Shown here: positions 1 through 47,912 of the stretch, piece by piece
How the letters are laid out: each line of letters starts with the position of its first letter
Position numbering within the stretch: position 1 is the first letter of the stretch
Assembly: GCA_024763365.1 (NCBI GenBank)
Contig: JANTFO010000005.1
Location: forward strand, 1 to 47,912
Origin: Flavobacteriaceae bacterium
GTDB taxonomy: Bacteria; Bacteroidota; Bacteroidia; Flavobacteriales; Flavobacteriaceae
Length of the DNA stretch: 47,912 bases
Direction of reading: 5' to 3'
Position numbers and translations under genes: made by a program
Notes under the pieces: model-generated
Seen by the model: the letters and a program-made list of their open reading frames with translations, nothing else
The model's database searches: none
Told to the model about the DNA's origin: nothing

Positions 1-325
1 ATACGGCTTTTTCAATCGGGACGCCTTCTTCAACTCTTAACATGATAGTAGGTTTTTCATTGTCTGCCAAGAGTCCTGTCAACTGATTTTCTATTTGGTT
101 TACATCAGCTTGTTGGCCATTGACATAGTAATTCATATTCTTTTTAATGCTGACAGAAATATTCTGTGTATTAGTCGATTTACCTTTTGCCTTCGGTAAA
201 ATCATATCTAAAGCATTTGGTGCATTAGATGTCAGCATGAAAAATATAAGTAGTAGAAATACAATATCTGTCATGGATGACATGCTAAATTCCGGATTGA
301 CTTTATTTCTACTCTTGAATTTCAT
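1..325 (-). CDS. exbD: ExbD/TolR-type biopolymer transport protein (3' end beyond window)
   Basis: ExbD couples the proton-motive force, together with the ExbB channel, to TonB-dependent outer-membrane transport. I read the gene on the minus strand from ATG 325; an in-frame stop lies upstream and the open frame runs off the left edge. The first ~15 residues are cytoplasmic and basic, followed by the family's N-terminal motif FSMSSMTDIVFLLLIFFMLT: one membrane helix carrying the conserved Asp of the proton path (here in MTDIVF). The following region is a soluble periplasmic domain. It sits 59 bp downstream of exbB on the same strand, the usual exbB-exbD order. No signal peptide is expected because the helix is the anchor. 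About 108 residues are visible of the ~130-200 usual for the family, so the C-terminus is missing. Confidence 0.9.
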   Translation of the reverse strand, partial: MKFKSRNKVNPEFSMSSMTDIVFLLLIFFMLTSNAPNALDMILPKAKGKSTNTQNISVSIKKNMNYYVNGQQADVNQIENQLTGLLADNEKPTIMLRVEEGVPIEKAV

Positions 326-384
326 GATTGGGTTGTTCGTTGATTGAATGCCGAAAGGCTGGCTAATTCTAAATATTTATATGA

Positions 385-1077
385 CTAAACCGGTTCGTTC
401 AATAAATCCAAAAACTCTACTGATTTGGCTTCCATTTCATGAACTATTTTATTGGTTTTCACCACCAAATGATTATAGGCTATATAGGCAATAATACCCA
501 CTATTAATCCTGCAACTGTTGTAGTCATGGCTGTGTAAATACCACTTGCCAGTGACCCCATTTCAGCTTGTCCGCCACTGGTAGCCATTTGATGAAAAGC
601 CAAAATCATACCTATGACAGTTCCCAAAAATCCGATCATTGGTGCTGCCCCTGCAACAGTAGCAAGGGTGCTGACATTTTTTTCTAATTTATATATTTCC
701 AAACTTCCCGCATTTTCAATAGCTTGATTGATATCTTCCAAGGGTTTGCCTATTCTGGAGATGCCTTTTTCAATCAATCTGGCAGCAGGTGATTTGGTTT
801 GGGCACAAAGTATTTTAGCTGCATCTAACCGACCACCCGAAACGTGATCTTTAATTTGGTTCATGAAGTTACTATCTACTTTGGAAGCTGCTTTAATAGC
901 TGATAACCTTTCAAAATAGATAAAAAGCGCAACTGCTAAAAGGATGAGTAATATTAAAATAACTACCTGTCCGCCAATACCTGCATTTTGAATAAGTTCG
1001 ATAATAGAGAGTGTCTTTTCTTCCTGAATAACTTCTTCTATTAGTTCTTGTGTGTTTTGTTGCAATCCTAATAACAT
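385..1077 (-). CDS. exbB: ExbB/TolQ/MotA-family proton channel protein
   Basis: The 230-residue protein has three hydrophobic segments, near residues 35-53, 140-165 and 180-205. The conserved MotA/TolQ/ExbB core is visible in the second half: AGAAPMIGFLGTVIGMILAF, then a Gly-rich stretch and the segment IYTAMTTTVAGLIVGIIAYI with the Thr residues that line the proton path. It forms the inner-membrane motor with ExbD, encoded directly downstream, and energises TonB receptors such as the one at 19.5 kb or a Tol-like system. The N-terminus is longer and more polar than in E. coli ExbB, which is common in Bacteroidota. ExbB and TolQ cannot be separated by eye; the ExbD partner makes an ExbBD pair likely. 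Confidence 0.9.
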   Translation of the reverse strand: MLLGLQQNTQELIEEVIQEEKTLSIIELIQNAGIGGQVVILILLILLAVALFIYFERLSAIKAASKVDSNFMNQIKDHVSGGRLDAAKILCAQTKSPAARLIEKGISRIGKPLEDINQAIENAGSLEIYKLEKNVSTLATVAGAAPMIGFLGTVIGMILAFHQMATSGGQAEMGSLASGIYTAMTTTVAGLIVGIIAYIAYNHLVVKTNKIVHEMEAKSVEFLDLLNEPV

Positions 1078-1126
1078 AGTTTACGTTTTAATCAATTAGA
1101 TAACGAATTCTGAGTAAAATAATTGT

Positions 1127-2596
1127 TTATAAGAAAAACATCACTCCTAATAGTCCAACTATGGTCAATACGATGGTATAAGGCAAGGCCATTTTTACCA
1201 TTTTACCATATGATAAATTGATAAGGGGAGCCAAGGTGGAAGTTAATAAAAATAAAAATGCTGCTTGACCGTTAGGTGTAGCTACCGAAGGTAAATTAGT
1301 ACCGGTATTGATTGCTACGGCCAAATGCTCAAAATGTTCGCGTGATATTTCACCTGCTTCAAAAGCTGCTTTCACTTCATTAATGTATACAGTTGCAACA
1401 AATACATTGTCACTTATAGCCGATAAAGCTCCATTTGCCAAATAAAACATAGAGGGTTGTTTGTCTAACTCTAAGGCTAAAACATGTTCAATTATGGGTT
1501 TAAAAAGATGTTGATCATGGATCATGGCAACAATCACAAAAAATACCACCAGTAAACCTGTAAATGGTAAGGCTTCTTCAAAGGCGTGGCCTAACTGATG
1601 TTCTTCGGTAATACCCATAAATGCTGTTTGAAAAATTATTAATCCTAAACCGATAAAACCTACAGGTGCAATGTGTAGTGCTAATCCAATTATGAGAACA
1701 ACAGCAGCAATAGCTTGAATAACTAATGCGCTTTTTTCTTTAGGCGTTCTTTTAGTATCTTCTTCTTCTGTGTAAGACTCTATTATTGTTCTTACTACAT
1801 TGGGTAGTTTTGCTCCAAAACCAAAAATCTTTGCTTTCTCAACTAAAACTGTTGTGAGTAAACCGGCAATAAATACAGGGGTTGTAATGTGATAAACATT
1901 TAAATAAAAGGTAATAAAATCCCAACCCATTTTTTCACCTATCAATAAGTTTTGTGGCTCTCCAACTAAAGTCATGACACCTCCTAAAGCAGTACCTACT
2001 AATCCATGCATAACAAGACTTCGTAAAAAACTACGGAATTGTTCCAGCGTTTCGCCACTAAGTTGTGTCCTGTCTAAACCGCCTTTATGGTCATAATCTG
2101 CATCGCTAGAGTGAATCTTATGATAAACACCATAAAAACCTGTTGCAACGCTTATAATCACAGCTGTTACGGTCAATGCATCTAAAAAAGCAGATAGCAC
2201 TGCTCCGAGTAAGACAAACATCATAGAAAGCATTAACTTAGATTTTATTTTGGTGAATACCTTACTGAAAATGTACATCAATAAAGGTTTCATAAAATAT
2301 ATAGCTGCTACCATAAATACTAAAAGCAAAATCACTTCCAGGTTTTGGTCTACCTCATGAAAAGCATTGTGTGGTGTGGTAAGATTTAATGCTAAAACCT
2401 CAATGGCTAATAAACCGCCACTTTGTAATGGGTAGCATTTCAAAGCCATAGCTAAGGTGAAAATAAACTCAAAAATAAATAGCCAGGATGTAATAGTTTT
2501 ACCTAATACAAAGAAGGAAAAGATATTAAATATTAAAAACCCAATAATGGTTACTTTGTACCATATGGGACTGGGACCTAAAAAATTTTTAAACAT
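1127..2596 (-). CDS. nhaB: NhaB-type Na+/H+ antiporter
   Basis: A 489-residue, very hydrophobic protein close to the ~510 of E. coli NhaB. It would exchange cytoplasmic Na+ for external H+ at the inner membrane. The NhaB hallmark GEPQNLL lies at about residues 212-218, after the [10 protein letters not shown] segment near 137-146. Later segments include the [13 protein letters not shown] and [20 protein letters not shown] blocks, which carry polar residues inside membrane helices as in the ion transporter superfamily. It starts at ATG 2596, 41 bp after the end of anmK on the same strand, and has its own promoter-like -7 element, so it may be transcribed separately. NhaB rather than NhaD is preferred from the overall length and the GEPQN motif. 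Confidence 0.88.
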
Positions 2597-2623
2597 GATT
2601 TTTTATAATTTGAAAAAGACGGA

Positions 2624-2631
2624 CAAAGATA
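2624..2631 (-). promoter_or_regulatory. Putative -7 promoter element of nhaB
   Basis: On the minus strand this reads TATCTTTG, an exact fit to the Bacteroidota -7 consensus TAnnTTTG, 27 bp upstream of the nhaB start. I see no clear TTG -33 element at 17-23 nt, so the call is weak. Confidence 0.4.
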
Positions 2632-2637
2632 TAAAAA

Positions 2638-3690
2638 TCAAGGCAGATGAATCACACCTGATGAATGATTTTTTATGGCTTTGGTTACAGAGGATAAACA
2701 ATTTACTTCATTCTGTAATTTTAATAAACCCAGTAATGCAAAAATTAAGGCTTCTTTGTATTCAATTAATGTTTGATTAGGAATGGTGATAAATGAATTG
2801 GATGATGCTTTTATCCTTTGTATTAAAAAGTGATTGTAAGCACCACCACCCGTGATTAAAACATTTTTTTTAGCCTTTAAGTTTTCTGAAATTTTTTGTG
2901 CAATATGCTCTGTATAGGTGCGTAACACATCTGATATTTTTATATTGTAAGAATCAATAAGTGGGATTATTTGCTCAGTAACTTGCTCATAGCCCATAGA
3001 ATTGTTTGAATTGTAAAAACTCAATTTAGCCAAGGCTTGTAGTAATGCACTGCTTATCTTTCCTGTTTTGGCTATGCTTCCTTTGTCATCATATTCGAGA
3101 TTCATTTTTCTCGCATAATGATTTAATACTATATTTGATGGGCAAATATCATAAGCTATTCTTTCATTGTTATTCTCATATGAGATGTTGGAGAAGCCAC
3201 CAATATTTAAACAATAATCAAAATTAGCAAATAAATATCTATCACCGATAGGTACTAAGGGTGCCCCTTGTCCCCCTAAAGCTACATCTTGCGTTCGGAA
3301 GTTGTTGATTACTTTAGTGTTTGTAATCTTTGCGATGCTTTTACCATCACCTATTTGCAGGGTATAACCTTCGGATGGTTTGTGAAAGATTGTGTGTCCG
3401 TGTGAGGCGATAAAGTCTAAATTCTTAATAGCATATTTATTATTAAATGCCAATACTTTCTCACCTATATATTTCCCGTATTTTACAGTTAACTTTTGAA
3501 TTTCATCTGAATTTGAATGAAAGGCACTTAGCAATTTTTGTCGCCAATCTTTTGGGTAAGGGACTGTTTCAGCATATATTATTTTGTATGTGAAACTTTC
3601 TTTATAACTTAACCTGACATAAGCCATATCTAATCCGTCTAATGACGTTCCACTCATGACTCCAATAATATGCCAAGTTCCTTTTTTCAA
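2638..3690 (-). CDS. anmK: Anhydro-N-acetylmuramic acid kinase (TTG start)
   Basis: AnmK hydrolyses and phosphorylates 1,6-anhydro-MurNAc, giving MurNAc-6-phosphate during recycling of peptidoglycan. The 350-residue product starts with the family's ATP-binding signature GVMSGTSLDG at residues 10-19; further blocks are ASHGHT (~residue 91), GGQGAPLVPIGD and ITGGGAYN near the C-terminus, typical of the hexokinase/actin-like ATPase fold. The start is TTG at 3690: an in-frame TAA lies 7-9 nt upstream and the next ATG (residue 12) lies inside the essential signature. The gene is divergent from rpsU, with 123 bp between the starts. The short C-terminus (usual ~360-370) is not alarming. Confidence 0.9.
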   Translation of the reverse strand: MKKGTWHIIGVMSGTSLDGLDMAYVRLSYKESFTYKIIYAETVPYPKDWRQKLLSAFHSNSDEIQKLTVKYGKYIGEKVLAFNNKYAIKNLDFIASHGHTIFHKPSEGYTLQIGDGKSIAKITNTKVINNFRTQDVALGGQGAPLVPIGDRYLFANFDYCLNIGGFSNISYENNNERIAYDICPSNIVLNHYARKMNLEYDDKGSIAKTGKISSALLQALAKLSFYNSNNSMGYEQVTEQIIPLIDSYNIKISDVLRTYTEHIAQKISENLKAKKNVLITGGGAYNHFLIQRIKASSNSFITIPNQTLIEYKEALIFALLGLLKLQNEVNCLSSVTKAIKNHSSGVIHLP

Positions 3691-3707
3691 TAAAAATTAA
3701 TAAAATA

Positions 3708-3715
3708 CAAAGGTA
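3708..3715 (-). promoter_or_regulatory. Putative -7 promoter element of anmK
   Basis: Minus strand TACCTTTG, an exact fit to TAnnTTTG, 17 bp upstream of the TTG start. This would give a very short leader. No clear -33 TTG is visible. Confidence 0.45.
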
Positions 3716-3740
3716 CATTTATATTTATAGTTTAAATATA

Positions 3741-3770
3741 TTGTCAATCCAAAGATTAATATTAATTTTG
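3741..3770 (+). promoter_or_regulatory. Promoter of rpsU (Bacteroidota sigma-A type)
   Basis: TTG at 3741-3743, a 19-nt spacer, then TAATTTTG at 3763-3770. This fits TTG-N17-23-TAnnTTTG. Transcription should start near 3776-3778, leaving a leader of roughly 36-38 nt that contains the Shine-Dalgarno sequence. Confidence 0.65.
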
Positions 3771-3796
3771 CAGCTTAATTAAAACAAGATTACATG

Positions 3797-3806
3797 AAAG
3801 GAGGTG
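3797..3806 (+). promoter_or_regulatory. Unusually strong Shine-Dalgarno of rpsU
   Basis: AAAGGAGGTG is complementary over ten bases to the usual 3' end of bacterial 16S rRNA; GGAGG ends 9 nt before ATG 3814. Other starts in this window (tuf, rplK, rplL, rpoC, aceE, gltA) have only A/T-rich sequence there. In Bacteroidota the anti-SD is normally occluded by bS21 and neighbouring proteins, so an SD on the bS21 gene itself fits autoregulation. The ATG at 3794, just before the SD, opens an eight-codon frame ending at TAA 3818-3820. Confidence 0.9.
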
Positions 3807-3813
3807 CTTATAT

Positions 3814-4011
3814 ATGTTAATCATTCCAGTTAAGGATGGAGAGAATATAGACAGAGCTTTAAAAAGATATAAGAGAAAATTCGACCGTACCAAAACGATG
3901 AAAAAATTGCGAACAAACAAGCAATTTACAAAACCCTCTATATTAAAAAGAGATCAAAAGATCAAAGCTACTTATCTTCAAAGAAGACGTACAGCAGAAG
4001 AGCAAGCTTAG
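3814..4011 (+). CDS. rpsU: 30S ribosomal protein bS21
   Basis: The 65-residue, strongly basic protein begins MLIIPVKDGENIDRALKRYK, the bS21 N-terminal pattern, and continues with RKFDRTKTMKKLR and FTKPSILKRDQKIKA. bS21 binds the 30S platform beside the 16S rRNA 3' end. In Bacteroidota ribosomes it helps hide the anti-Shine-Dalgarno. Length is normal for Bacteroidota bS21. The gene has its own promoter, a strong SD and a terminator, so it is a single-gene unit upstream of xerC. The C-terminal ~10 residues (RRRTAEEQA) are variable in the family. Confidence 0.95.
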   Translation: MLIIPVKDGENIDRALKRYKRKFDRTKTMKKLRTNKQFTKPSILKRDQKIKATYLQRRRTAEEQA

Positions 4012-4033
4012 ATTTTTATTTACAACTGATTAG

Positions 4034-4081
4034 AATTAGAAGTGCTTTAAAGTTTTTAACTTTGTACTTCTAATTTTTTTT
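4034..4081 (+). terminator. Rho-independent terminator of rpsU abutting the xerC start codon
   Basis: AATTAGAAGT at 4034-4043 pairs perfectly with ACTTCTAATT at 4066-4075. An inner AAAGTT/AACTTT stem lies within the loop. A run of eight T follows (4074-4081), and the xerC ATG begins at 4082 with no gap. Confidence 0.8.
4057..4064 (+). promoter_or_regulatory. Possible -7 element of xerC inside the rpsU terminator
   Basis: TAACTTTG fits TAnnTTTG exactly and ends 17 nt before the xerC ATG, so it would give a leader of about 11 nt. It lies in the inner stem of the terminator hairpin. There is no good -33 TTG. Confidence 0.35.
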
Positions 4082-4972
4082 ATGATTGATAAATTTTTGA
4101 CATATTTAGATTTAGAAAAGTCTTACTCAAAGCATACTTTAAAGGCCTATCAGAATGATATTCAGTCGTTTAAAGATTTTCTTGAAAATAATTTTGCGAT
4201 TGAAAATTTTATAGAAGTTAGTTATCATGAAATCCGTACATGGATTATACAATTATCTGATAGTGGACTTTCAAATAAAAGTATCAACAGGAAAATAAGT
4301 TCGCTAAGATCATTTTATAAATTTTTGGAAAAGATAGAATTTGTGCAAAACAATCCACTGCAACAACACAAATCATTAAAAGTTCCCAAAAAGTTGGTTT
4401 TGCCATTTTCTAAGCATGAAATGCAAAAACTTAAAGATCAATTTGATACGTTGGAAGACTTTGATAGTTTAAGAGATTTTTTATTGATAGAGATGCTTTA
4501 TACGACCGGAATGCGTAGAGCAGAATTAATTAACCTCAAGTGGACAGACATATCATTTAGTAATCAAAATATTAGGGTATTAGGTAAAAGAAATAAAGAA
4601 AGGCTAATACCTTTATTAAGTGCCACTGCAGCACTACTAAAAAAATATAGAATATACTGGGAGGAGATAGCAGATGATACATCGTTTGTTTTCATTACTG
4701 CCAAAGGAAAACAGATTTACGAATCCCTAGTTTATATAATTGTTAGAAATTACATTTCTCAAGTTACGACCAAAAGTAAGAAAAGTCCCCATGTATTGAG
4801 GCATTCATTTGCTACACATCTACTTGATGAAGGAGCCGACCTCAATGCCGTTAAAGATTTGTTGGGTCATGCAAGTTTAGCTTCAACTCAAATCTATACG
4901 CAAACTAGTTTAGAGTATCTCAAAAAAGTTTATAAAAAATCTCACCCTAGAAATAATTTTAATAAAAAATAA
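4082..4972 (+). CDS. xerC: Tyrosine recombinase XerC/XerD
   Basis: A site-specific recombinase that, with a partner, resolves chromosome dimers at dif. The 296-residue protein has a SAM-like N-terminal core-binding domain (residues ~1-90) and a C-terminal catalytic domain. The catalytic set is complete: R145 in TTGMRRAEL, K169 in GKRNKER, H237 and R240 in HVLRH, H263 in LGHASL, and the nucleophile Y272 in TQIYTQ. Length matches Xer proteins (~295-300), and its place between ribosomal genes, away from any phage gene, supports a housekeeping role. I call it XerC because it lies apart from any second recombinase and such genes beside rpsU/hpf are usually labelled XerC in this phylum; XerD is possible. 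The start codon follows directly after the rpsU terminator. Confidence 0.85.
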   Translation: MIDKFLTYLDLEKSYSKHTLKAYQNDIQSFKDFLENNFAIENFIEVSYHEIRTWIIQLSDSGLSNKSINRKISSLRSFYKFLEKIEFVQNNPLQQHKSLKVPKKLVLPFSKHEMQKLKDQFDTLEDFDSLRDFLLIEMLYTTGMRRAELINLKWTDISFSNQNIRVLGKRNKERLIPLLSATAALLKKYRIYWEEIADDTSFVFITAKGKQIYESLVYIIVRNYISQVTTKSKKSPHVLRHSFATHLLDEGADLNAVKDLLGHASLASTQIYTQTSLEYLKKVYKKSHPRNNFNKK

Positions 4973-5052
4973 TATTCCTTTAATAGGAAATTAACAAAGA
5001 TTATTCGTAATTTTACCATACAATAATTGATAATTTTAAATACTTACTAAAA

Positions 5053-5358
5053 ATGAGAGTACATATTCAAGCAGTTAACTTTAATATAGATAAAAAATTG
5101 GTAGAATTGATTGAGAAAAAAGTGAATACATTAGAAAAATTTTATGATAATATTATTGAAGCGCACGTTTTTCTTAAAGTCCTCAAGACAAGCTTGAAAG
5201 AAAACAAAGAATTAGAAGTTAGGTTATCAGTACCGGGTGATGACCCATTTGTAAAGAAAACATCAAGCACTTTTGAAGATGCTCTATTACAGTCAGTTAC
5301 AGCAATTAAAAAGAATTTAATGAAGCTTAAAGAAAAACAAAGAGAGAAGTACAATTAA
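5053..5358 (+). CDS. hpf: Ribosome hibernation-promoting factor, short form
   Basis: The 101-residue protein belongs to the HPF/YfiA (RaiA) family, which binds the 30S decoding centre in stationary phase and blocks mRNA and tRNA. It begins MRVHIQAVNFNIDKKLVELI and has the family's beta-alpha-beta-beta-beta-alpha layout; the second helix region SSTFEDALLQSVTAIKKNLM is typical. The long form's C-terminal dimerisation domain is absent, so it is the short type. The gene follows xerC by 80 bp and is followed by a terminator hairpin before the tRNA cluster. Its placement with rpsU and tuf fits control of ribosome activity. Confidence 0.9.
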   Translation: MRVHIQAVNFNIDKKLVELIEKKVNTLEKFYDNIIEAHVFLKVLKTSLKENKELEVRLSVPGDDPFVKKTSSTFEDALLQSVTAIKKNLMKLKEKQREKYN

Positions 5359-5382
5359 AATATAAAAAAATATATTGTAAAA

Positions 5383-5415
5383 GTTTTGTTCATCAAATAA
5401 AACTTTATAAATTTG
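5383..5415 (+). promoter_or_regulatory. Promoter of the tRNA-tuf cluster
   Basis: TTTG at 5383-5386, a 21-nt spacer, then TAAATTTG at 5408-5415. Both elements match the Bacteroidota consensus. The start should be near 5421-5423, inside the following hairpin, and about 27 nt before the first tRNA. Confidence 0.65.
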
Positions 5416-5416
5416 C

Positions 5417-5446
5417 AAACCGTTTTCAAAAGCGGTTTTGTTTTTT
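5417..5446 (+). terminator. Terminator of hpf
   Basis: AAACCGTTT (5417-5425) pairs with AAGCGGTTT (5430-5438; one G-T pair) around a 4-nt loop, followed by a T-rich tract to 5446. It overlaps the expected start of tRNA-cluster transcription. Confidence 0.65.
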
Positions 5447-5448
5447 AT

Positions 5449-5522
5449 GCCGATGTAGCTCAGCTGGCTAGAGCAGCTGATTTGTAATCAGCAGGTCGTG
5501 GGTTCGAGTCCCTCTATCGGCT
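5449..5522 (+). tRNA. tRNA-Thr(TGT)
   Basis: 74 nt. The acceptor arm GCCGATG pairs with TATCGGC; anticodon stem GCTGA/TCAGC around loop TTTGTAA, anticodon TGT at 5483-5485; T-arm GGTTCGAGTCC. Discriminator T; CCA is not encoded. First gene of the tRNA-tuf cluster. Confidence 0.95.
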
Positions 5523-5577
5523 CAAGTTCTTTAAGAAGTAAAATTTATAAGTGTTAAATGAATTAAGATTTAATACT

Positions 5578-5659
5578 GGTGGGATACTCAAGCGGTCAAC
5601 GAGGGCAGACTGTAAATCTGCTGGCTAAGCCTTCGGAGGTTCGAATCCTCCTCCCACCA
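5578..5659 (+). tRNA. tRNA-Tyr(GTA)
   Basis: 82 nt, class II with a long variable arm (TGGCTAAGCCTTCGGA region). Acceptor GGTGGGA pairs with TCCCACC; anticodon stem GCAGA/TCTGC with loop CTGTAAA, anticodon GTA. Discriminator A; CCA is not encoded. Confidence 0.95.
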
Positions 5660-5733
5660 CTAGGCTAGTTAGAATTACGAATTATAAATGTTAATAATTT
5701 TAAATTCTGGGTTCTTAACTATGAGTTTATAAT

Positions 5734-5806
5734 GCGGGAGTAGCTCAGTTGGTAGAGCTTCAGCCTTCCAAGCTGATTGTCGCGGGTTCGAGCCCCGTCT
5801 CCCGCT
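5734..5806 (+). tRNA. tRNA-Gly(TCC)
   Basis: 73 nt. Acceptor GCGGGAG pairs with CTCCCGC; anticodon stem TCAGC/GCTGA with loop CTTCCAA, anticodon TCC. Discriminator T; CCA is not encoded. Confidence 0.95.
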
Positions 5807-5881
5807 CGAAAATTTTTGCAATATATTATTATAGATTGCGATTTTTAAGCTACTGAGATGAGTAGTTATAAATTAAGGTGT

Positions 5882-5955
5882 AGTATCACGATCTTTTGTG
5901 ATTATGATACTGAAAAACAAATTTTTGTTACCTTCTATAAATGATAGTAAGGTAA
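5882..5955 (+). other. Two consecutive hairpins between tRNA-Gly and tRNA-Thr
   Basis: AGTATCA (5882-5888) pairs with TGATACT (5905-5911). TTACCTT (5928-5934) pairs with AAGGTAA (5949-5955). Neither is followed by a T tract. They occupy the 168-bp spacer between two tRNAs and may be processing or leader structures for the tRNA-Thr(GGT)-tuf part of the transcript. Confidence 0.5.
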
Positions 5956-5974
5956 TTCTGGTTGTTTTAAAGTC

Positions 5975-6046
<72 letters not shown>

Positions 6047-6103
6047 CAACAAAATAGAAATTTAAGATTAACACTAATATAAACCAAAGTAAATCAAATA
6101 ATT

Positions 6104-7291
6104 ATGGCTAAAGAAACTTTTGATCGGTCCAAACCTCACTTAAATATAGGTACTATTGGACACGTAGATCACGGTAAAACTACTTTGACAGCTGCTATTA
6201 CTTTAGTATTGTCCAAAAAAGGACTTTCTGAAATCAAAGAATTTGATGCTATTGATAATGCACCTGAAGAAAAAGAAAGAGGTATTACTATTAATACGGC
6301 ACACGTTGAATATCAAACAGAAAATCGTCACTATGCACACGTTGACTGTCCTGGTCACGCCGACTATGTTAAAAACATGGTAACTGGTGCTGCACAAATG
6401 GACGGCGCTATCTTAGTGGTAGCTGCTACTGACGGGCCTATGCCACAAACTCGTGAGCATATCCTTTTAGGAAGACAGGTTGGTATTCCACGTATCGTTG
6501 TTTTCTTAAACAAAGTAGATTTAGTAGATGATGAAGAATTATTAGAACTTGTTGAAATGGAAGTACGTGAGTTGCTTTCTTTCTATGAGTATGATGGAGA
6601 TAATACTCCTGTTATTTCTGGGTCGGCTTTAGGTGCCTTAAATGGTGAAGCCCAATGGGAAGAGAAAATTATGGAATTGATGGATGCTGTTGATACATGG
6701 ATTGAATTACCTGAGCGTGATATTGACAAGCCTTTCTTAATGCCCGTTGAAGATGTATTTACTATTACAGGTCGTGGTACTGTTGCTACAGGCCGTATAG
6801 AAAGTGGTGTTGCCTTAACAGGTGATCCAGTCGATATTATTGGTATGGGTGCTGAAAAATTACACTCTACCATTACAGGTGTTGAAATGTTTCGTAAGAT
6901 ATTAGATAGAGGTGAAGCGGGAGATAACGTTGGTCTTTTGTTAAGAGGTATAGACAAAAATGAAATCTCAAGAGGTATGGTATTGGCTAAGCCAGGATCT
7001 ATTACTCCACATGCTAAATTTAAAGCTGAGGTATATATCCTTAAAAAAGAAGAGGGTGGTCGTCACACACCATTCCACAATAACTACCGTCCTCAGTTCT
7101 ACGTAAGAACTACTGACGTAACTGGTAATATCAGTTTGCCAGATGGTGTAGAAATGGTGATGCCTGGTGATAACTTGACAATTTCTGTTGAACTACACCA
7201 AGCCATCGCATTAAATGTAGGTTTGCGTTTTGCTATTCGTGAAGGTGGTAGAACAGTTGGTGCCGGTCAGGTAACTGAGTTGTTAGACTAA
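6104..7291 (+). CDS. tuf: Elongation factor Tu
   Basis: EF-Tu delivers aminoacyl-tRNA to the ribosomal A site as a GTP complex. The 395-residue protein has the complete GTPase domain: P-loop GHVDHGKT at residues 19-26, [11 protein letters not shown] near 80 (G3) and NKVD near 136 (G4). Domains 2 and 3 follow, with [11 protein letters not shown] and [10 protein letters not shown] visible. Length and order are normal. Upstream sequence is A-rich without an SD. It is embedded in the cluster tRNA-Thr-tuf-tRNA-Trp-secE-nusG, where tRNAs and tuf are probably cotranscribed. Codon choice looks optimised, as expected for a very highly expressed gene. Confidence 0.98.
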
Positions 7292-7315
7292 ATTGATTAT
7301 TAGCACATAATTTAT

Positions 7316-7354
7316 AACATATAGGTGTCCCGCTAAAACGGGATACCTAATGTT
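7316..7354 (+). terminator. Long hairpin after tuf
   Basis: AGGTGTCCCG pairs with CGGGATACCT (one G-T pair) around a 6-nt loop, and the stem is extended by AACAT (7316-7320) with ATGTT (7350-7354). It starts 25 bp after the tuf stop. The T tract is poor, so it may be a terminator, an mRNA-stabilising 3' structure or a processing site ahead of tRNA-Trp. Confidence 0.55.
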
Positions 7355-7398
7355 GTTATTAAAAAGGGCTTTTAATTAAAATTATTTATACGCCTATA

Positions 7399-7418
7399 CC
7401 TGCCAGCCGGCAGACAGG
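7399..7418 (+). repeat. GC-rich imperfect palindrome, likely a dispersed intergenic repeat
   Basis: The 20-bp sequence pairs with itself at eight of ten positions around a CCGG core (CCTGCC...GGCAG...CAGG). It stands out from the AT-rich spacer between tuf and tRNA-Trp. From memory, similar palindromes are scattered between genes in several Bacteroidota genomes; only one copy is visible here. Confidence 0.5.
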
Positions 7419-7501
7419 GTTCAGAAACTGAGCGGAATTTACCGGCATAGATTGATGAGTAAGTGTTTTACTAATTTTTAAGGTAATATTTTATATTTAA
7501 T

Positions 7502-7574
7502 ACGGGTGTAGCTCAGTTGGTAGAGCACTAGTCTCCAAAACTAGGTGTCGGGAGTTCGAGCCTCTCCACCCGTG
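7502..7574 (+). tRNA. tRNA-Trp(CCA)
   Basis: 73 nt. Acceptor ACGGGTG pairs with CACCCGT; anticodon stem CTAGT/ACTAG with loop CTCCAAA, anticodon CCA; discriminator G. It sits between tuf and secE, its usual place. The last 16 nt are repeated 94 bp downstream (see the tandem repeat). Confidence 0.95.
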
Positions 7575-7753
7575 CAAGAACAGAATGTTGATGTTGATAG
7601 AGGCGAGAAGCCTGTCCCGATTGGAGAGATGCTGCTGGAGTGATTATCGGGAAGCCTCTCCACCCGTGCAAGAACAGAATGTTGATGTTGATAGAGGCGA
7701 GAAGCCTGTCCCGAATGGAGAGATGCTGCTGGAGTGATTATCGGGAAGCCTCT
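7559..7753 (+). repeat. 94-bp tandem duplication starting in the 3' end of tRNA-Trp
   Basis: Copy 1 is 7559-7652, copy 2 is 7653-7746, and a 7-bp start of a third copy (AGCCTCT) is at 7747-7753. Copies differ only at 7621 (T) versus 7715 (A). Each copy begins with the last 16 nt of tRNA-Trp (T-arm and acceptor 3' strand). Within each copy AGAGGC and TCCCGAT recur downstream as inverted partners (ATCGGGA, GCCTCT), so each unit can fold into a hairpin. No open reading frame is present. The rest of the 277-bp gap before secE is featureless AT-rich sequence. Confidence 0.9.
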
Positions 7754-7851
7754 ACATCAGTACTAAGCTTGTTGAAGTGTTAGTACTTAAAGCTTGAAAA
7801 ATATTTTTGATTGACAGTTTAATATTGTCAGTTTTTGAAAACAAATTTATA

Positions 7852-8040
7852 ATGAGTGTCGTAAACTATATTAAAGATTCATGGAAAGAGCTCAGGGATA
7901 ATATGACCTGGATTTCGTGGGAAGAAGCTCAAAAGTCAACAGTTGTTGTAGCTGTTTTTACGGTTTTGTTTGCTATCGCCATTTTTTTGGCTGATAAAGT
8001 ATTCCAAACCATTTTGAAGAATTTATTTCAATTATTCTAA
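7852..8040 (+). CDS. secE: Preprotein translocase subunit SecE
   Basis: SecE stabilises SecY in the Sec channel. The product is 62 residues from ATG 7852; a TTG 45 bp upstream would add 15 residues not expected in the short Bacteroidota SecE. The amphipathic N-terminal helix (YIKDSWKELRDNMTWISWEEA, residues ~6-26) precedes the single membrane helix at ~29-50, the family's minimal architecture; the WxSWEEA-type turn matches bacterial SecE. The gene sits 8 bp before nusG, the classic secE-nusG pair. Confidence 0.93.
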   Translation: MSVVNYIKDSWKELRDNMTWISWEEAQKSTVVVAVFTVLFAIAIFLADKVFQTILKNLFQLF

Positions 8041-8048
8041 AATAAAGC

Positions 8049-8597
8049 ATGTCTGGTTTAGATAAAAAGTGGTATGTAGTCAAAGCTATTGGTGGTCAAG
8101 AGAATAAGGTAAAATCTTATCTCGAAACAGAAATAGCACGTTTAAATCTGGATGATTATATTGAAACTGTTTTGGTACCTACTGAAAAGGTAGTACAAAT
8201 AAGAAATGGTAAAAAATATAATAAAGAACGTATTTATTTTCCCGGATATGTGATTATTCAGGCAAACCTTAGTGGCGAGATACCACACATCATTAAATCT
8301 ATTCCCGGGGTAATTGGGATGCTTGGTGAGACAAAAGGTGGAGATCCTGTTCCTTTGAGGACTAGTGAAATTAATAGAATGCTTGGTAAAGTTGATGAAC
8401 TGGCAGTTGCTAATGAAAATGTAGTCATTCCTTTTATTGTTGGGGAACCAGTTAAAGTAATAGATGGTGCATTTAATGGTTTTGAAGGTACTATAGAGAA
8501 AATAAATGAAGAAAAGCGTAAGCTCGAAGTAATGGTAAAGATTTTCGGTAGAAAAACACCATTAGAATTGAGTTATATGCAAGTAGAGAAAATATAA
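8049..8597 (+). CDS. nusG: Transcription termination/antitermination factor NusG
   Basis: NusG binds RNA polymerase beta-prime and links it to Rho or the ribosome. The 182-residue protein starts with the NGN domain (KKWYVVKAIGGQENKVKSYL, residues ~6-25, then RIYFPGYVIIQ and IPGVIGMLG) and ends with a KOW domain (GEPVKVIDGAFNGFEGTIEK, residues ~137-156). Length is typical. It belongs to the secE-nusG-rplKAJL-rpoBC block, with 77 bp to rplK. Confidence 0.96.
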   Translation: MSGLDKKWYVVKAIGGQENKVKSYLETEIARLNLDDYIETVLVPTEKVVQIRNGKKYNKERIYFPGYVIIQANLSGEIPHIIKSIPGVIGMLGETKGGDPVPLRTSEINRMLGKVDELAVANENVVIPFIVGEPVKVIDGAFNGFEGTIEKINEEKRKLEVMVKIFGRKTPLELSYMQVEKI

Positions 8598-8674
8598 ATA
8601 AGTGTTACACAATCTGATCTATCTTACTGCTTCCACATTACAAGATAAATCACAAATATTTTAAACTAATTTAA

Positions 8675-9112
8675 ATGGCAAAAGAAGTCGAAAAACTTGT
8701 TAAATTACAAGTTCGTGGAGGGGCCGCAAATCCTTCGCCACCTGTAGGTCCTGCTTTAGGTGCGGCTGGTGTCAATATTATGGAGTTCTGTAAGCAATTT
8801 AATGCGAGAACTCAGGATAAGCAAGGTAAAATTTTACCTGTAGTGATCAGTGTTTATAAAGACAAATCATTTGAGTTTGTTGTAAAAACACCTCCTGCAG
8901 CTGTTCAGATATTGGAAGCCGCCAAAATAAAAAAAGGATCTGGTGAACCCAATCGTAACAAGGTAGCCACGGTTACCTGGGATCAGTTAAGAACGATTGC
9001 CGAAGACAAAATGGTGGACCTCAATGCGTTTACTGTAGAGTCAGCCATGAAAATGATGGCAGGCACAGCTCGTTCAATGGGTATTAAAGTTAAAGGTAAA
9101 GCTCCTTTTTAA
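8675..9112 (+). CDS. rplK: 50S ribosomal protein uL11
   Basis: uL11 (145 residues) binds the GTPase-associated region of 23S rRNA. Seen: the N-terminal domain with the proline-rich [20 protein letters not shown] stretch and the C-terminal RNA-binding domain ending in [14 protein letters not shown]. Length matches the family (~141-147). First ribosomal gene of the rplKAJL block, 21 bp before rplA. Confidence 0.98.
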
Positions 9113-9133
9113 ATTTTAAAATTTTCTATAAAA

Positions 9134-9829
9134 ATGGCAAAATTAACAAAAAAACAAAAAGTAGCTTATTCCAAATTTGACTCTAAACAAGCCTATTCAA
9201 TAGAAGAAGCAGCAAAAATATTAAAAGATGTATCCAGCGAAAATTTTGACGCTACCGTAGATCTTGCAGTACGTTTAGCTGTCGACCCTAGAAAAGCTGA
9301 TCAGTTGGTAAGAGGCGTTGTATCGCTTCCCCACGGAACAGGAAAAGAAGTCAAAGTTTTGGCATTAGTTACGCCAGACAAAGAAGCCGAGGCAAAAGAA
9401 GCAGGAGCTGATTTTGTGGGCTTAGATGAGTACCTCGATAAAATTAAAGGAGGATGGACCGATGTTGATGTCATTATTACGATGCCTAGTGTAATGGGTA
9501 AATTAGGACCTTTAGGACGTGTTCTAGGTCCAAGAGGCTTGATGCCAAACCCTAAAACAGGTACAGTAACTATGGATATTGGTAAAGCAGTGAGTGAAGT
9601 AAAAGCCGGTAAAATTGATTTTAAAGTCGATAAAACAGGAATTATTCATGCTGGTATTGCCAAAACCTCATTTGATGTCAACAAAATTGTAGAAAATGCT
9701 AATGAGCTACTTCATACAATTATTAAACTTAAACCGGCCACGGTAAAAGGTGATTACATGAAAAGTGTATACATTGCCAGTACTATGAGCCCGAGTGTCA
9801 GTATAGATGTTAAATCAATCAAAAGTTAG
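9134..9829 (+). CDS. rplA: 50S ribosomal protein uL1
   Basis: uL1 (231 residues) forms the mobile L1 stalk and helps release E-site tRNA. The conserved block [20 protein letters not shown] lies near residues 134-153, followed by the [17 protein letters not shown] segment. Length is typical. uL1 autoregulates the L11 operon in E. coli; I could not identify its mRNA target here by eye. It lies 15 bp before rplJ. Confidence 0.98.
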
Positions 9830-9844
9830 TAAAATCATAATAAG

Positions 9845-10360
9845 ATGACAAGACAAGAAAAAGCACAGGTTATTACCGATTTGACCACTTTATTAAATGA
9901 TAATAACATCGTTTATCTGGCTGATATTTCCGGACTCAATGCTTCAAACACTTCGAATTTGAGAAGAGCATGTTTTAAAGCAAATGTATCATTGTCGGTA
10001 GTAAAAAACACTTTGCTCGCTAAAGCAATGGAGCAAGTGGATAAGGATTTTGGAGAATTACCAGAGATATTAAAAGGAAACACCTCTATCATGATTTCTG
10101 AAGTAGGAAATGCCCCTGCCAAAGTAATCAAAGAGTTTCGTAAAAAAACAGATCGCCCGATTTTAAAAGGCGCTTACATTGAAGAAGCTGTATATATTGG
10201 TGATGAACAAATTGAAGCTTTAGTTTCTATTAAATCTAAAGAAGAACTCATTGGTGATATTATCTCCTTATTACAATCACCTGCCAAAAATGTTATTTCA
10301 GCATTACAATCAGGTGGTGGTAAATTGTCAGGTATATTAAAAACATTATCTGAAAAATAG
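9845..10360 (+). CDS. rplJ: 50S ribosomal protein uL10
   Basis: uL10 (171 residues) is the base of the L7/L12 stalk. The N-terminal RNA-binding domain shows LRRACFKANVSLSVVKNTLL, typical of uL10, and the C-terminal helix (INSLLQSPAKNVISALQS type) recruits L7/L12 dimers. The gap to rplA is only 15 bp, too short for the long L10-binding leader of E. coli, so regulation probably differs. Confidence 0.96.
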   Translation: MTRQEKAQVITDLTTLLNDNNIVYLADISGLNASNTSNLRRACFKANVSLSVVKNTLLAKAMEQVDKDFGELPEILKGNTSIMISEVGNAPAKVIKEFRKKTDRPILKGAYIEEAVYIGDEQIEALVSIKSKEELIGDIISLLQSPAKNVISALQSGGGKLSGILKTLSEK

Positions 10361-10414
10361 TAGAACAAAACACACTAAATAAACTAATACAACAAAAATT
10401 AAATTTTTAACAAA

Positions 10415-10795
10415 ATGGCAGATTTAAAAGATTTCGCAGAACAGTTAGTTAACCTAACCGTAAAAGAAGTAAACGAGTTAGCTGATATACTAAAAGAAGA
10501 ATATGGTATCGAACCCGCTGCTGCAGCTGTAGCTGTTGCAGGACCTGCAGGTGGTGGAGAAGGTGGAGATGCTGCTGATGAAAAAACAGAATTTGATGTA
10601 ATTCTTAAAGCAGCAGGTGCTTCTAAACTAGCTGTTGTAAAACTTGTAAAAGAGTTAACAGGTTTAGGATTGAAAGATGCTAAGGGAATCGTTGATAGTG
10701 CACCAGCTCCTATTAAAGAAGGTGTATCTAAAGATGAAGCCGAAGGTTTGAAAAAATCTTTGGAAGAAGCAGGCGCAGAAGTAGAGCTGAAATAA
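10415..10795 (+). CDS. rplL: 50S ribosomal protein bL12 (L7/L12)
   Basis: bL12 (126 residues) forms the flexible stalk dimers that recruit translational GTPases. The N-terminal dimerisation helix pair is followed by an Ala/Gly-rich hinge (about residues 36-56) and the C-terminal domain with the [20 protein letters not shown] and [14 protein letters not shown] motifs. Length and composition are normal. A long hairpin follows before rpoB. Confidence 0.98.
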
Positions 10796-10819
10796 GCTTA
10801 TTAGCTAAACCAAATTTAA

Positions 10820-10860
10820 GGTTTAGGTCTTTCGGTTTATGTGCCGGAATGACCTAAACC
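10820..10860 (+). promoter_or_regulatory. Conserved-looking hairpin between rplL and rpoB
   Basis: GGTTTAGGTC (10820-10829) pairs perfectly with GACCTAAACC (10851-10860), and an inner TTTCGG/CCGGAA stem extends it to about 16 pairs with an 8-nt loop. No T tract follows. It sits 48 bp before the rpoB start and may be an attenuator or an RNase III processing site. Confidence 0.65.
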
Positions 10861-10907
10861 ATTTTGCGTATATATTCGTTCTTTATAACTATTAAAAAAT
10901 TAATCCA

Positions 10908-13900
10908 TTGGCAACTCAAACAGCAAACAAAAGAATAAGTTTTGCCTCGGCTCAATTAACTACTGAATATCCCGATTTTTTAGATATTCAAATTAAGTCG
11001 TTTCAAGATTTTTTCCAACTTCAAACCAAAGCAGAAGAGCGTAACGATGAAGGTTTGTACAAAACTTTCACCGAAATTTTTCCCATTACTGATACACGCA
11101 ACCAATTTGTGCTGGAATTTTTAGATTACTTTATTGATCCTCCAAGATATACTATTCAAGAATGTATAGAAAGAGGCTTAACTTATAGTGTTCCTCTAAA
11201 AGCCAGATTAAAACTATATTGTACTGATCCTGAACATGAGGATTTTGAGACTGTAGTACAAGATGTTTATTTGGGAGCTATCCCTTATATGACTAATAGT
11301 GGGTCTTTTGTGATCAATGGGGCAGAACGTGTTATTGTTTCCCAGTTACACCGTTCACCAGGTGTATTTTTTGGTCAATCTTTTCATGCGAATGGAACTA
11401 AATTGTATTCAGCTAGAGTGATTCCTTTTAAAGGCTCTTGGATAGAATTTGCTACAGACATTAATCATGTAATGTATGCCTATATTGACCGTAAGAAAAA
11501 ATTACCGGTCACTACCCTGTTTAGGGCTATAGGTTATGAAAGAGATAAAGATATTCTGGAGATATTTGACCTTGCTGAAGAGATAAAAGTTTCTAATGCA
11601 GGCTTGAAAAGAGTTTTAGGCCGAAAAACTGCTGCACGTATTTTAAAAACATGGTTTGAAGATTTTGTTGATGAGGATACGGGTGAAGTGGTATCTATCG
11701 AACGTAATGAAATAGTATTTGACAGGGATACAGTGCTTGAAAAAGAACATATTCAAGACATTATTGATTCAGGTTCTAAAACTATTCTTCTGCATAAAGA
11801 AGATAATCTTAAAGCTGAATACGCAATTATTCACAATACCCTTCAGAAAGACCCCACCAACTCTGAAGTAGAAGCTGTAGAGCATATCTATAGACAGTTA
11901 CGTAATGCCGAACCGCCTGATTATGAAACGGCTAAAGGCATTATTGAAAAATTATTTTTCTCTGAACAACGATATAACTTAGGGGAAGTTGGTCGTTATA
12001 GAATGAATAAAAAATTAAACCTTGATGTGGATATAGATCAAGGTGTATTGACAAAATTAGATATCATCACGATTATTAAATACTTGATCGAGTTGATCAA
12101 TTCAAAAGCAGAGGTAGATGATATTGACCACTTGTCTAATCGTAGGGTCCGTACCGTTGGTGAGCAATTAGCCAATCAATTTGGTATTGGTTTATCTCGT
12201 ATGGCCAGAACTATTAGAGAAAGAATGAATGTCCGTGATAATGAGGTGTTTACACCAATTGATTTGATCAATGCCAAAACATTATCTTCTGTCATCAATA
12301 CTTTCTTTGGAACTAACCAGTTGTCTCAATTTATGGATCAAACTAATCCATTAGCTGAGATCACGCACAAAAGAAGATTGTCAGCTTTAGGACCAGGTGG
12401 TTTATCTCGTGAAAGAGCAGGTTTTGAAGTTCGTGACGTTCACTATACACATTACGGACGTCTTTGCCCAATTGAAACACCTGAGGGACCAAATATCGGT
12501 TTAATCTCATCATTAGCTGTTTATGCTAAAGTGAATAATTTAGGTTTTATTGAGACACCTTATTACAAAGTTAATGAAGGCCAGATAGATGTTTCTCAAG
12601 AACCTATTTATTTGAGTGCAGAGGAAGAAGAAGATAAAAAAATAGCACAATCTAATTTATTATTGGATGATGATAACAAGTTTGTAGAAAATAGAATTAT
12701 CGCCAGAGAAGAAGGAGATTTTCCAGTGGTTACACCTGAAGATATCGACTATATGGATGTTTCCCCAAATCAGATAGCCTCTATTTCTGCTTCATTAGTT
12801 CCCTTTTTAGAACATGATGATGCCAACCGTGCTTTGATGGGATCAAACATGATGCGTCAGGCAGTTCCTTTATTAAAACCGGAAAGTCCGATTGTAGGAA
12901 CAGGCTTAGAAAGACGTGTAGCTAAAGATTCTCGTATTTTAATTAATGCAGAAGGAAATGGTATTGTAGAGTACGTAGATTCTGAGAGAATTACTATTAA
13001 ATATGATAGGTCTGAAGACATAAGAGCTACTAGCTTTGACCCAGATGAAGTCACTTATCAATTAACTAAATTCCAAAAGACTAATCAAAGTACAATCATC
13101 AATCTTAAACCAATTGTTAGAAAAGGTGATAAGGTAGAAAAAGGTCAAGTACTTTGTGAAGGTTACGCTACAGAAAGTGGTGAATTAGCCTTAGGAAGAA
13201 ACTTAAAAGTGGCTTTCATGCCTTGGAAAGGTTACAACTTTGAGGATGCAATTGTAATTTCTGAGCGAGTAGTTCGTGAAGATATATTTACTTCTATACA
13301 TATCGATGAATATTCATTAGATGTGAGGGATACCAAATTAGGAACAGAAGAGTTGACTAACGATATCCCAAATGTAAGTGAAGAAGCAACAAAAGACCTA
13401 GATGAAAATGGTATGATCAGAGTTGGTGTAGAAGTAAAACCTGGTGATATTTTAATTGGTAAAATTACACCTAAGGGAGAATCCGACCCTACACCGGAAG
13501 AAAAACTATTACGAGCAATATTTGGAGATAAAGCAGGTGATGTGAAAGATGCCTCCTTGAAAGCCTCTCCTTCATTAAATGGGGTGGTAGTTGATAAAAA
13601 ATTGTTCCAAATAGCTATAAAAGATAAAACTAAGCGTGCCAAAGATAAGGTAGATATAGAAAACCTTGAGGCTGAATTTGAAACTAAGTTCTCGGAGTTG
13701 AGAGATGTTCTTATTGAAAAATTATTCAAATTGGTCAATGGTAAAACTTGCCAAGGTGTTCAAGATGATCTTGGTGAAGATGTTTTGCCAAAAGGCAAGA
13801 AGTTTACTTTGAAGCTGTTGGGAAGTGTTGAGGACTTTGCGCATTTAACGAAAGGAACTTGGACAACAAATGATAAGATCAACTACTTAGTTTCTGAATT

Positions 13901-14723
13901 ATTGCACAATTACAAGATCAAATTGAATGATCTTCAAGGTTCACTAAGACGTAAGAAATTCAATATTACAGTAGGTGATGAATTAGCTAGTGGTATTGTA
14001 AAATTAGCCAAGATTTACATCGCTAAAAAGCGTAAGTTAAAAGTAGGTGATAAGATGGCCGGACGACATGGTAATAAAGGTATTGTTGCCAAGATTGTAC
14101 GTGAGGAAGACTTACCATTTTTAGAAGACGGAACACCTGTGGATATTGTTTTGAATCCACTTGGGGTACCTTCCCGTATGAATATCGGTCAGATATATGA
14201 AACGGTACTAGGTTGGGCCGGTTTGAAATTGGGTAAAAAATACGCTACTCCTATATTTGATGGTGCCAGTATTGAACAAATTAATGATCTAACAGATGAA
14301 GCTGGTGTGCCTCGTTATGGACATACTTATTTATATGATGGTGGTACAGGTGAGAGATTTGACCAACCTGCAACTGTAGGGGTCATTTATATGATCAAAT
14401 TAGGCCATATGATTGAGGATAAGATGCACGCACGTTCTATAGGGCCTTATTCATTAATCACGCAGCAACCACTCGGTGGTAAGGCACAGTTTGGAGGTCA
14501 GCGTTTTGGTGAAATGGAGGTTTGGGCATTAGAAGCTTATGGAGCTTCTAGTATTTTACGTGAAATTCTCACGGTTAAATCAGATGATGTAATGGGTAGG
14601 GCCAAGACATACGAATCTATCGTAAAAGGTGAACCTATGCCGGAACCCGGATTACCTGAGTCATTCAATGTACTCTTACACGAATTAAAAGGATTGGCAC
14701 TCGATGTTACTTTAGATGAATAA
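10908..14723 (+). CDS. rpoB: RNA polymerase beta subunit (TTG start)
   Basis: RpoB forms half of the polymerase active-site cleft and the rifampicin pocket. The 1271-residue length fits Bacteroidota RpoB. Visible: [13 protein letters not shown]-like region near residue 80, the rifampicin-region blocks [20 protein letters not shown] (about residues 473-492) and [20 protein letters not shown], and the C-terminal [15 protein letters not shown] and [20 protein letters not shown] blocks. The start is TTG 10908: the encoded N-terminus matches the family, an in-frame TAA lies 15 bp upstream and there is no upstream ATG. The gap to rpoC is 27 bp. No rifampicin-type substitution is evident in the visible core motif. 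Confidence 0.97.
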
Positions 14724-14750
14724 CATCACTTAATCACACTATTAAGAATT

Positions 14751-17700
14751 ATGGCAAGAAAAACCGAAAAATACAGCGTTAAAAAATTTAATAAAATAAC
14801 CATAGGCTTAATGTCGCCCGAAAAGATTCTTAAAGAATCCAGAGGAGAAGTGATTAAGCCCGAAACTATCAATTACCGTACACATAAACCTGAACGTGAT
14901 GGGCTATTCTGCGAGAGAATATTCGGTCCTGTAAAAGATTATGAATGTGCTTGTGGAAAATACAAACGTATCCGCTATAAAGGTATTGTATGTGACAAAT
15001 GTGGTGTTGAAGTTACCGAAAAGAAAGTGCGTAGAGAGCGTACCGGACATATTAATTTGGTCGTACCTATTGCTCATATTTGGTATTTCAAATCACTACC
15101 TAATAAAATGGGATATCTACTTGGATTACCTTCCAAAAAGTTGGATATGATTATCTATTATGAAAGATATGTTGTGATCCAACCGGGAATTGCTAAAAAT
15201 GCAGAGGGTGAACCTCTTCAAATGATGGATTTCTTAACGGAAGAAGAATACATGGATATTATGGACACTTTGCCTCAGGAAAATATGTATTTAGAGGATT
15301 CCGATCCTAATAAATTCATAGCTAAAATGGGAGGTGAATGTTTGATAGATCTATTCAACCGATTGGATTTAGATGAACTGTCTTATAAATTAAGACATGC
15401 TGCAAATCATGAAACATCAAAACAACGTAAAACAGAAGCTTTAAAACGTCTAAAAGTTGTTGAGTCTTTCAGAGACGCACAGCATAACAGAGAGAACAAA
15501 CCAGAATGGATGATCTTAAAAGCCATTCCGGTAATTCCACCTGAGTTAAGGCCTTTAGTGCCATTAGATGGAGGACGTTTTGCTACTTCTGACCTTAATG
15601 ACTTATATAGAAGGGTTATTATCCGTAATAATCGTTTGAAAAGATTGATGGAGATCAAAGCACCTGAAGTGATTTTACGAAATGAAAAACGTATGTTACA
15701 AGAATCGGTGGATTCTTTGTTTGATAACACCAGAAAATCTTCAGCCGTTAAGACCAGAAATAATCGTCCATTGAAATCTCTTTCAGATTCTTTAAAAGGT
15801 AAACAAGGACGTTTCCGTCAAAACCTTCTCGGAAAAAGGGTTGATTATTCAGGCCGTTCAGTTATTGTGGTTGGCCCGGATTTGAAAATGCACGAATGTG
15901 GTATTCCAAAAGACATGGCTGCAGAACTTTATAAACCATTTGTAATCCGAAAATTAATTGAAAGAGGTATTGTAAAGACGGTTAAAACAGCCAAAAAGAT
16001 TATTGATAGAAAAGAACCGGTAGTATGGGAAATATTGGAAAATGTGATTAAAAATCACCCTGTACTTCTTAACCGTGCACCTACTTTACACCGTTTGGGG
16101 ATCCAGGCATTCCAACCTAAAATGATCGAAGGTAAAGCCATTCAATTGCACCCACTTACTTGTACGGCATTTAATGCTGACTTTGATGGTGACCAAATGG
16201 CGGTACACTTACCTTTGAGTCTGGAAGCTATTTTAGAAGCGCAGCTTTTATTGTTAGCATCCCACAATGTATTGAACCCGGCCAATGGTGCACCTATTAC
16301 TGTGCCATCACAGGATATGGTTTTGGGATTGTACTATATGACAAAAGAACGTAGGTCAACCAAAGATCACCATGTAAAAGGTGAAGGAATGACTTTCTAT
16401 TCTCCTGAAGAAGTAACCATTGCTTTCAATGAAAAAATAGTGGACCTTAATGCTTCTATTAATGTACGTACTAAAGATTTAAATGAAAAAGAGGAATTAG
16501 AAACGCGCTTAATAGAAACTACTGTTGGTAGAGTTATCTTTAATGAGGTTGTACCGGAAAAAGCAGGTTATATCAATGAGGTTTTGAATAAAAAATCCTT
16601 ACGTAATATTATTGGTAGGGTATTGAAATTAACTGACATTCCCACTACTTCCAAGTTCTTAGATGATATCAAGAAAATGGGCTATCATTATGCCTTTAAA
16701 GGTGGCTTGTCTTTTAGTTTAGGTGATATTATTATACCAAAAGAAAAAGAAATCTTAGTTGATGAAGCACGTCAAAAAGTTGATACCATTGTTGAGAATC
16801 ACAACTTTGGTTTATTGAGTCAGAAAGAGCGTTATAATCAGGTGATTGATGTATGGACAGCTGCCAATAATGAATTGACCGAAATGTCAATGAAAAGATT
16901 GAGAGAAGACCAGCAAGGATTTAACTCTGTTTATATGATGTTGGATTCTGGTGCTCGGGGTTCTAAAGACCAGATAAGACAGTTAACCGGTATGCGTGGT
17001 TTGATGGCTAAACCAAAAAAATCAACTTCTGCCGGAGGAGATATTATCGAAAACCCAATTATCTCAAACTTTAAGGAAGGTTTATCAATTTTAGAATATT
17101 TTATTTCTACTCATGGTGCCCGAAAAGGTTTGGCCGACACGGCTCTTAAAACTGCTGACGCTGGATATTTGACTCGTAGATTGGTAGATGTGTCGCAAGA
17201 TGTTATTATCAATGAAGAAGATTGTGGAACTTTACGTGGATTGGAAGTTTCGGCATTGAAGAAGAATGATGAAGTAGTTGAATCCTTGGGTGAAAGAATA
17301 TTAGGACGTATATCATTACACGATGTATATCATCCGCAAACAGATGAATTGTTAGTTGAAGCAGGTGGATTAATTGATGATATAGTTGTGGAAAAAATAG
17401 ATAATTCACCTATTGAAACTGTTGAAGTAAGATCTGCCTTAACTTGTGAATCTAAACAAGGTATTTGTGCCAAATGTTATGGGCGTAACTTAGCTACAAA
17501 CAAAATGGTTCAAAAAGGTGAAGCTGTAGGTGTAATTGCTGCTCAGTCTATTGGGGAGCCGGGCACACAGCTAACTTTAAGAACTTTCCACGTAGGTGGT
17601 GTGGCAGGTAACATTTCTGAAGAAAACAAAATTGAGGCTTCTTTTGATGGAAATTTTGAAGTGTCTGAGTTAAAAACCATTCCTACTACCAATGAAGAAG

Positions 17701-19025
17701 GATCGGAAATAGAAAGAGTAATCTCTCGTTCTGCCGAAATGAGAATCATAGATAAGAAAACCGGCATTGTGTTGAGTACTAAGAATATACCTTATGGTTC
17801 TGAATATTACATGAAAAAGAAAAAAACCATAAGTAAAGGTGATGTAGTATGTAAATGGGATCCGCATAATGGGGTAATAGTTTCGGAATTTGCCGGTACA
17901 GTAGCCTTTGAAAATATTGAAAAGGATATCAACTTTATAGTTGAAATTGACGAACAAACCGGTTTCCAGGAAAAGATTATCGTGGAATCCAAAAACAAAC
18001 GTATGATTCCCGGGCTTTCTATCCTTGATAAGAAAGAAGTTTTACGAACTTATAACTTGCCAGTAGGGGCTCACCTAATAATAGATGATGGAGATAAAGT
18101 CAAAGCTGGTCAAATACTGGTTAAGATACCTCGTAGTGCAGGAAAAGCAGGTGATATTACCGGAGGTTTACCAAGGGTAACAGAATTATTTGAAGCACGT
18201 AACCCTTCTAATCCGGCTGTAGTGTCAGAGGTTGATGGTGTAGTATCATTTGGAAAGATCAAAAGAGGTAATCGCGAGATTATTATTGAAACCAAAACGG
18301 GTGAGATTAAGAAGTATTTGGTCAAACTCTCCAACCAGATCTTAGTTCAGGAAAATGACTATGTTCGAGGTGGAACAGCACTTTCAGATGGTGCCATTAC
18401 ACCAGAAGATATTTTAAGGATTCAAGGCCCTTCTAAATTACAGGAATATTTAGTTAATGAAATACAAGAAGTATATCGTTTACAAGGGGTGAAAATCAAT
18501 GATAAGCACTTTGAAGTAGTCGTTCGTCAAATGATGCGTAAAGTACGTATTATTGATTCAGGTGATACGTTATTCCTTGAAAATCAAATGGTTCACAAGA
18601 ATGACTTTATCGAAGAAAATGATAAGATCTTTGGCATGAAAGTCATTGAAGAAGTTGGTGATTCAGACGAGTTAAAAGAAGGACAGGTTATCACAGCCAG
18701 AAAGCTACGTGACGTTAATTCTGTTTTAAGAAGAGCTGATAAACAATTAGTTGTGGCTCGTGATGCCCAACCTGCTACAGCTGAGCAAGTAATTCAAGGT
18801 ATTACAAGGGCTTCATTACAAACCAAGTCATTTATTTCTGCAGCTTCATTCCAAGAAACAACTAAAGTGTTGAATTCTGCTGCTGTGAATGCTAAAGTAG
18901 ATCATTTGAAGGGCTTAAAAGAAAATGTGATCGTTGGTAAACGTATTCCTGCCGGAACAGGCATGAGACATCTGAAAAATATTATTGTAGGTTCCAAAGA
19001 AGAAATGGAAAGTAATAATGAATAA
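14751..19025 (+). CDS. rpoC: RNA polymerase beta-prime subunit
   Basis: RpoC carries the catalytic Mg-binding aspartates: [12 protein letters not shown] lies at about residue 475-486. The N-terminal zinc-finger cysteines are in [20 protein letters not shown] (residues ~66-85), and a second zinc site is [15 protein letters not shown] near residue 900. The trigger-loop region [19 protein letters not shown] follows. The protein is 1424 residues, the usual length. It is separated from rpoB by 27 bp and from the DUF3467 gene by 11 bp, so all three are likely cotranscribed. Confidence 0.98.
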
Positions 19026-19036
19026 ATACTTCTATT

Positions 19037-19357
19037 ATGAATGATCAAAATAATCCTAAAAAGGAACAAAAGTTTAACATAGAACTTCCTGAAGATCAGG
19101 CTGATGGACATTATTCAAATTTAGCCATTATTAATCATTCTCCATCAGAATTCGTTGTGGATTTTGTGAGTGTGATGCCCGGACGGCCAAAAGCTAAAGT
19201 ACAATCGCGTATTGTATTGACTCCGGAGCATGCTAAAAGATTGGTCAAAGCTTTGTCAGATAATGTAGCAAAATTTGAAAAACAATACGGAGAAATTAAA
19301 GATAGTGGCAAACAACACCACATACCTTTAAACTTTGGCCCAACAGGACAAGCCTAA
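19037..19357 (+). CDS. DUF3467 family protein
   Basis: The 106-residue protein matches what I know of DUF3467, a small family without a firm function that in Bacteroidota lies directly after rpoC. Visible: an acidic/polar N-terminus and a core with SEFVVDFVSVMPG, KVQSRIVLTPEHAKRLVKAL and NVAKFEKQYGEI. It has no membrane segment or signal peptide, so it is cytosolic. The predicted core resembles an alpha-beta unit. The position, 11 bp after rpoC and before a strong terminator, suggests a role linked to RNA polymerase, but this is inference only. Confidence 0.88.
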   Translation: MNDQNNPKKEQKFNIELPEDQADGHYSNLAIINHSPSEFVVDFVSVMPGRPKAKVQSRIVLTPEHAKRLVKALSDNVAKFEKQYGEIKDSGKQHHIPLNFGPTGQA

Positions 19358-19383
19358 AAAAAGACGTTAATCTTAAATTTTGA

Positions 19384-19435
19384 AAAGGCTGTTTTTTTAT
19401 GTACTTCTGTACTTAATTGTGAACAGCCTTTTTTT
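19384..19435 (+). terminator. Terminator of the rpoBC operon
   Basis: AAAGGCTGTT (19384-19393) pairs perfectly with AACAGCCTTT (19422-19431) with a 28-nt loop, followed by a T run to 19435. It closes the cluster and is followed 18 bp later by the TonB receptor ATG. Confidence 0.85.
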
Positions 19436-19453
19436 CTTTGTAAACATTCTCGT

Positions 19454-21250
19454 ATGAAGAGCCTCGTTAGTATCCTTTTTATACTGCTATTAAGTCATTT
19501 TTCAAAAGCTCAGATTAATCAAGATACCATCACAAATTTGGACGAATTGGTTATAGAAACCCCACGTTTACAGTTACACTTTGCTGAAAAATCCTATAGT
19601 ATTGAGGTCATTGATGGTGAAACTATTCAAAACATAGCCGTTAATTCCATGGATGAGTTGTTACAAAACTTAACAGGTATTGATATCAGAAGAAGAGGGA
19701 TTGAAGGTATGCAATCAGATATATATATCAGGGGTGGACATTTTAATCAAGTGTTAATTTTGATAGATGGGATAAGGCTGGAAGATCTTCAAACAGGCCA
19801 TCATAATATGAATGCGGTAATGTCATTAGAGAATGTAGAAAGAGTAGAAATTATCAAAGGCCCTGCCGCTCGTATATATGGCCAAAATGCCATGAATGGA
19901 GTCGTTAATTTTGTGTCCAAAAATATAGCGAATCCATCAGTTAAAGCGCAACTGGATATGGGGAGTTTCAATACGCATTCTAAAGCATTAGGTTATCAAA
20001 ACAGATGGCAAAATAAGGCGATAAGACTTTATGTACAACATTCACAATCAGATGGCTATCGATATAATACAGATTTTTCTAACAATAATGCATTTCTAAA
20101 AGGACAATGGGGAAATGTACAACTACTAATGCAATATGCAGAAAGAGATTTTGGTGCAAATGGATTTTATGCTAGCCCTGATTATACTGAGCAGTATGAA
20201 GAAACTAAAACCCTATTAAGTAGTCTGCAAGGTAAATTTATGCTTTCAGAAATTCCTTTTCGAGTTCATGTTTTTTGGCGACAAAATGAAGATGATTATG
20301 TGTTTTTACGTGATAATCCCGATTACTATCATAATATTCATATCAATAATAGATTTGGATTGGGGGTAAATACTACAATTGAAAATTTAGGCTTGGGAAT
20401 TGAAGTAGAAAGAGGAGTGTTGGAAAGTAATAATTTAGGCAATCATCAGCGTAGTAGTCTAAGTTTTTTCTCAGAATACCGTTTAAAATATTTAGATGAA
20501 AAATTAGATATCACACCTGGTTTTTCAATTGTATATCATTCTGACATACAAGCATTTTTTTATCCCGGTATCGACATTGGTTATAGATTATCCGATAATT
20601 TTAAAACTTATTTTAATGCCGGTTATACATCTAGAATTCCAACTTATACTAATTTATATTATGTAAGTCCGGCAGAAGAAGGAAATGAAAATTTACAGCC
20701 TGAAAAAGCATTTTCTACAGAATGGGGTTTGAAATACAGTAAAGACCAATTAAATATCTCATCCGGAATATTTTACCGAGACATCAGCGATCTGATAGAC
20801 TGGATTAAGTACAACCAAGAGGATGCATGGATGGCTCATAATATAGGTAATGCCAAAACTTTAGGAGCTGAATTTCAAACATCTTACAAATTCAAAATTG
20901 CAAATCAAAAACAAACACTTAAGCTTTCTTATACCTTTTTAGATGAATCTATAGAAAAAATACCCTTTCAATCCCGTTATGCTTTAAATTCATACAAACA
21001 CCAGTTAACATCAGGCTTAACAGTCTCTTTATCACACTCACTTAATTGGAATTTGAGTTATAGATACCTCGATAGAATTCAAGACGATCCTTATCATTTA
21101 TTAGATACTTCCATGCATTATAATTATAAAGGATTTACTTTCAAGGTGTTTGCGCAAAATTTGTTGAATACCCAATACTTTGAGACAAATCTAGTGCCCA
21201 TGCCGGGCTTACATTTTAAATGGGGAGTTTCCTATGATTTTTTAAAATAA
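19454..21250 (+). CDS. TonB-dependent outer-membrane receptor, small BtuB-like
   Basis: It would import a nutrient (vitamin, siderophore or metal chelate) across the outer membrane using TonB-ExbBD energy. The 598-residue protein has a signal peptide (residues ~1-19, cleavage after SKA, giving Gln at the mature start), a TonB-box-like segment DELVIETPR, and a plug domain with DIYIRGGHFNQVLILIDGIR, ENVERVEIIKGPAARIYGQN and GVVNFVSK. The remaining ~430 residues are alternating beta-strand barrel sequence with C-terminal NLLNTQYFETN, the family's usual end motif. It lacks the N-terminal carboxypeptidase-like domain of SusC and has no SusD beside it. The size resembles vitamin B12 receptors; the substrate cannot be read from the sequence. 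The last residue is Lys where many barrels end in Phe. Confidence 0.88.
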   Translation: MKSLVSILFILLLSHFSKAQINQDTITNLDELVIETPRLQLHFAEKSYSIEVIDGETIQNIAVNSMDELLQNLTGIDIRRRGIEGMQSDIYIRGGHFNQVLILIDGIRLEDLQTGHHNMNAVMSLENVERVEIIKGPAARIYGQNAMNGVVNFVSKNIANPSVKAQLDMGSFNTHSKALGYQNRWQNKAIRLYVQHSQSDGYRYNTDFSNNNAFLKGQWGNVQLLMQYAERDFGANGFYASPDYTEQYEETKTLLSSLQGKFMLSEIPFRVHVFWRQNEDDYVFLRDNPDYYHNIHINNRFGLGVNTTIENLGLGIEVERGVLESNNLGNHQRSSLSFFSEYRLKYLDEKLDITPGFSIVYHSDIQAFFYPGIDIGYRLSDNFKTYFNAGYTSRIPTYTNLYYVSPAEEGNENLQPEKAFSTEWGLKYSKDQLNISSGIFYRDISDLIDWIKYNQEDAWMAHNIGNAKTLGAEFQTSYKFKIANQKQTLKLSYTFLDESIEKIPFQSRYALNSYKHQLTSGLTVSLSHSLNWNLSYRYLDRIQDDPYHLLDTSMHYNYKGFTFKVFAQNLLNTQYFETNLVPMPGLHFKWGVSYDFLK

Positions 21251-21307
21251 TTTCAAGTTTTACTAAAAAGTTTTTTTGTAATTTAGTTCGCATCAAAAAG
21301 CAGATGT

Positions 21308-21973
21308 ATGAACTATTTTGACAAAGACTATTTAGCTTTTTTTAAAAAACTAGCAGCTAATAATCACAAACAATGGTTTGATGAGAATAGGTCAACCTAT
21401 GAAAAAATAGTTAGAGAGCCATTTAAAAGTTTTGTCAGTGATTTGATTATTGCTATTCATGAAGAAGACACTTCTATTCAAATTGCAGCTAAAGATGCTA
21501 TTTTTAGAATAAACCGTGACATACGTTTTTCAAAAGACAAAACACCCTACAAAACTTTCAATTCTGCCCTTATTTCTAAAACCGGTAGAAAAGACAAAGC
21601 TTATCCGGGGATGTATTTAGAATTAAGCCCTGAAAAGTTAGCTATTTATGGCGGGGTTTATATGCCTGATACACAACAGATTCAAAAGATAAGAGCCTTT
21701 TTGCAGGAGCATATTACTACCTGGCAAAGTTTGATTACAAACTCAAATTTTAAGCAATATTTTGGTAATATAAAAGGGGAGAAAAATAAACGTATTCCTT
21801 CAGAGTTTAGAGAAACAGCATCTGATTTTCCGGTTTTATATAACAAACAATGGTACTATCAGGCGGAATTACCTGCTAAAACGATCTTACAAGAAAATTT
21901 GATAGAAACTATTGTTGATTATTATCAGGTGAGTTATCCTGTTCAGGAATTTTTAATTGAAACACTACAATGA
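21308..21973 (+). CDS. DUF2461 family protein
   Basis: The 221-residue protein matches the DUF2461 (TIGR02453-type) family of unknown function. Visible: LAANNHKQWFDENRSTYEKI near the N-terminus, RINRDIRFSKDKTPYKTFN in the middle and GMYLELSPEKLAIYGGVYMP. There is no signal peptide or membrane helix. It overlaps the next gene by ATGA, so the two are translationally coupled, but a link between the functions is unknown. Confidence 0.85.
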   Translation: MNYFDKDYLAFFKKLAANNHKQWFDENRSTYEKIVREPFKSFVSDLIIAIHEEDTSIQIAAKDAIFRINRDIRFSKDKTPYKTFNSALISKTGRKDKAYPGMYLELSPEKLAIYGGVYMPDTQQIQKIRAFLQEHITTWQSLITNSNFKQYFGNIKGEKNKRIPSEFRETASDFPVLYNKQWYYQAELPAKTILQENLIETIVDYYQVSYPVQEFLIETLQ

Positions 21974-23559
21974 AAATATTAAATCCCCGCCAGATGCGGG
22001 AAGCCGATCAATATACTATCAAGCACAAGCCTATCCCGTCAATAGAGTTGATGGAGCAGGCTGCTTCCGCTTGTGTAAGTTGGTTGATGCAGCAAACTAA
22101 TAGAGAGACAAAAATCCACATTTTTTGCGGTGTAGGGAATAATGGAGGTGATGGTTTGGTCATGGCGCGTTTACTTGATGATGATGTTTTTAATGTAGAT
22201 GCCTATGTTGTTCATTTCTCAGATAATATGTCGGAAGATTTTATTATAAATTATCAAAGAGCGGAAGAGATTGGTTTTAGGTTGAATAATATTTATTCAG
22301 ATGATGACTTCCCCGAAATCTTTAAAGATGATATAGTAGTTGATGCCATATTTGGTATGGGTTTAAACAAACCTCCCAAAAGCATTGCCAAAGATGTAAT
22401 ATCGTATATCAACAGTTCCGAAGCAACAGTTTATGCTATTGATATGCCTTCAGGATTGTATGCAGATAAAGCATTGGACAAAGACCATGTGGTGATTAAA
22501 AATGCTCATGTGCTCACTTTTGAAACACCAAAGCTTAACCTTTTATTGCCTGATTTTCAGGAATATGTTAAGGATTTTACCTTGTTAGATATAGGCTTGG
22601 ATAAAGATTTTATAAATAAACAAGATTCTTCTTATCACTATATTACGGCTTCGAATATTCAGAGCATTTTAAAACCTCGTAGTAGGTTTTCTCACAAAGG
22701 CAGTTTTGGTCATGCGCTACTGATGGGAGGTAGTTACGGTAAGGTAGGTGCAATGGTTTTAGCTTCCAAAGCCGCCTTAAGATCTGGAAGCGGTTTAGTC
22801 ACGACCTATGTGCCGAAATGCGCTTATGAGATATTGCAAATAAGTGTGCCCGAGGTAATGGTTGAAGTAGATGCCGAGTCACAGTTGGAATTTTTTAATT
22901 ATAAAACCAAAGCCAGCGTAATTGGAATAGGCCCAGGATTAGGAACTGCCGAAAAAACACAAAAAGCATTGGGTGATTTTTTAGAAAAAAACAAATTGCC
23001 ATTGGTTTTAGACGCCGATGCCCTCAATATCTTATCATTGAATAAAGAGTATTTGGATTATCTCCCCAAAAATGCAATCCTCACACCACATCCCGGTGAA
23101 TTAGAAAGGCTTATCGGTGAATGGTCAGACGATTATGAAAAAATACAAAAAGCACAGGCATTTACCCAAAAATATCAATGTATTTTAGTCATTAAAGGAG
23201 CACACACGATGATTGTAGATGATCACAATTTTTATTTCAATTCTACCGGTAATCCTGCCTTGGCAAAAGGAGGAAGTGGAGATGTGTTGACCGGTATGAT
23301 TACCGGATTCTTGGCGCAGGGCTACACCGCTATACAAGCTGCACAAGTTGCTGTTTTTTTACACGGGGCTTCTGCAGATGGCTTTAAAGGGAGGCTCAAC
23401 CAAATCACATTTACCGCTTCAGATATCATCCGAAACCTGACAACTGCCATGACTTTCCTGTTTGACTTCACCCAGGAGGAGGAAGAGGAATTTTTAGAGG
23501 ATTATGATGATGATATTGATGATTACTTTTTTGATGATGATGGTGATATTCCTTTTTAA
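21970..23559 (+). CDS. nnr: Bifunctional NAD(P)H-hydrate epimerase / ADP-dependent dehydratase
   Basis: This enzyme repairs damaged NADH/NADPH hydrates: the epimerase domain (residues ~1-215) converts R to S hydrate and the ribokinase-like dehydratase domain (~225-500) restores NAD(P)H using ADP. Visible: GVGNNGGDGLVMARLL (epimerase nucleotide site, residues ~53-68), GHALLMGGSYGKVGAMVLA, LTPHPGELERL and the dehydratase active-site region GNPALAKGGSGDVLTGMITG. Length 529 is slightly above the usual ~500 because of a strongly acidic C-terminal tail (about 28 residues, mostly Glu/Asp/Phe/Tyr, ending DGDIPF). The start ATG overlaps the DUF2461 stop (ATGA). Confidence 0.93.
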   Translation: MKILNPRQMREADQYTIKHKPIPSIELMEQAASACVSWLMQQTNRETKIHIFCGVGNNGGDGLVMARLLDDDVFNVDAYVVHFSDNMSEDFIINYQRAEEIGFRLNNIYSDDDFPEIFKDDIVVDAIFGMGLNKPPKSIAKDVISYINSSEATVYAIDMPSGLYADKALDKDHVVIKNAHVLTFETPKLNLLLPDFQEYVKDFTLLDIGLDKDFINKQDSSYHYITASNIQSILKPRSRFSHKGSFGHALLMGGSYGKVGAMVLASKAALRSGSGLVTTYVPKCAYEILQISVPEVMVEVDAESQLEFFNYKTKASVIGIGPGLGTAEKTQKALGDFLEKNKLPLVLDADALNILSLNKEYLDYLPKNAILTPHPGELERLIGEWSDDYEKIQKAQAFTQKYQCILVIKGAHTMIVDDHNFYFNSTGNPALAKGGSGDVLTGMITGFLAQGYTAIQAAQVAVFLHGASADGFKGRLNQITFTASDIIRNLTTAMTFLFDFTQEEEEEFLEDYDDDIDDYFFDDDGDIPF

Positions 23560-23880
23560 GATTTATTACCAATTTAGTGGAACTTTTTTAAAGCACCAAA
23601 TAACATAAAAACCAAATTCCAAATAATAAACAATATTCAAATTTTTAAAAAAGTAGAAATAATCTAAATTTTTTAACTACTTAATTTTTAGGTAAACAAC
23701 TTATAACCAGCCTAAAACTAAAGCTAATTATAATAAGAATACTTTTTAGACGATAATAAATCAATTGTATTATTTTTTTGAAATATTTTAACCTTGTAGT
23801 TTCTATTTGTTATTTGGTAATTGGGATTTGGAATTTAATTTTTCCGTTATATTTGTAGTAGAACCCCTTTTTAGAATTAC
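23560..23880. other. 321-bp AT-rich intergenic region without genes
   Basis: No open reading frame, tRNA or clear terminator was found. It holds AAATTCCAAAT (23614-23624) and its exact inverse ATTTGGAATTT (23826-23836), far apart, and a promoter-like sequence at 23827-23855. From memory, runs of such AAATTCCAAAT motifs are typical remnants of dispersed intergenic repeats in this phylum. Confidence 0.5.
23827..23855 (+). promoter_or_regulatory. Near-perfect promoter pointing into the 3' end of ung
   Basis: TTTG at 23827-23830, a 17-nt spacer, then TATATTTG at 23848-23855. Both elements match TTTG-N17-23-TAnnTTTG. The next plus-strand gene is mutS2, more than 780 bp away across antisense ung, so the natural product would be an antisense or small RNA. 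Confidence 0.45.
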
Positions 23881-24546
23881 TTACCAATCAATCTCTTTTA
23901 TACCTTTTTCTTTCAAATAGGCATTGGCTTTACTAAAATGTTTATTGCCAAACCAATAGCCTTTATTGGCACTTAATGGGGAAGGATGCCCACTGGTCAA
24001 GACCATATGTTTGGAAGTATCGATATACTTTCCTTTATTTTTGGCATAGCCACCCCAAAGCATAAAAACGACATGTTCTTTTTTATCGGAAATATATTGG
24101 ATTACGGCGTCAGTAAAAATTTCCCAGCCCTTACGTTGATGAGAGCCTGCCTGGAGTGCTCGAACGCTAAGTGTTGCGTTGAGTAATAGCACGCCTTGCG
24201 AAGCCCAATAAGAAAGGTCACCACTTTTAGGATAACTTTTCCCTAGATCAGTTTCCATTTCTTTAAAAATATTAACCAAAGATGGGGGATGGGGAATACC
24301 CTTATGAACGGAAAAGCATAAACCATTAGCTTGTCCCTGCCCGTGATAGGGGTCTTGGCCAATGATAACCACCTTTAATTGGTTCGGCGGACAAGAATCA
24401 AAAGCGGCAAAAATTTCTTTACCGGGTGGGTAACACGTATATTGCCGATATTCAGCACTGACAAATTGGGTTAAGTTGTGAAAATATTCTTTTTCAAATT
24501 CCGGTTTAAGAATTTCTTTCCAGCCGGGTTCGATATTGACATTCAT
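23881..24546 (-). CDS. ung: Uracil-DNA glycosylase
   Basis: Removes uracil from DNA in base excision repair. The 221-residue family-1 enzyme has the water-activating motif GQDPYH at residues 63-68 (catalytic Asp65), the uracil-binding region LLLNATLSV near 122-130, and the HPSPLS leucine loop at 187-192 (catalytic His187). The core is complete. A -7 element TATTTTTG lies upstream at 24564-24571 on the minus strand. It is divergent from mutS2 with 98 bp between starts. Confidence 0.97.
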   Translation of the reverse strand: MNVNIEPGWKEILKPEFEKEYFHNLTQFVSAEYRQYTCYPPGKEIFAAFDSCPPNQLKVVIIGQDPYHGQGQANGLCFSVHKGIPHPPSLVNIFKEMETDLGKSYPKSGDLSYWASQGVLLLNATLSVRALQAGSHQRKGWEIFTDAVIQYISDKKEHVVFMLWGGYAKNKGKYIDTSKHMVLTSGHPSPLSANKGYWFGNKHFSKANAYLKEKGIKEIDW

Positions 24547-24644
24547 ATTGTTGACTTAAAACTCAAAAATAAGGGATTTTTTATTGATTTGCTTAAAATG
24601 AATGCGCTATTTAATATTCACATTTTTTCCGACATTTGTGCCTT

Positions 24645-26858
24645 ATGATCTCTATCTCAAAAAAGACATTACAAGACCTGGAATTTGACCGTGTACTGAC
24701 GCAGGTGCAAAACTATACATATAATGAATTAGCTAAAAAAGCTATTGATGAAATTGAAGTCTTTTCATCAAAAGATGCTTGTATGTCTGCTTTACTAAAA
24801 ACAGAGGAGTACCTTTTTACTTTTGAGAATCAAAATAAAATACCCAATCACGATTTTTTTGACCTTGCTAAAAGCATTCACCTACTGGGAATTGAGAATA
24901 CCTATATCGAAACCAAATCACTTTATGAGTTGGCTAGCAATGTTAATTCTTTGATAACACTGAAAAAGTTTTTTAAGAAGTTTAAGGATATCTTTCCACA
25001 TTTGTATCTGGAAATTGAAAAGTTAGCTATTCATAAGGAGATTTCGGCATATATTTTGGGTAAAATTTCCAAATATGCAGACTTGCTTGATACTGCTTCA
25101 CTCCAACTCTCTGAAATAAGAAAGGAAAAAGCCAAAGTCACAACACAAATTTCTCAAAGTTTTAACCGGGCTTTAAAGAAAGCAAAAGACAACAATCATC
25201 TTGATCAGATACAAGAATCTGTAATAGATGGTGTAAGAGTATTGGCCGTGCAAGCTATGCATAGAAAGCGTGTTAAAGGCTCACTTTTAGGCACTTCAAA
25301 AACAGGTAGTATCGTTTATATCGCCCCTCAGTCTTGCTTAAAATACGAGCAAGAAAAGCAACATTTAGAATTTGAGGAGCAAGAAGAGATTATACGTATA
25401 CTCAAAGAGATTACGGATTATTTACGTCCATATAAATACGACTTAGAATCTTATCAAGCATACTTTATCAGTCTGGAAGTTACGGCAGCCAAAGCAAAAT
25501 ATGCACAAGATATTCAGGCTTGTCTACCAAAAATTGTTGATGAAAAGACTATCAAACTGCGGGAAGCATACCACCCGCTTTTGTGGCAGAATAATAGAGC
25601 CTTAGAAAAAGAAACCATTCCTCAAGACATTTTTCTACACGAGCAGCAACAAATCATTGTGATATCGGGTCCTAATGCCGGTGGAAAAAGTATTACTTTG
25701 AAAACCATTGGATTACTACAAGTTATGCTGCAAAGCGGCTTGTTAATACCGGTTGATGAAAAATCTAAAATGTGTTTTTTTGATAAAGTACTTACTGATA
25801 TTGGTGATAATCAATCTATTGAAAATCAACTTAGTACATATAGCTATCGGTTAAAAAATATGCGATACTTCTTACAGAAATGTAATAAGCGAAGCCTTTT
25901 TTTAATTGATGAATTTGGTACCGGCAGTGATCCCGAATTAGGGGGTGTACTGGCTGAAGTTTTTTTAGAAGAATTTTATCGTAAGAAAGCTTTTGGGGTT
26001 ATCACCACACATTATGCTAACCTCAAAGCTTTGGCTGATGAACTTCCTAATGCCACAAATGCCAATATGCAGTTTGATAAACGTAGTTTGAAGCCCCTGT
26101 ATACATTGGTTACAGGACAGGCCGGTAGTTCTTTTACTTTTGAGGTAGCTCGTCAAAATGGAATTCCCTTTTCTTTGATCAACCGTGCGCAAAAAAAGGT
26201 TTCACGTGTCAAGATACGTTTAGATAAAACCATTTCTAAGTTACAGACAGAACGTAATAAACTACAACGTAAGTCAGCTTCACTGGAAAAAGAGTATTCA
26301 AAAACCGGAGAACTGCAGCACGAGTGGGAAGAGAAAAGTGAAAAGCTACAGGAAAAATTGGAGCAGTTCCAATTCTTGTACGACTCCAATCAAAAAATGC
26401 TGCAATATGGTAGAGAAGTTAATCAGATGCTCAATCGGTACTTACAGACCAATAATAAAAAGCAATTGACACAGCATTTTAACAAATGGGTGCAAGCTGA
26501 AAAAGTGAAGTATTCCAAAAAGAATACGGAGAAAGCTGCTTCTAAAAAAGGAAAACCTCAAAAAACAATCAAAAAAGAAAAAGAGGAACAAAAAAAACTA
26601 CAAAAACAGCTAATAAATACCGAAAAAGAAGTGTTGCGGGAAGTGATAAAAGTGAGAGAGAAAAAAGCGGTGATTGATAAAAAAGAAGTAGCTAAAAAAG
26701 CTAATTACCAATACAAAGTAGGTGATATTGTTCGTGTAGCGGACAGCTTTTCTCAAGGAACAATTGATAGAATTGAAGGAAAAAAATTAATCATTAATTA
26801 CGGACAATTTACTGCTGAGACCACAAAAGAGAAAGTTGTTTTGGTCAAAGCGATCTAA
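24645..26858 (+). CDS. mutS2: MutS2-type ATPase without the Smr domain
   Basis: MutS2 proteins act on branched DNA or collided ribosomes rather than on mismatches. The 737-residue product starts at ATG 24645 (a TTG three codons upstream is less likely) with the MutS2 clamp/lever region. The Walker A motif GPNAGGKS lies at about residue 342; Walker B is FLIDEFGTGSDPE, followed by the signature and TTHYANLKALAD. A long charged coiled-coil runs at about residues 520-680, and a small KOW-like domain (YKVGDIVRV to NYGQFTAET) ends the protein. There is no C-terminal Smr nuclease domain, unlike Bacillus MutS2 (~785 residues); this is common in flavobacteria. Confidence 0.9.
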   Translation: MISISKKTLQDLEFDRVLTQVQNYTYNELAKKAIDEIEVFSSKDACMSALLKTEEYLFTFENQNKIPNHDFFDLAKSIHLLGIENTYIETKSLYELASNVNSLITLKKFFKKFKDIFPHLYLEIEKLAIHKEISAYILGKISKYADLLDTASLQLSEIRKEKAKVTTQISQSFNRALKKAKDNNHLDQIQESVIDGVRVLAVQAMHRKRVKGSLLGTSKTGSIVYIAPQSCLKYEQEKQHLEFEEQEEIIRILKEITDYLRPYKYDLESYQAYFISLEVTAAKAKYAQDIQACLPKIVDEKTIKLREAYHPLLWQNNRALEKETIPQDIFLHEQQQIIVISGPNAGGKSITLKTIGLLQVMLQSGLLIPVDEKSKMCFFDKVLTDIGDNQSIENQLSTYSYRLKNMRYFLQKCNKRSLFLIDEFGTGSDPELGGVLAEVFLEEFYRKKAFGVITTHYANLKALADELPNATNANMQFDKRSLKPLYTLVTGQAGSSFTFEVARQNGIPFSLINRAQKKVSRVKIRLDKTISKLQTERNKLQRKSASLEKEYSKTGELQHEWEEKSEKLQEKLEQFQFLYDSNQKMLQYGREVNQMLNRYLQTNNKKQLTQHFNKWVQAEKVKYSKKNTEKAASKKGKPQKTIKKEKEEQKKLQKQLINTEKEVLREVIKVREKKAVIDKKEVAKKANYQYKVGDIVRVADSFSQGTIDRIEGKKLIINYGQFTAETTKEKVVLVKAI

Positions 26859-27169
26859 GAAAAAGACTTGAGGTTTTATTAATTGAATAATAACCGGAAG
26901 CTGATCTCCAAAATTAGTTTTTAATTCTATCTAACTTATACTAATTTTTTGTTATGAGTATTATAGATTAAATCTATAATATGAAAATGACATTTATTAA
27001 AAGATTAATATTTTTACATCTTTAATTTATATGTCAATTCTACTATAATCTAAACTACTAATAATAAGCCATTTGTGTTATTATATTCTTGTAACACGTT
27101 CAAAATTTAAGTTTATTGCTAGAAAGTAGATTAAATAAATTGATTTAAAACATTTTTAAATATCAAATA
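26859..27169. other. 311-bp AT-rich region between mutS2 and aceE
   Basis: No gene or clear terminator. The notable structure is the perfect palindrome at 26960-26980. Candidate promoter elements upstream of aceE are imperfect (TATTCTTG near 27086, one mismatch to TAnnTTTG). Confidence 0.5.
26960..26980. promoter_or_regulatory. 21-bp perfect palindrome upstream of aceE
   Basis: ATTATAGATT and its exact inverse AATCTATAAT are separated by one A. It lies 190 bp upstream of aceE and 101 bp after mutS2. It could be an operator for the pyruvate dehydrogenase operon, or a hairpin; no T tract follows. Confidence 0.5.
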
Positions 27170-29848
27170 ATGACTGAAAAGAATAAAATGATATCTGATG
27201 AGTTAAAGGCCATAGAGAATAAAGAATGGCTTGAATCATTGGAGTATGTACTAAGAGAACAAGGGCCGGATAGAGTTCGTGAATTATTGGAGGTTTTGGA
27301 TGTATATGCACATGAATCGGGAGTAGATCTACCGTTCACAGCAAATACACCTTATATTAATACAATCCCCACTTCGGAACAACCCACTTACCCCGGGGAA
27401 CAGGAAACGGAAAGAAGAATAAAAAGTATCATAAGATGGAATGCCATGGCTATGGTAGTGCGTGCCAACAAAGAAAACGATGGTATTGGAGGGCATATTT
27501 CTACCTATGCATCTGCGGCTACTTTATATGAAGTAGCATTTAACCATTTTTTCAAAGGAAAAGATAATAATAAACCCGGCGATGCTATTTTTTTTCAAGG
27601 TCATGCCTCTCCGGGCATATATGCCAGGGCTTTTTTAGAAGGCAGGTTATCTCTTGATCATTTGCTGAATTTTAGAAAAGAGCTAGCTGATGGTGGTGGA
27701 CTTTCTTCTTATCCACACCCATTTTTAATGCCCGACTTTTGGGAGTTTCCTACTGTTTCAATGGGGCTTGGGCCCATAATGGCTATCTATCAGGCTAGGT
27801 TTAAACGATATTTACAAGACCGTGGATTATTAGAACCAAACGATACAAAGGTTTGGGCTTTTTTAGGGGATGGAGAAACAGATGAACCAGAGGCATTGGG
27901 CGCTATTTCAATGGCCTCAAGAGAACAATTGGATAACTTGATCTTTGTAATCAATTGTAACCTTCAAAGATTGGACGGCCCCGTAAGAGGTAATAGTAAA
28001 ATCATACAAGAACTGGAAGCTAATTTCCGTGGTGCCGGCTGGAATGTGATCAAAGTGGTTTGGGGTAGCAATTGGGATTCACTTTTGGAAAAAGACGATA
28101 CCGGAAAACTACAGCAAATAATGGGTGAGTATGTTGATGGTGAATACCAAAAAGCCAGTATTGAATCAGGTAATTATGTCAGAGATCATTTCTTTGGGAA
28201 GTATCCCGAAACCAAAAAATTAGTAGAAAATCTATCCGATGAGCAGTTGGAAAAACTAAAAAGAGGTGGGCATGACCCTGTTAAAGTCTATGCAGCTTAT
28301 CACAAAGCTGTAAATCATAAAGGACAGCCAACAGTCATATTGGCCAAAACAGTGAAAGGCTACGGATTGGGAGAAGCCGGAGAAGGAAGAAATATGACCC
28401 ACGGGCAGAAAAAACTTAATGAATTCGAATTAAGACAATTTAGGTCAAGATTTGGTATACCTGTGCCGGATACAGATATAGCCAATGCTCCATTTTACAG
28501 ACCGGCGGATGATAGCCCTATTATAAAATATATGAAGGAAAGAAGGCAAGCATTAGGCGGTTATGTGCCAAGGAGGCTTGTTAATAATATTCCTTTACAA
28601 GCACCCTCGATAAGCATTTTTGATGAATTCATCAATGGTACAGAAGGAAGAGAAGTATCAACGACCATGGTATTTGTCCGTATGCTGTCAAAAATGTTGA
28701 AAGACAAAGAAATAGGTAAATTGATTGTGCCTATAGTACCGGATGAGGCAAGAACATTTGGGATGGAAGCCTTGTTTAGACAAATTGGGATTTATTCGCA
28801 TGTTGGACAATTATATGAGCCGGTGGACAGGGATAATTTGTTGTACTACAAAGAAGCCAAAGATGGTCAAATCCTAGAAGAAGGGATTACTGAAGCCGGA
28901 TCAATGTCATCATTTATTGCAGCAGGAACAGCTTATGCCACACATGGTATCAATACGATACCCTTTTTCATTTATTATTCTATGTTTGGTTTCCAACGAA
29001 TTGGTGACTTGGCTTGGGCTGCGGCCGATATGAAGACAAAAGGTTTTATGATTGGTGCTACTGCTGGTAGAACCACGCTGGCAGGTGAAGGTTTACAGCA
29101 TTTGGATGGCCAAAGCCATAATCTTGCTTATCATATACCAACTCTTAAAACCTATGATCCGGCATTTGCTTATGAATTAGCAGTTATCATTCAGGATGGT
29201 ATTTATAGAATGTATGAAAAGAATGATAATCTTTTCTATTACATAACTGTAATGAATGAAAACTATATACAACCTAAAATGCCTAAAAAGAACATCAAAG
29301 AAGGTATTTTAAAAGGAATGTATAAGTATAGAAGTTCTAAAATGAAATCTACCAAAAAAGCACACTTGATGGGTAGTGGTGCCATATTGAATGAAGCAAT
29401 AAAAGCAGCTGATATTCTAGAATCTGACTATGGTGTTACCGCAGATGTATGGAGTGTAACATCCTATAAAGAACTTCATTTAGATGCTATTGAAATAGAA
29501 AGATGGAACAAAATGAATCCTGAGAAAGAAGTTAAAACTCCTTATATTTCCAAGATTACCGAAGGCGAAAAAGGTGTATTTATTGCAGCATCCGATTACA
29601 TACAAATTATGGGTGATGCCATTTCAAAATGGATTCCTGGCAATTTTCATGCATTAGGAACTTATGGCTTCGGCAGAAGTGAGACGAGAGAATCGCTCCG
29701 CGATTTCTTTGAAGTTGATGCGAAGCACATAGCTTATTCAGCAATATTTGAATTAGTTAAGGAAGGTAGCCTCAAAGTTGATATGCTGAAAAAGGCGCAA
29801 AAAGATTTGGGGATAAATCAAAATAAAATGAATCCATTGAATTCATAA
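27170..29848 (+). CDS. aceE: Pyruvate dehydrogenase E1, homodimeric (AceE) type
   Basis: E1 decarboxylates pyruvate with thiamine diphosphate and transfers the acetyl group to the E2 lipoyl arm. The 892-residue single chain matches the homodimeric AceE family (E. coli 887). The ThDP motif GDGETDEPEALG begins at about residue 230 and ends in INCNLQRLDGPVRGN. Other AceE blocks are GHISTYASAATLYEVAFNHF, KTVKGYGLGEAGEGRNMTHG and AGRTTLAGEGLQHLDGQSHN. Most Bacteroidota that I know use a two-chain E1 (PdhA-PdhB) instead, so the AceE type is notable. aceF follows after 14 bp and lpd after that, forming a complete operon. Confidence 0.96.
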   Translation: MTEKNKMISDELKAIENKEWLESLEYVLREQGPDRVRELLEVLDVYAHESGVDLPFTANTPYINTIPTSEQPTYPGEQETERRIKSIIRWNAMAMVVRANKENDGIGGHISTYASAATLYEVAFNHFFKGKDNNKPGDAIFFQGHASPGIYARAFLEGRLSLDHLLNFRKELADGGGLSSYPHPFLMPDFWEFPTVSMGLGPIMAIYQARFKRYLQDRGLLEPNDTKVWAFLGDGETDEPEALGAISMASREQLDNLIFVINCNLQRLDGPVRGNSKIIQELEANFRGAGWNVIKVVWGSNWDSLLEKDDTGKLQQIMGEYVDGEYQKASIESGNYVRDHFFGKYPETKKLVENLSDEQLEKLKRGGHDPVKVYAAYHKAVNHKGQPTVILAKTVKGYGLGEAGEGRNMTHGQKKLNEFELRQFRSRFGIPVPDTDIANAPFYRPADDSPIIKYMKERRQALGGYVPRRLVNNIPLQAPSISIFDEFINGTEGREVSTTMVFVRMLSKMLKDKEIGKLIVPIVPDEARTFGMEALFRQIGIYSHVGQLYEPVDRDNLLYYKEAKDGQILEEGITEAGSMSSFIAAGTAYATHGINTIPFFIYYSMFGFQRIGDLAWAAADMKTKGFMIGATAGRTTLAGEGLQHLDGQSHNLAYHIPTLKTYDPAFAYELAVIIQDGIYRMYEKNDNLFYYITVMNENYIQPKMPKKNIKEGILKGMYKYRSSKMKSTKKAHLMGSGAILNEAIKAADILESDYGVTADVWSVTSYKELHLDAIEIERWNKMNPEKEVKTPYISKITEGEKGVFIAASDYIQIMGDAISKWIPGNFHALGTYGFGRSETRESLRDFFEVDAKHIAYSAIFELVKEGSLKVDMLKKAQKDLGINQNKMNPLNS

Positions 29849-29862
29849 AAACAGAGCTAAAA

Positions 29863-31224
29863 ATGAGCATAGCAATAAAACTTCCCGAATTGGGAGAAAA
29901 TATAGAATCGGCACAGGTCACTTTTGTTATGGTGAAACCGGGGGATCAGATTGAAGAGGGCCAGGTATTAATAGAAATCGAAACTGATAAAGCTTCTATT
30001 GAAGTACCTGCTGAAGAATCAGGGACTGTAAAAGAGGTATTTGCAAAAGAAGGTGACACTTTAGCTATCGGAGCCACTATAATCACTTTGGAAATTGATA
30101 GTGGAACAGCAGAAAAAAATAAGGATGACATAGCTGAAAATAAAGATACACCTAAGCCGGAAGAGGAAAAAAATGTAGCACCTGTAGAGGATAATAAAGG
30201 TGATGAACCTAAAGTAGCTGATATTGAAATACCTGAACAAGTTTCAAGAGCTTCAGATAAAATAATAAATCCGCCAAAATCAGCTCTTTACACTATGCCC
30301 GGTAAAATAGCACCTGCAGCCCCTACTACCAGGAGGTTTGCACGGCAAATAGGTGTAGATATTAATAAAGTAAAAGGTTCCGGGCCGGGCGGTCGAGTGT
30401 CCATGGACGATGTAAAAGCATATTCTAAAGCATTGCACCAACAATATAAAGAAACAGGTGGGCAAGTAGGCGGATTTGCGAATATTTTAAAAGAACCTTT
30501 ACCGGATTTTTCAAAATTTGGAGACATTCGGGTGGAAGAGATGAGCAATATCCGTAAAAAAACGGCAGAACACTTGAGTTATGCCTGGGCTACCATACCT
30601 CAGGTTACTCAGTTTGATAAAGCCGATATTACCCAGTTAGAGGTCACAAGAAAGAAATTCTCTAAAATAGCTGAAAAAGAGAGCGGAAATAAATTGACAA
30701 TTACGGCCATATTATTGAAAATTGTTGGATTGGCTTTGAAAAAATTTCCTCAGTTCAATGCGAGTATAGATATGGAGAACAAGCAGGTGATCTACAAAGA
30801 CTATTACAATATTGGCGTAGCAGTTGATACCGAAAGAGGCTTGATCGTCCCCGTAATAAAAAATGTATTGGGAAAAAGCATTTTTGAACTTTCCGATGAA
30901 TTAGCAGAAATAGCCGCAAAAGCCAGAAACAGAAAAATAGGCCTTGAGGATTTGCAAGGAGGGAATTTTTCGATCAGCAATTTGGGAGGGCTGGGAGGCA
31001 CCTCTTTTACCCCGATTGTAAATTCACCTGAAGTAGCCATACTTGGAATATCCAGAGGTGTTTTTGAACCAAGATTTGAAGCGGGGGAATTTATTCCAAA
31101 ATTGTTGCTGCCCATGTCTTTGACCTATGATCATAGGATTATCGATGGTGCAGATGCAGTAAGGTTTATTCGATGGATCGCTACAGCGCTGGAAGAGCCC
31201 TTGATGATAGCGATGAATAGTTAA
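29863..31224 (+). CDS. aceF: Pyruvate dehydrogenase E2, dihydrolipoyl acetyltransferase
   Basis: E2 carries acetyl groups to CoA and forms the core of the complex. The 453-residue protein has a single N-terminal lipoyl domain (residues ~1-77, lipoyl lysine 43 in TDKASI), a charged Lys/Glu/Asp linker (~80-140), a peripheral-subunit-binding domain (ARQIGVDINKVKGSGPGGRV, ~158-177) and the catalytic domain, with His of the HRIIDG motif at about residue 424. E. coli E2 has three lipoyl domains; one is enough and common. It lies 14 bp after aceE. Confidence 0.96.
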   Translation: MSIAIKLPELGENIESAQVTFVMVKPGDQIEEGQVLIEIETDKASIEVPAEESGTVKEVFAKEGDTLAIGATIITLEIDSGTAEKNKDDIAENKDTPKPEEEKNVAPVEDNKGDEPKVADIEIPEQVSRASDKIINPPKSALYTMPGKIAPAAPTTRRFARQIGVDINKVKGSGPGGRVSMDDVKAYSKALHQQYKETGGQVGGFANILKEPLPDFSKFGDIRVEEMSNIRKKTAEHLSYAWATIPQVTQFDKADITQLEVTRKKFSKIAEKESGNKLTITAILLKIVGLALKKFPQFNASIDMENKQVIYKDYYNIGVAVDTERGLIVPVIKNVLGKSIFELSDELAEIAAKARNRKIGLEDLQGGNFSISNLGGLGGTSFTPIVNSPEVAILGISRGVFEPRFEAGEFIPKLLLPMSLTYDHRIIDGADAVRFIRWIATALEEPLMIAMNS

Positions 31225-31264
31225 TAATTCAAAGAACTGAAACTTAGATATAAAACATTAGAAT

Positions 31265-32674
31265 ATGTCTGAAATTAAAGAGTTGGTGATTATAGGTGCT
31301 GGACCGGGAGGTTATACTGCGGCATTTTTAGCAGCGGATAAAGGGATGGATGTCACACTTATAGAACCAAGAGATAACCCCGGAGGTGTTTGTTTATATG
31401 AAGGTTGTATTCCTTCCAAAGCACTGTTGCATGTAGCTAAATTATTAGAAGAGACAAAACATGCATCAGATTGGGGAATCCATTTTTCAAAACCTGAAAT
31501 AGACCTGGATAAATTACGGGAATTCAAGAATTCGGTTATAGGAAAGTTGACAGGAGGAACAGGACAATTAGTTAAACAACGCAAAATAAATTATATACAA
31601 GGCAGGGCAAAATTTATAGATTCTAATACACTTTTGATTGAAAAAAACGATGGATCAACAGCGCATTTAAGCTTTAAAAATGCAATTTTGGCTACAGGCT
31701 CTGAAATAGTTAGAATACCTGGCCTATGGATTGATTCAGATAAAATGATAGATTCTACCGGAGCATTGGAACTCAAAGATATTCCGGAAAGCATGTTGGT
31801 GATCGGTGGTGGGATTATTGGCTTGGAGATGGCCAATGTGTATAGTGCGTTAGGTACAAAAGTAAGTATGGTAGAAATGATGCCTCAATTAATTCCAGGA
31901 GCTGATAAAGATTTGGTAAATGTGTTGAGCAGAAGCCTCAAGCCAAGATTGGATGATATAATGCTCAATACCCAGGTGAAAAGCATTGTTGAAACAAATA
32001 AGGGCTTAAAAGTCAAATTTGAAGGTAAAAAGACCGGAGAAGAAGTGTATGATAAGGTACTAATGGCTGTAGGTAGAAAGCCGACCACATCTGGATTAGG
32101 TCTTGAAAATACAGGTGTTAAGACAGATGAGAAAGGCTTTATAGTGGTAGATGAAAGATTAGAAACCCCAGATTCAGGTATTTATGCTATTGGTGATATA
32201 GTAGGGAACCCAATGCTGGCTCATAAAGCATCAGCTGAGGCAAAAGTAGCCGTGAATGCTATTTTTGGGGAAAAAATAGCTTTCGAACCGGCAGCTATTC
32301 CTTCAGTAGTGTATACGGATCCTGAATTAGCCTGGGTAGGTATGACAGAAAGTACGGCTATTGAGGAAGGCATATCAGTGGAAATCCAAAAATTTACATG
32401 GGTGGCCAGCGGCAGGGCCGTAACTATGGATCGAAAAGATGGCTTGACAAAAGTTCTAGCCGACCCTCAAACTAGAAGAATACTAGGGATTGGTATTGTA
32501 GGTCCGGGAGCGGGAGAGATGATAGCAGAAGCTACCTTAGCTGTCGAAATGGCCGCTACCATTGATGATGTAGCATTAACGATTCATGCTCATCCTACAC
32601 TTTCAGAAACTTTGATGGAAACAGCAGAAATGTTCCATGGGGAGAGTACCCATATTTATAAGCCTAAGAAATAA
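31265..32674 (+). CDS. lpd: Dihydrolipoamide dehydrogenase (E3)
   Basis: E3 reoxidises the lipoyl arm using FAD and NAD+. The 469-residue protein has the FAD-binding GAGPGGYTAA at ~11-20, the redox-active cysteine pair Cys43 and Cys48 in GVCLYEGCIPSK, the NAD-binding GGGIIGLEMANVYSALG near residue 180, and the C-terminal active-site His/Glu in HAHPTLSETLMETAE. Complete and of normal length. It is 40 bp after aceF. The three genes give a full pyruvate dehydrogenase complex; this E3 could also serve 2-oxoglutarate dehydrogenase. Confidence 0.97.
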   Translation: MSEIKELVIIGAGPGGYTAAFLAADKGMDVTLIEPRDNPGGVCLYEGCIPSKALLHVAKLLEETKHASDWGIHFSKPEIDLDKLREFKNSVIGKLTGGTGQLVKQRKINYIQGRAKFIDSNTLLIEKNDGSTAHLSFKNAILATGSEIVRIPGLWIDSDKMIDSTGALELKDIPESMLVIGGGIIGLEMANVYSALGTKVSMVEMMPQLIPGADKDLVNVLSRSLKPRLDDIMLNTQVKSIVETNKGLKVKFEGKKTGEEVYDKVLMAVGRKPTTSGLGLENTGVKTDEKGFIVVDERLETPDSGIYAIGDIVGNPMLAHKASAEAKVAVNAIFGEKIAFEPAAIPSVVYTDPELAWVGMTESTAIEEGISVEIQKFTWVASGRAVTMDRKDGLTKVLADPQTRRILGIGIVGPGAGEMIAEATLAVEMAATIDDVALTIHAHPTLSETLMETAEMFHGESTHIYKPKK

Positions 32675-32693
32675 TCGGAGAAAAAATTTACGA

Positions 32694-32726
32694 TTTCTGA
32701 TCTATTCGTTATTTCTGCTCTATACG
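32694..32726. repeat. Short imperfect direct repeat between lpd and recQ
   Basis: TTTCTGATCTATTCG (32694-32708) is followed 18 bp later by TTTCTGCTCTATACG (32712-32726), two mismatches. It lies in the 99-bp convergent gap where no clear terminator was found. Confidence 0.35.
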
Positions 32727-32773
32727 AAACAACGGGTATGGAGTTTGTAATTTGGAAATTTTTTTTGTGATTT

Positions 32774-34975
32774 TTATAATGCTACCTTACTCAAAAACTT
32801 AATACGCATTAACCGTAATTCTTCTTCTTCATAATCTCCTTCAAATTCATCGAAGGCAACGGATATTTTATCAGTTTCTGACTCCATGAAGTAATCAAAT
32901 ATCTCTTCTTGTTGTTCTTCATCTAATAAATCATCCAAGGCATAATCAATATTGAGTTTGGTCCCGGAATAAACGATACGCTGCATTTCATCAATCAACT
33001 CTTCAAGATTTAGTCCTTTGGATTTGCCTATGTCTTCTAGTGGAATTTTACGGTCCGTATTTTGAATGATAAAGAGTTTTAGTGAAGAATTTACCCCCGT
33101 ACTTTTGACTACCAGATCATCCGGCCTAATGATATCGTTTTCTTCAACATAATCTGCTATTAAACTAACAAATTCTTGCCCGTATTTTTGGGCTTTTCCT
33201 TCACCCACCCCAAATACATTAGTCAATTCATCAAGATTTACAGGATATTTTAACACCATGTCTTCCAAAGAGGATTCCTGAAATACAGCATAAGGTGGAA
33301 CCCCGTGTTTTTTAGCGACTCTTTTCTGAAGGTCTTTCAGCATTTTGAGTAATTTTTCATCTGCGGCACCTTTACTTGCCCCCCCTGAATTTGTTATTAT
33401 ATCAGAATCGTTACCGGTTTCATAGACATGATCTTCAGTCATCATAAATGACGTTGGTTTTTTGATAAACGCCCGCCCCAAATCCGTAAGTTTAAAAACA
33501 CCATATTGTTCTATTTCTTTACGTATGTAGCCTGCTACCATTAGTTGTCTGATCAATGACATCCAGTAAACCTCACTTTTGTCACTACCTTTTCCGAAAA
33601 ATTCTTGTTGGTGGGTTTTATGAGATTTGAGCATGGCATTGGCATGACCTACTAAGGTTTTAACTAGGTCTTTGGCCTTATAATGCTCATGTGTATCTCT
33701 AATGACTTCAAGCAGCAATTTTACCTGTTCTTTGGCTTCGTGTTTGGGTTTTGGATTTCGGACATTATCATCCATATCGGCACCCAGACCAGTTTTTTCA
33801 TCAAATTCCTCACCAAAATAGTGCAATAGATATTTTCTACGGCTCATAGATGTCTCTGCATAACCTATCACATCTTGTAAAAGTGCATGGCCTATTTCTT
33901 GTTCAGCTACGGGTTTTCCCGAAAGGAATTTTTCCAGTTTTTCGATATCGTCATAAGAGTAGTATGCCAAACAATAACCTTCACCACCGTCACGACCGGC
34001 ACGACCTGTCTCTTGATAATAACTTTCTAGACTTTTGGGAATATCGTGGTGTATTACGAAACGAACATCCGGTTTGTCTATACCCATTCCAAAAGCAATA
34101 GTAGCCACTATCACGTCTACTTCTTCCATCAGGAACATATCTTGGTGATTGGCGCGCGTCTTGGCATCCAAGCCGGCATGATAGGGTAGGGCTTTGATAT
34201 TATTGACTTGCAATACTTGTGCTATTTCTTCAACTTTCTTACGACTCAAACAATAAATTATTCCGGACTTACCTGGATATTGCTTTACAAATCGGATAAT
34301 GTCTTTTTGAATTTCTTTTGTCTTGGGTCGTACGTCATAAAATAAATTAGGTCGGTTAAAAGATGCTTTAAAAGTTCGCGCATTCGACATACGCAAAGTT
34401 TTCAAAATATCTTCTTGTACTTTTTCAGTTGCAGTAGCTGTTAATCCGATAATAGGTACATCATCAATTGTGTTGATGATATTACGTAAATTACGATATT
34501 CAGGCCTAAAATCATGACCCCACTCCGAGATACAGTGTGCTTCATCTACGGCTACGAATGATATGTTCTGGGTTTGTAAAAATTCAGTATATTCTTTTTT
34601 AGCCAAAGATTCCGGAGCTACATAAAGGAGTTTAGTAATGCCATTTTCTATATCGCTCATTACTTGTCTTACCTGAGTTTTATTTAAAGAAGAATTCAAT
34701 ACATGCGCCACACCATTTGATTCAGAGACTCCTCTAATGGCATCTACTTGATTTTTCATCAAGGCGATAAGTGGCGAGACGACAATAGCAGTTCCTTTTT
34801 TTAACAAAGCCGGTAGTTGGTAGCATAGTGATTTACCGCCACCTGTTGGCATGATCACAAAGGTATTTTTACCCTCCATGACACTATAAATCACTTCCTC
34901 TTGTAAACCAATAAAGTTTTCGAAACCAAAATATTTTTTTAAGGCGTCCTTTAAATTATAATCATTGTGCTGCAT
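32774..34975 (-). CDS. recQ: ATP-dependent DNA helicase RecQ
   Basis: RecQ unwinds DNA 3' to 5' in recombination and fork repair. I choose ATG 34975 (733 residues); an open frame extends further upstream, but its first 33 residues are atypical and reach into the divergent promoter region. Visible: Walker A PTGGGKSLCYQ at residues ~44-53, DEAH motif, helicase motifs VDVIVATIAFGMGIDKPDVR and QETGRAGRDG, an RQC region and an HRDC domain (LLKMLKDLQKRVAKKHGVPP). Length and the acidic C-terminus (ending IKFLSKVAL) match flavobacterial RecQ. Confidence 0.95.
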   Translation of the reverse strand: MQHNDYNLKDALKKYFGFENFIGLQEEVIYSVMEGKNTFVIMPTGGGKSLCYQLPALLKKGTAIVVSPLIALMKNQVDAIRGVSESNGVAHVLNSSLNKTQVRQVMSDIENGITKLLYVAPESLAKKEYTEFLQTQNISFVAVDEAHCISEWGHDFRPEYRNLRNIINTIDDVPIIGLTATATEKVQEDILKTLRMSNARTFKASFNRPNLFYDVRPKTKEIQKDIIRFVKQYPGKSGIIYCLSRKKVEEIAQVLQVNNIKALPYHAGLDAKTRANHQDMFLMEEVDVIVATIAFGMGIDKPDVRFVIHHDIPKSLESYYQETGRAGRDGGEGYCLAYYSYDDIEKLEKFLSGKPVAEQEIGHALLQDVIGYAETSMSRRKYLLHYFGEEFDEKTGLGADMDDNVRNPKPKHEAKEQVKLLLEVIRDTHEHYKAKDLVKTLVGHANAMLKSHKTHQQEFFGKGSDKSEVYWMSLIRQLMVAGYIRKEIEQYGVFKLTDLGRAFIKKPTSFMMTEDHVYETGNDSDIITNSGGASKGAADEKLLKMLKDLQKRVAKKHGVPPYAVFQESSLEDMVLKYPVNLDELTNVFGVGEGKAQKYGQEFVSLIADYVEENDIIRPDDLVVKSTGVNSSLKLFIIQNTDRKIPLEDIGKSKGLNLEELIDEMQRIVYSGTKLNIDYALDDLLDEEQQEEIFDYFMESETDKISVAFDEFEGDYEEEELRLMRIKFLSKVAL

Positions 34976-35000
34976 GGTAATTCGTATCAAATATTTTGAA

Positions 35001-35026
35001 TACTTTTGTGCTACCTTTTTAGGTAG
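35001..35026 (+). promoter_or_regulatory. Promoter-like -7 box and hairpin in the recQ-kdsD gap
   Basis: TACTTTTG at 35001-35008 matches TAnnTTTG on the plus strand. It is followed by the perfect hairpin CTACCT/AGGTAG (35011-35016 and 35021-35026). It could start a roughly 95-nt leader for kdsD; no -33 TTG is visible at the right distance. Confidence 0.35.
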
Positions 35027-35086
35027 TGGACTTAAAGTAACGAATTTAATAAAAAAAATTAAGTTTATTAGCATTGAATTAATTTC

Positions 35087-35100
35087 GTTTACAAGTAAAC
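35087..35100. promoter_or_regulatory. 14-bp palindrome just before kdsD
   Basis: GTTTAC and GTAAAC are exact inverses around AA, ending 9 bp before the kdsD ATG. It could be an operator or a small leader hairpin. Confidence 0.35.
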
Positions 35101-35109
35101 AATATTAGG

Positions 35110-36075
35110 ATGAGTAAAAAAGTAAATAGTATAGCTATTGCCAGAAGAACCTTAATTGCCGAAAGCAAAGCGATTGCTGCATTGGAACAATATTTAACGG
35201 AAGATTTTAACGATGTAGTTGAGACTATTTATCAGTCCAAGGGACGCTTGATTATTACTGGTATTGGTAAAAGTGCCAACATCGCTACAAAGATAGTGGC
35301 CACTTTTAATTCTACAGGTACACCGGCTGTTTTTATGCATGCTGCCGATGCCATTCATGGAGACTTGGGTACTATTTTACAGGACGATATCGTACTTTGC
35401 TTATCTAAAAGTGGTAATACACCGGAGATAAAAGTATTGATACCTTTAATAAAGAATTCCGGAAATAAGATTATTGCCCTCTGTGGAAATCCAGAATCTT
35501 ACTTGGTTGCTCAATCAGATTTTTATATTAATTCTTATGTCAAAGAAGAGGCCTGTCCTAACAATTTGGCACCTACCACCAGTACTACAGCACAGTTAGT
35601 TCTAGGGGATGCTTTGGCTATTAGTTTATTAGAGAAAAGAGGCTTTAATGCCAAAGATTTTGCCAAGTATCACCCAGGAGGTTCATTGGGAAAGAGATTA
35701 TATTTACGCGTGAGAGATTTGATGATCAAGAATCAAAAACCTTTGGTTAAACAGACAGATTATATCAAGGATGTAATACTTGAAATCTCCTCTAAAAGGT
35801 TGGGAACCACTGCTGTGACAGATGGTAAATCTATTGTAGGTATTATTACAGATGGTGATTTACGTCGTATGTTAGAATCATATAAAAATATTGAAAGTTT
35901 AACAGCCAAAGATATTATGAGTAGTAATCCTAAGACTATTGTGGAGGATGCATTGGCTGTAGATGCTTTAGATAATATGCGTCATCATAATATTACACAA
36001 TTATTGGTTGTTTCAGGTGATGATTATTTAGGGGTAATACATTTGCATGATTTGTTAAATGAAGGGATTTACTAA
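35110..36075 (+). CDS. kdsD: KpsF/KdsD-type arabinose-5-phosphate isomerase
   Basis: Converts ribulose-5-phosphate to arabinose-5-phosphate, the first step to Kdo for lipopolysaccharide. The 321-residue protein has an N-terminal SIS sugar-isomerase domain (GIGKSANIATKIVATFNSTG at ~54-73; LSKSGNTPEI) and the AGDALAI-type CBS linker, then two CBS domains (residues ~205-320, DLMIKNQKPLV and TAKDIMSSNPKTI). Length and domain order match KdsD/KpsF (~325). It is followed after 3 bp by tatC, so the two are an operon, although the functions are separate. Confidence 0.93.
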   Translation: MSKKVNSIAIARRTLIAESKAIAALEQYLTEDFNDVVETIYQSKGRLIITGIGKSANIATKIVATFNSTGTPAVFMHAADAIHGDLGTILQDDIVLCLSKSGNTPEIKVLIPLIKNSGNKIIALCGNPESYLVAQSDFYINSYVKEEACPNNLAPTTSTTAQLVLGDALAISLLEKRGFNAKDFAKYHPGGSLGKRLYLRVRDLMIKNQKPLVKQTDYIKDVILEISSKRLGTTAVTDGKSIVGIITDGDLRRMLESYKNIESLTAKDIMSSNPKTIVEDALAVDALDNMRHHNITQLLVVSGDDYLGVIHLHDLLNEGIY

Positions 36076-36078
36076 AAG

Positions 36079-36936
36079 ATGAGAAAAAAAATTGAAAGCA
36101 AGCATAAAAGTGATATGTCCTTTTTGGACCACTTAGAAGAATTACGTTGGCATTTGATCCGTTCTTCTGCTGCTGTTCTTATTTTAGCTGTTATTGCTTT
36201 TTTATTTAAGAATATCATCTTTGATAAAATCCTGCTGGCTCCAACAAAGTTAGATTTTTTCACCTATAGGGCACTTTGTAATATCAGTAAAGTATTCTCT
36301 CCTAAGGGAATCTGTATAGAAGAACTCCCTTTTACCTTACAAAGTTTGGGTATGTCGGAACAGTTTTCTATTCATATTTGGGTATCGATAGTAGCTGGAA
36401 TCATCATAGCTTTTCCTTATATCATTTGGGAATTCTGGAAGTTTATTAGTCCCGGCTTATATCGAAAAGAGCGCAAATATGCGGTCTCTTTTATTTTGGT
36501 TTCTTCCTTTTTGTTTTTTATGGGTGTGTTATTTGGGTATTATGTAATCACACCTTTATCGGTCAATTTTTTGGGAAACTATTCCGTGAGTGATATTGTG
36601 AATAGGAATTTTAAAATAGGTTCCTATATTTCCATAATTAAATCTTCCGTTTTGGCCTCCGGATTGATGTTTGAACTGCCGGTTATCATCTACTTTTTAG
36701 CTAAAATGGGCTTGGTTACTCCTGACTTTTTAAAAAAATACCGTAAACATGCCATTGTGGTGGTATTGATCTTAGCGGCTGTCGTAACCCCACCGGATGT
36801 GATCAGCCAGATCATTGTTTCCATCCCTATCGTAATACTTTATGAGGTGAGTATTATTATTGCAAAATATGTTTACAAAAGGCAAGAAAAAGAAGCAGAA
36901 GCTATCAAGAATAAATCTTATCCAAAAAAGAAGTAG
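36079..36936 (+). CDS. tatC: Sec-independent protein translocase TatC
   Basis: TatC recognises twin-arginine signal peptides at the inner membrane. The 285-residue protein has six membrane segments, and the motifs FLDHLEELRWHLIRS (residues ~14-28) and PYIIWEFWKFISPGLYRKER are typical. A positively charged tail follows the last helix. No tatA gene lies beside it. Its last 19 bp overlap the 3' end of the convergent membrane-protein gene on the minus strand. Confidence 0.95.
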   Translation: MRKKIESKHKSDMSFLDHLEELRWHLIRSSAAVLILAVIAFLFKNIIFDKILLAPTKLDFFTYRALCNISKVFSPKGICIEELPFTLQSLGMSEQFSIHIWVSIVAGIIIAFPYIIWEFWKFISPGLYRKERKYAVSFILVSSFLFFMGVLFGYYVITPLSVNFLGNYSVSDIVNRNFKIGSYISIIKSSVLASGLMFELPVIIYFLAKMGLVTPDFLKKYRKHAIVVVLILAAVVTPPDVISQIIVSIPIVILYEVSIIIAKYVYKRQEKEAEAIKNKSYPKKK

Positions 36937-38156
36937 GAAATATAGATTGCTGCGATAATACCAGCTATGTCAGCGATAAGCCCTAGGAGTACAGCATTAC
37001 GTGTGTTTTTAATCTTAACAGAACCAAAATATACAGCCAACACATAGAAAGTAGTTTCCGTGGAACCTTGTAAGACAGAGGTCAACCTGCCCACAAAACT
37101 ATTGACCAAACTACCATTTTCTCCCCAGCTTTCAACCATTAAAGCCCTGGCACCTCCACCACTAAGTGGTTTCATGAAAGCCGTGGGTAAACCTTCTACA
37201 AATCGTGTGTCCATTCCTGTTAAACTGACAAGATGTTCTATACCACCAATTAGCATATCCATGGCACCGGAAGCCGTAAAAGCACCTATGGCGACCAACA
37301 TAGCGACTAAATAGGGGATGATGTTGACGGCTACTTTAAATCCGTCTTTGGCCCCGTCGATAAAAGCGTCATAGATATTTACTTTTTTAATCACACCAGC
37401 CAATATGAATGTGATGATTATGCTAAACAAAAGTGAATTGGCTATCAAGCCAGAAATCATATGTAGTTGTTCAGGGTTTAATGTGCTGAAGTAATATATC
37501 AGACCAACGATAACTGCAGTAAACCCAATCAGATAAGCTAGAATTATGGGTTGAAGTAATTTGATGCGTTGTACTAAAGAAGTAACGACTAAACCTACCA
37601 ATGTAGAAATAAAAGTGGCGATAAGGATAGGGATGAATACATCTGTTGGCTGTATGGCTCCAGCACTGGCACGTAAAGCCAAAATGCTTACCGGAATGAG
37701 TGTCATCCCTGATGTATTCAAAACCAAAAACATGATCTGAGCATTACTGGCCGTATCTTTTTTAGGATTGATTTCTTGTAAGTCTTTCATAGCTTCTAAG
37801 CCTAATGGTGTCGCAGCATTGTCTAAACCCAGCATATTGGCAGACAGGTTCATCATCATGGAACCCATAGCAGGATGGTCTTTTGGTATTTCAGGAAATA
37901 GCTTGCTAAAAAACGGACTGACCATACGTGTCAAAACTTTGACAACACCTCCACGTTCCCCTATTTTCATAATTCCCATCCATAGTGCTAAAACGCCGGT
38001 AAGGCCTAATGAAAGCTCAAAACCCAGTTTGGCACGGTCAAAAATGGCACCCATGATTTCGTTAAACACTTGGATGTCTCCAAAGAAGATGAGTTTGATC
38101 AATGCAATAACAAAAGCTATCACAAAAAATCCAATCCATATATAGTTTAATGCCAT
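36918..38156 (-). CDS. Fused SpmA/SpmB-like nucleoside-recognition membrane protein
   Basis: A 412-residue polytopic protein built from two halves, each a 'nucleoside recognition' (Gate) domain like Bacillus SpmA and SpmB: the first half shows MMMNLSANMLGLDNAATPLG, LNTSGMTLIPVSILALRA and the second AMLVAIGAFTASGAMDMLIG and VGRLTSVLQGSTETTFYVLA. In non-sporulating Bacteroidota the same fusion exists, so 'spore maturation' is only a name; Gate-domain proteins are probably transporters. Nothing in the sequence identifies its substrate. It lies 16 bp after the small membrane gene on the minus strand. Confidence 0.85.
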   Translation of the reverse strand: MALNYIWIGFFVIAFVIALIKLIFFGDIQVFNEIMGAIFDRAKLGFELSLGLTGVLALWMGIMKIGERGGVVKVLTRMVSPFFSKLFPEIPKDHPAMGSMMMNLSANMLGLDNAATPLGLEAMKDLQEINPKKDTASNAQIMFLVLNTSGMTLIPVSILALRASAGAIQPTDVFIPILIATFISTLVGLVVTSLVQRIKLLQPIILAYLIGFTAVIVGLIYYFSTLNPEQLHMISGLIANSLLFSIIITFILAGVIKKVNIYDAFIDGAKDGFKVAVNIIPYLVAMLVAIGAFTASGAMDMLIGGIEHLVSLTGMDTRFVEGLPTAFMKPLSGGGARALMVESWGENGSLVNSFVGRLTSVLQGSTETTFYVLAVYFGSVKIKNTRNAVLLGLIADIAGIIAAIYISYFFFG

Positions 38157-38172
38157 CTAAAAAATTTAATAC

Positions 38173-38535
38173 CTATTGGCGGGCTTTAAATACTACGCTG
38201 GTTATTAGTTCAATTAGTAAACCGTAGATCATACCCATTACCACAGTTGCAACGAACATCATATTCTTACTAAATTCAGGATTTTCCGGGCCCATCATGG
38301 CACCTAATCCAGCAGGAATACTAAATAACAAACCTAAAACAATACCGTGTATAGCCCAGTGTCCCATTTTGAATTGACTGATACCTATCGCAAAACCGAT
38401 CAATGTACGGCTTATAATGATATTAAAAGCCAGGTAAATACTTAAATTTTCATTACCTGAAGAGGCCATGCCATAACAAACGAGACCACTTAGGAATCCT
38501 AAAATTGTTGCGATGACCAATCTTTTTGTTTTCAT
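38173..38535 (-). CDS. Small four-helix membrane protein, unknown family
   Basis: I do not recognise this 120-residue protein. It has about four hydrophobic segments (residues ~5-22, 30-50, 63-82 and 91-113) joined by short loops, with no signal peptide cleavage site and no catalytic motif. It sits 27 bp after pckA and 16 bp before the SpmAB-like gene, all on the minus strand, so it is probably cotranscribed. Possible roles include a small transporter or membrane-bound accessory subunit; none is supported by motif evidence. Confidence 0.65.
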   Translation of the reverse strand: MKTKRLVIATILGFLSGLVCYGMASSGNENLSIYLAFNIIISRTLIGFAIGISQFKMGHWAIHGIVLGLLFSIPAGLGAMMGPENPEFSKNMMFVATVVMGMIYGLLIELITSVVFKARQ

Positions 38536-38562
38536 AAATTTATATTAGTTAAAGTGAATAAA

Positions 38563-40188
38563 CTAATCTAGTTGAGGGCCTGCTGCTACCAACTTTTTAC
38601 CTTCTTCAGTATCTGTATATTTTTCAAAATTTTTGATAAATAATTTGGCTAATTTTCTTGCTTTTTTAGCCCACTCATCATGGTTTTTATAAGTGTTTGA
38701 AGTAAATAAGATAGCATCATCCACTTCTTTTAAACTTGTTGGAACATGCAAACCGAAATAAGAAGTTTTATGCATTTTAGCCTGTTCTACTTCTCCATTA
38801 AGTATAGCGTTAATAATGGCTCTTGTTATATTAAGAGACATACGTTTGCCATAACCATTCCAGCCGGTATTCACTAAATAGGCAGATGCATTGTGCTTTT
38901 CTATTTTTTTTACTAACTCTTCAGCATATTTTGTTGGATGAAGTGATAAAAAGGCTTCCCCAAAACAAGCAGAAAATGTAGGGGCAGGTTCATTTACGCC
39001 TAATTCTGTTCCTGCAACTTTGGAAGTAAAACCGGATAAGAAATGATATTTTATTTGGTCTGGAGTAAGTTTTGCGACGGGAGGTAATACACCATAGGCA
39101 TCTGCCGTAAGGAAAATGACTTTAGAAGCATGGCCGGCTTTTGAAACCGGTTTTACAATATTATCAATATGATAAATGGGGTAGGAAACTCTGGTATTTT
39201 GGGTAACGGAATCATCAGTAAAATCTATATGGCCATTTTCATCAACACTTACATTTTCAAGTAGCGCATCTTTTTTAATAGCTGCATAGATTTCCGGCTC
39301 TGCTTCTTTGTCAAGATTGATGGTTTTGGCATAACAGCCACCTTCAAAATTGAAAACTCCCTCATCATCCCATCCGTGTTCATCATCCCCTATCAATGCT
39401 CTGCTGGAGTCGGTGGAAAGCGTAGTTTTCCCTGTCCCTGAAAGGCCAAAAAATATGGCTACATCACCATCCTTACCTTCATTAGCTGAGCAATGCATGG
39501 CAGCCATACCTTTTAATGGCAGGTAGTAATTCATCATGGCAAAAATGCCTTTTTTCATTTCACCGCCATACCAGGTGCCGCCAATTAATTGCATTTTTTC
39601 AGTCAAATTAAAAACAGTAAAAACTTCTGAATTTTTGCCATGTTTTTCCCAGATTGGATTGGTGACTTTAGAAGCATTTAGAATGACAAAATCAGGTTCT
39701 CCAAAGTCAGCTAATTCTGCTTCCGTAGGCCTGATAAACATATTTTTTACAAAATGTGCCTGCCAGGCTACTTCCACAATGAATCGTACTTTCAATCTGG
39801 AATTTTTATTGGCTCCGGCATAACCATCGATAATGTATAATTTTTCATTGGATAATTGCTCTGCAACCAGTTGTTTTAGATCTTTCCACACTTCAGTAGA
39901 TAGAGGCTTATTGTCATTAGGAAAGGTATCATTGTCCCACCAAATAGTATCTTCTGTAACGGCATCTTTTACAATGTATTTATCTTTTGGTGACCTACCG
40001 GTAAATTCTCCGGTCATAACATTGATAGCACCCAGTTCTGTAAGATAGCCTTTTTCATAACCTTTCAGATTTGGATTTAGTTCTTCTTTATAAAGAGCAT
40101 CATAGGAAGGATTGTATATAATTTCTTTAAAGTTACTAATACCATATTCTTTAAGGGCTTTTTTTACACTTTCTATGTGTTGTGTCAT
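38563..40188 (-). CDS. pckA: Phosphoenolpyruvate carboxykinase (ATP)
   Basis: Interconverts oxaloacetate and PEP using ATP. I take ATG 40188 (541 residues); an upstream ATG would add 13 atypical residues and the promoter-like sequence lies between. Visible: RSPKDK at residues 65-70, the phosphate-binding loop GLSGTGKTT at 248-256, the [20 protein letters not shown] block and metal-binding residues nearby. Length matches the ATP-dependent family (~530-540). It links the TCA cycle to gluconeogenesis, beside citrate synthase and pyruvate dehydrogenase elsewhere in this window. Confidence 0.97.
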
Positions 40189-40213
40189 AACATTCTGTTT
40201 GTGTTTGAAGTGA

Positions 40214-40246
40214 CAAAAATAATACAATTATTAAAAAACCTTACAA
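40214..40246 (-). promoter_or_regulatory. Promoter of pckA
   Basis: On the minus strand TTG (40246-40244), a 22-nt spacer and TATTTTTG (40221-40214). Both elements fit the Bacteroidota consensus. It leaves a leader of roughly 19 nt before ATG 40188. Confidence 0.55.
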
Positions 40247-40252
40247 CTAAAA

Positions 40253-40310
40253 ACTGTCTCAAACCTTGTAGTACTGATAATCAGATCAATATGTATTGTT
40301 TTGAGACAGT
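40253..40310 (-). terminator. Terminator of the NTPase-arcC-OTC operon
   Basis: On the minus strand ACTGTCTCAAA (40310-40300) pairs perfectly with TTTGAGACAGT (40263-40253), followed by a T run. It starts 34 bp after the OTC stop and ends just before the pckA promoter. Confidence 0.85.
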
Positions 40311-40343
40311 CTTTTGATTAATATAGAGAATTAAAAAAAAGAT

Positions 40344-41339
40344 CTACCCTAAGCTGGCGACCATCACAGCTTTGATGGTATGTAACCTGTTTTCTGCTTC
40401 GTCGAAAACAATGGAAGCTTCGGATTCAAAAACTTCTTCCGTTACTTCCATGGCATCAATGCCAAATTTTTGATAGATTTCTTCACCTACTTTGGTATCT
40501 CTATTGTGAAATGCCGGAAGGCAGTGCATAAATTTTGCATTTTTATTTCCGGTCAATTCCATCGTTTTTTTATTGATCTGGTAGGGAAGTAGTAGTTCAA
40601 TGCGTTCTTTCCAAACTTTCTCTGGTTCACCCATAGATACCCAAACATCCGTGTAAAGGAAATCACAATCTTTGACACCTTTGGCTACATCCTCTGTAAG
40701 TGTAATTTTGGCACCTGTTGTTTTAGCAATTTCTTTAGCTTGTTTTACTAATGCTGAATCAGGGTGTAGGCTTTCTGGCGCAATAGCTCTAAAATCCATG
40801 CCCATTTTGGCAGCACCGATCATGAGAGAATTTCCCATATTGTTTCTGGCATCACCGAGGAAGGCAAATTTCACCTGATTTAAAGGTTTATCAATATGTT
40901 CTTTCATGGTAAGAAAGTCGGCTAGTATTTGTGTTGGGTGATATTCATTGGTCAAACCATTCCACACAGGAACACCTGCATATGCACCCAACTCTTCCAC
41001 GATGTCTTGGGCAAATCCGCGGTATTCTATTCCGTCATACATCCTTCCTAAAACTCTGGCAGTGTCTTTCATGGTTTCTTTATTCCCTATCTGAGAACCA
41101 GAAGGGCCGAGGTAAGTGACATTTCCTCCCTGGTCATGAACTGCCACTTCAAAAGCACAACGTGTACGTGTGGATGACTTTTCAAAGATGAGCGCGATAT
41201 TTTTATCTTTTAGTTTTTGTTGTTCTGTCCCTGTGTATTTAGCTTTTTTAAGATCAGCAGATAATTCGAGTAAGAAATTGATTTCTGTTGTGCTGAAATC
41301 TAGTAATTTAAGAAAGTTTCTGTTCTTTAGATTAAACAT
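40344..41339 (-). CDS. arcB: Ornithine carbamoyltransferase, catabolic-like
   Basis: Interconverts ornithine + carbamoyl phosphate and citrulline + phosphate. The 331-residue protein has the carbamoyl-phosphate motif SSTRTR at 55-60, the [18 protein letters not shown] segment, the HPTQ region ([15 protein letters not shown]) and the ornithine-binding HCLPAFH at 272-278. It resembles true ornithine transcarbamylases such as Pseudomonas ArcB. Bacteroidota usually make arginine with acylated ornithine transcarbamylases, so this may be catabolic. It lies 30 bp after carbamate kinase and is the last gene before a terminator. No arginine deiminase is nearby, so the direction in vivo is unsure. Confidence 0.9.
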
Positions 41340-41369
41340 ATTTTTGATATTTTCAAGTTAGTTAAACAA

Positions 41370-42317
41370 TTAATTTAGTGTGATGCGTGAACCAAAGCTA
41401 CGATCTTCCAATTTTCGTGCTTCAGTAATGACTGATTTTTTACCTCCATTTTCTACAAAGTTGAGGGCTGCTTTTATTTTTGGAAGCATACTTCCCTCAC
41501 CAAAATCACCTTTTTCAATATGTTTTTCAATTTTCTCTTTGTTTAGGAATTCTAATATTTCTTGTTGTGGTGTTCCATAATTGGCATACACATAAGGGAC
41601 ATCTGTAAGAATATAAAAGTCATCAGCATTTATTTGGGTCGCTAATAAAGAAGAGGCAGCATCTTTATCAATGACGGCCTCCATAGATTGTAATAACCCA
41701 TTTTCATCATAATAAACTGGAATACCTCCACCTCCTGCAGCAATGACTATAACACCCGAGTTGACAATGTTTTTTATTATGTTGGTGTTAAGTATTTCTA
41801 GAGGTTTTGGCGAAGGTACCACACGTCTCCACCCATCAATGGTTTTTGAGGATTTTTTGAATTCCCAACCTTTTCTTTTTTCCAATTGTTCAGCTTGTTC
41901 TTTTTTGTAAATCTTACCGACTCTTTTGGTAGGGTTTTTATAAGCCGGGTCATCTTTAGATACGACAACTTGCGTAACTATGGTCATAACATCCTTTTGA
42001 ATACCTTCTTCTTTCAGGATATTGATTAGCATTTTTTCCAGCATGTAACCTATACCTCCCTGGGAGTCGGCTACACAAATATCAAGTGGCATTTGAGGAA
42101 TATCGTATTGTGATTCTCCGGCATCATTTCTCATAAGAATATTACCAACCTGTGGGCCATTCCCATGAGTGATGACTAGATTGTATCCATCTTTTATAAG
42201 ATAGATTAAATTACGTATCGTAGCACTGGAATTGGCATATTGTTGTTCAATAGTACCTCGTTCATCTCCCCTGATGATGGCATTACCTCCAAGTGCTATC
42301 ACTGCTAGTTTGCTCAT
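41370..42317 (-). CDS. arcC: Carbamate kinase
   Basis: Transfers phosphate from carbamoyl phosphate to ADP, making ATP and carbamate. The 315-residue protein has the amino-acid-kinase fold: ALGGNAI at the N-terminus (residues ~8-14), the VITHGNGPQVGN nucleotide/phosphate loop, PMPLDICVADSQGGIGYML and VIAAGGGGIPVYY. Length is normal (~310). It is 30 bp upstream of the OTC gene and 109 bp after the NTPase, all on the minus strand, so the three are likely one operon. Together with OTC it would allow substrate-level ATP formation from citrulline. Confidence 0.94.
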   Translation of the reverse strand: MSKLAVIALGGNAIIRGDERGTIEQQYANSSATIRNLIYLIKDGYNLVITHGNGPQVGNILMRNDAGESQYDIPQMPLDICVADSQGGIGYMLEKMLINILKEEGIQKDVMTIVTQVVVSKDDPAYKNPTKRVGKIYKKEQAEQLEKRKGWEFKKSSKTIDGWRRVVPSPKPLEILNTNIIKNIVNSGVIVIAAGGGGIPVYYDENGLLQSMEAVIDKDAASSLLATQINADDFYILTDVPYVYANYGTPQQEILEFLNKEKIEKHIEKGDFGEGSMLPKIKAALNFVENGGKKSVITEARKLEDRSFGSRITLN

Positions 42318-42426
42318 TTACGTCAATGTTATAAAATAATACAAAGGTAGTTTTTAGAAAAGGAGAAACAAGATAAAAACCTGTCAATATAAGTTGATAC
42401 CTTGCTTCTCTGTGATGGGTTTAAAA

Positions 42427-43743
42427 CTATTTTAAAAATGGTTTTAATACATCTACCAAATTAGGTTGACCTATAACTTGCAGGTCATAGGTAACCCTAA
42501 CGGATGGATGTTTGATATTAATAATACGTCTGAGGTCAATAGGTGTTCCAATAATCACCACGTCACATACTGTATTGTTAATAGTTTTTTCTAAGTCTTT
42601 GACTTGTTGTTCACCATAACCCATGGCAGGGAGTAACAATCCTATATCAGGATATTTCTCAAAAGTTTTAGTGATTGTTCCTACTGTATAAGGTCTAGGG
42701 TCTACTACATCTTTTGCCCCAAATTTCTCTGCAGCTACCATGCCTGCTCCATAAGTCATTTCACCATGGGTAAGGGTAGGGCCGTCTTCCACAACAAGGG
42801 CGTTTTTACCTAAAATCAAACTCATATCCTCAACAGAAACTGGAGATGCTGCATCTATTACAATAGCTTTAGGATTCAATTCTCTGATGTTTGAACGCAC
42901 CTCTTCAACGGCTTCTGGATCAGCGGTGACAATTTTGTTTATCACGATAACATCGGCCATTAAGAAATTAGTTTCTCCTGGATAGTATAATCTTTCATGG
43001 CTTGGTCTGTGTGGATCTACTACTACTATGTTTAGGTCAGGTTTGTAGAAAGGCATATCATTATTTCCCCCGTCCCATAAAATGATATCGGCTTCTTTTT
43101 CTGCTTCACGTAAAATGGCTTCATAATCAACTCCGGCATATATGATGGTCCCTGTTGTAATATGTGGTTCGTATTCTTCCATTTCTTCAATGGTACATTC
43201 GTGTTTTTTGAGGTCATCAATGCTTGCATAACGCTGAACAGCTTGCTTAGCTAAATCTCCATAAGGCATCGGGTGTCTGATAGCTGCTACTTTTAGACCG
43301 GCATTTTTCAAAATTTCAGCAACGCTACGTGTGGTTTGACTTTTACCACAACCTGTACGTATAGCACCAATTGCAATCACTGGTTTTGTTGATTTTATCA
43401 TGGTGGGTTCACTACCCAATAATTTAAAATGGGCACCCCAAGCCATCACTTTTGAAGCTTTGTTCATTACTTCTATATGATGTATATCTGAGTAAGAGAA
43501 TACAACTTCTTCTACATCATTTTCTTTAATGAGTTTTTCTAATTCAGATTCGTCATAAATGGGTATGCCATTGGGATAAAGTTCTCCGGCCAATACAGCA
43601 GGATATTTACGGCCTTCAATATCTGGAATTTGTGTTGCAGTAAAAGCTACTACATCATATAGATCATTATTTCTATATATGACATTAAAATTATGAAAGT
43701 CACGCCCTGCGGCTCCCATAATGATGGTTTTTATTTTTTTCAT
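42427..43743 (-). CDS. Cyclic 2,3-diphosphoglycerate synthetase-like P-loop NTPase
   Basis: The 438-residue protein matches, by my recognition, the COG2403 family named after the archaeal cyclic 2,3-diphosphoglycerate synthetase. N-terminal residues ~1-115 look like a Rossmann-type fold (IIMGAAGRDFHNFN). The P-loop GAIRTGCGKSQT is at 126-137, followed by IILWDGGNNDMPF and DVIVINKIV, the features of SIMIBI-class GTPases/ATPases. There is no signal peptide or membrane segment. It is the promoter-proximal gene of an operon with carbamate kinase and OTC. Cyclic diphosphoglycerate is not expected in this phylum, so the real reaction is unknown; the neighbours suggest carbamoyl-phosphate metabolism. 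Confidence 0.75.
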   Translation of the reverse strand: MKKIKTIIMGAAGRDFHNFNVIYRNNDLYDVVAFTATQIPDIEGRKYPAVLAGELYPNGIPIYDESELEKLIKENDVEEVVFSYSDIHHIEVMNKASKVMAWGAHFKLLGSEPTMIKSTKPVIAIGAIRTGCGKSQTTRSVAEILKNAGLKVAAIRHPMPYGDLAKQAVQRYASIDDLKKHECTIEEMEEYEPHITTGTIIYAGVDYEAILREAEKEADIILWDGGNNDMPFYKPDLNIVVVDPHRPSHERLYYPGETNFLMADVIVINKIVTADPEAVEEVRSNIRELNPKAIVIDAASPVSVEDMSLILGKNALVVEDGPTLTHGEMTYGAGMVAAEKFGAKDVVDPRPYTVGTITKTFEKYPDIGLLLPAMGYGEQQVKDLEKTINNTVCDVVIIGTPIDLRRIINIKHPSVRVTYDLQVIGQPNLVDVLKPFLK

Positions 43744-43900
43744 GGTATTGGTGTTTTTAGGAGTTTGATGTGTTGTTTTATTAAAAATTTTCAGAAGAAA
43801 AAATATACTTTTTAATAAAAACCAAACTTTTGTATATAAGATAATACTTTAAAAATATGAGTGTAAATCATATGATCTGGCTTTACTGCAAATATCATAA

Positions 43901-43950
43901 AAAAAAATCACTTTTTGTAACTTATTGTTAAGTCAAAAAGTGATTTTTTT
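43901..43950 (-). terminator. Terminator of gltA, possibly bidirectional
   Basis: AAAAAAATCACTTTTT (43901-43916) pairs perfectly over 16 bp with its inverse at 43935-43950, with an 18-nt loop and T tracts on both strands. It starts 17 bp after the gltA stop (which is at 43967-43969). Confidence 0.8.
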
Positions 43951-43966
43951 GAAAAAGTTTGTTTAA

Positions 43967-45253
43967 TTATCTTTTGGACATGGGAACATAATCTCGTTTT
44001 GTTTCTCCAATGTATAACTGACGTGGACGGCCAATTGGTTCACTGTTGAGACGCATTTCTCGCCATTGTGCAATCCAGCCCGGTAGACGACCTATAGCAA
44101 ACATAACGGTAAACATTTCCACAGGAATACCAAGTGCTCTGTATATGATTCCTGAGTAAAAGTCTACATTAGGGAATAGTTTTTTCTCTACAAAATAAGG
44201 ATCTTTAAGCGCTGTTTCTTCCAGATGTTTAGCGATTTCTAAGGTTGGGTCATCAACACCTAATTCTGCTAATACTGCATCGGCACTTTCTTTGATAATC
44301 AAAGCACGTGGGTCAAAGTTTTTATACACACGGTGTCCAAATCCCATTAAACGGAAAGGATCATTTTTATCTTTTGCTTTATTGATAAATTTCTCTACAT
44401 CACCTCCATCTTCTTTGATAGCTTCCAGCATTTCAATTACGGCTTGGTTAGCCCCTCCATGCAATGGTCCCCAAAGTGCAGATACACCGGCAGATATAGA
44501 AGCAAATAAACTAGCGTGAGATGAGCCTACCAGTCTAACGGTAGAAGTAGAACAGTTCTGTTCATGATCTTGGTGAAGTATCAATAATTCTTCCATCGCT
44601 TTTTTAATGACTGGATTGCCTTTGTATGGAGTTGTAGGAATTTTGTACATCATCATCAGGAGGTTGTCAATGTAATCTAGGCTGTTGTCAGCATAGTTTA
44701 GCGGAGTCCCTTCATTTTTGGCATGTGCCCAAGCAGCTAATACTGGAAATTTACCCATTAAACGGGTTATCGAACTATAAATCTCTTCTTCAGAATGAAC
44801 ATCGGTTAAGTGAGAATGGAAAGCTGTTAATGAAGCAGTCAAAGCTGACAAAACTCCCATGGGATGCGCTGATCTTGGAAAACCGTCAAGGATATCTTTA
44901 ATTTCTTCATCTACTAAACTCTTTTCTTTGATATCATTTTCAAATTTTTCTAACTGCTTTTTGTTTGGAAGTTCTCCAAAGATAATCAAGTAGGCCACTT
45001 CTAAGAAACTGGCTTTTTTGGCTAAATCTTCAATAGCATAACCGCGGTGACGTAAAATTCCTTTTTCCCCATTTAAAAAGGTGATTTTACTTTTACAAGA
45101 TCCCGTATTCTTAAATCCGGGGTCTAAGGTAATAATACCTCCTGTAGACCCTCTTAATTTTTTAATATCAATAGCGATTTCATTTTCTGTTCCGATTTCA
45201 ACGGGAAATTCATATTTTTTGCCCTGAAATTCAAAGATTCCTATGTTTGACAT
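43967..45253 (-). CDS. gltA: Citrate synthase
   Basis: Condenses acetyl-CoA and oxaloacetate in the TCA cycle. The 428-residue type II-like protein has the active-site region WGPLHGGANQAV (first His) and FGHRVYKNFDPRA (second His), and PIGRPRQLYIGE near the C-terminus with the catalytic-domain pattern. Length is normal. It is in a single-gene unit on the minus strand, closed by a strong terminator. Two perfect palindromes and a -7 box lie upstream. Confidence 0.97.
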   Translation of the reverse strand: MSNIGIFEFQGKKYEFPVEIGTENEIAIDIKKLRGSTGGIITLDPGFKNTGSCKSKITFLNGEKGILRHRGYAIEDLAKKASFLEVAYLIIFGELPNKKQLEKFENDIKEKSLVDEEIKDILDGFPRSAHPMGVLSALTASLTAFHSHLTDVHSEEEIYSSITRLMGKFPVLAAWAHAKNEGTPLNYADNSLDYIDNLLMMMYKIPTTPYKGNPVIKKAMEELLILHQDHEQNCSTSTVRLVGSSHASLFASISAGVSALWGPLHGGANQAVIEMLEAIKEDGGDVEKFINKAKDKNDPFRLMGFGHRVYKNFDPRALIIKESADAVLAELGVDDPTLEIAKHLEETALKDPYFVEKKLFPNVDFYSGIIYRALGIPVEMFTVMFAIGRLPGWIAQWREMRLNSEPIGRPRQLYIGETKRDYVPMSKR

Positions 45254-45291
45254 ATAATTATAATTTTAATAGTTAATAAAATATTTCCTTA

Positions 45292-45299
45292 CAAAAGTA
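45292..45299 (-). promoter_or_regulatory. -7 element of gltA
   Basis: Minus strand TACTTTTG, an exact fit to TAnnTTTG, 39 bp upstream of the gltA start. No clear -33 TTG; the -33 position is covered by the palindrome at 45305-45323. Confidence 0.5.
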
Positions 45300-45304
45300 A
45301 GCTT

Positions 45305-45323
45305 ATGAAAAGCCTCTTTTCAT
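45305..45323. promoter_or_regulatory. Perfect inverted repeat upstream of gltA
   Basis: ATGAAAAG and CTTTTCAT are exact inverses around a 3-nt spacer. It lies directly upstream of the -7 box, where a repressor would block polymerase. Candidate operator. Confidence 0.5.
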
Positions 45324-45354
45324 GATAAAAATCAGCAGAATGACTTACTTAATG

Positions 45355-45368
45355 GTAACTTAAGTTAC
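45355..45368. promoter_or_regulatory. 14-bp perfect palindrome upstream of gltA
   Basis: GTAACTTAAGTTAC reads the same on both strands. It lies 31 bp beyond the first inverted repeat, in the spacer between gltA and the lipoprotein gene. Candidate second regulatory site. Confidence 0.45.
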
Positions 45369-45400
45369 TATTTGTTTTTTGGGGTATTATCATACTTATT

Positions 45401-46768
45401 TTATTGAGGAAACAACTTTTCGATATTCTTTTCGGAATGGTATTTTGTGATTAATAAGAAATTACGTTCTACCATTCCATCTTTGTTTACCAGAATCGTT
45501 CGTGGATAGATTTTGGATATATATTGATGTCCTTTACTCTTCTTTGTGAGAAAGTACTGGTTATTAGAAAGAGGGGCATTATGCTGAAGTTCAGATTTAA
45601 TAGAAATAATATTTAAATCCGGAAACTTTTTTTGAATGTAAGCCATCCTGTTCCTGAGAATATTATCATTATATTGACTTGGAGAAGTTAAACAAATCAA
45701 TGAGATTTTGTTTTGTAATAAATCGTGAATGGATAGTAATGATCCATCGCTATCCAGTATTTCAAAATTCGGGAACAAAACATTTTCTTTCATTGTATTT
45801 TTCTCATGATTCAATTCTTGAAATTTTTTCTTTAAAATGTCATTTTTACAATACTTCTCAAAGAGTTCCCAATGCTTACTATTGATCAGATTTTCGTGAT
45901 TAAATAATAATTCTTCCATTTCCTTTGATAATAGGCGATTTTTTAAGGTAGGTAATTTTACTTTTTGATGTATTATCTCGAATAATTTATCATGAAATGC
46001 AGCATCATCCATTTTTTCGTCATTGGCTGTATAGGCTAAGTTGTATAGATAGGCTACAATATAATTCTGAAAGGCATAATAATCTGTAAATACCGGATCG
46101 TTGATGTCGATATTTTTTCTGTAATTATAATAAGTTCTGGAGAGAGGCTTAATACTATCTAATTTGTTTTTTTGTTTATGAAAATAGGGATATATCTCTT
46201 TTAACCTGTATACCGGATACATAGCCGCGGCTTCTACAAAATGCTTGAATTCTTTTGAAGCATTTGGTTCTGACTTTAGATACAGAGCAATTCTTTTACT
46301 TAGTTTGCGTGATAATTGGTCAATTTTTTCTTGAAATTCTTGTTCAGATAATAAAAAGTAAGAATAAAAAATACTACTTTCTATCTCATTGTCAAGAAAC
46401 AGATCTAATAACAATTCATTCCTTTCAGCACCTTGACCTTCAAAGGATAAAGTCTCATCAAAGTCCCAAGTGTTTAATCGAAATCTCAAACTGTCATTTT
46501 CTTCAAGGTATAAATATTGGAATTCATATCCATGTTTGAAAGAGTATAGTCCGGGGGTAATGTTTAGCTTAGTTGAGAAAGAATTATTTTGATTGAGCGG
46601 AAAACTGTCTATCACATTTTCATCTTTCATTAAGATAACATATGGTGACCTTGGGTTGATAATTTCACCACTTAAAAAAATTGGGGTATTTTCAATGGGT
46701 TTTTTGCATCCCACAGAAAATAGAAGGATTGTAAATAAAATACTGGTATAAAAAAATAAATACTTCAC
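45401..46768 (-). CDS. Lipoprotein with C-terminal thioredoxin-like domain lacking CxxC
   Basis: The 455-residue protein begins with a lipoprotein signal peptide; the lipobox FSVGC places the lipidated Cys at residue 21. Residues ~30-115 form a beta-rich domain like the N-terminal domain of Bacteroidota TlpA-family proteins. The middle (~120-320) is helical. Residues ~335-450 resemble a thioredoxin/AhpC fold (FPNFEILDSDGSLLSIHDLL then KISLICLTSPSQ). The expected CxxC is replaced by CLTS with one Cys, so redox activity is doubtful. The protein probably sits in the periplasm or outer membrane. Role unknown; it is divergent from the ABC-F gene. Confidence 0.7.
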   Translation of the reverse strand: MKYLFFYTSILFTILLFSVGCKKPIENTPIFLSGEIINPRSPYVILMKDENVIDSFPLNQNNSFSTKLNITPGLYSFKHGYEFQYLYLEENDSLRFRLNTWDFDETLSFEGQGAERNELLLDLFLDNEIESSIFYSYFLLSEQEFQEKIDQLSRKLSKRIALYLKSEPNASKEFKHFVEAAAMYPVYRLKEIYPYFHKQKNKLDSIKPLSRTYYNYRKNIDINDPVFTDYYAFQNYIVAYLYNLAYTANDEKMDDAAFHDKLFEIIHQKVKLPTLKNRLLSKEMEELLFNHENLINSKHWELFEKYCKNDILKKKFQELNHEKNTMKENVLFPNFEILDSDGSLLSIHDLLQNKISLICLTSPSQYNDNILRNRMAYIQKKFPDLNIISIKSELQHNAPLSNNQYFLTKKSKGHQYISKIYPRTILVNKDGMVERNFLLITKYHSEKNIEKLFPQ

Positions 46769-46853
46769 ATCACAAAAGTATTTAGTGGACAGAAGTTTCT
46801 TGTTAATTCCATGTTAAAACATCTTTTATTGAGAATTGTAAAAATAACAGTTA

Positions 46854-46883
46854 TTGCCAGTCTGTGAAATAATTATATTTTCG
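46854..46883 (+). promoter_or_regulatory. Promoter of the ABC-F gene
   Basis: TTG at 46854-46856, a 19-nt spacer, then TATTTTCG (46876-46883), one mismatch to TAnnTTTG. It leaves a leader of about 70 nt before ATG 46960. Confidence 0.5.
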
Positions 46884-46959
46884 CAAGCATAAAAACAAAT
46901 TTGTAACGTTCTGTATTAGCTTGATATACAAGAAATTACAAATAAATAAATGAATATAA

Positions 46960-47912
<953 letters not shown>

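Follow-up and report, generated by a model that had tools for sequence, protein, structure and literature searches.

The rpsU gene of the flavobacterium studied here is preceded by an extended Shine–Dalgarno (SD) sequence that is very probably used mainly by 30S subunits lacking bS21, the ribosomal protein that rpsU encodes. The bS21 feedback loop is itself already known, and this organism is one more carrier of it; that the same loop would operate here we infer by homology, from the same SD, a bS21 that keeps Tyr54 and a bS18 gene. Two observations are additions, as they were not found in the literature searched: a mini-ORF that overlaps the rpsU SD and start codon, and the pattern of SDs among bS21 paralogs. 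Below, ‘the window’ refers to the whole 47,912-nucleotide stretch of DNA that was analysed.

The bS21 feedback loop and the rpsU leader

In the proposed loop, the 16S tail of complete ribosomes would be held by bS21, bS18 and bS6, which is why ordinary genes would manage without SDs; a shortage of bS21 would yield subunits with a free 16S tail, these would form 11 bp with the rpsU leader, and the bS21 made from that leader would close the loop. That exposure of the anti-SD in bS21-free ribosomes leads to rpsU translation is the model of Jha et al., as relayed by McNutt et al. (2023; PMC9976891), and experiments in Flavobacterium johnsoniae have demonstrated both that the tail is sequestered and that rpsU responds when bS21 is lost (PMC9976891). 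Specifically, bS21 truncation, Y54A substitution or depletion raises output from an rpsU′-gfp reporter 3- to more than 4-fold, SD-less reporters show little or no change on bS21 loss, a tuf reporter given a strong SD also rises on bS21 truncation, mutation or depletion, and bS21-free ribosomes initiate faster on rpsU mRNA (PMC9976891). The first-pass annotation, in proposing that ribosomes lacking bS21 expose the anti-SD and translate rpsU, had in effect arrived at this published loop, and that proposal is supported. For the window organism, the reading draws on the SD, its strength, its standing among the examined gene starts, its conservation, Tyr54 and the bS18 gene.

The extended SD, GAAAGGAGGTG (3796–3806, forward strand), forms 11 contiguous Watson–Crick pairs with the family 16S tail GGAACACCUCCUUUCUA (−19.9 kcal/mol, RNAduplex), and the part of it noted at first, AAAGGAGGTG (3797–3806), ends 7 nt ahead of the rpsU ATG at 3814, a spacing that the coordinates bear out. 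The tail was taken from the genomes of relatives, no 16S gene having been found in the organism's own assembly; all 13 family genomes with a 16S match read AACACCTCCTTTCTA, under a search pattern that itself favours the canonical tail. At −19.9 kcal/mol the leader lies well beyond the −13 kcal/mol pairing criterion of Bacteroidota bS21 autoregulation, where our energies are from RNAduplex with the family tail and those of McNutt et al. (2023; PMC9976891) from a different program. Folded alone, the window leader forms a hairpin, which we dropped as a conserved element, as conservation could not be argued from one folded sequence.

The gene itself (3814–4011, forward strand) encodes a bS21 of 65 amino acids with Tyr54 kept (Pfam PF01165, 8.3e-15) and is the only bS21 match in the assembly, in which a bS18 gene is also present. 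Upstream, TAATTTTG (3763–3770, forward strand) matches TAnnTTTG, the consensus of the Bacteroidota −7 promoter box; it is the sole such match in 3601–3813, and 43 nt separate it from the rpsU ATG. The same motif occurs within −80 to −1 in 55 of 80 named rpsU loci (the best 80 of 557) as against 9 of 80 when the sequences are reversed. Behind the gene lies a likely intrinsic terminator (4027–4082, forward strand), a long hairpin whose 3′ arm ends in eight T (fold of 4012–4085, −18.5 kcal/mol), which suggests a single-gene transcript; the F. johnsoniae rpsU is transcribed alone (PMC9976891). The best match of the window bS21 in the PDB is 7jil chain z (6.5e-21), which is the F. johnsoniae ribosome according to McNutt et al. 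(2023; PMC9976891).

The rpsU leader stands apart from the other gene starts in the window. In the 25 nt upstream of the starts of the 34 other ORFs taken as genes, pairing ranges from +0.8 to −9.1 kcal/mol, and the six genes that had been described as SD-less (names assigned by eye from translations) all fall between +0.8 and −2.1: tuf −2.0, rplK 0.0, rplL +0.8, rpoC −2.1, aceE 0.0 and gltA +0.7. The description of the window as otherwise SD-free is borne out at the gene starts examined. The second-best pairing among them is that of the tatC ORF (36079), with −9.1 kcal/mol at 36049–36078. Beyond gene starts, GAAAGGAGGTG occurs only once in the window, both strands counted; among 20,000 random window 25-mers, 146 reach −13 kcal/mol and four reach −19.9, and a scan of 25-mers with GAGG-like strings gave just two sites that attain −19, one in the rpsU leader and the other on the minus strand near 41711–41742. 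The latter pairs with the anti-SD at −20.0 kcal/mol and lies inside an ORF (41370–42317), away from its start.

Across the assembly (2.02 Mb, 84% complete) the pattern AAGGAGGT-N3-12-ATG has 18 matches, two of which share one SD, as against 8 for a reversed-pattern control; through each of the 17 matches other than rpsU runs an open frame of 243 or more codons, and rpsU alone is a match at a gene start, in a search that covered one SD spelling and ATG starts within this 84% of the genome. Among the 17, L152 has a stronger pairing than rpsU (−23.2 kcal/mol) but lies antisense within a 686-codon frame, with a 17-aa ORF behind it. A looser pattern, GGAGG-N4-12-ATG, was uninformative (345 matches, 260 in the control). 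Many equally strong SDs at other genes of the genome would have spoken against the first-pass annotation; as far as this was checked, in the 34 window ORFs and by one assembly pattern, none was seen at another gene start.

Two simpler accounts of the SD need to be weighed against feedback. Chance might be invoked, given that the AAGGAGGT pattern has 18 matches in the assembly and its reversal 8, and that a stretch within another window ORF pairs equally well; yet only the rpsU match sits at a gene start, and the SD is kept at −17.0 kcal/mol or better in all 80 named rpsU loci (the best 80 of 557 confirmed candidates), so that on the assembly pattern, the window scan and the gene-start evidence we reject a chance origin as extremely improbable. 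Somewhat less remote, though still quite improbable, is a strong constitutive ribosome-binding site devoid of feedback, of the kind that might be expected in front of a small gene expressed at a high level. This account sits badly with the SD-less starts of tuf, rplL and other genes expected to be highly expressed, and with the rise in output from the F. johnsoniae rpsU leader when bS21 is lost (PMC9976891). Preferential use of the SD by bS21-free subunits remains the reading that we favour.

Conservation of the SD and the copies of bS21

According to McNutt et al. (2023; PMC9976891), who surveyed the spread of the loop across Bacteroidota, rpsU is usually the sole strong SD gene in Flavobacteriales, and about 80% of that order satisfy their two criteria. 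Among the matches listed, the best named relatives of the window bS21, with identities of up to 83%, come from Lutibacter and further genera of Flavobacteriaceae. A bS21 match was present in 58 of the 60 genomes searched (the organism's own included), and a copy with an SD at −13 kcal/mol or better occurred in all five other genus members with a bS21 match, in 28 of 30 other family genomes, and in three of 22 genomes with a bS21 match from other families of the order, where most of the 22 lacked a tail read and were paired with the tail of the family. In such a comparison of rpsU leaders, which the first-pass annotation had proposed, the SD is retained in most of the family, but 19 of the 22 relatives outside the family are without it, so that the loop does not extend to every member of the order. 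Order relatives without a strong rpsU SD include G037, G043, G044, G046 and G048, though a CCTCC-type tail is encoded in some of these relatives outside the family (G043, G054). One member of the genus (G004), given as 96% complete, has no bS21 match.

Copy number adds a further layer. Among 199 family genomes, two or three bS21 matches were found in 83, one in 115 and none in one, where the multi-copy class counts matches at E up to 0.001 and includes a genome (G033) whose second match is below the curated cut-off. A pattern of GGAGG plus the rpsU start matches in 178 of the 199: exactly once in 79 of the 83 multi-copy genomes, and in 99 of the 115 single-copy ones. By this pattern, no genome among the 199 has two SD-bearing bS21 copies. 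Some of the misses are false (e.g. G029, with GGGGG), because the pattern demands GGAGG; the multi-copy, SD-copy and single-copy counts were read by eye from tables and recounted. Two SD-bearing copies were seen in one genome alone, that of another genus member (G003), and the second was set aside: this divergent 84-aa bS21 (L106; PF01165, 3.5e-7) comes from a contig of 3.4 kb, where its neighbours by eye resemble signal peptidase, HisRS and a HIT protein, and is probably contamination.

The main group of SD-less bS21 genes in Flavobacteriaceae is a supported clade of 11 (100/99; L021, L065, L072, L077, L083–L085, L089, L091, L093 and L099, in genomes G011–G035), all of which are second copies except L021, the sole match in G028. 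In L242, a copy of this group has a sigma-70 gene on one side and DUF2797 and GH3 genes on the other, and several others are placed alike by eye. Three further paralogs (L095, L101, L104) carry His instead of Tyr54. No Bacteroidota appear where McNutt et al. (2023; PMC9976891) list the taxa that have additional bS21 copies. The SD-less paralogs raise the question of whether bS21 is also supplied outside the feedback. bS21 genes occur on viral contigs as well: of the 22 such loci from IMG/VR, 21 (L258–L278) lack an SD (best −2.5 kcal/mol, using the flavobacterial tail), and the other locus (L257), which may be host DNA, has TGAGATGT, the complement seen in a family with an altered tail.

A mini-ORF across the SD and the rpsU start

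The rpsU SD lies inside a predicted mini-ORF (3794–3820, forward strand), eight codons (ATG AAA GGA GGT GCT TAT ATA TGT) and a TAA stop encoding MKGGAYIC, which lies in another frame than rpsU and covers the start codon of that gene; the mini-ORF's own ATG (3794–3796) begins at position −20. An upstream ATG alone is unremarkable, because six of 34 window ORFs, rpsU included, have one lying within, or just over the edge of, the 30 nt before the start; the argument is one of conservation. The tatC ORF also has an ATG at −20, situated in the end of the preceding ORF. Similar mini-ORFs occur in the nearer relatives of the window organism, among them Lutibacter, Polaribacter and Tenacibaculum. The triplet at −20 to −18 in the 107 unique SD leaders (of 117, with L106 left out throughout) is ATG in 45, TTG in 17, GTG in 4, CTG in none and something else in 41, and in all 66 NTG leaders the frame stays open until a stop at codon 9, a length that follows partly from rpsU beginning with ATGTTA or ATGCTA. 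The second codon of the mini-ORF is AAA in 37, AAG in 20, AGA in five and GAA in four, each of them compatible with SD wobble pairing. Across 397 family genomes, a search for non-ATG forms at −20 gave ten TTG, one GTG and no CTG. In a wider sample of 56 leaders (length-matched, picked by eye among the matches listed, those already counted excluded) NTG is found in ten (eight ATG and two TTG, one of the ten with an in-frame stop), AAG in 45 and ACG in one.

Base by base, we compared 83 unique leaders (of 84) that share a fixed SD spacing and were chosen irrespective of −19, one (L105) having been dropped as too short; leader totals differ between the counts given here, as these did not use the same string for removing duplicates or the same definition of spacing. 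Position −19 is T in 72 and A in 11, never C or G, with five changes on a tree built from rpsU and the DNA that follows it; position −20 is A in 58, T in 21 and G in four, never C, with eight changes; and positions −25 to −21 show all four bases and 20–27 changes on the same tree. An A at −19 is able to pair with a U of the 16S tail, and a T is not. One genome with a mini-ORF-type leader (G031) encodes the usual 16S tail.

The promoter motif also differs between leader types. Among the 80 named loci (the best of 557 candidates) it lies 40–56 nt from the start in 32 of 63 NTG loci versus seven of 17 others, and 24–39 nt from the start in none of the 63 versus ten of the 17; it is thus farther out in NTG loci, which would leave room for loading at −20. 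In F. johnsoniae, AUG triplets are under-represented between −21 and −1, and the same is true of the region ahead of start codons in Bacteroidetes (PMC6847099). The main text of McNutt et al. (2023; PMC9976891) contains no terms for a uORF, an out-of-frame frame, a decoy or reinitiation, and a full-text search, with most subscription journals outside its scope, returned no paper on an rpsU upstream open reading frame in Bacteroidota.

What holds this frame in place can be read in two ways. In one, bS21-complete, SD-blind ribosomes would start at the NTG at −20, translate the eight codons and, in passing over the rpsU AUG, block it, whereas bS21-free ribosomes would be placed there by the SD; in a softer form, ribosomes finishing the mini-ORF would start again at the rpsU AUG, which lies shortly before the mini-ORF stop. 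We think such a switch unlikely, and doubtful to the same degree that the NTG is a decoy start in the Lutibacter–Polaribacter–Tenacibaculum part of the family, serving two ribosome populations with starts 20 nt apart; the case for a decoy used by SD-blind ribosomes is suggestive, not proven. It draws on the prevalence of NTG with CTG absent, the frame open to codon 9 in every NTG leader, the restriction of −19 to T or A and the want of C at −20 with few changes relative to −25 to −21, the TTG and GTG forms among the family genomes, the avoidance of AUG upstream of starts in F. johnsoniae and Bacteroidetes (PMC6847099), and the more distant promoter motif of NTG loci; a start codon would be a simple reason for a T at −19 after A, T or G. 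Against it, the pattern is bound to a lineage, NTG being infrequent and once stopped in frame in the wider sample, and the leader set represents that lineage and not a random sample; within a clade of 74 leaders, to which most of the T leaders belong, four have A and no NTG, the absence of C among eight changes at −20 is weak evidence by itself, conservation of the peptide is not required given that all codon 2 variants fit the SD, and a mispairing C at −7 is conserved as well.

That C, present in 68 of the 83 leaders, leads to the other reading, in which the sole role of the bases at −19 and −7 is to fix the register and the end of an SD helix about 11 bp long, and the mini-ORF is a by-product; we give this an even chance. 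Leaders with A at −19 for the most part have no TG behind GGAGG: in the wider sample TT follows it in 42 of the 46 leaders with AAG (45) or ACG (one), and three A leaders within the T clade lack GGTG, so that a one-base shift would preserve helix length. A ban on pairing alone, though, would admit C or G at −19, where neither occurs in the 83 leaders and a single C in the 56. Since the helix is displaced by one base in most leaders with A at −19, the register rule explains part of the pattern.

Relation to known systems

In the classic autoregulation of ribosomal proteins in E. coli, the free protein binds its own mRNA. The bS21 loop is alike in that the level of a protein feeds back on its own translation, and differs in that the absence of the protein alters the ribosome itself. 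The closest known system is that of F. johnsoniae (PMC9976891), with which the window organism shares an extended SD of about −20 kcal/mol that stands out among gene starts, a bS21 with Tyr54, an apparently single-gene transcript and, as read in 13 genomes of its family, a canonical anti-SD; the window leader differs from that system in its NTG at −20 and the overlapping eight-codon frame, and its promoter-to-ATG distance is longer than in many relatives. Lineages with an alternative anti-SD, Chryseobacterium and its relatives (core 5′-UCUCA-3′; PMC9976891), are similar in that the rpsU leader complements the tail. Here this is seen in two genomes of another family (G040, G053), two of the three with an SD copy outside the window organism's family, which have an altered 16S tail, ACAUCUCAUUUU, and a leader with the matching 12-nt complement; they differ from the window organism in that other tail and in a His at position 54. 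Such covariation of leader and tail is credited to Jha et al. in the Introduction of McNutt et al. (2023; PMC9976891).

The bS21 loop is a clear case of a bacterial specialised ribosome, in which the absence of one protein changes the choice of mRNA. If the NTG at −20 works as a start, two forms of the ribosome would moreover compete for two start codons on one message.
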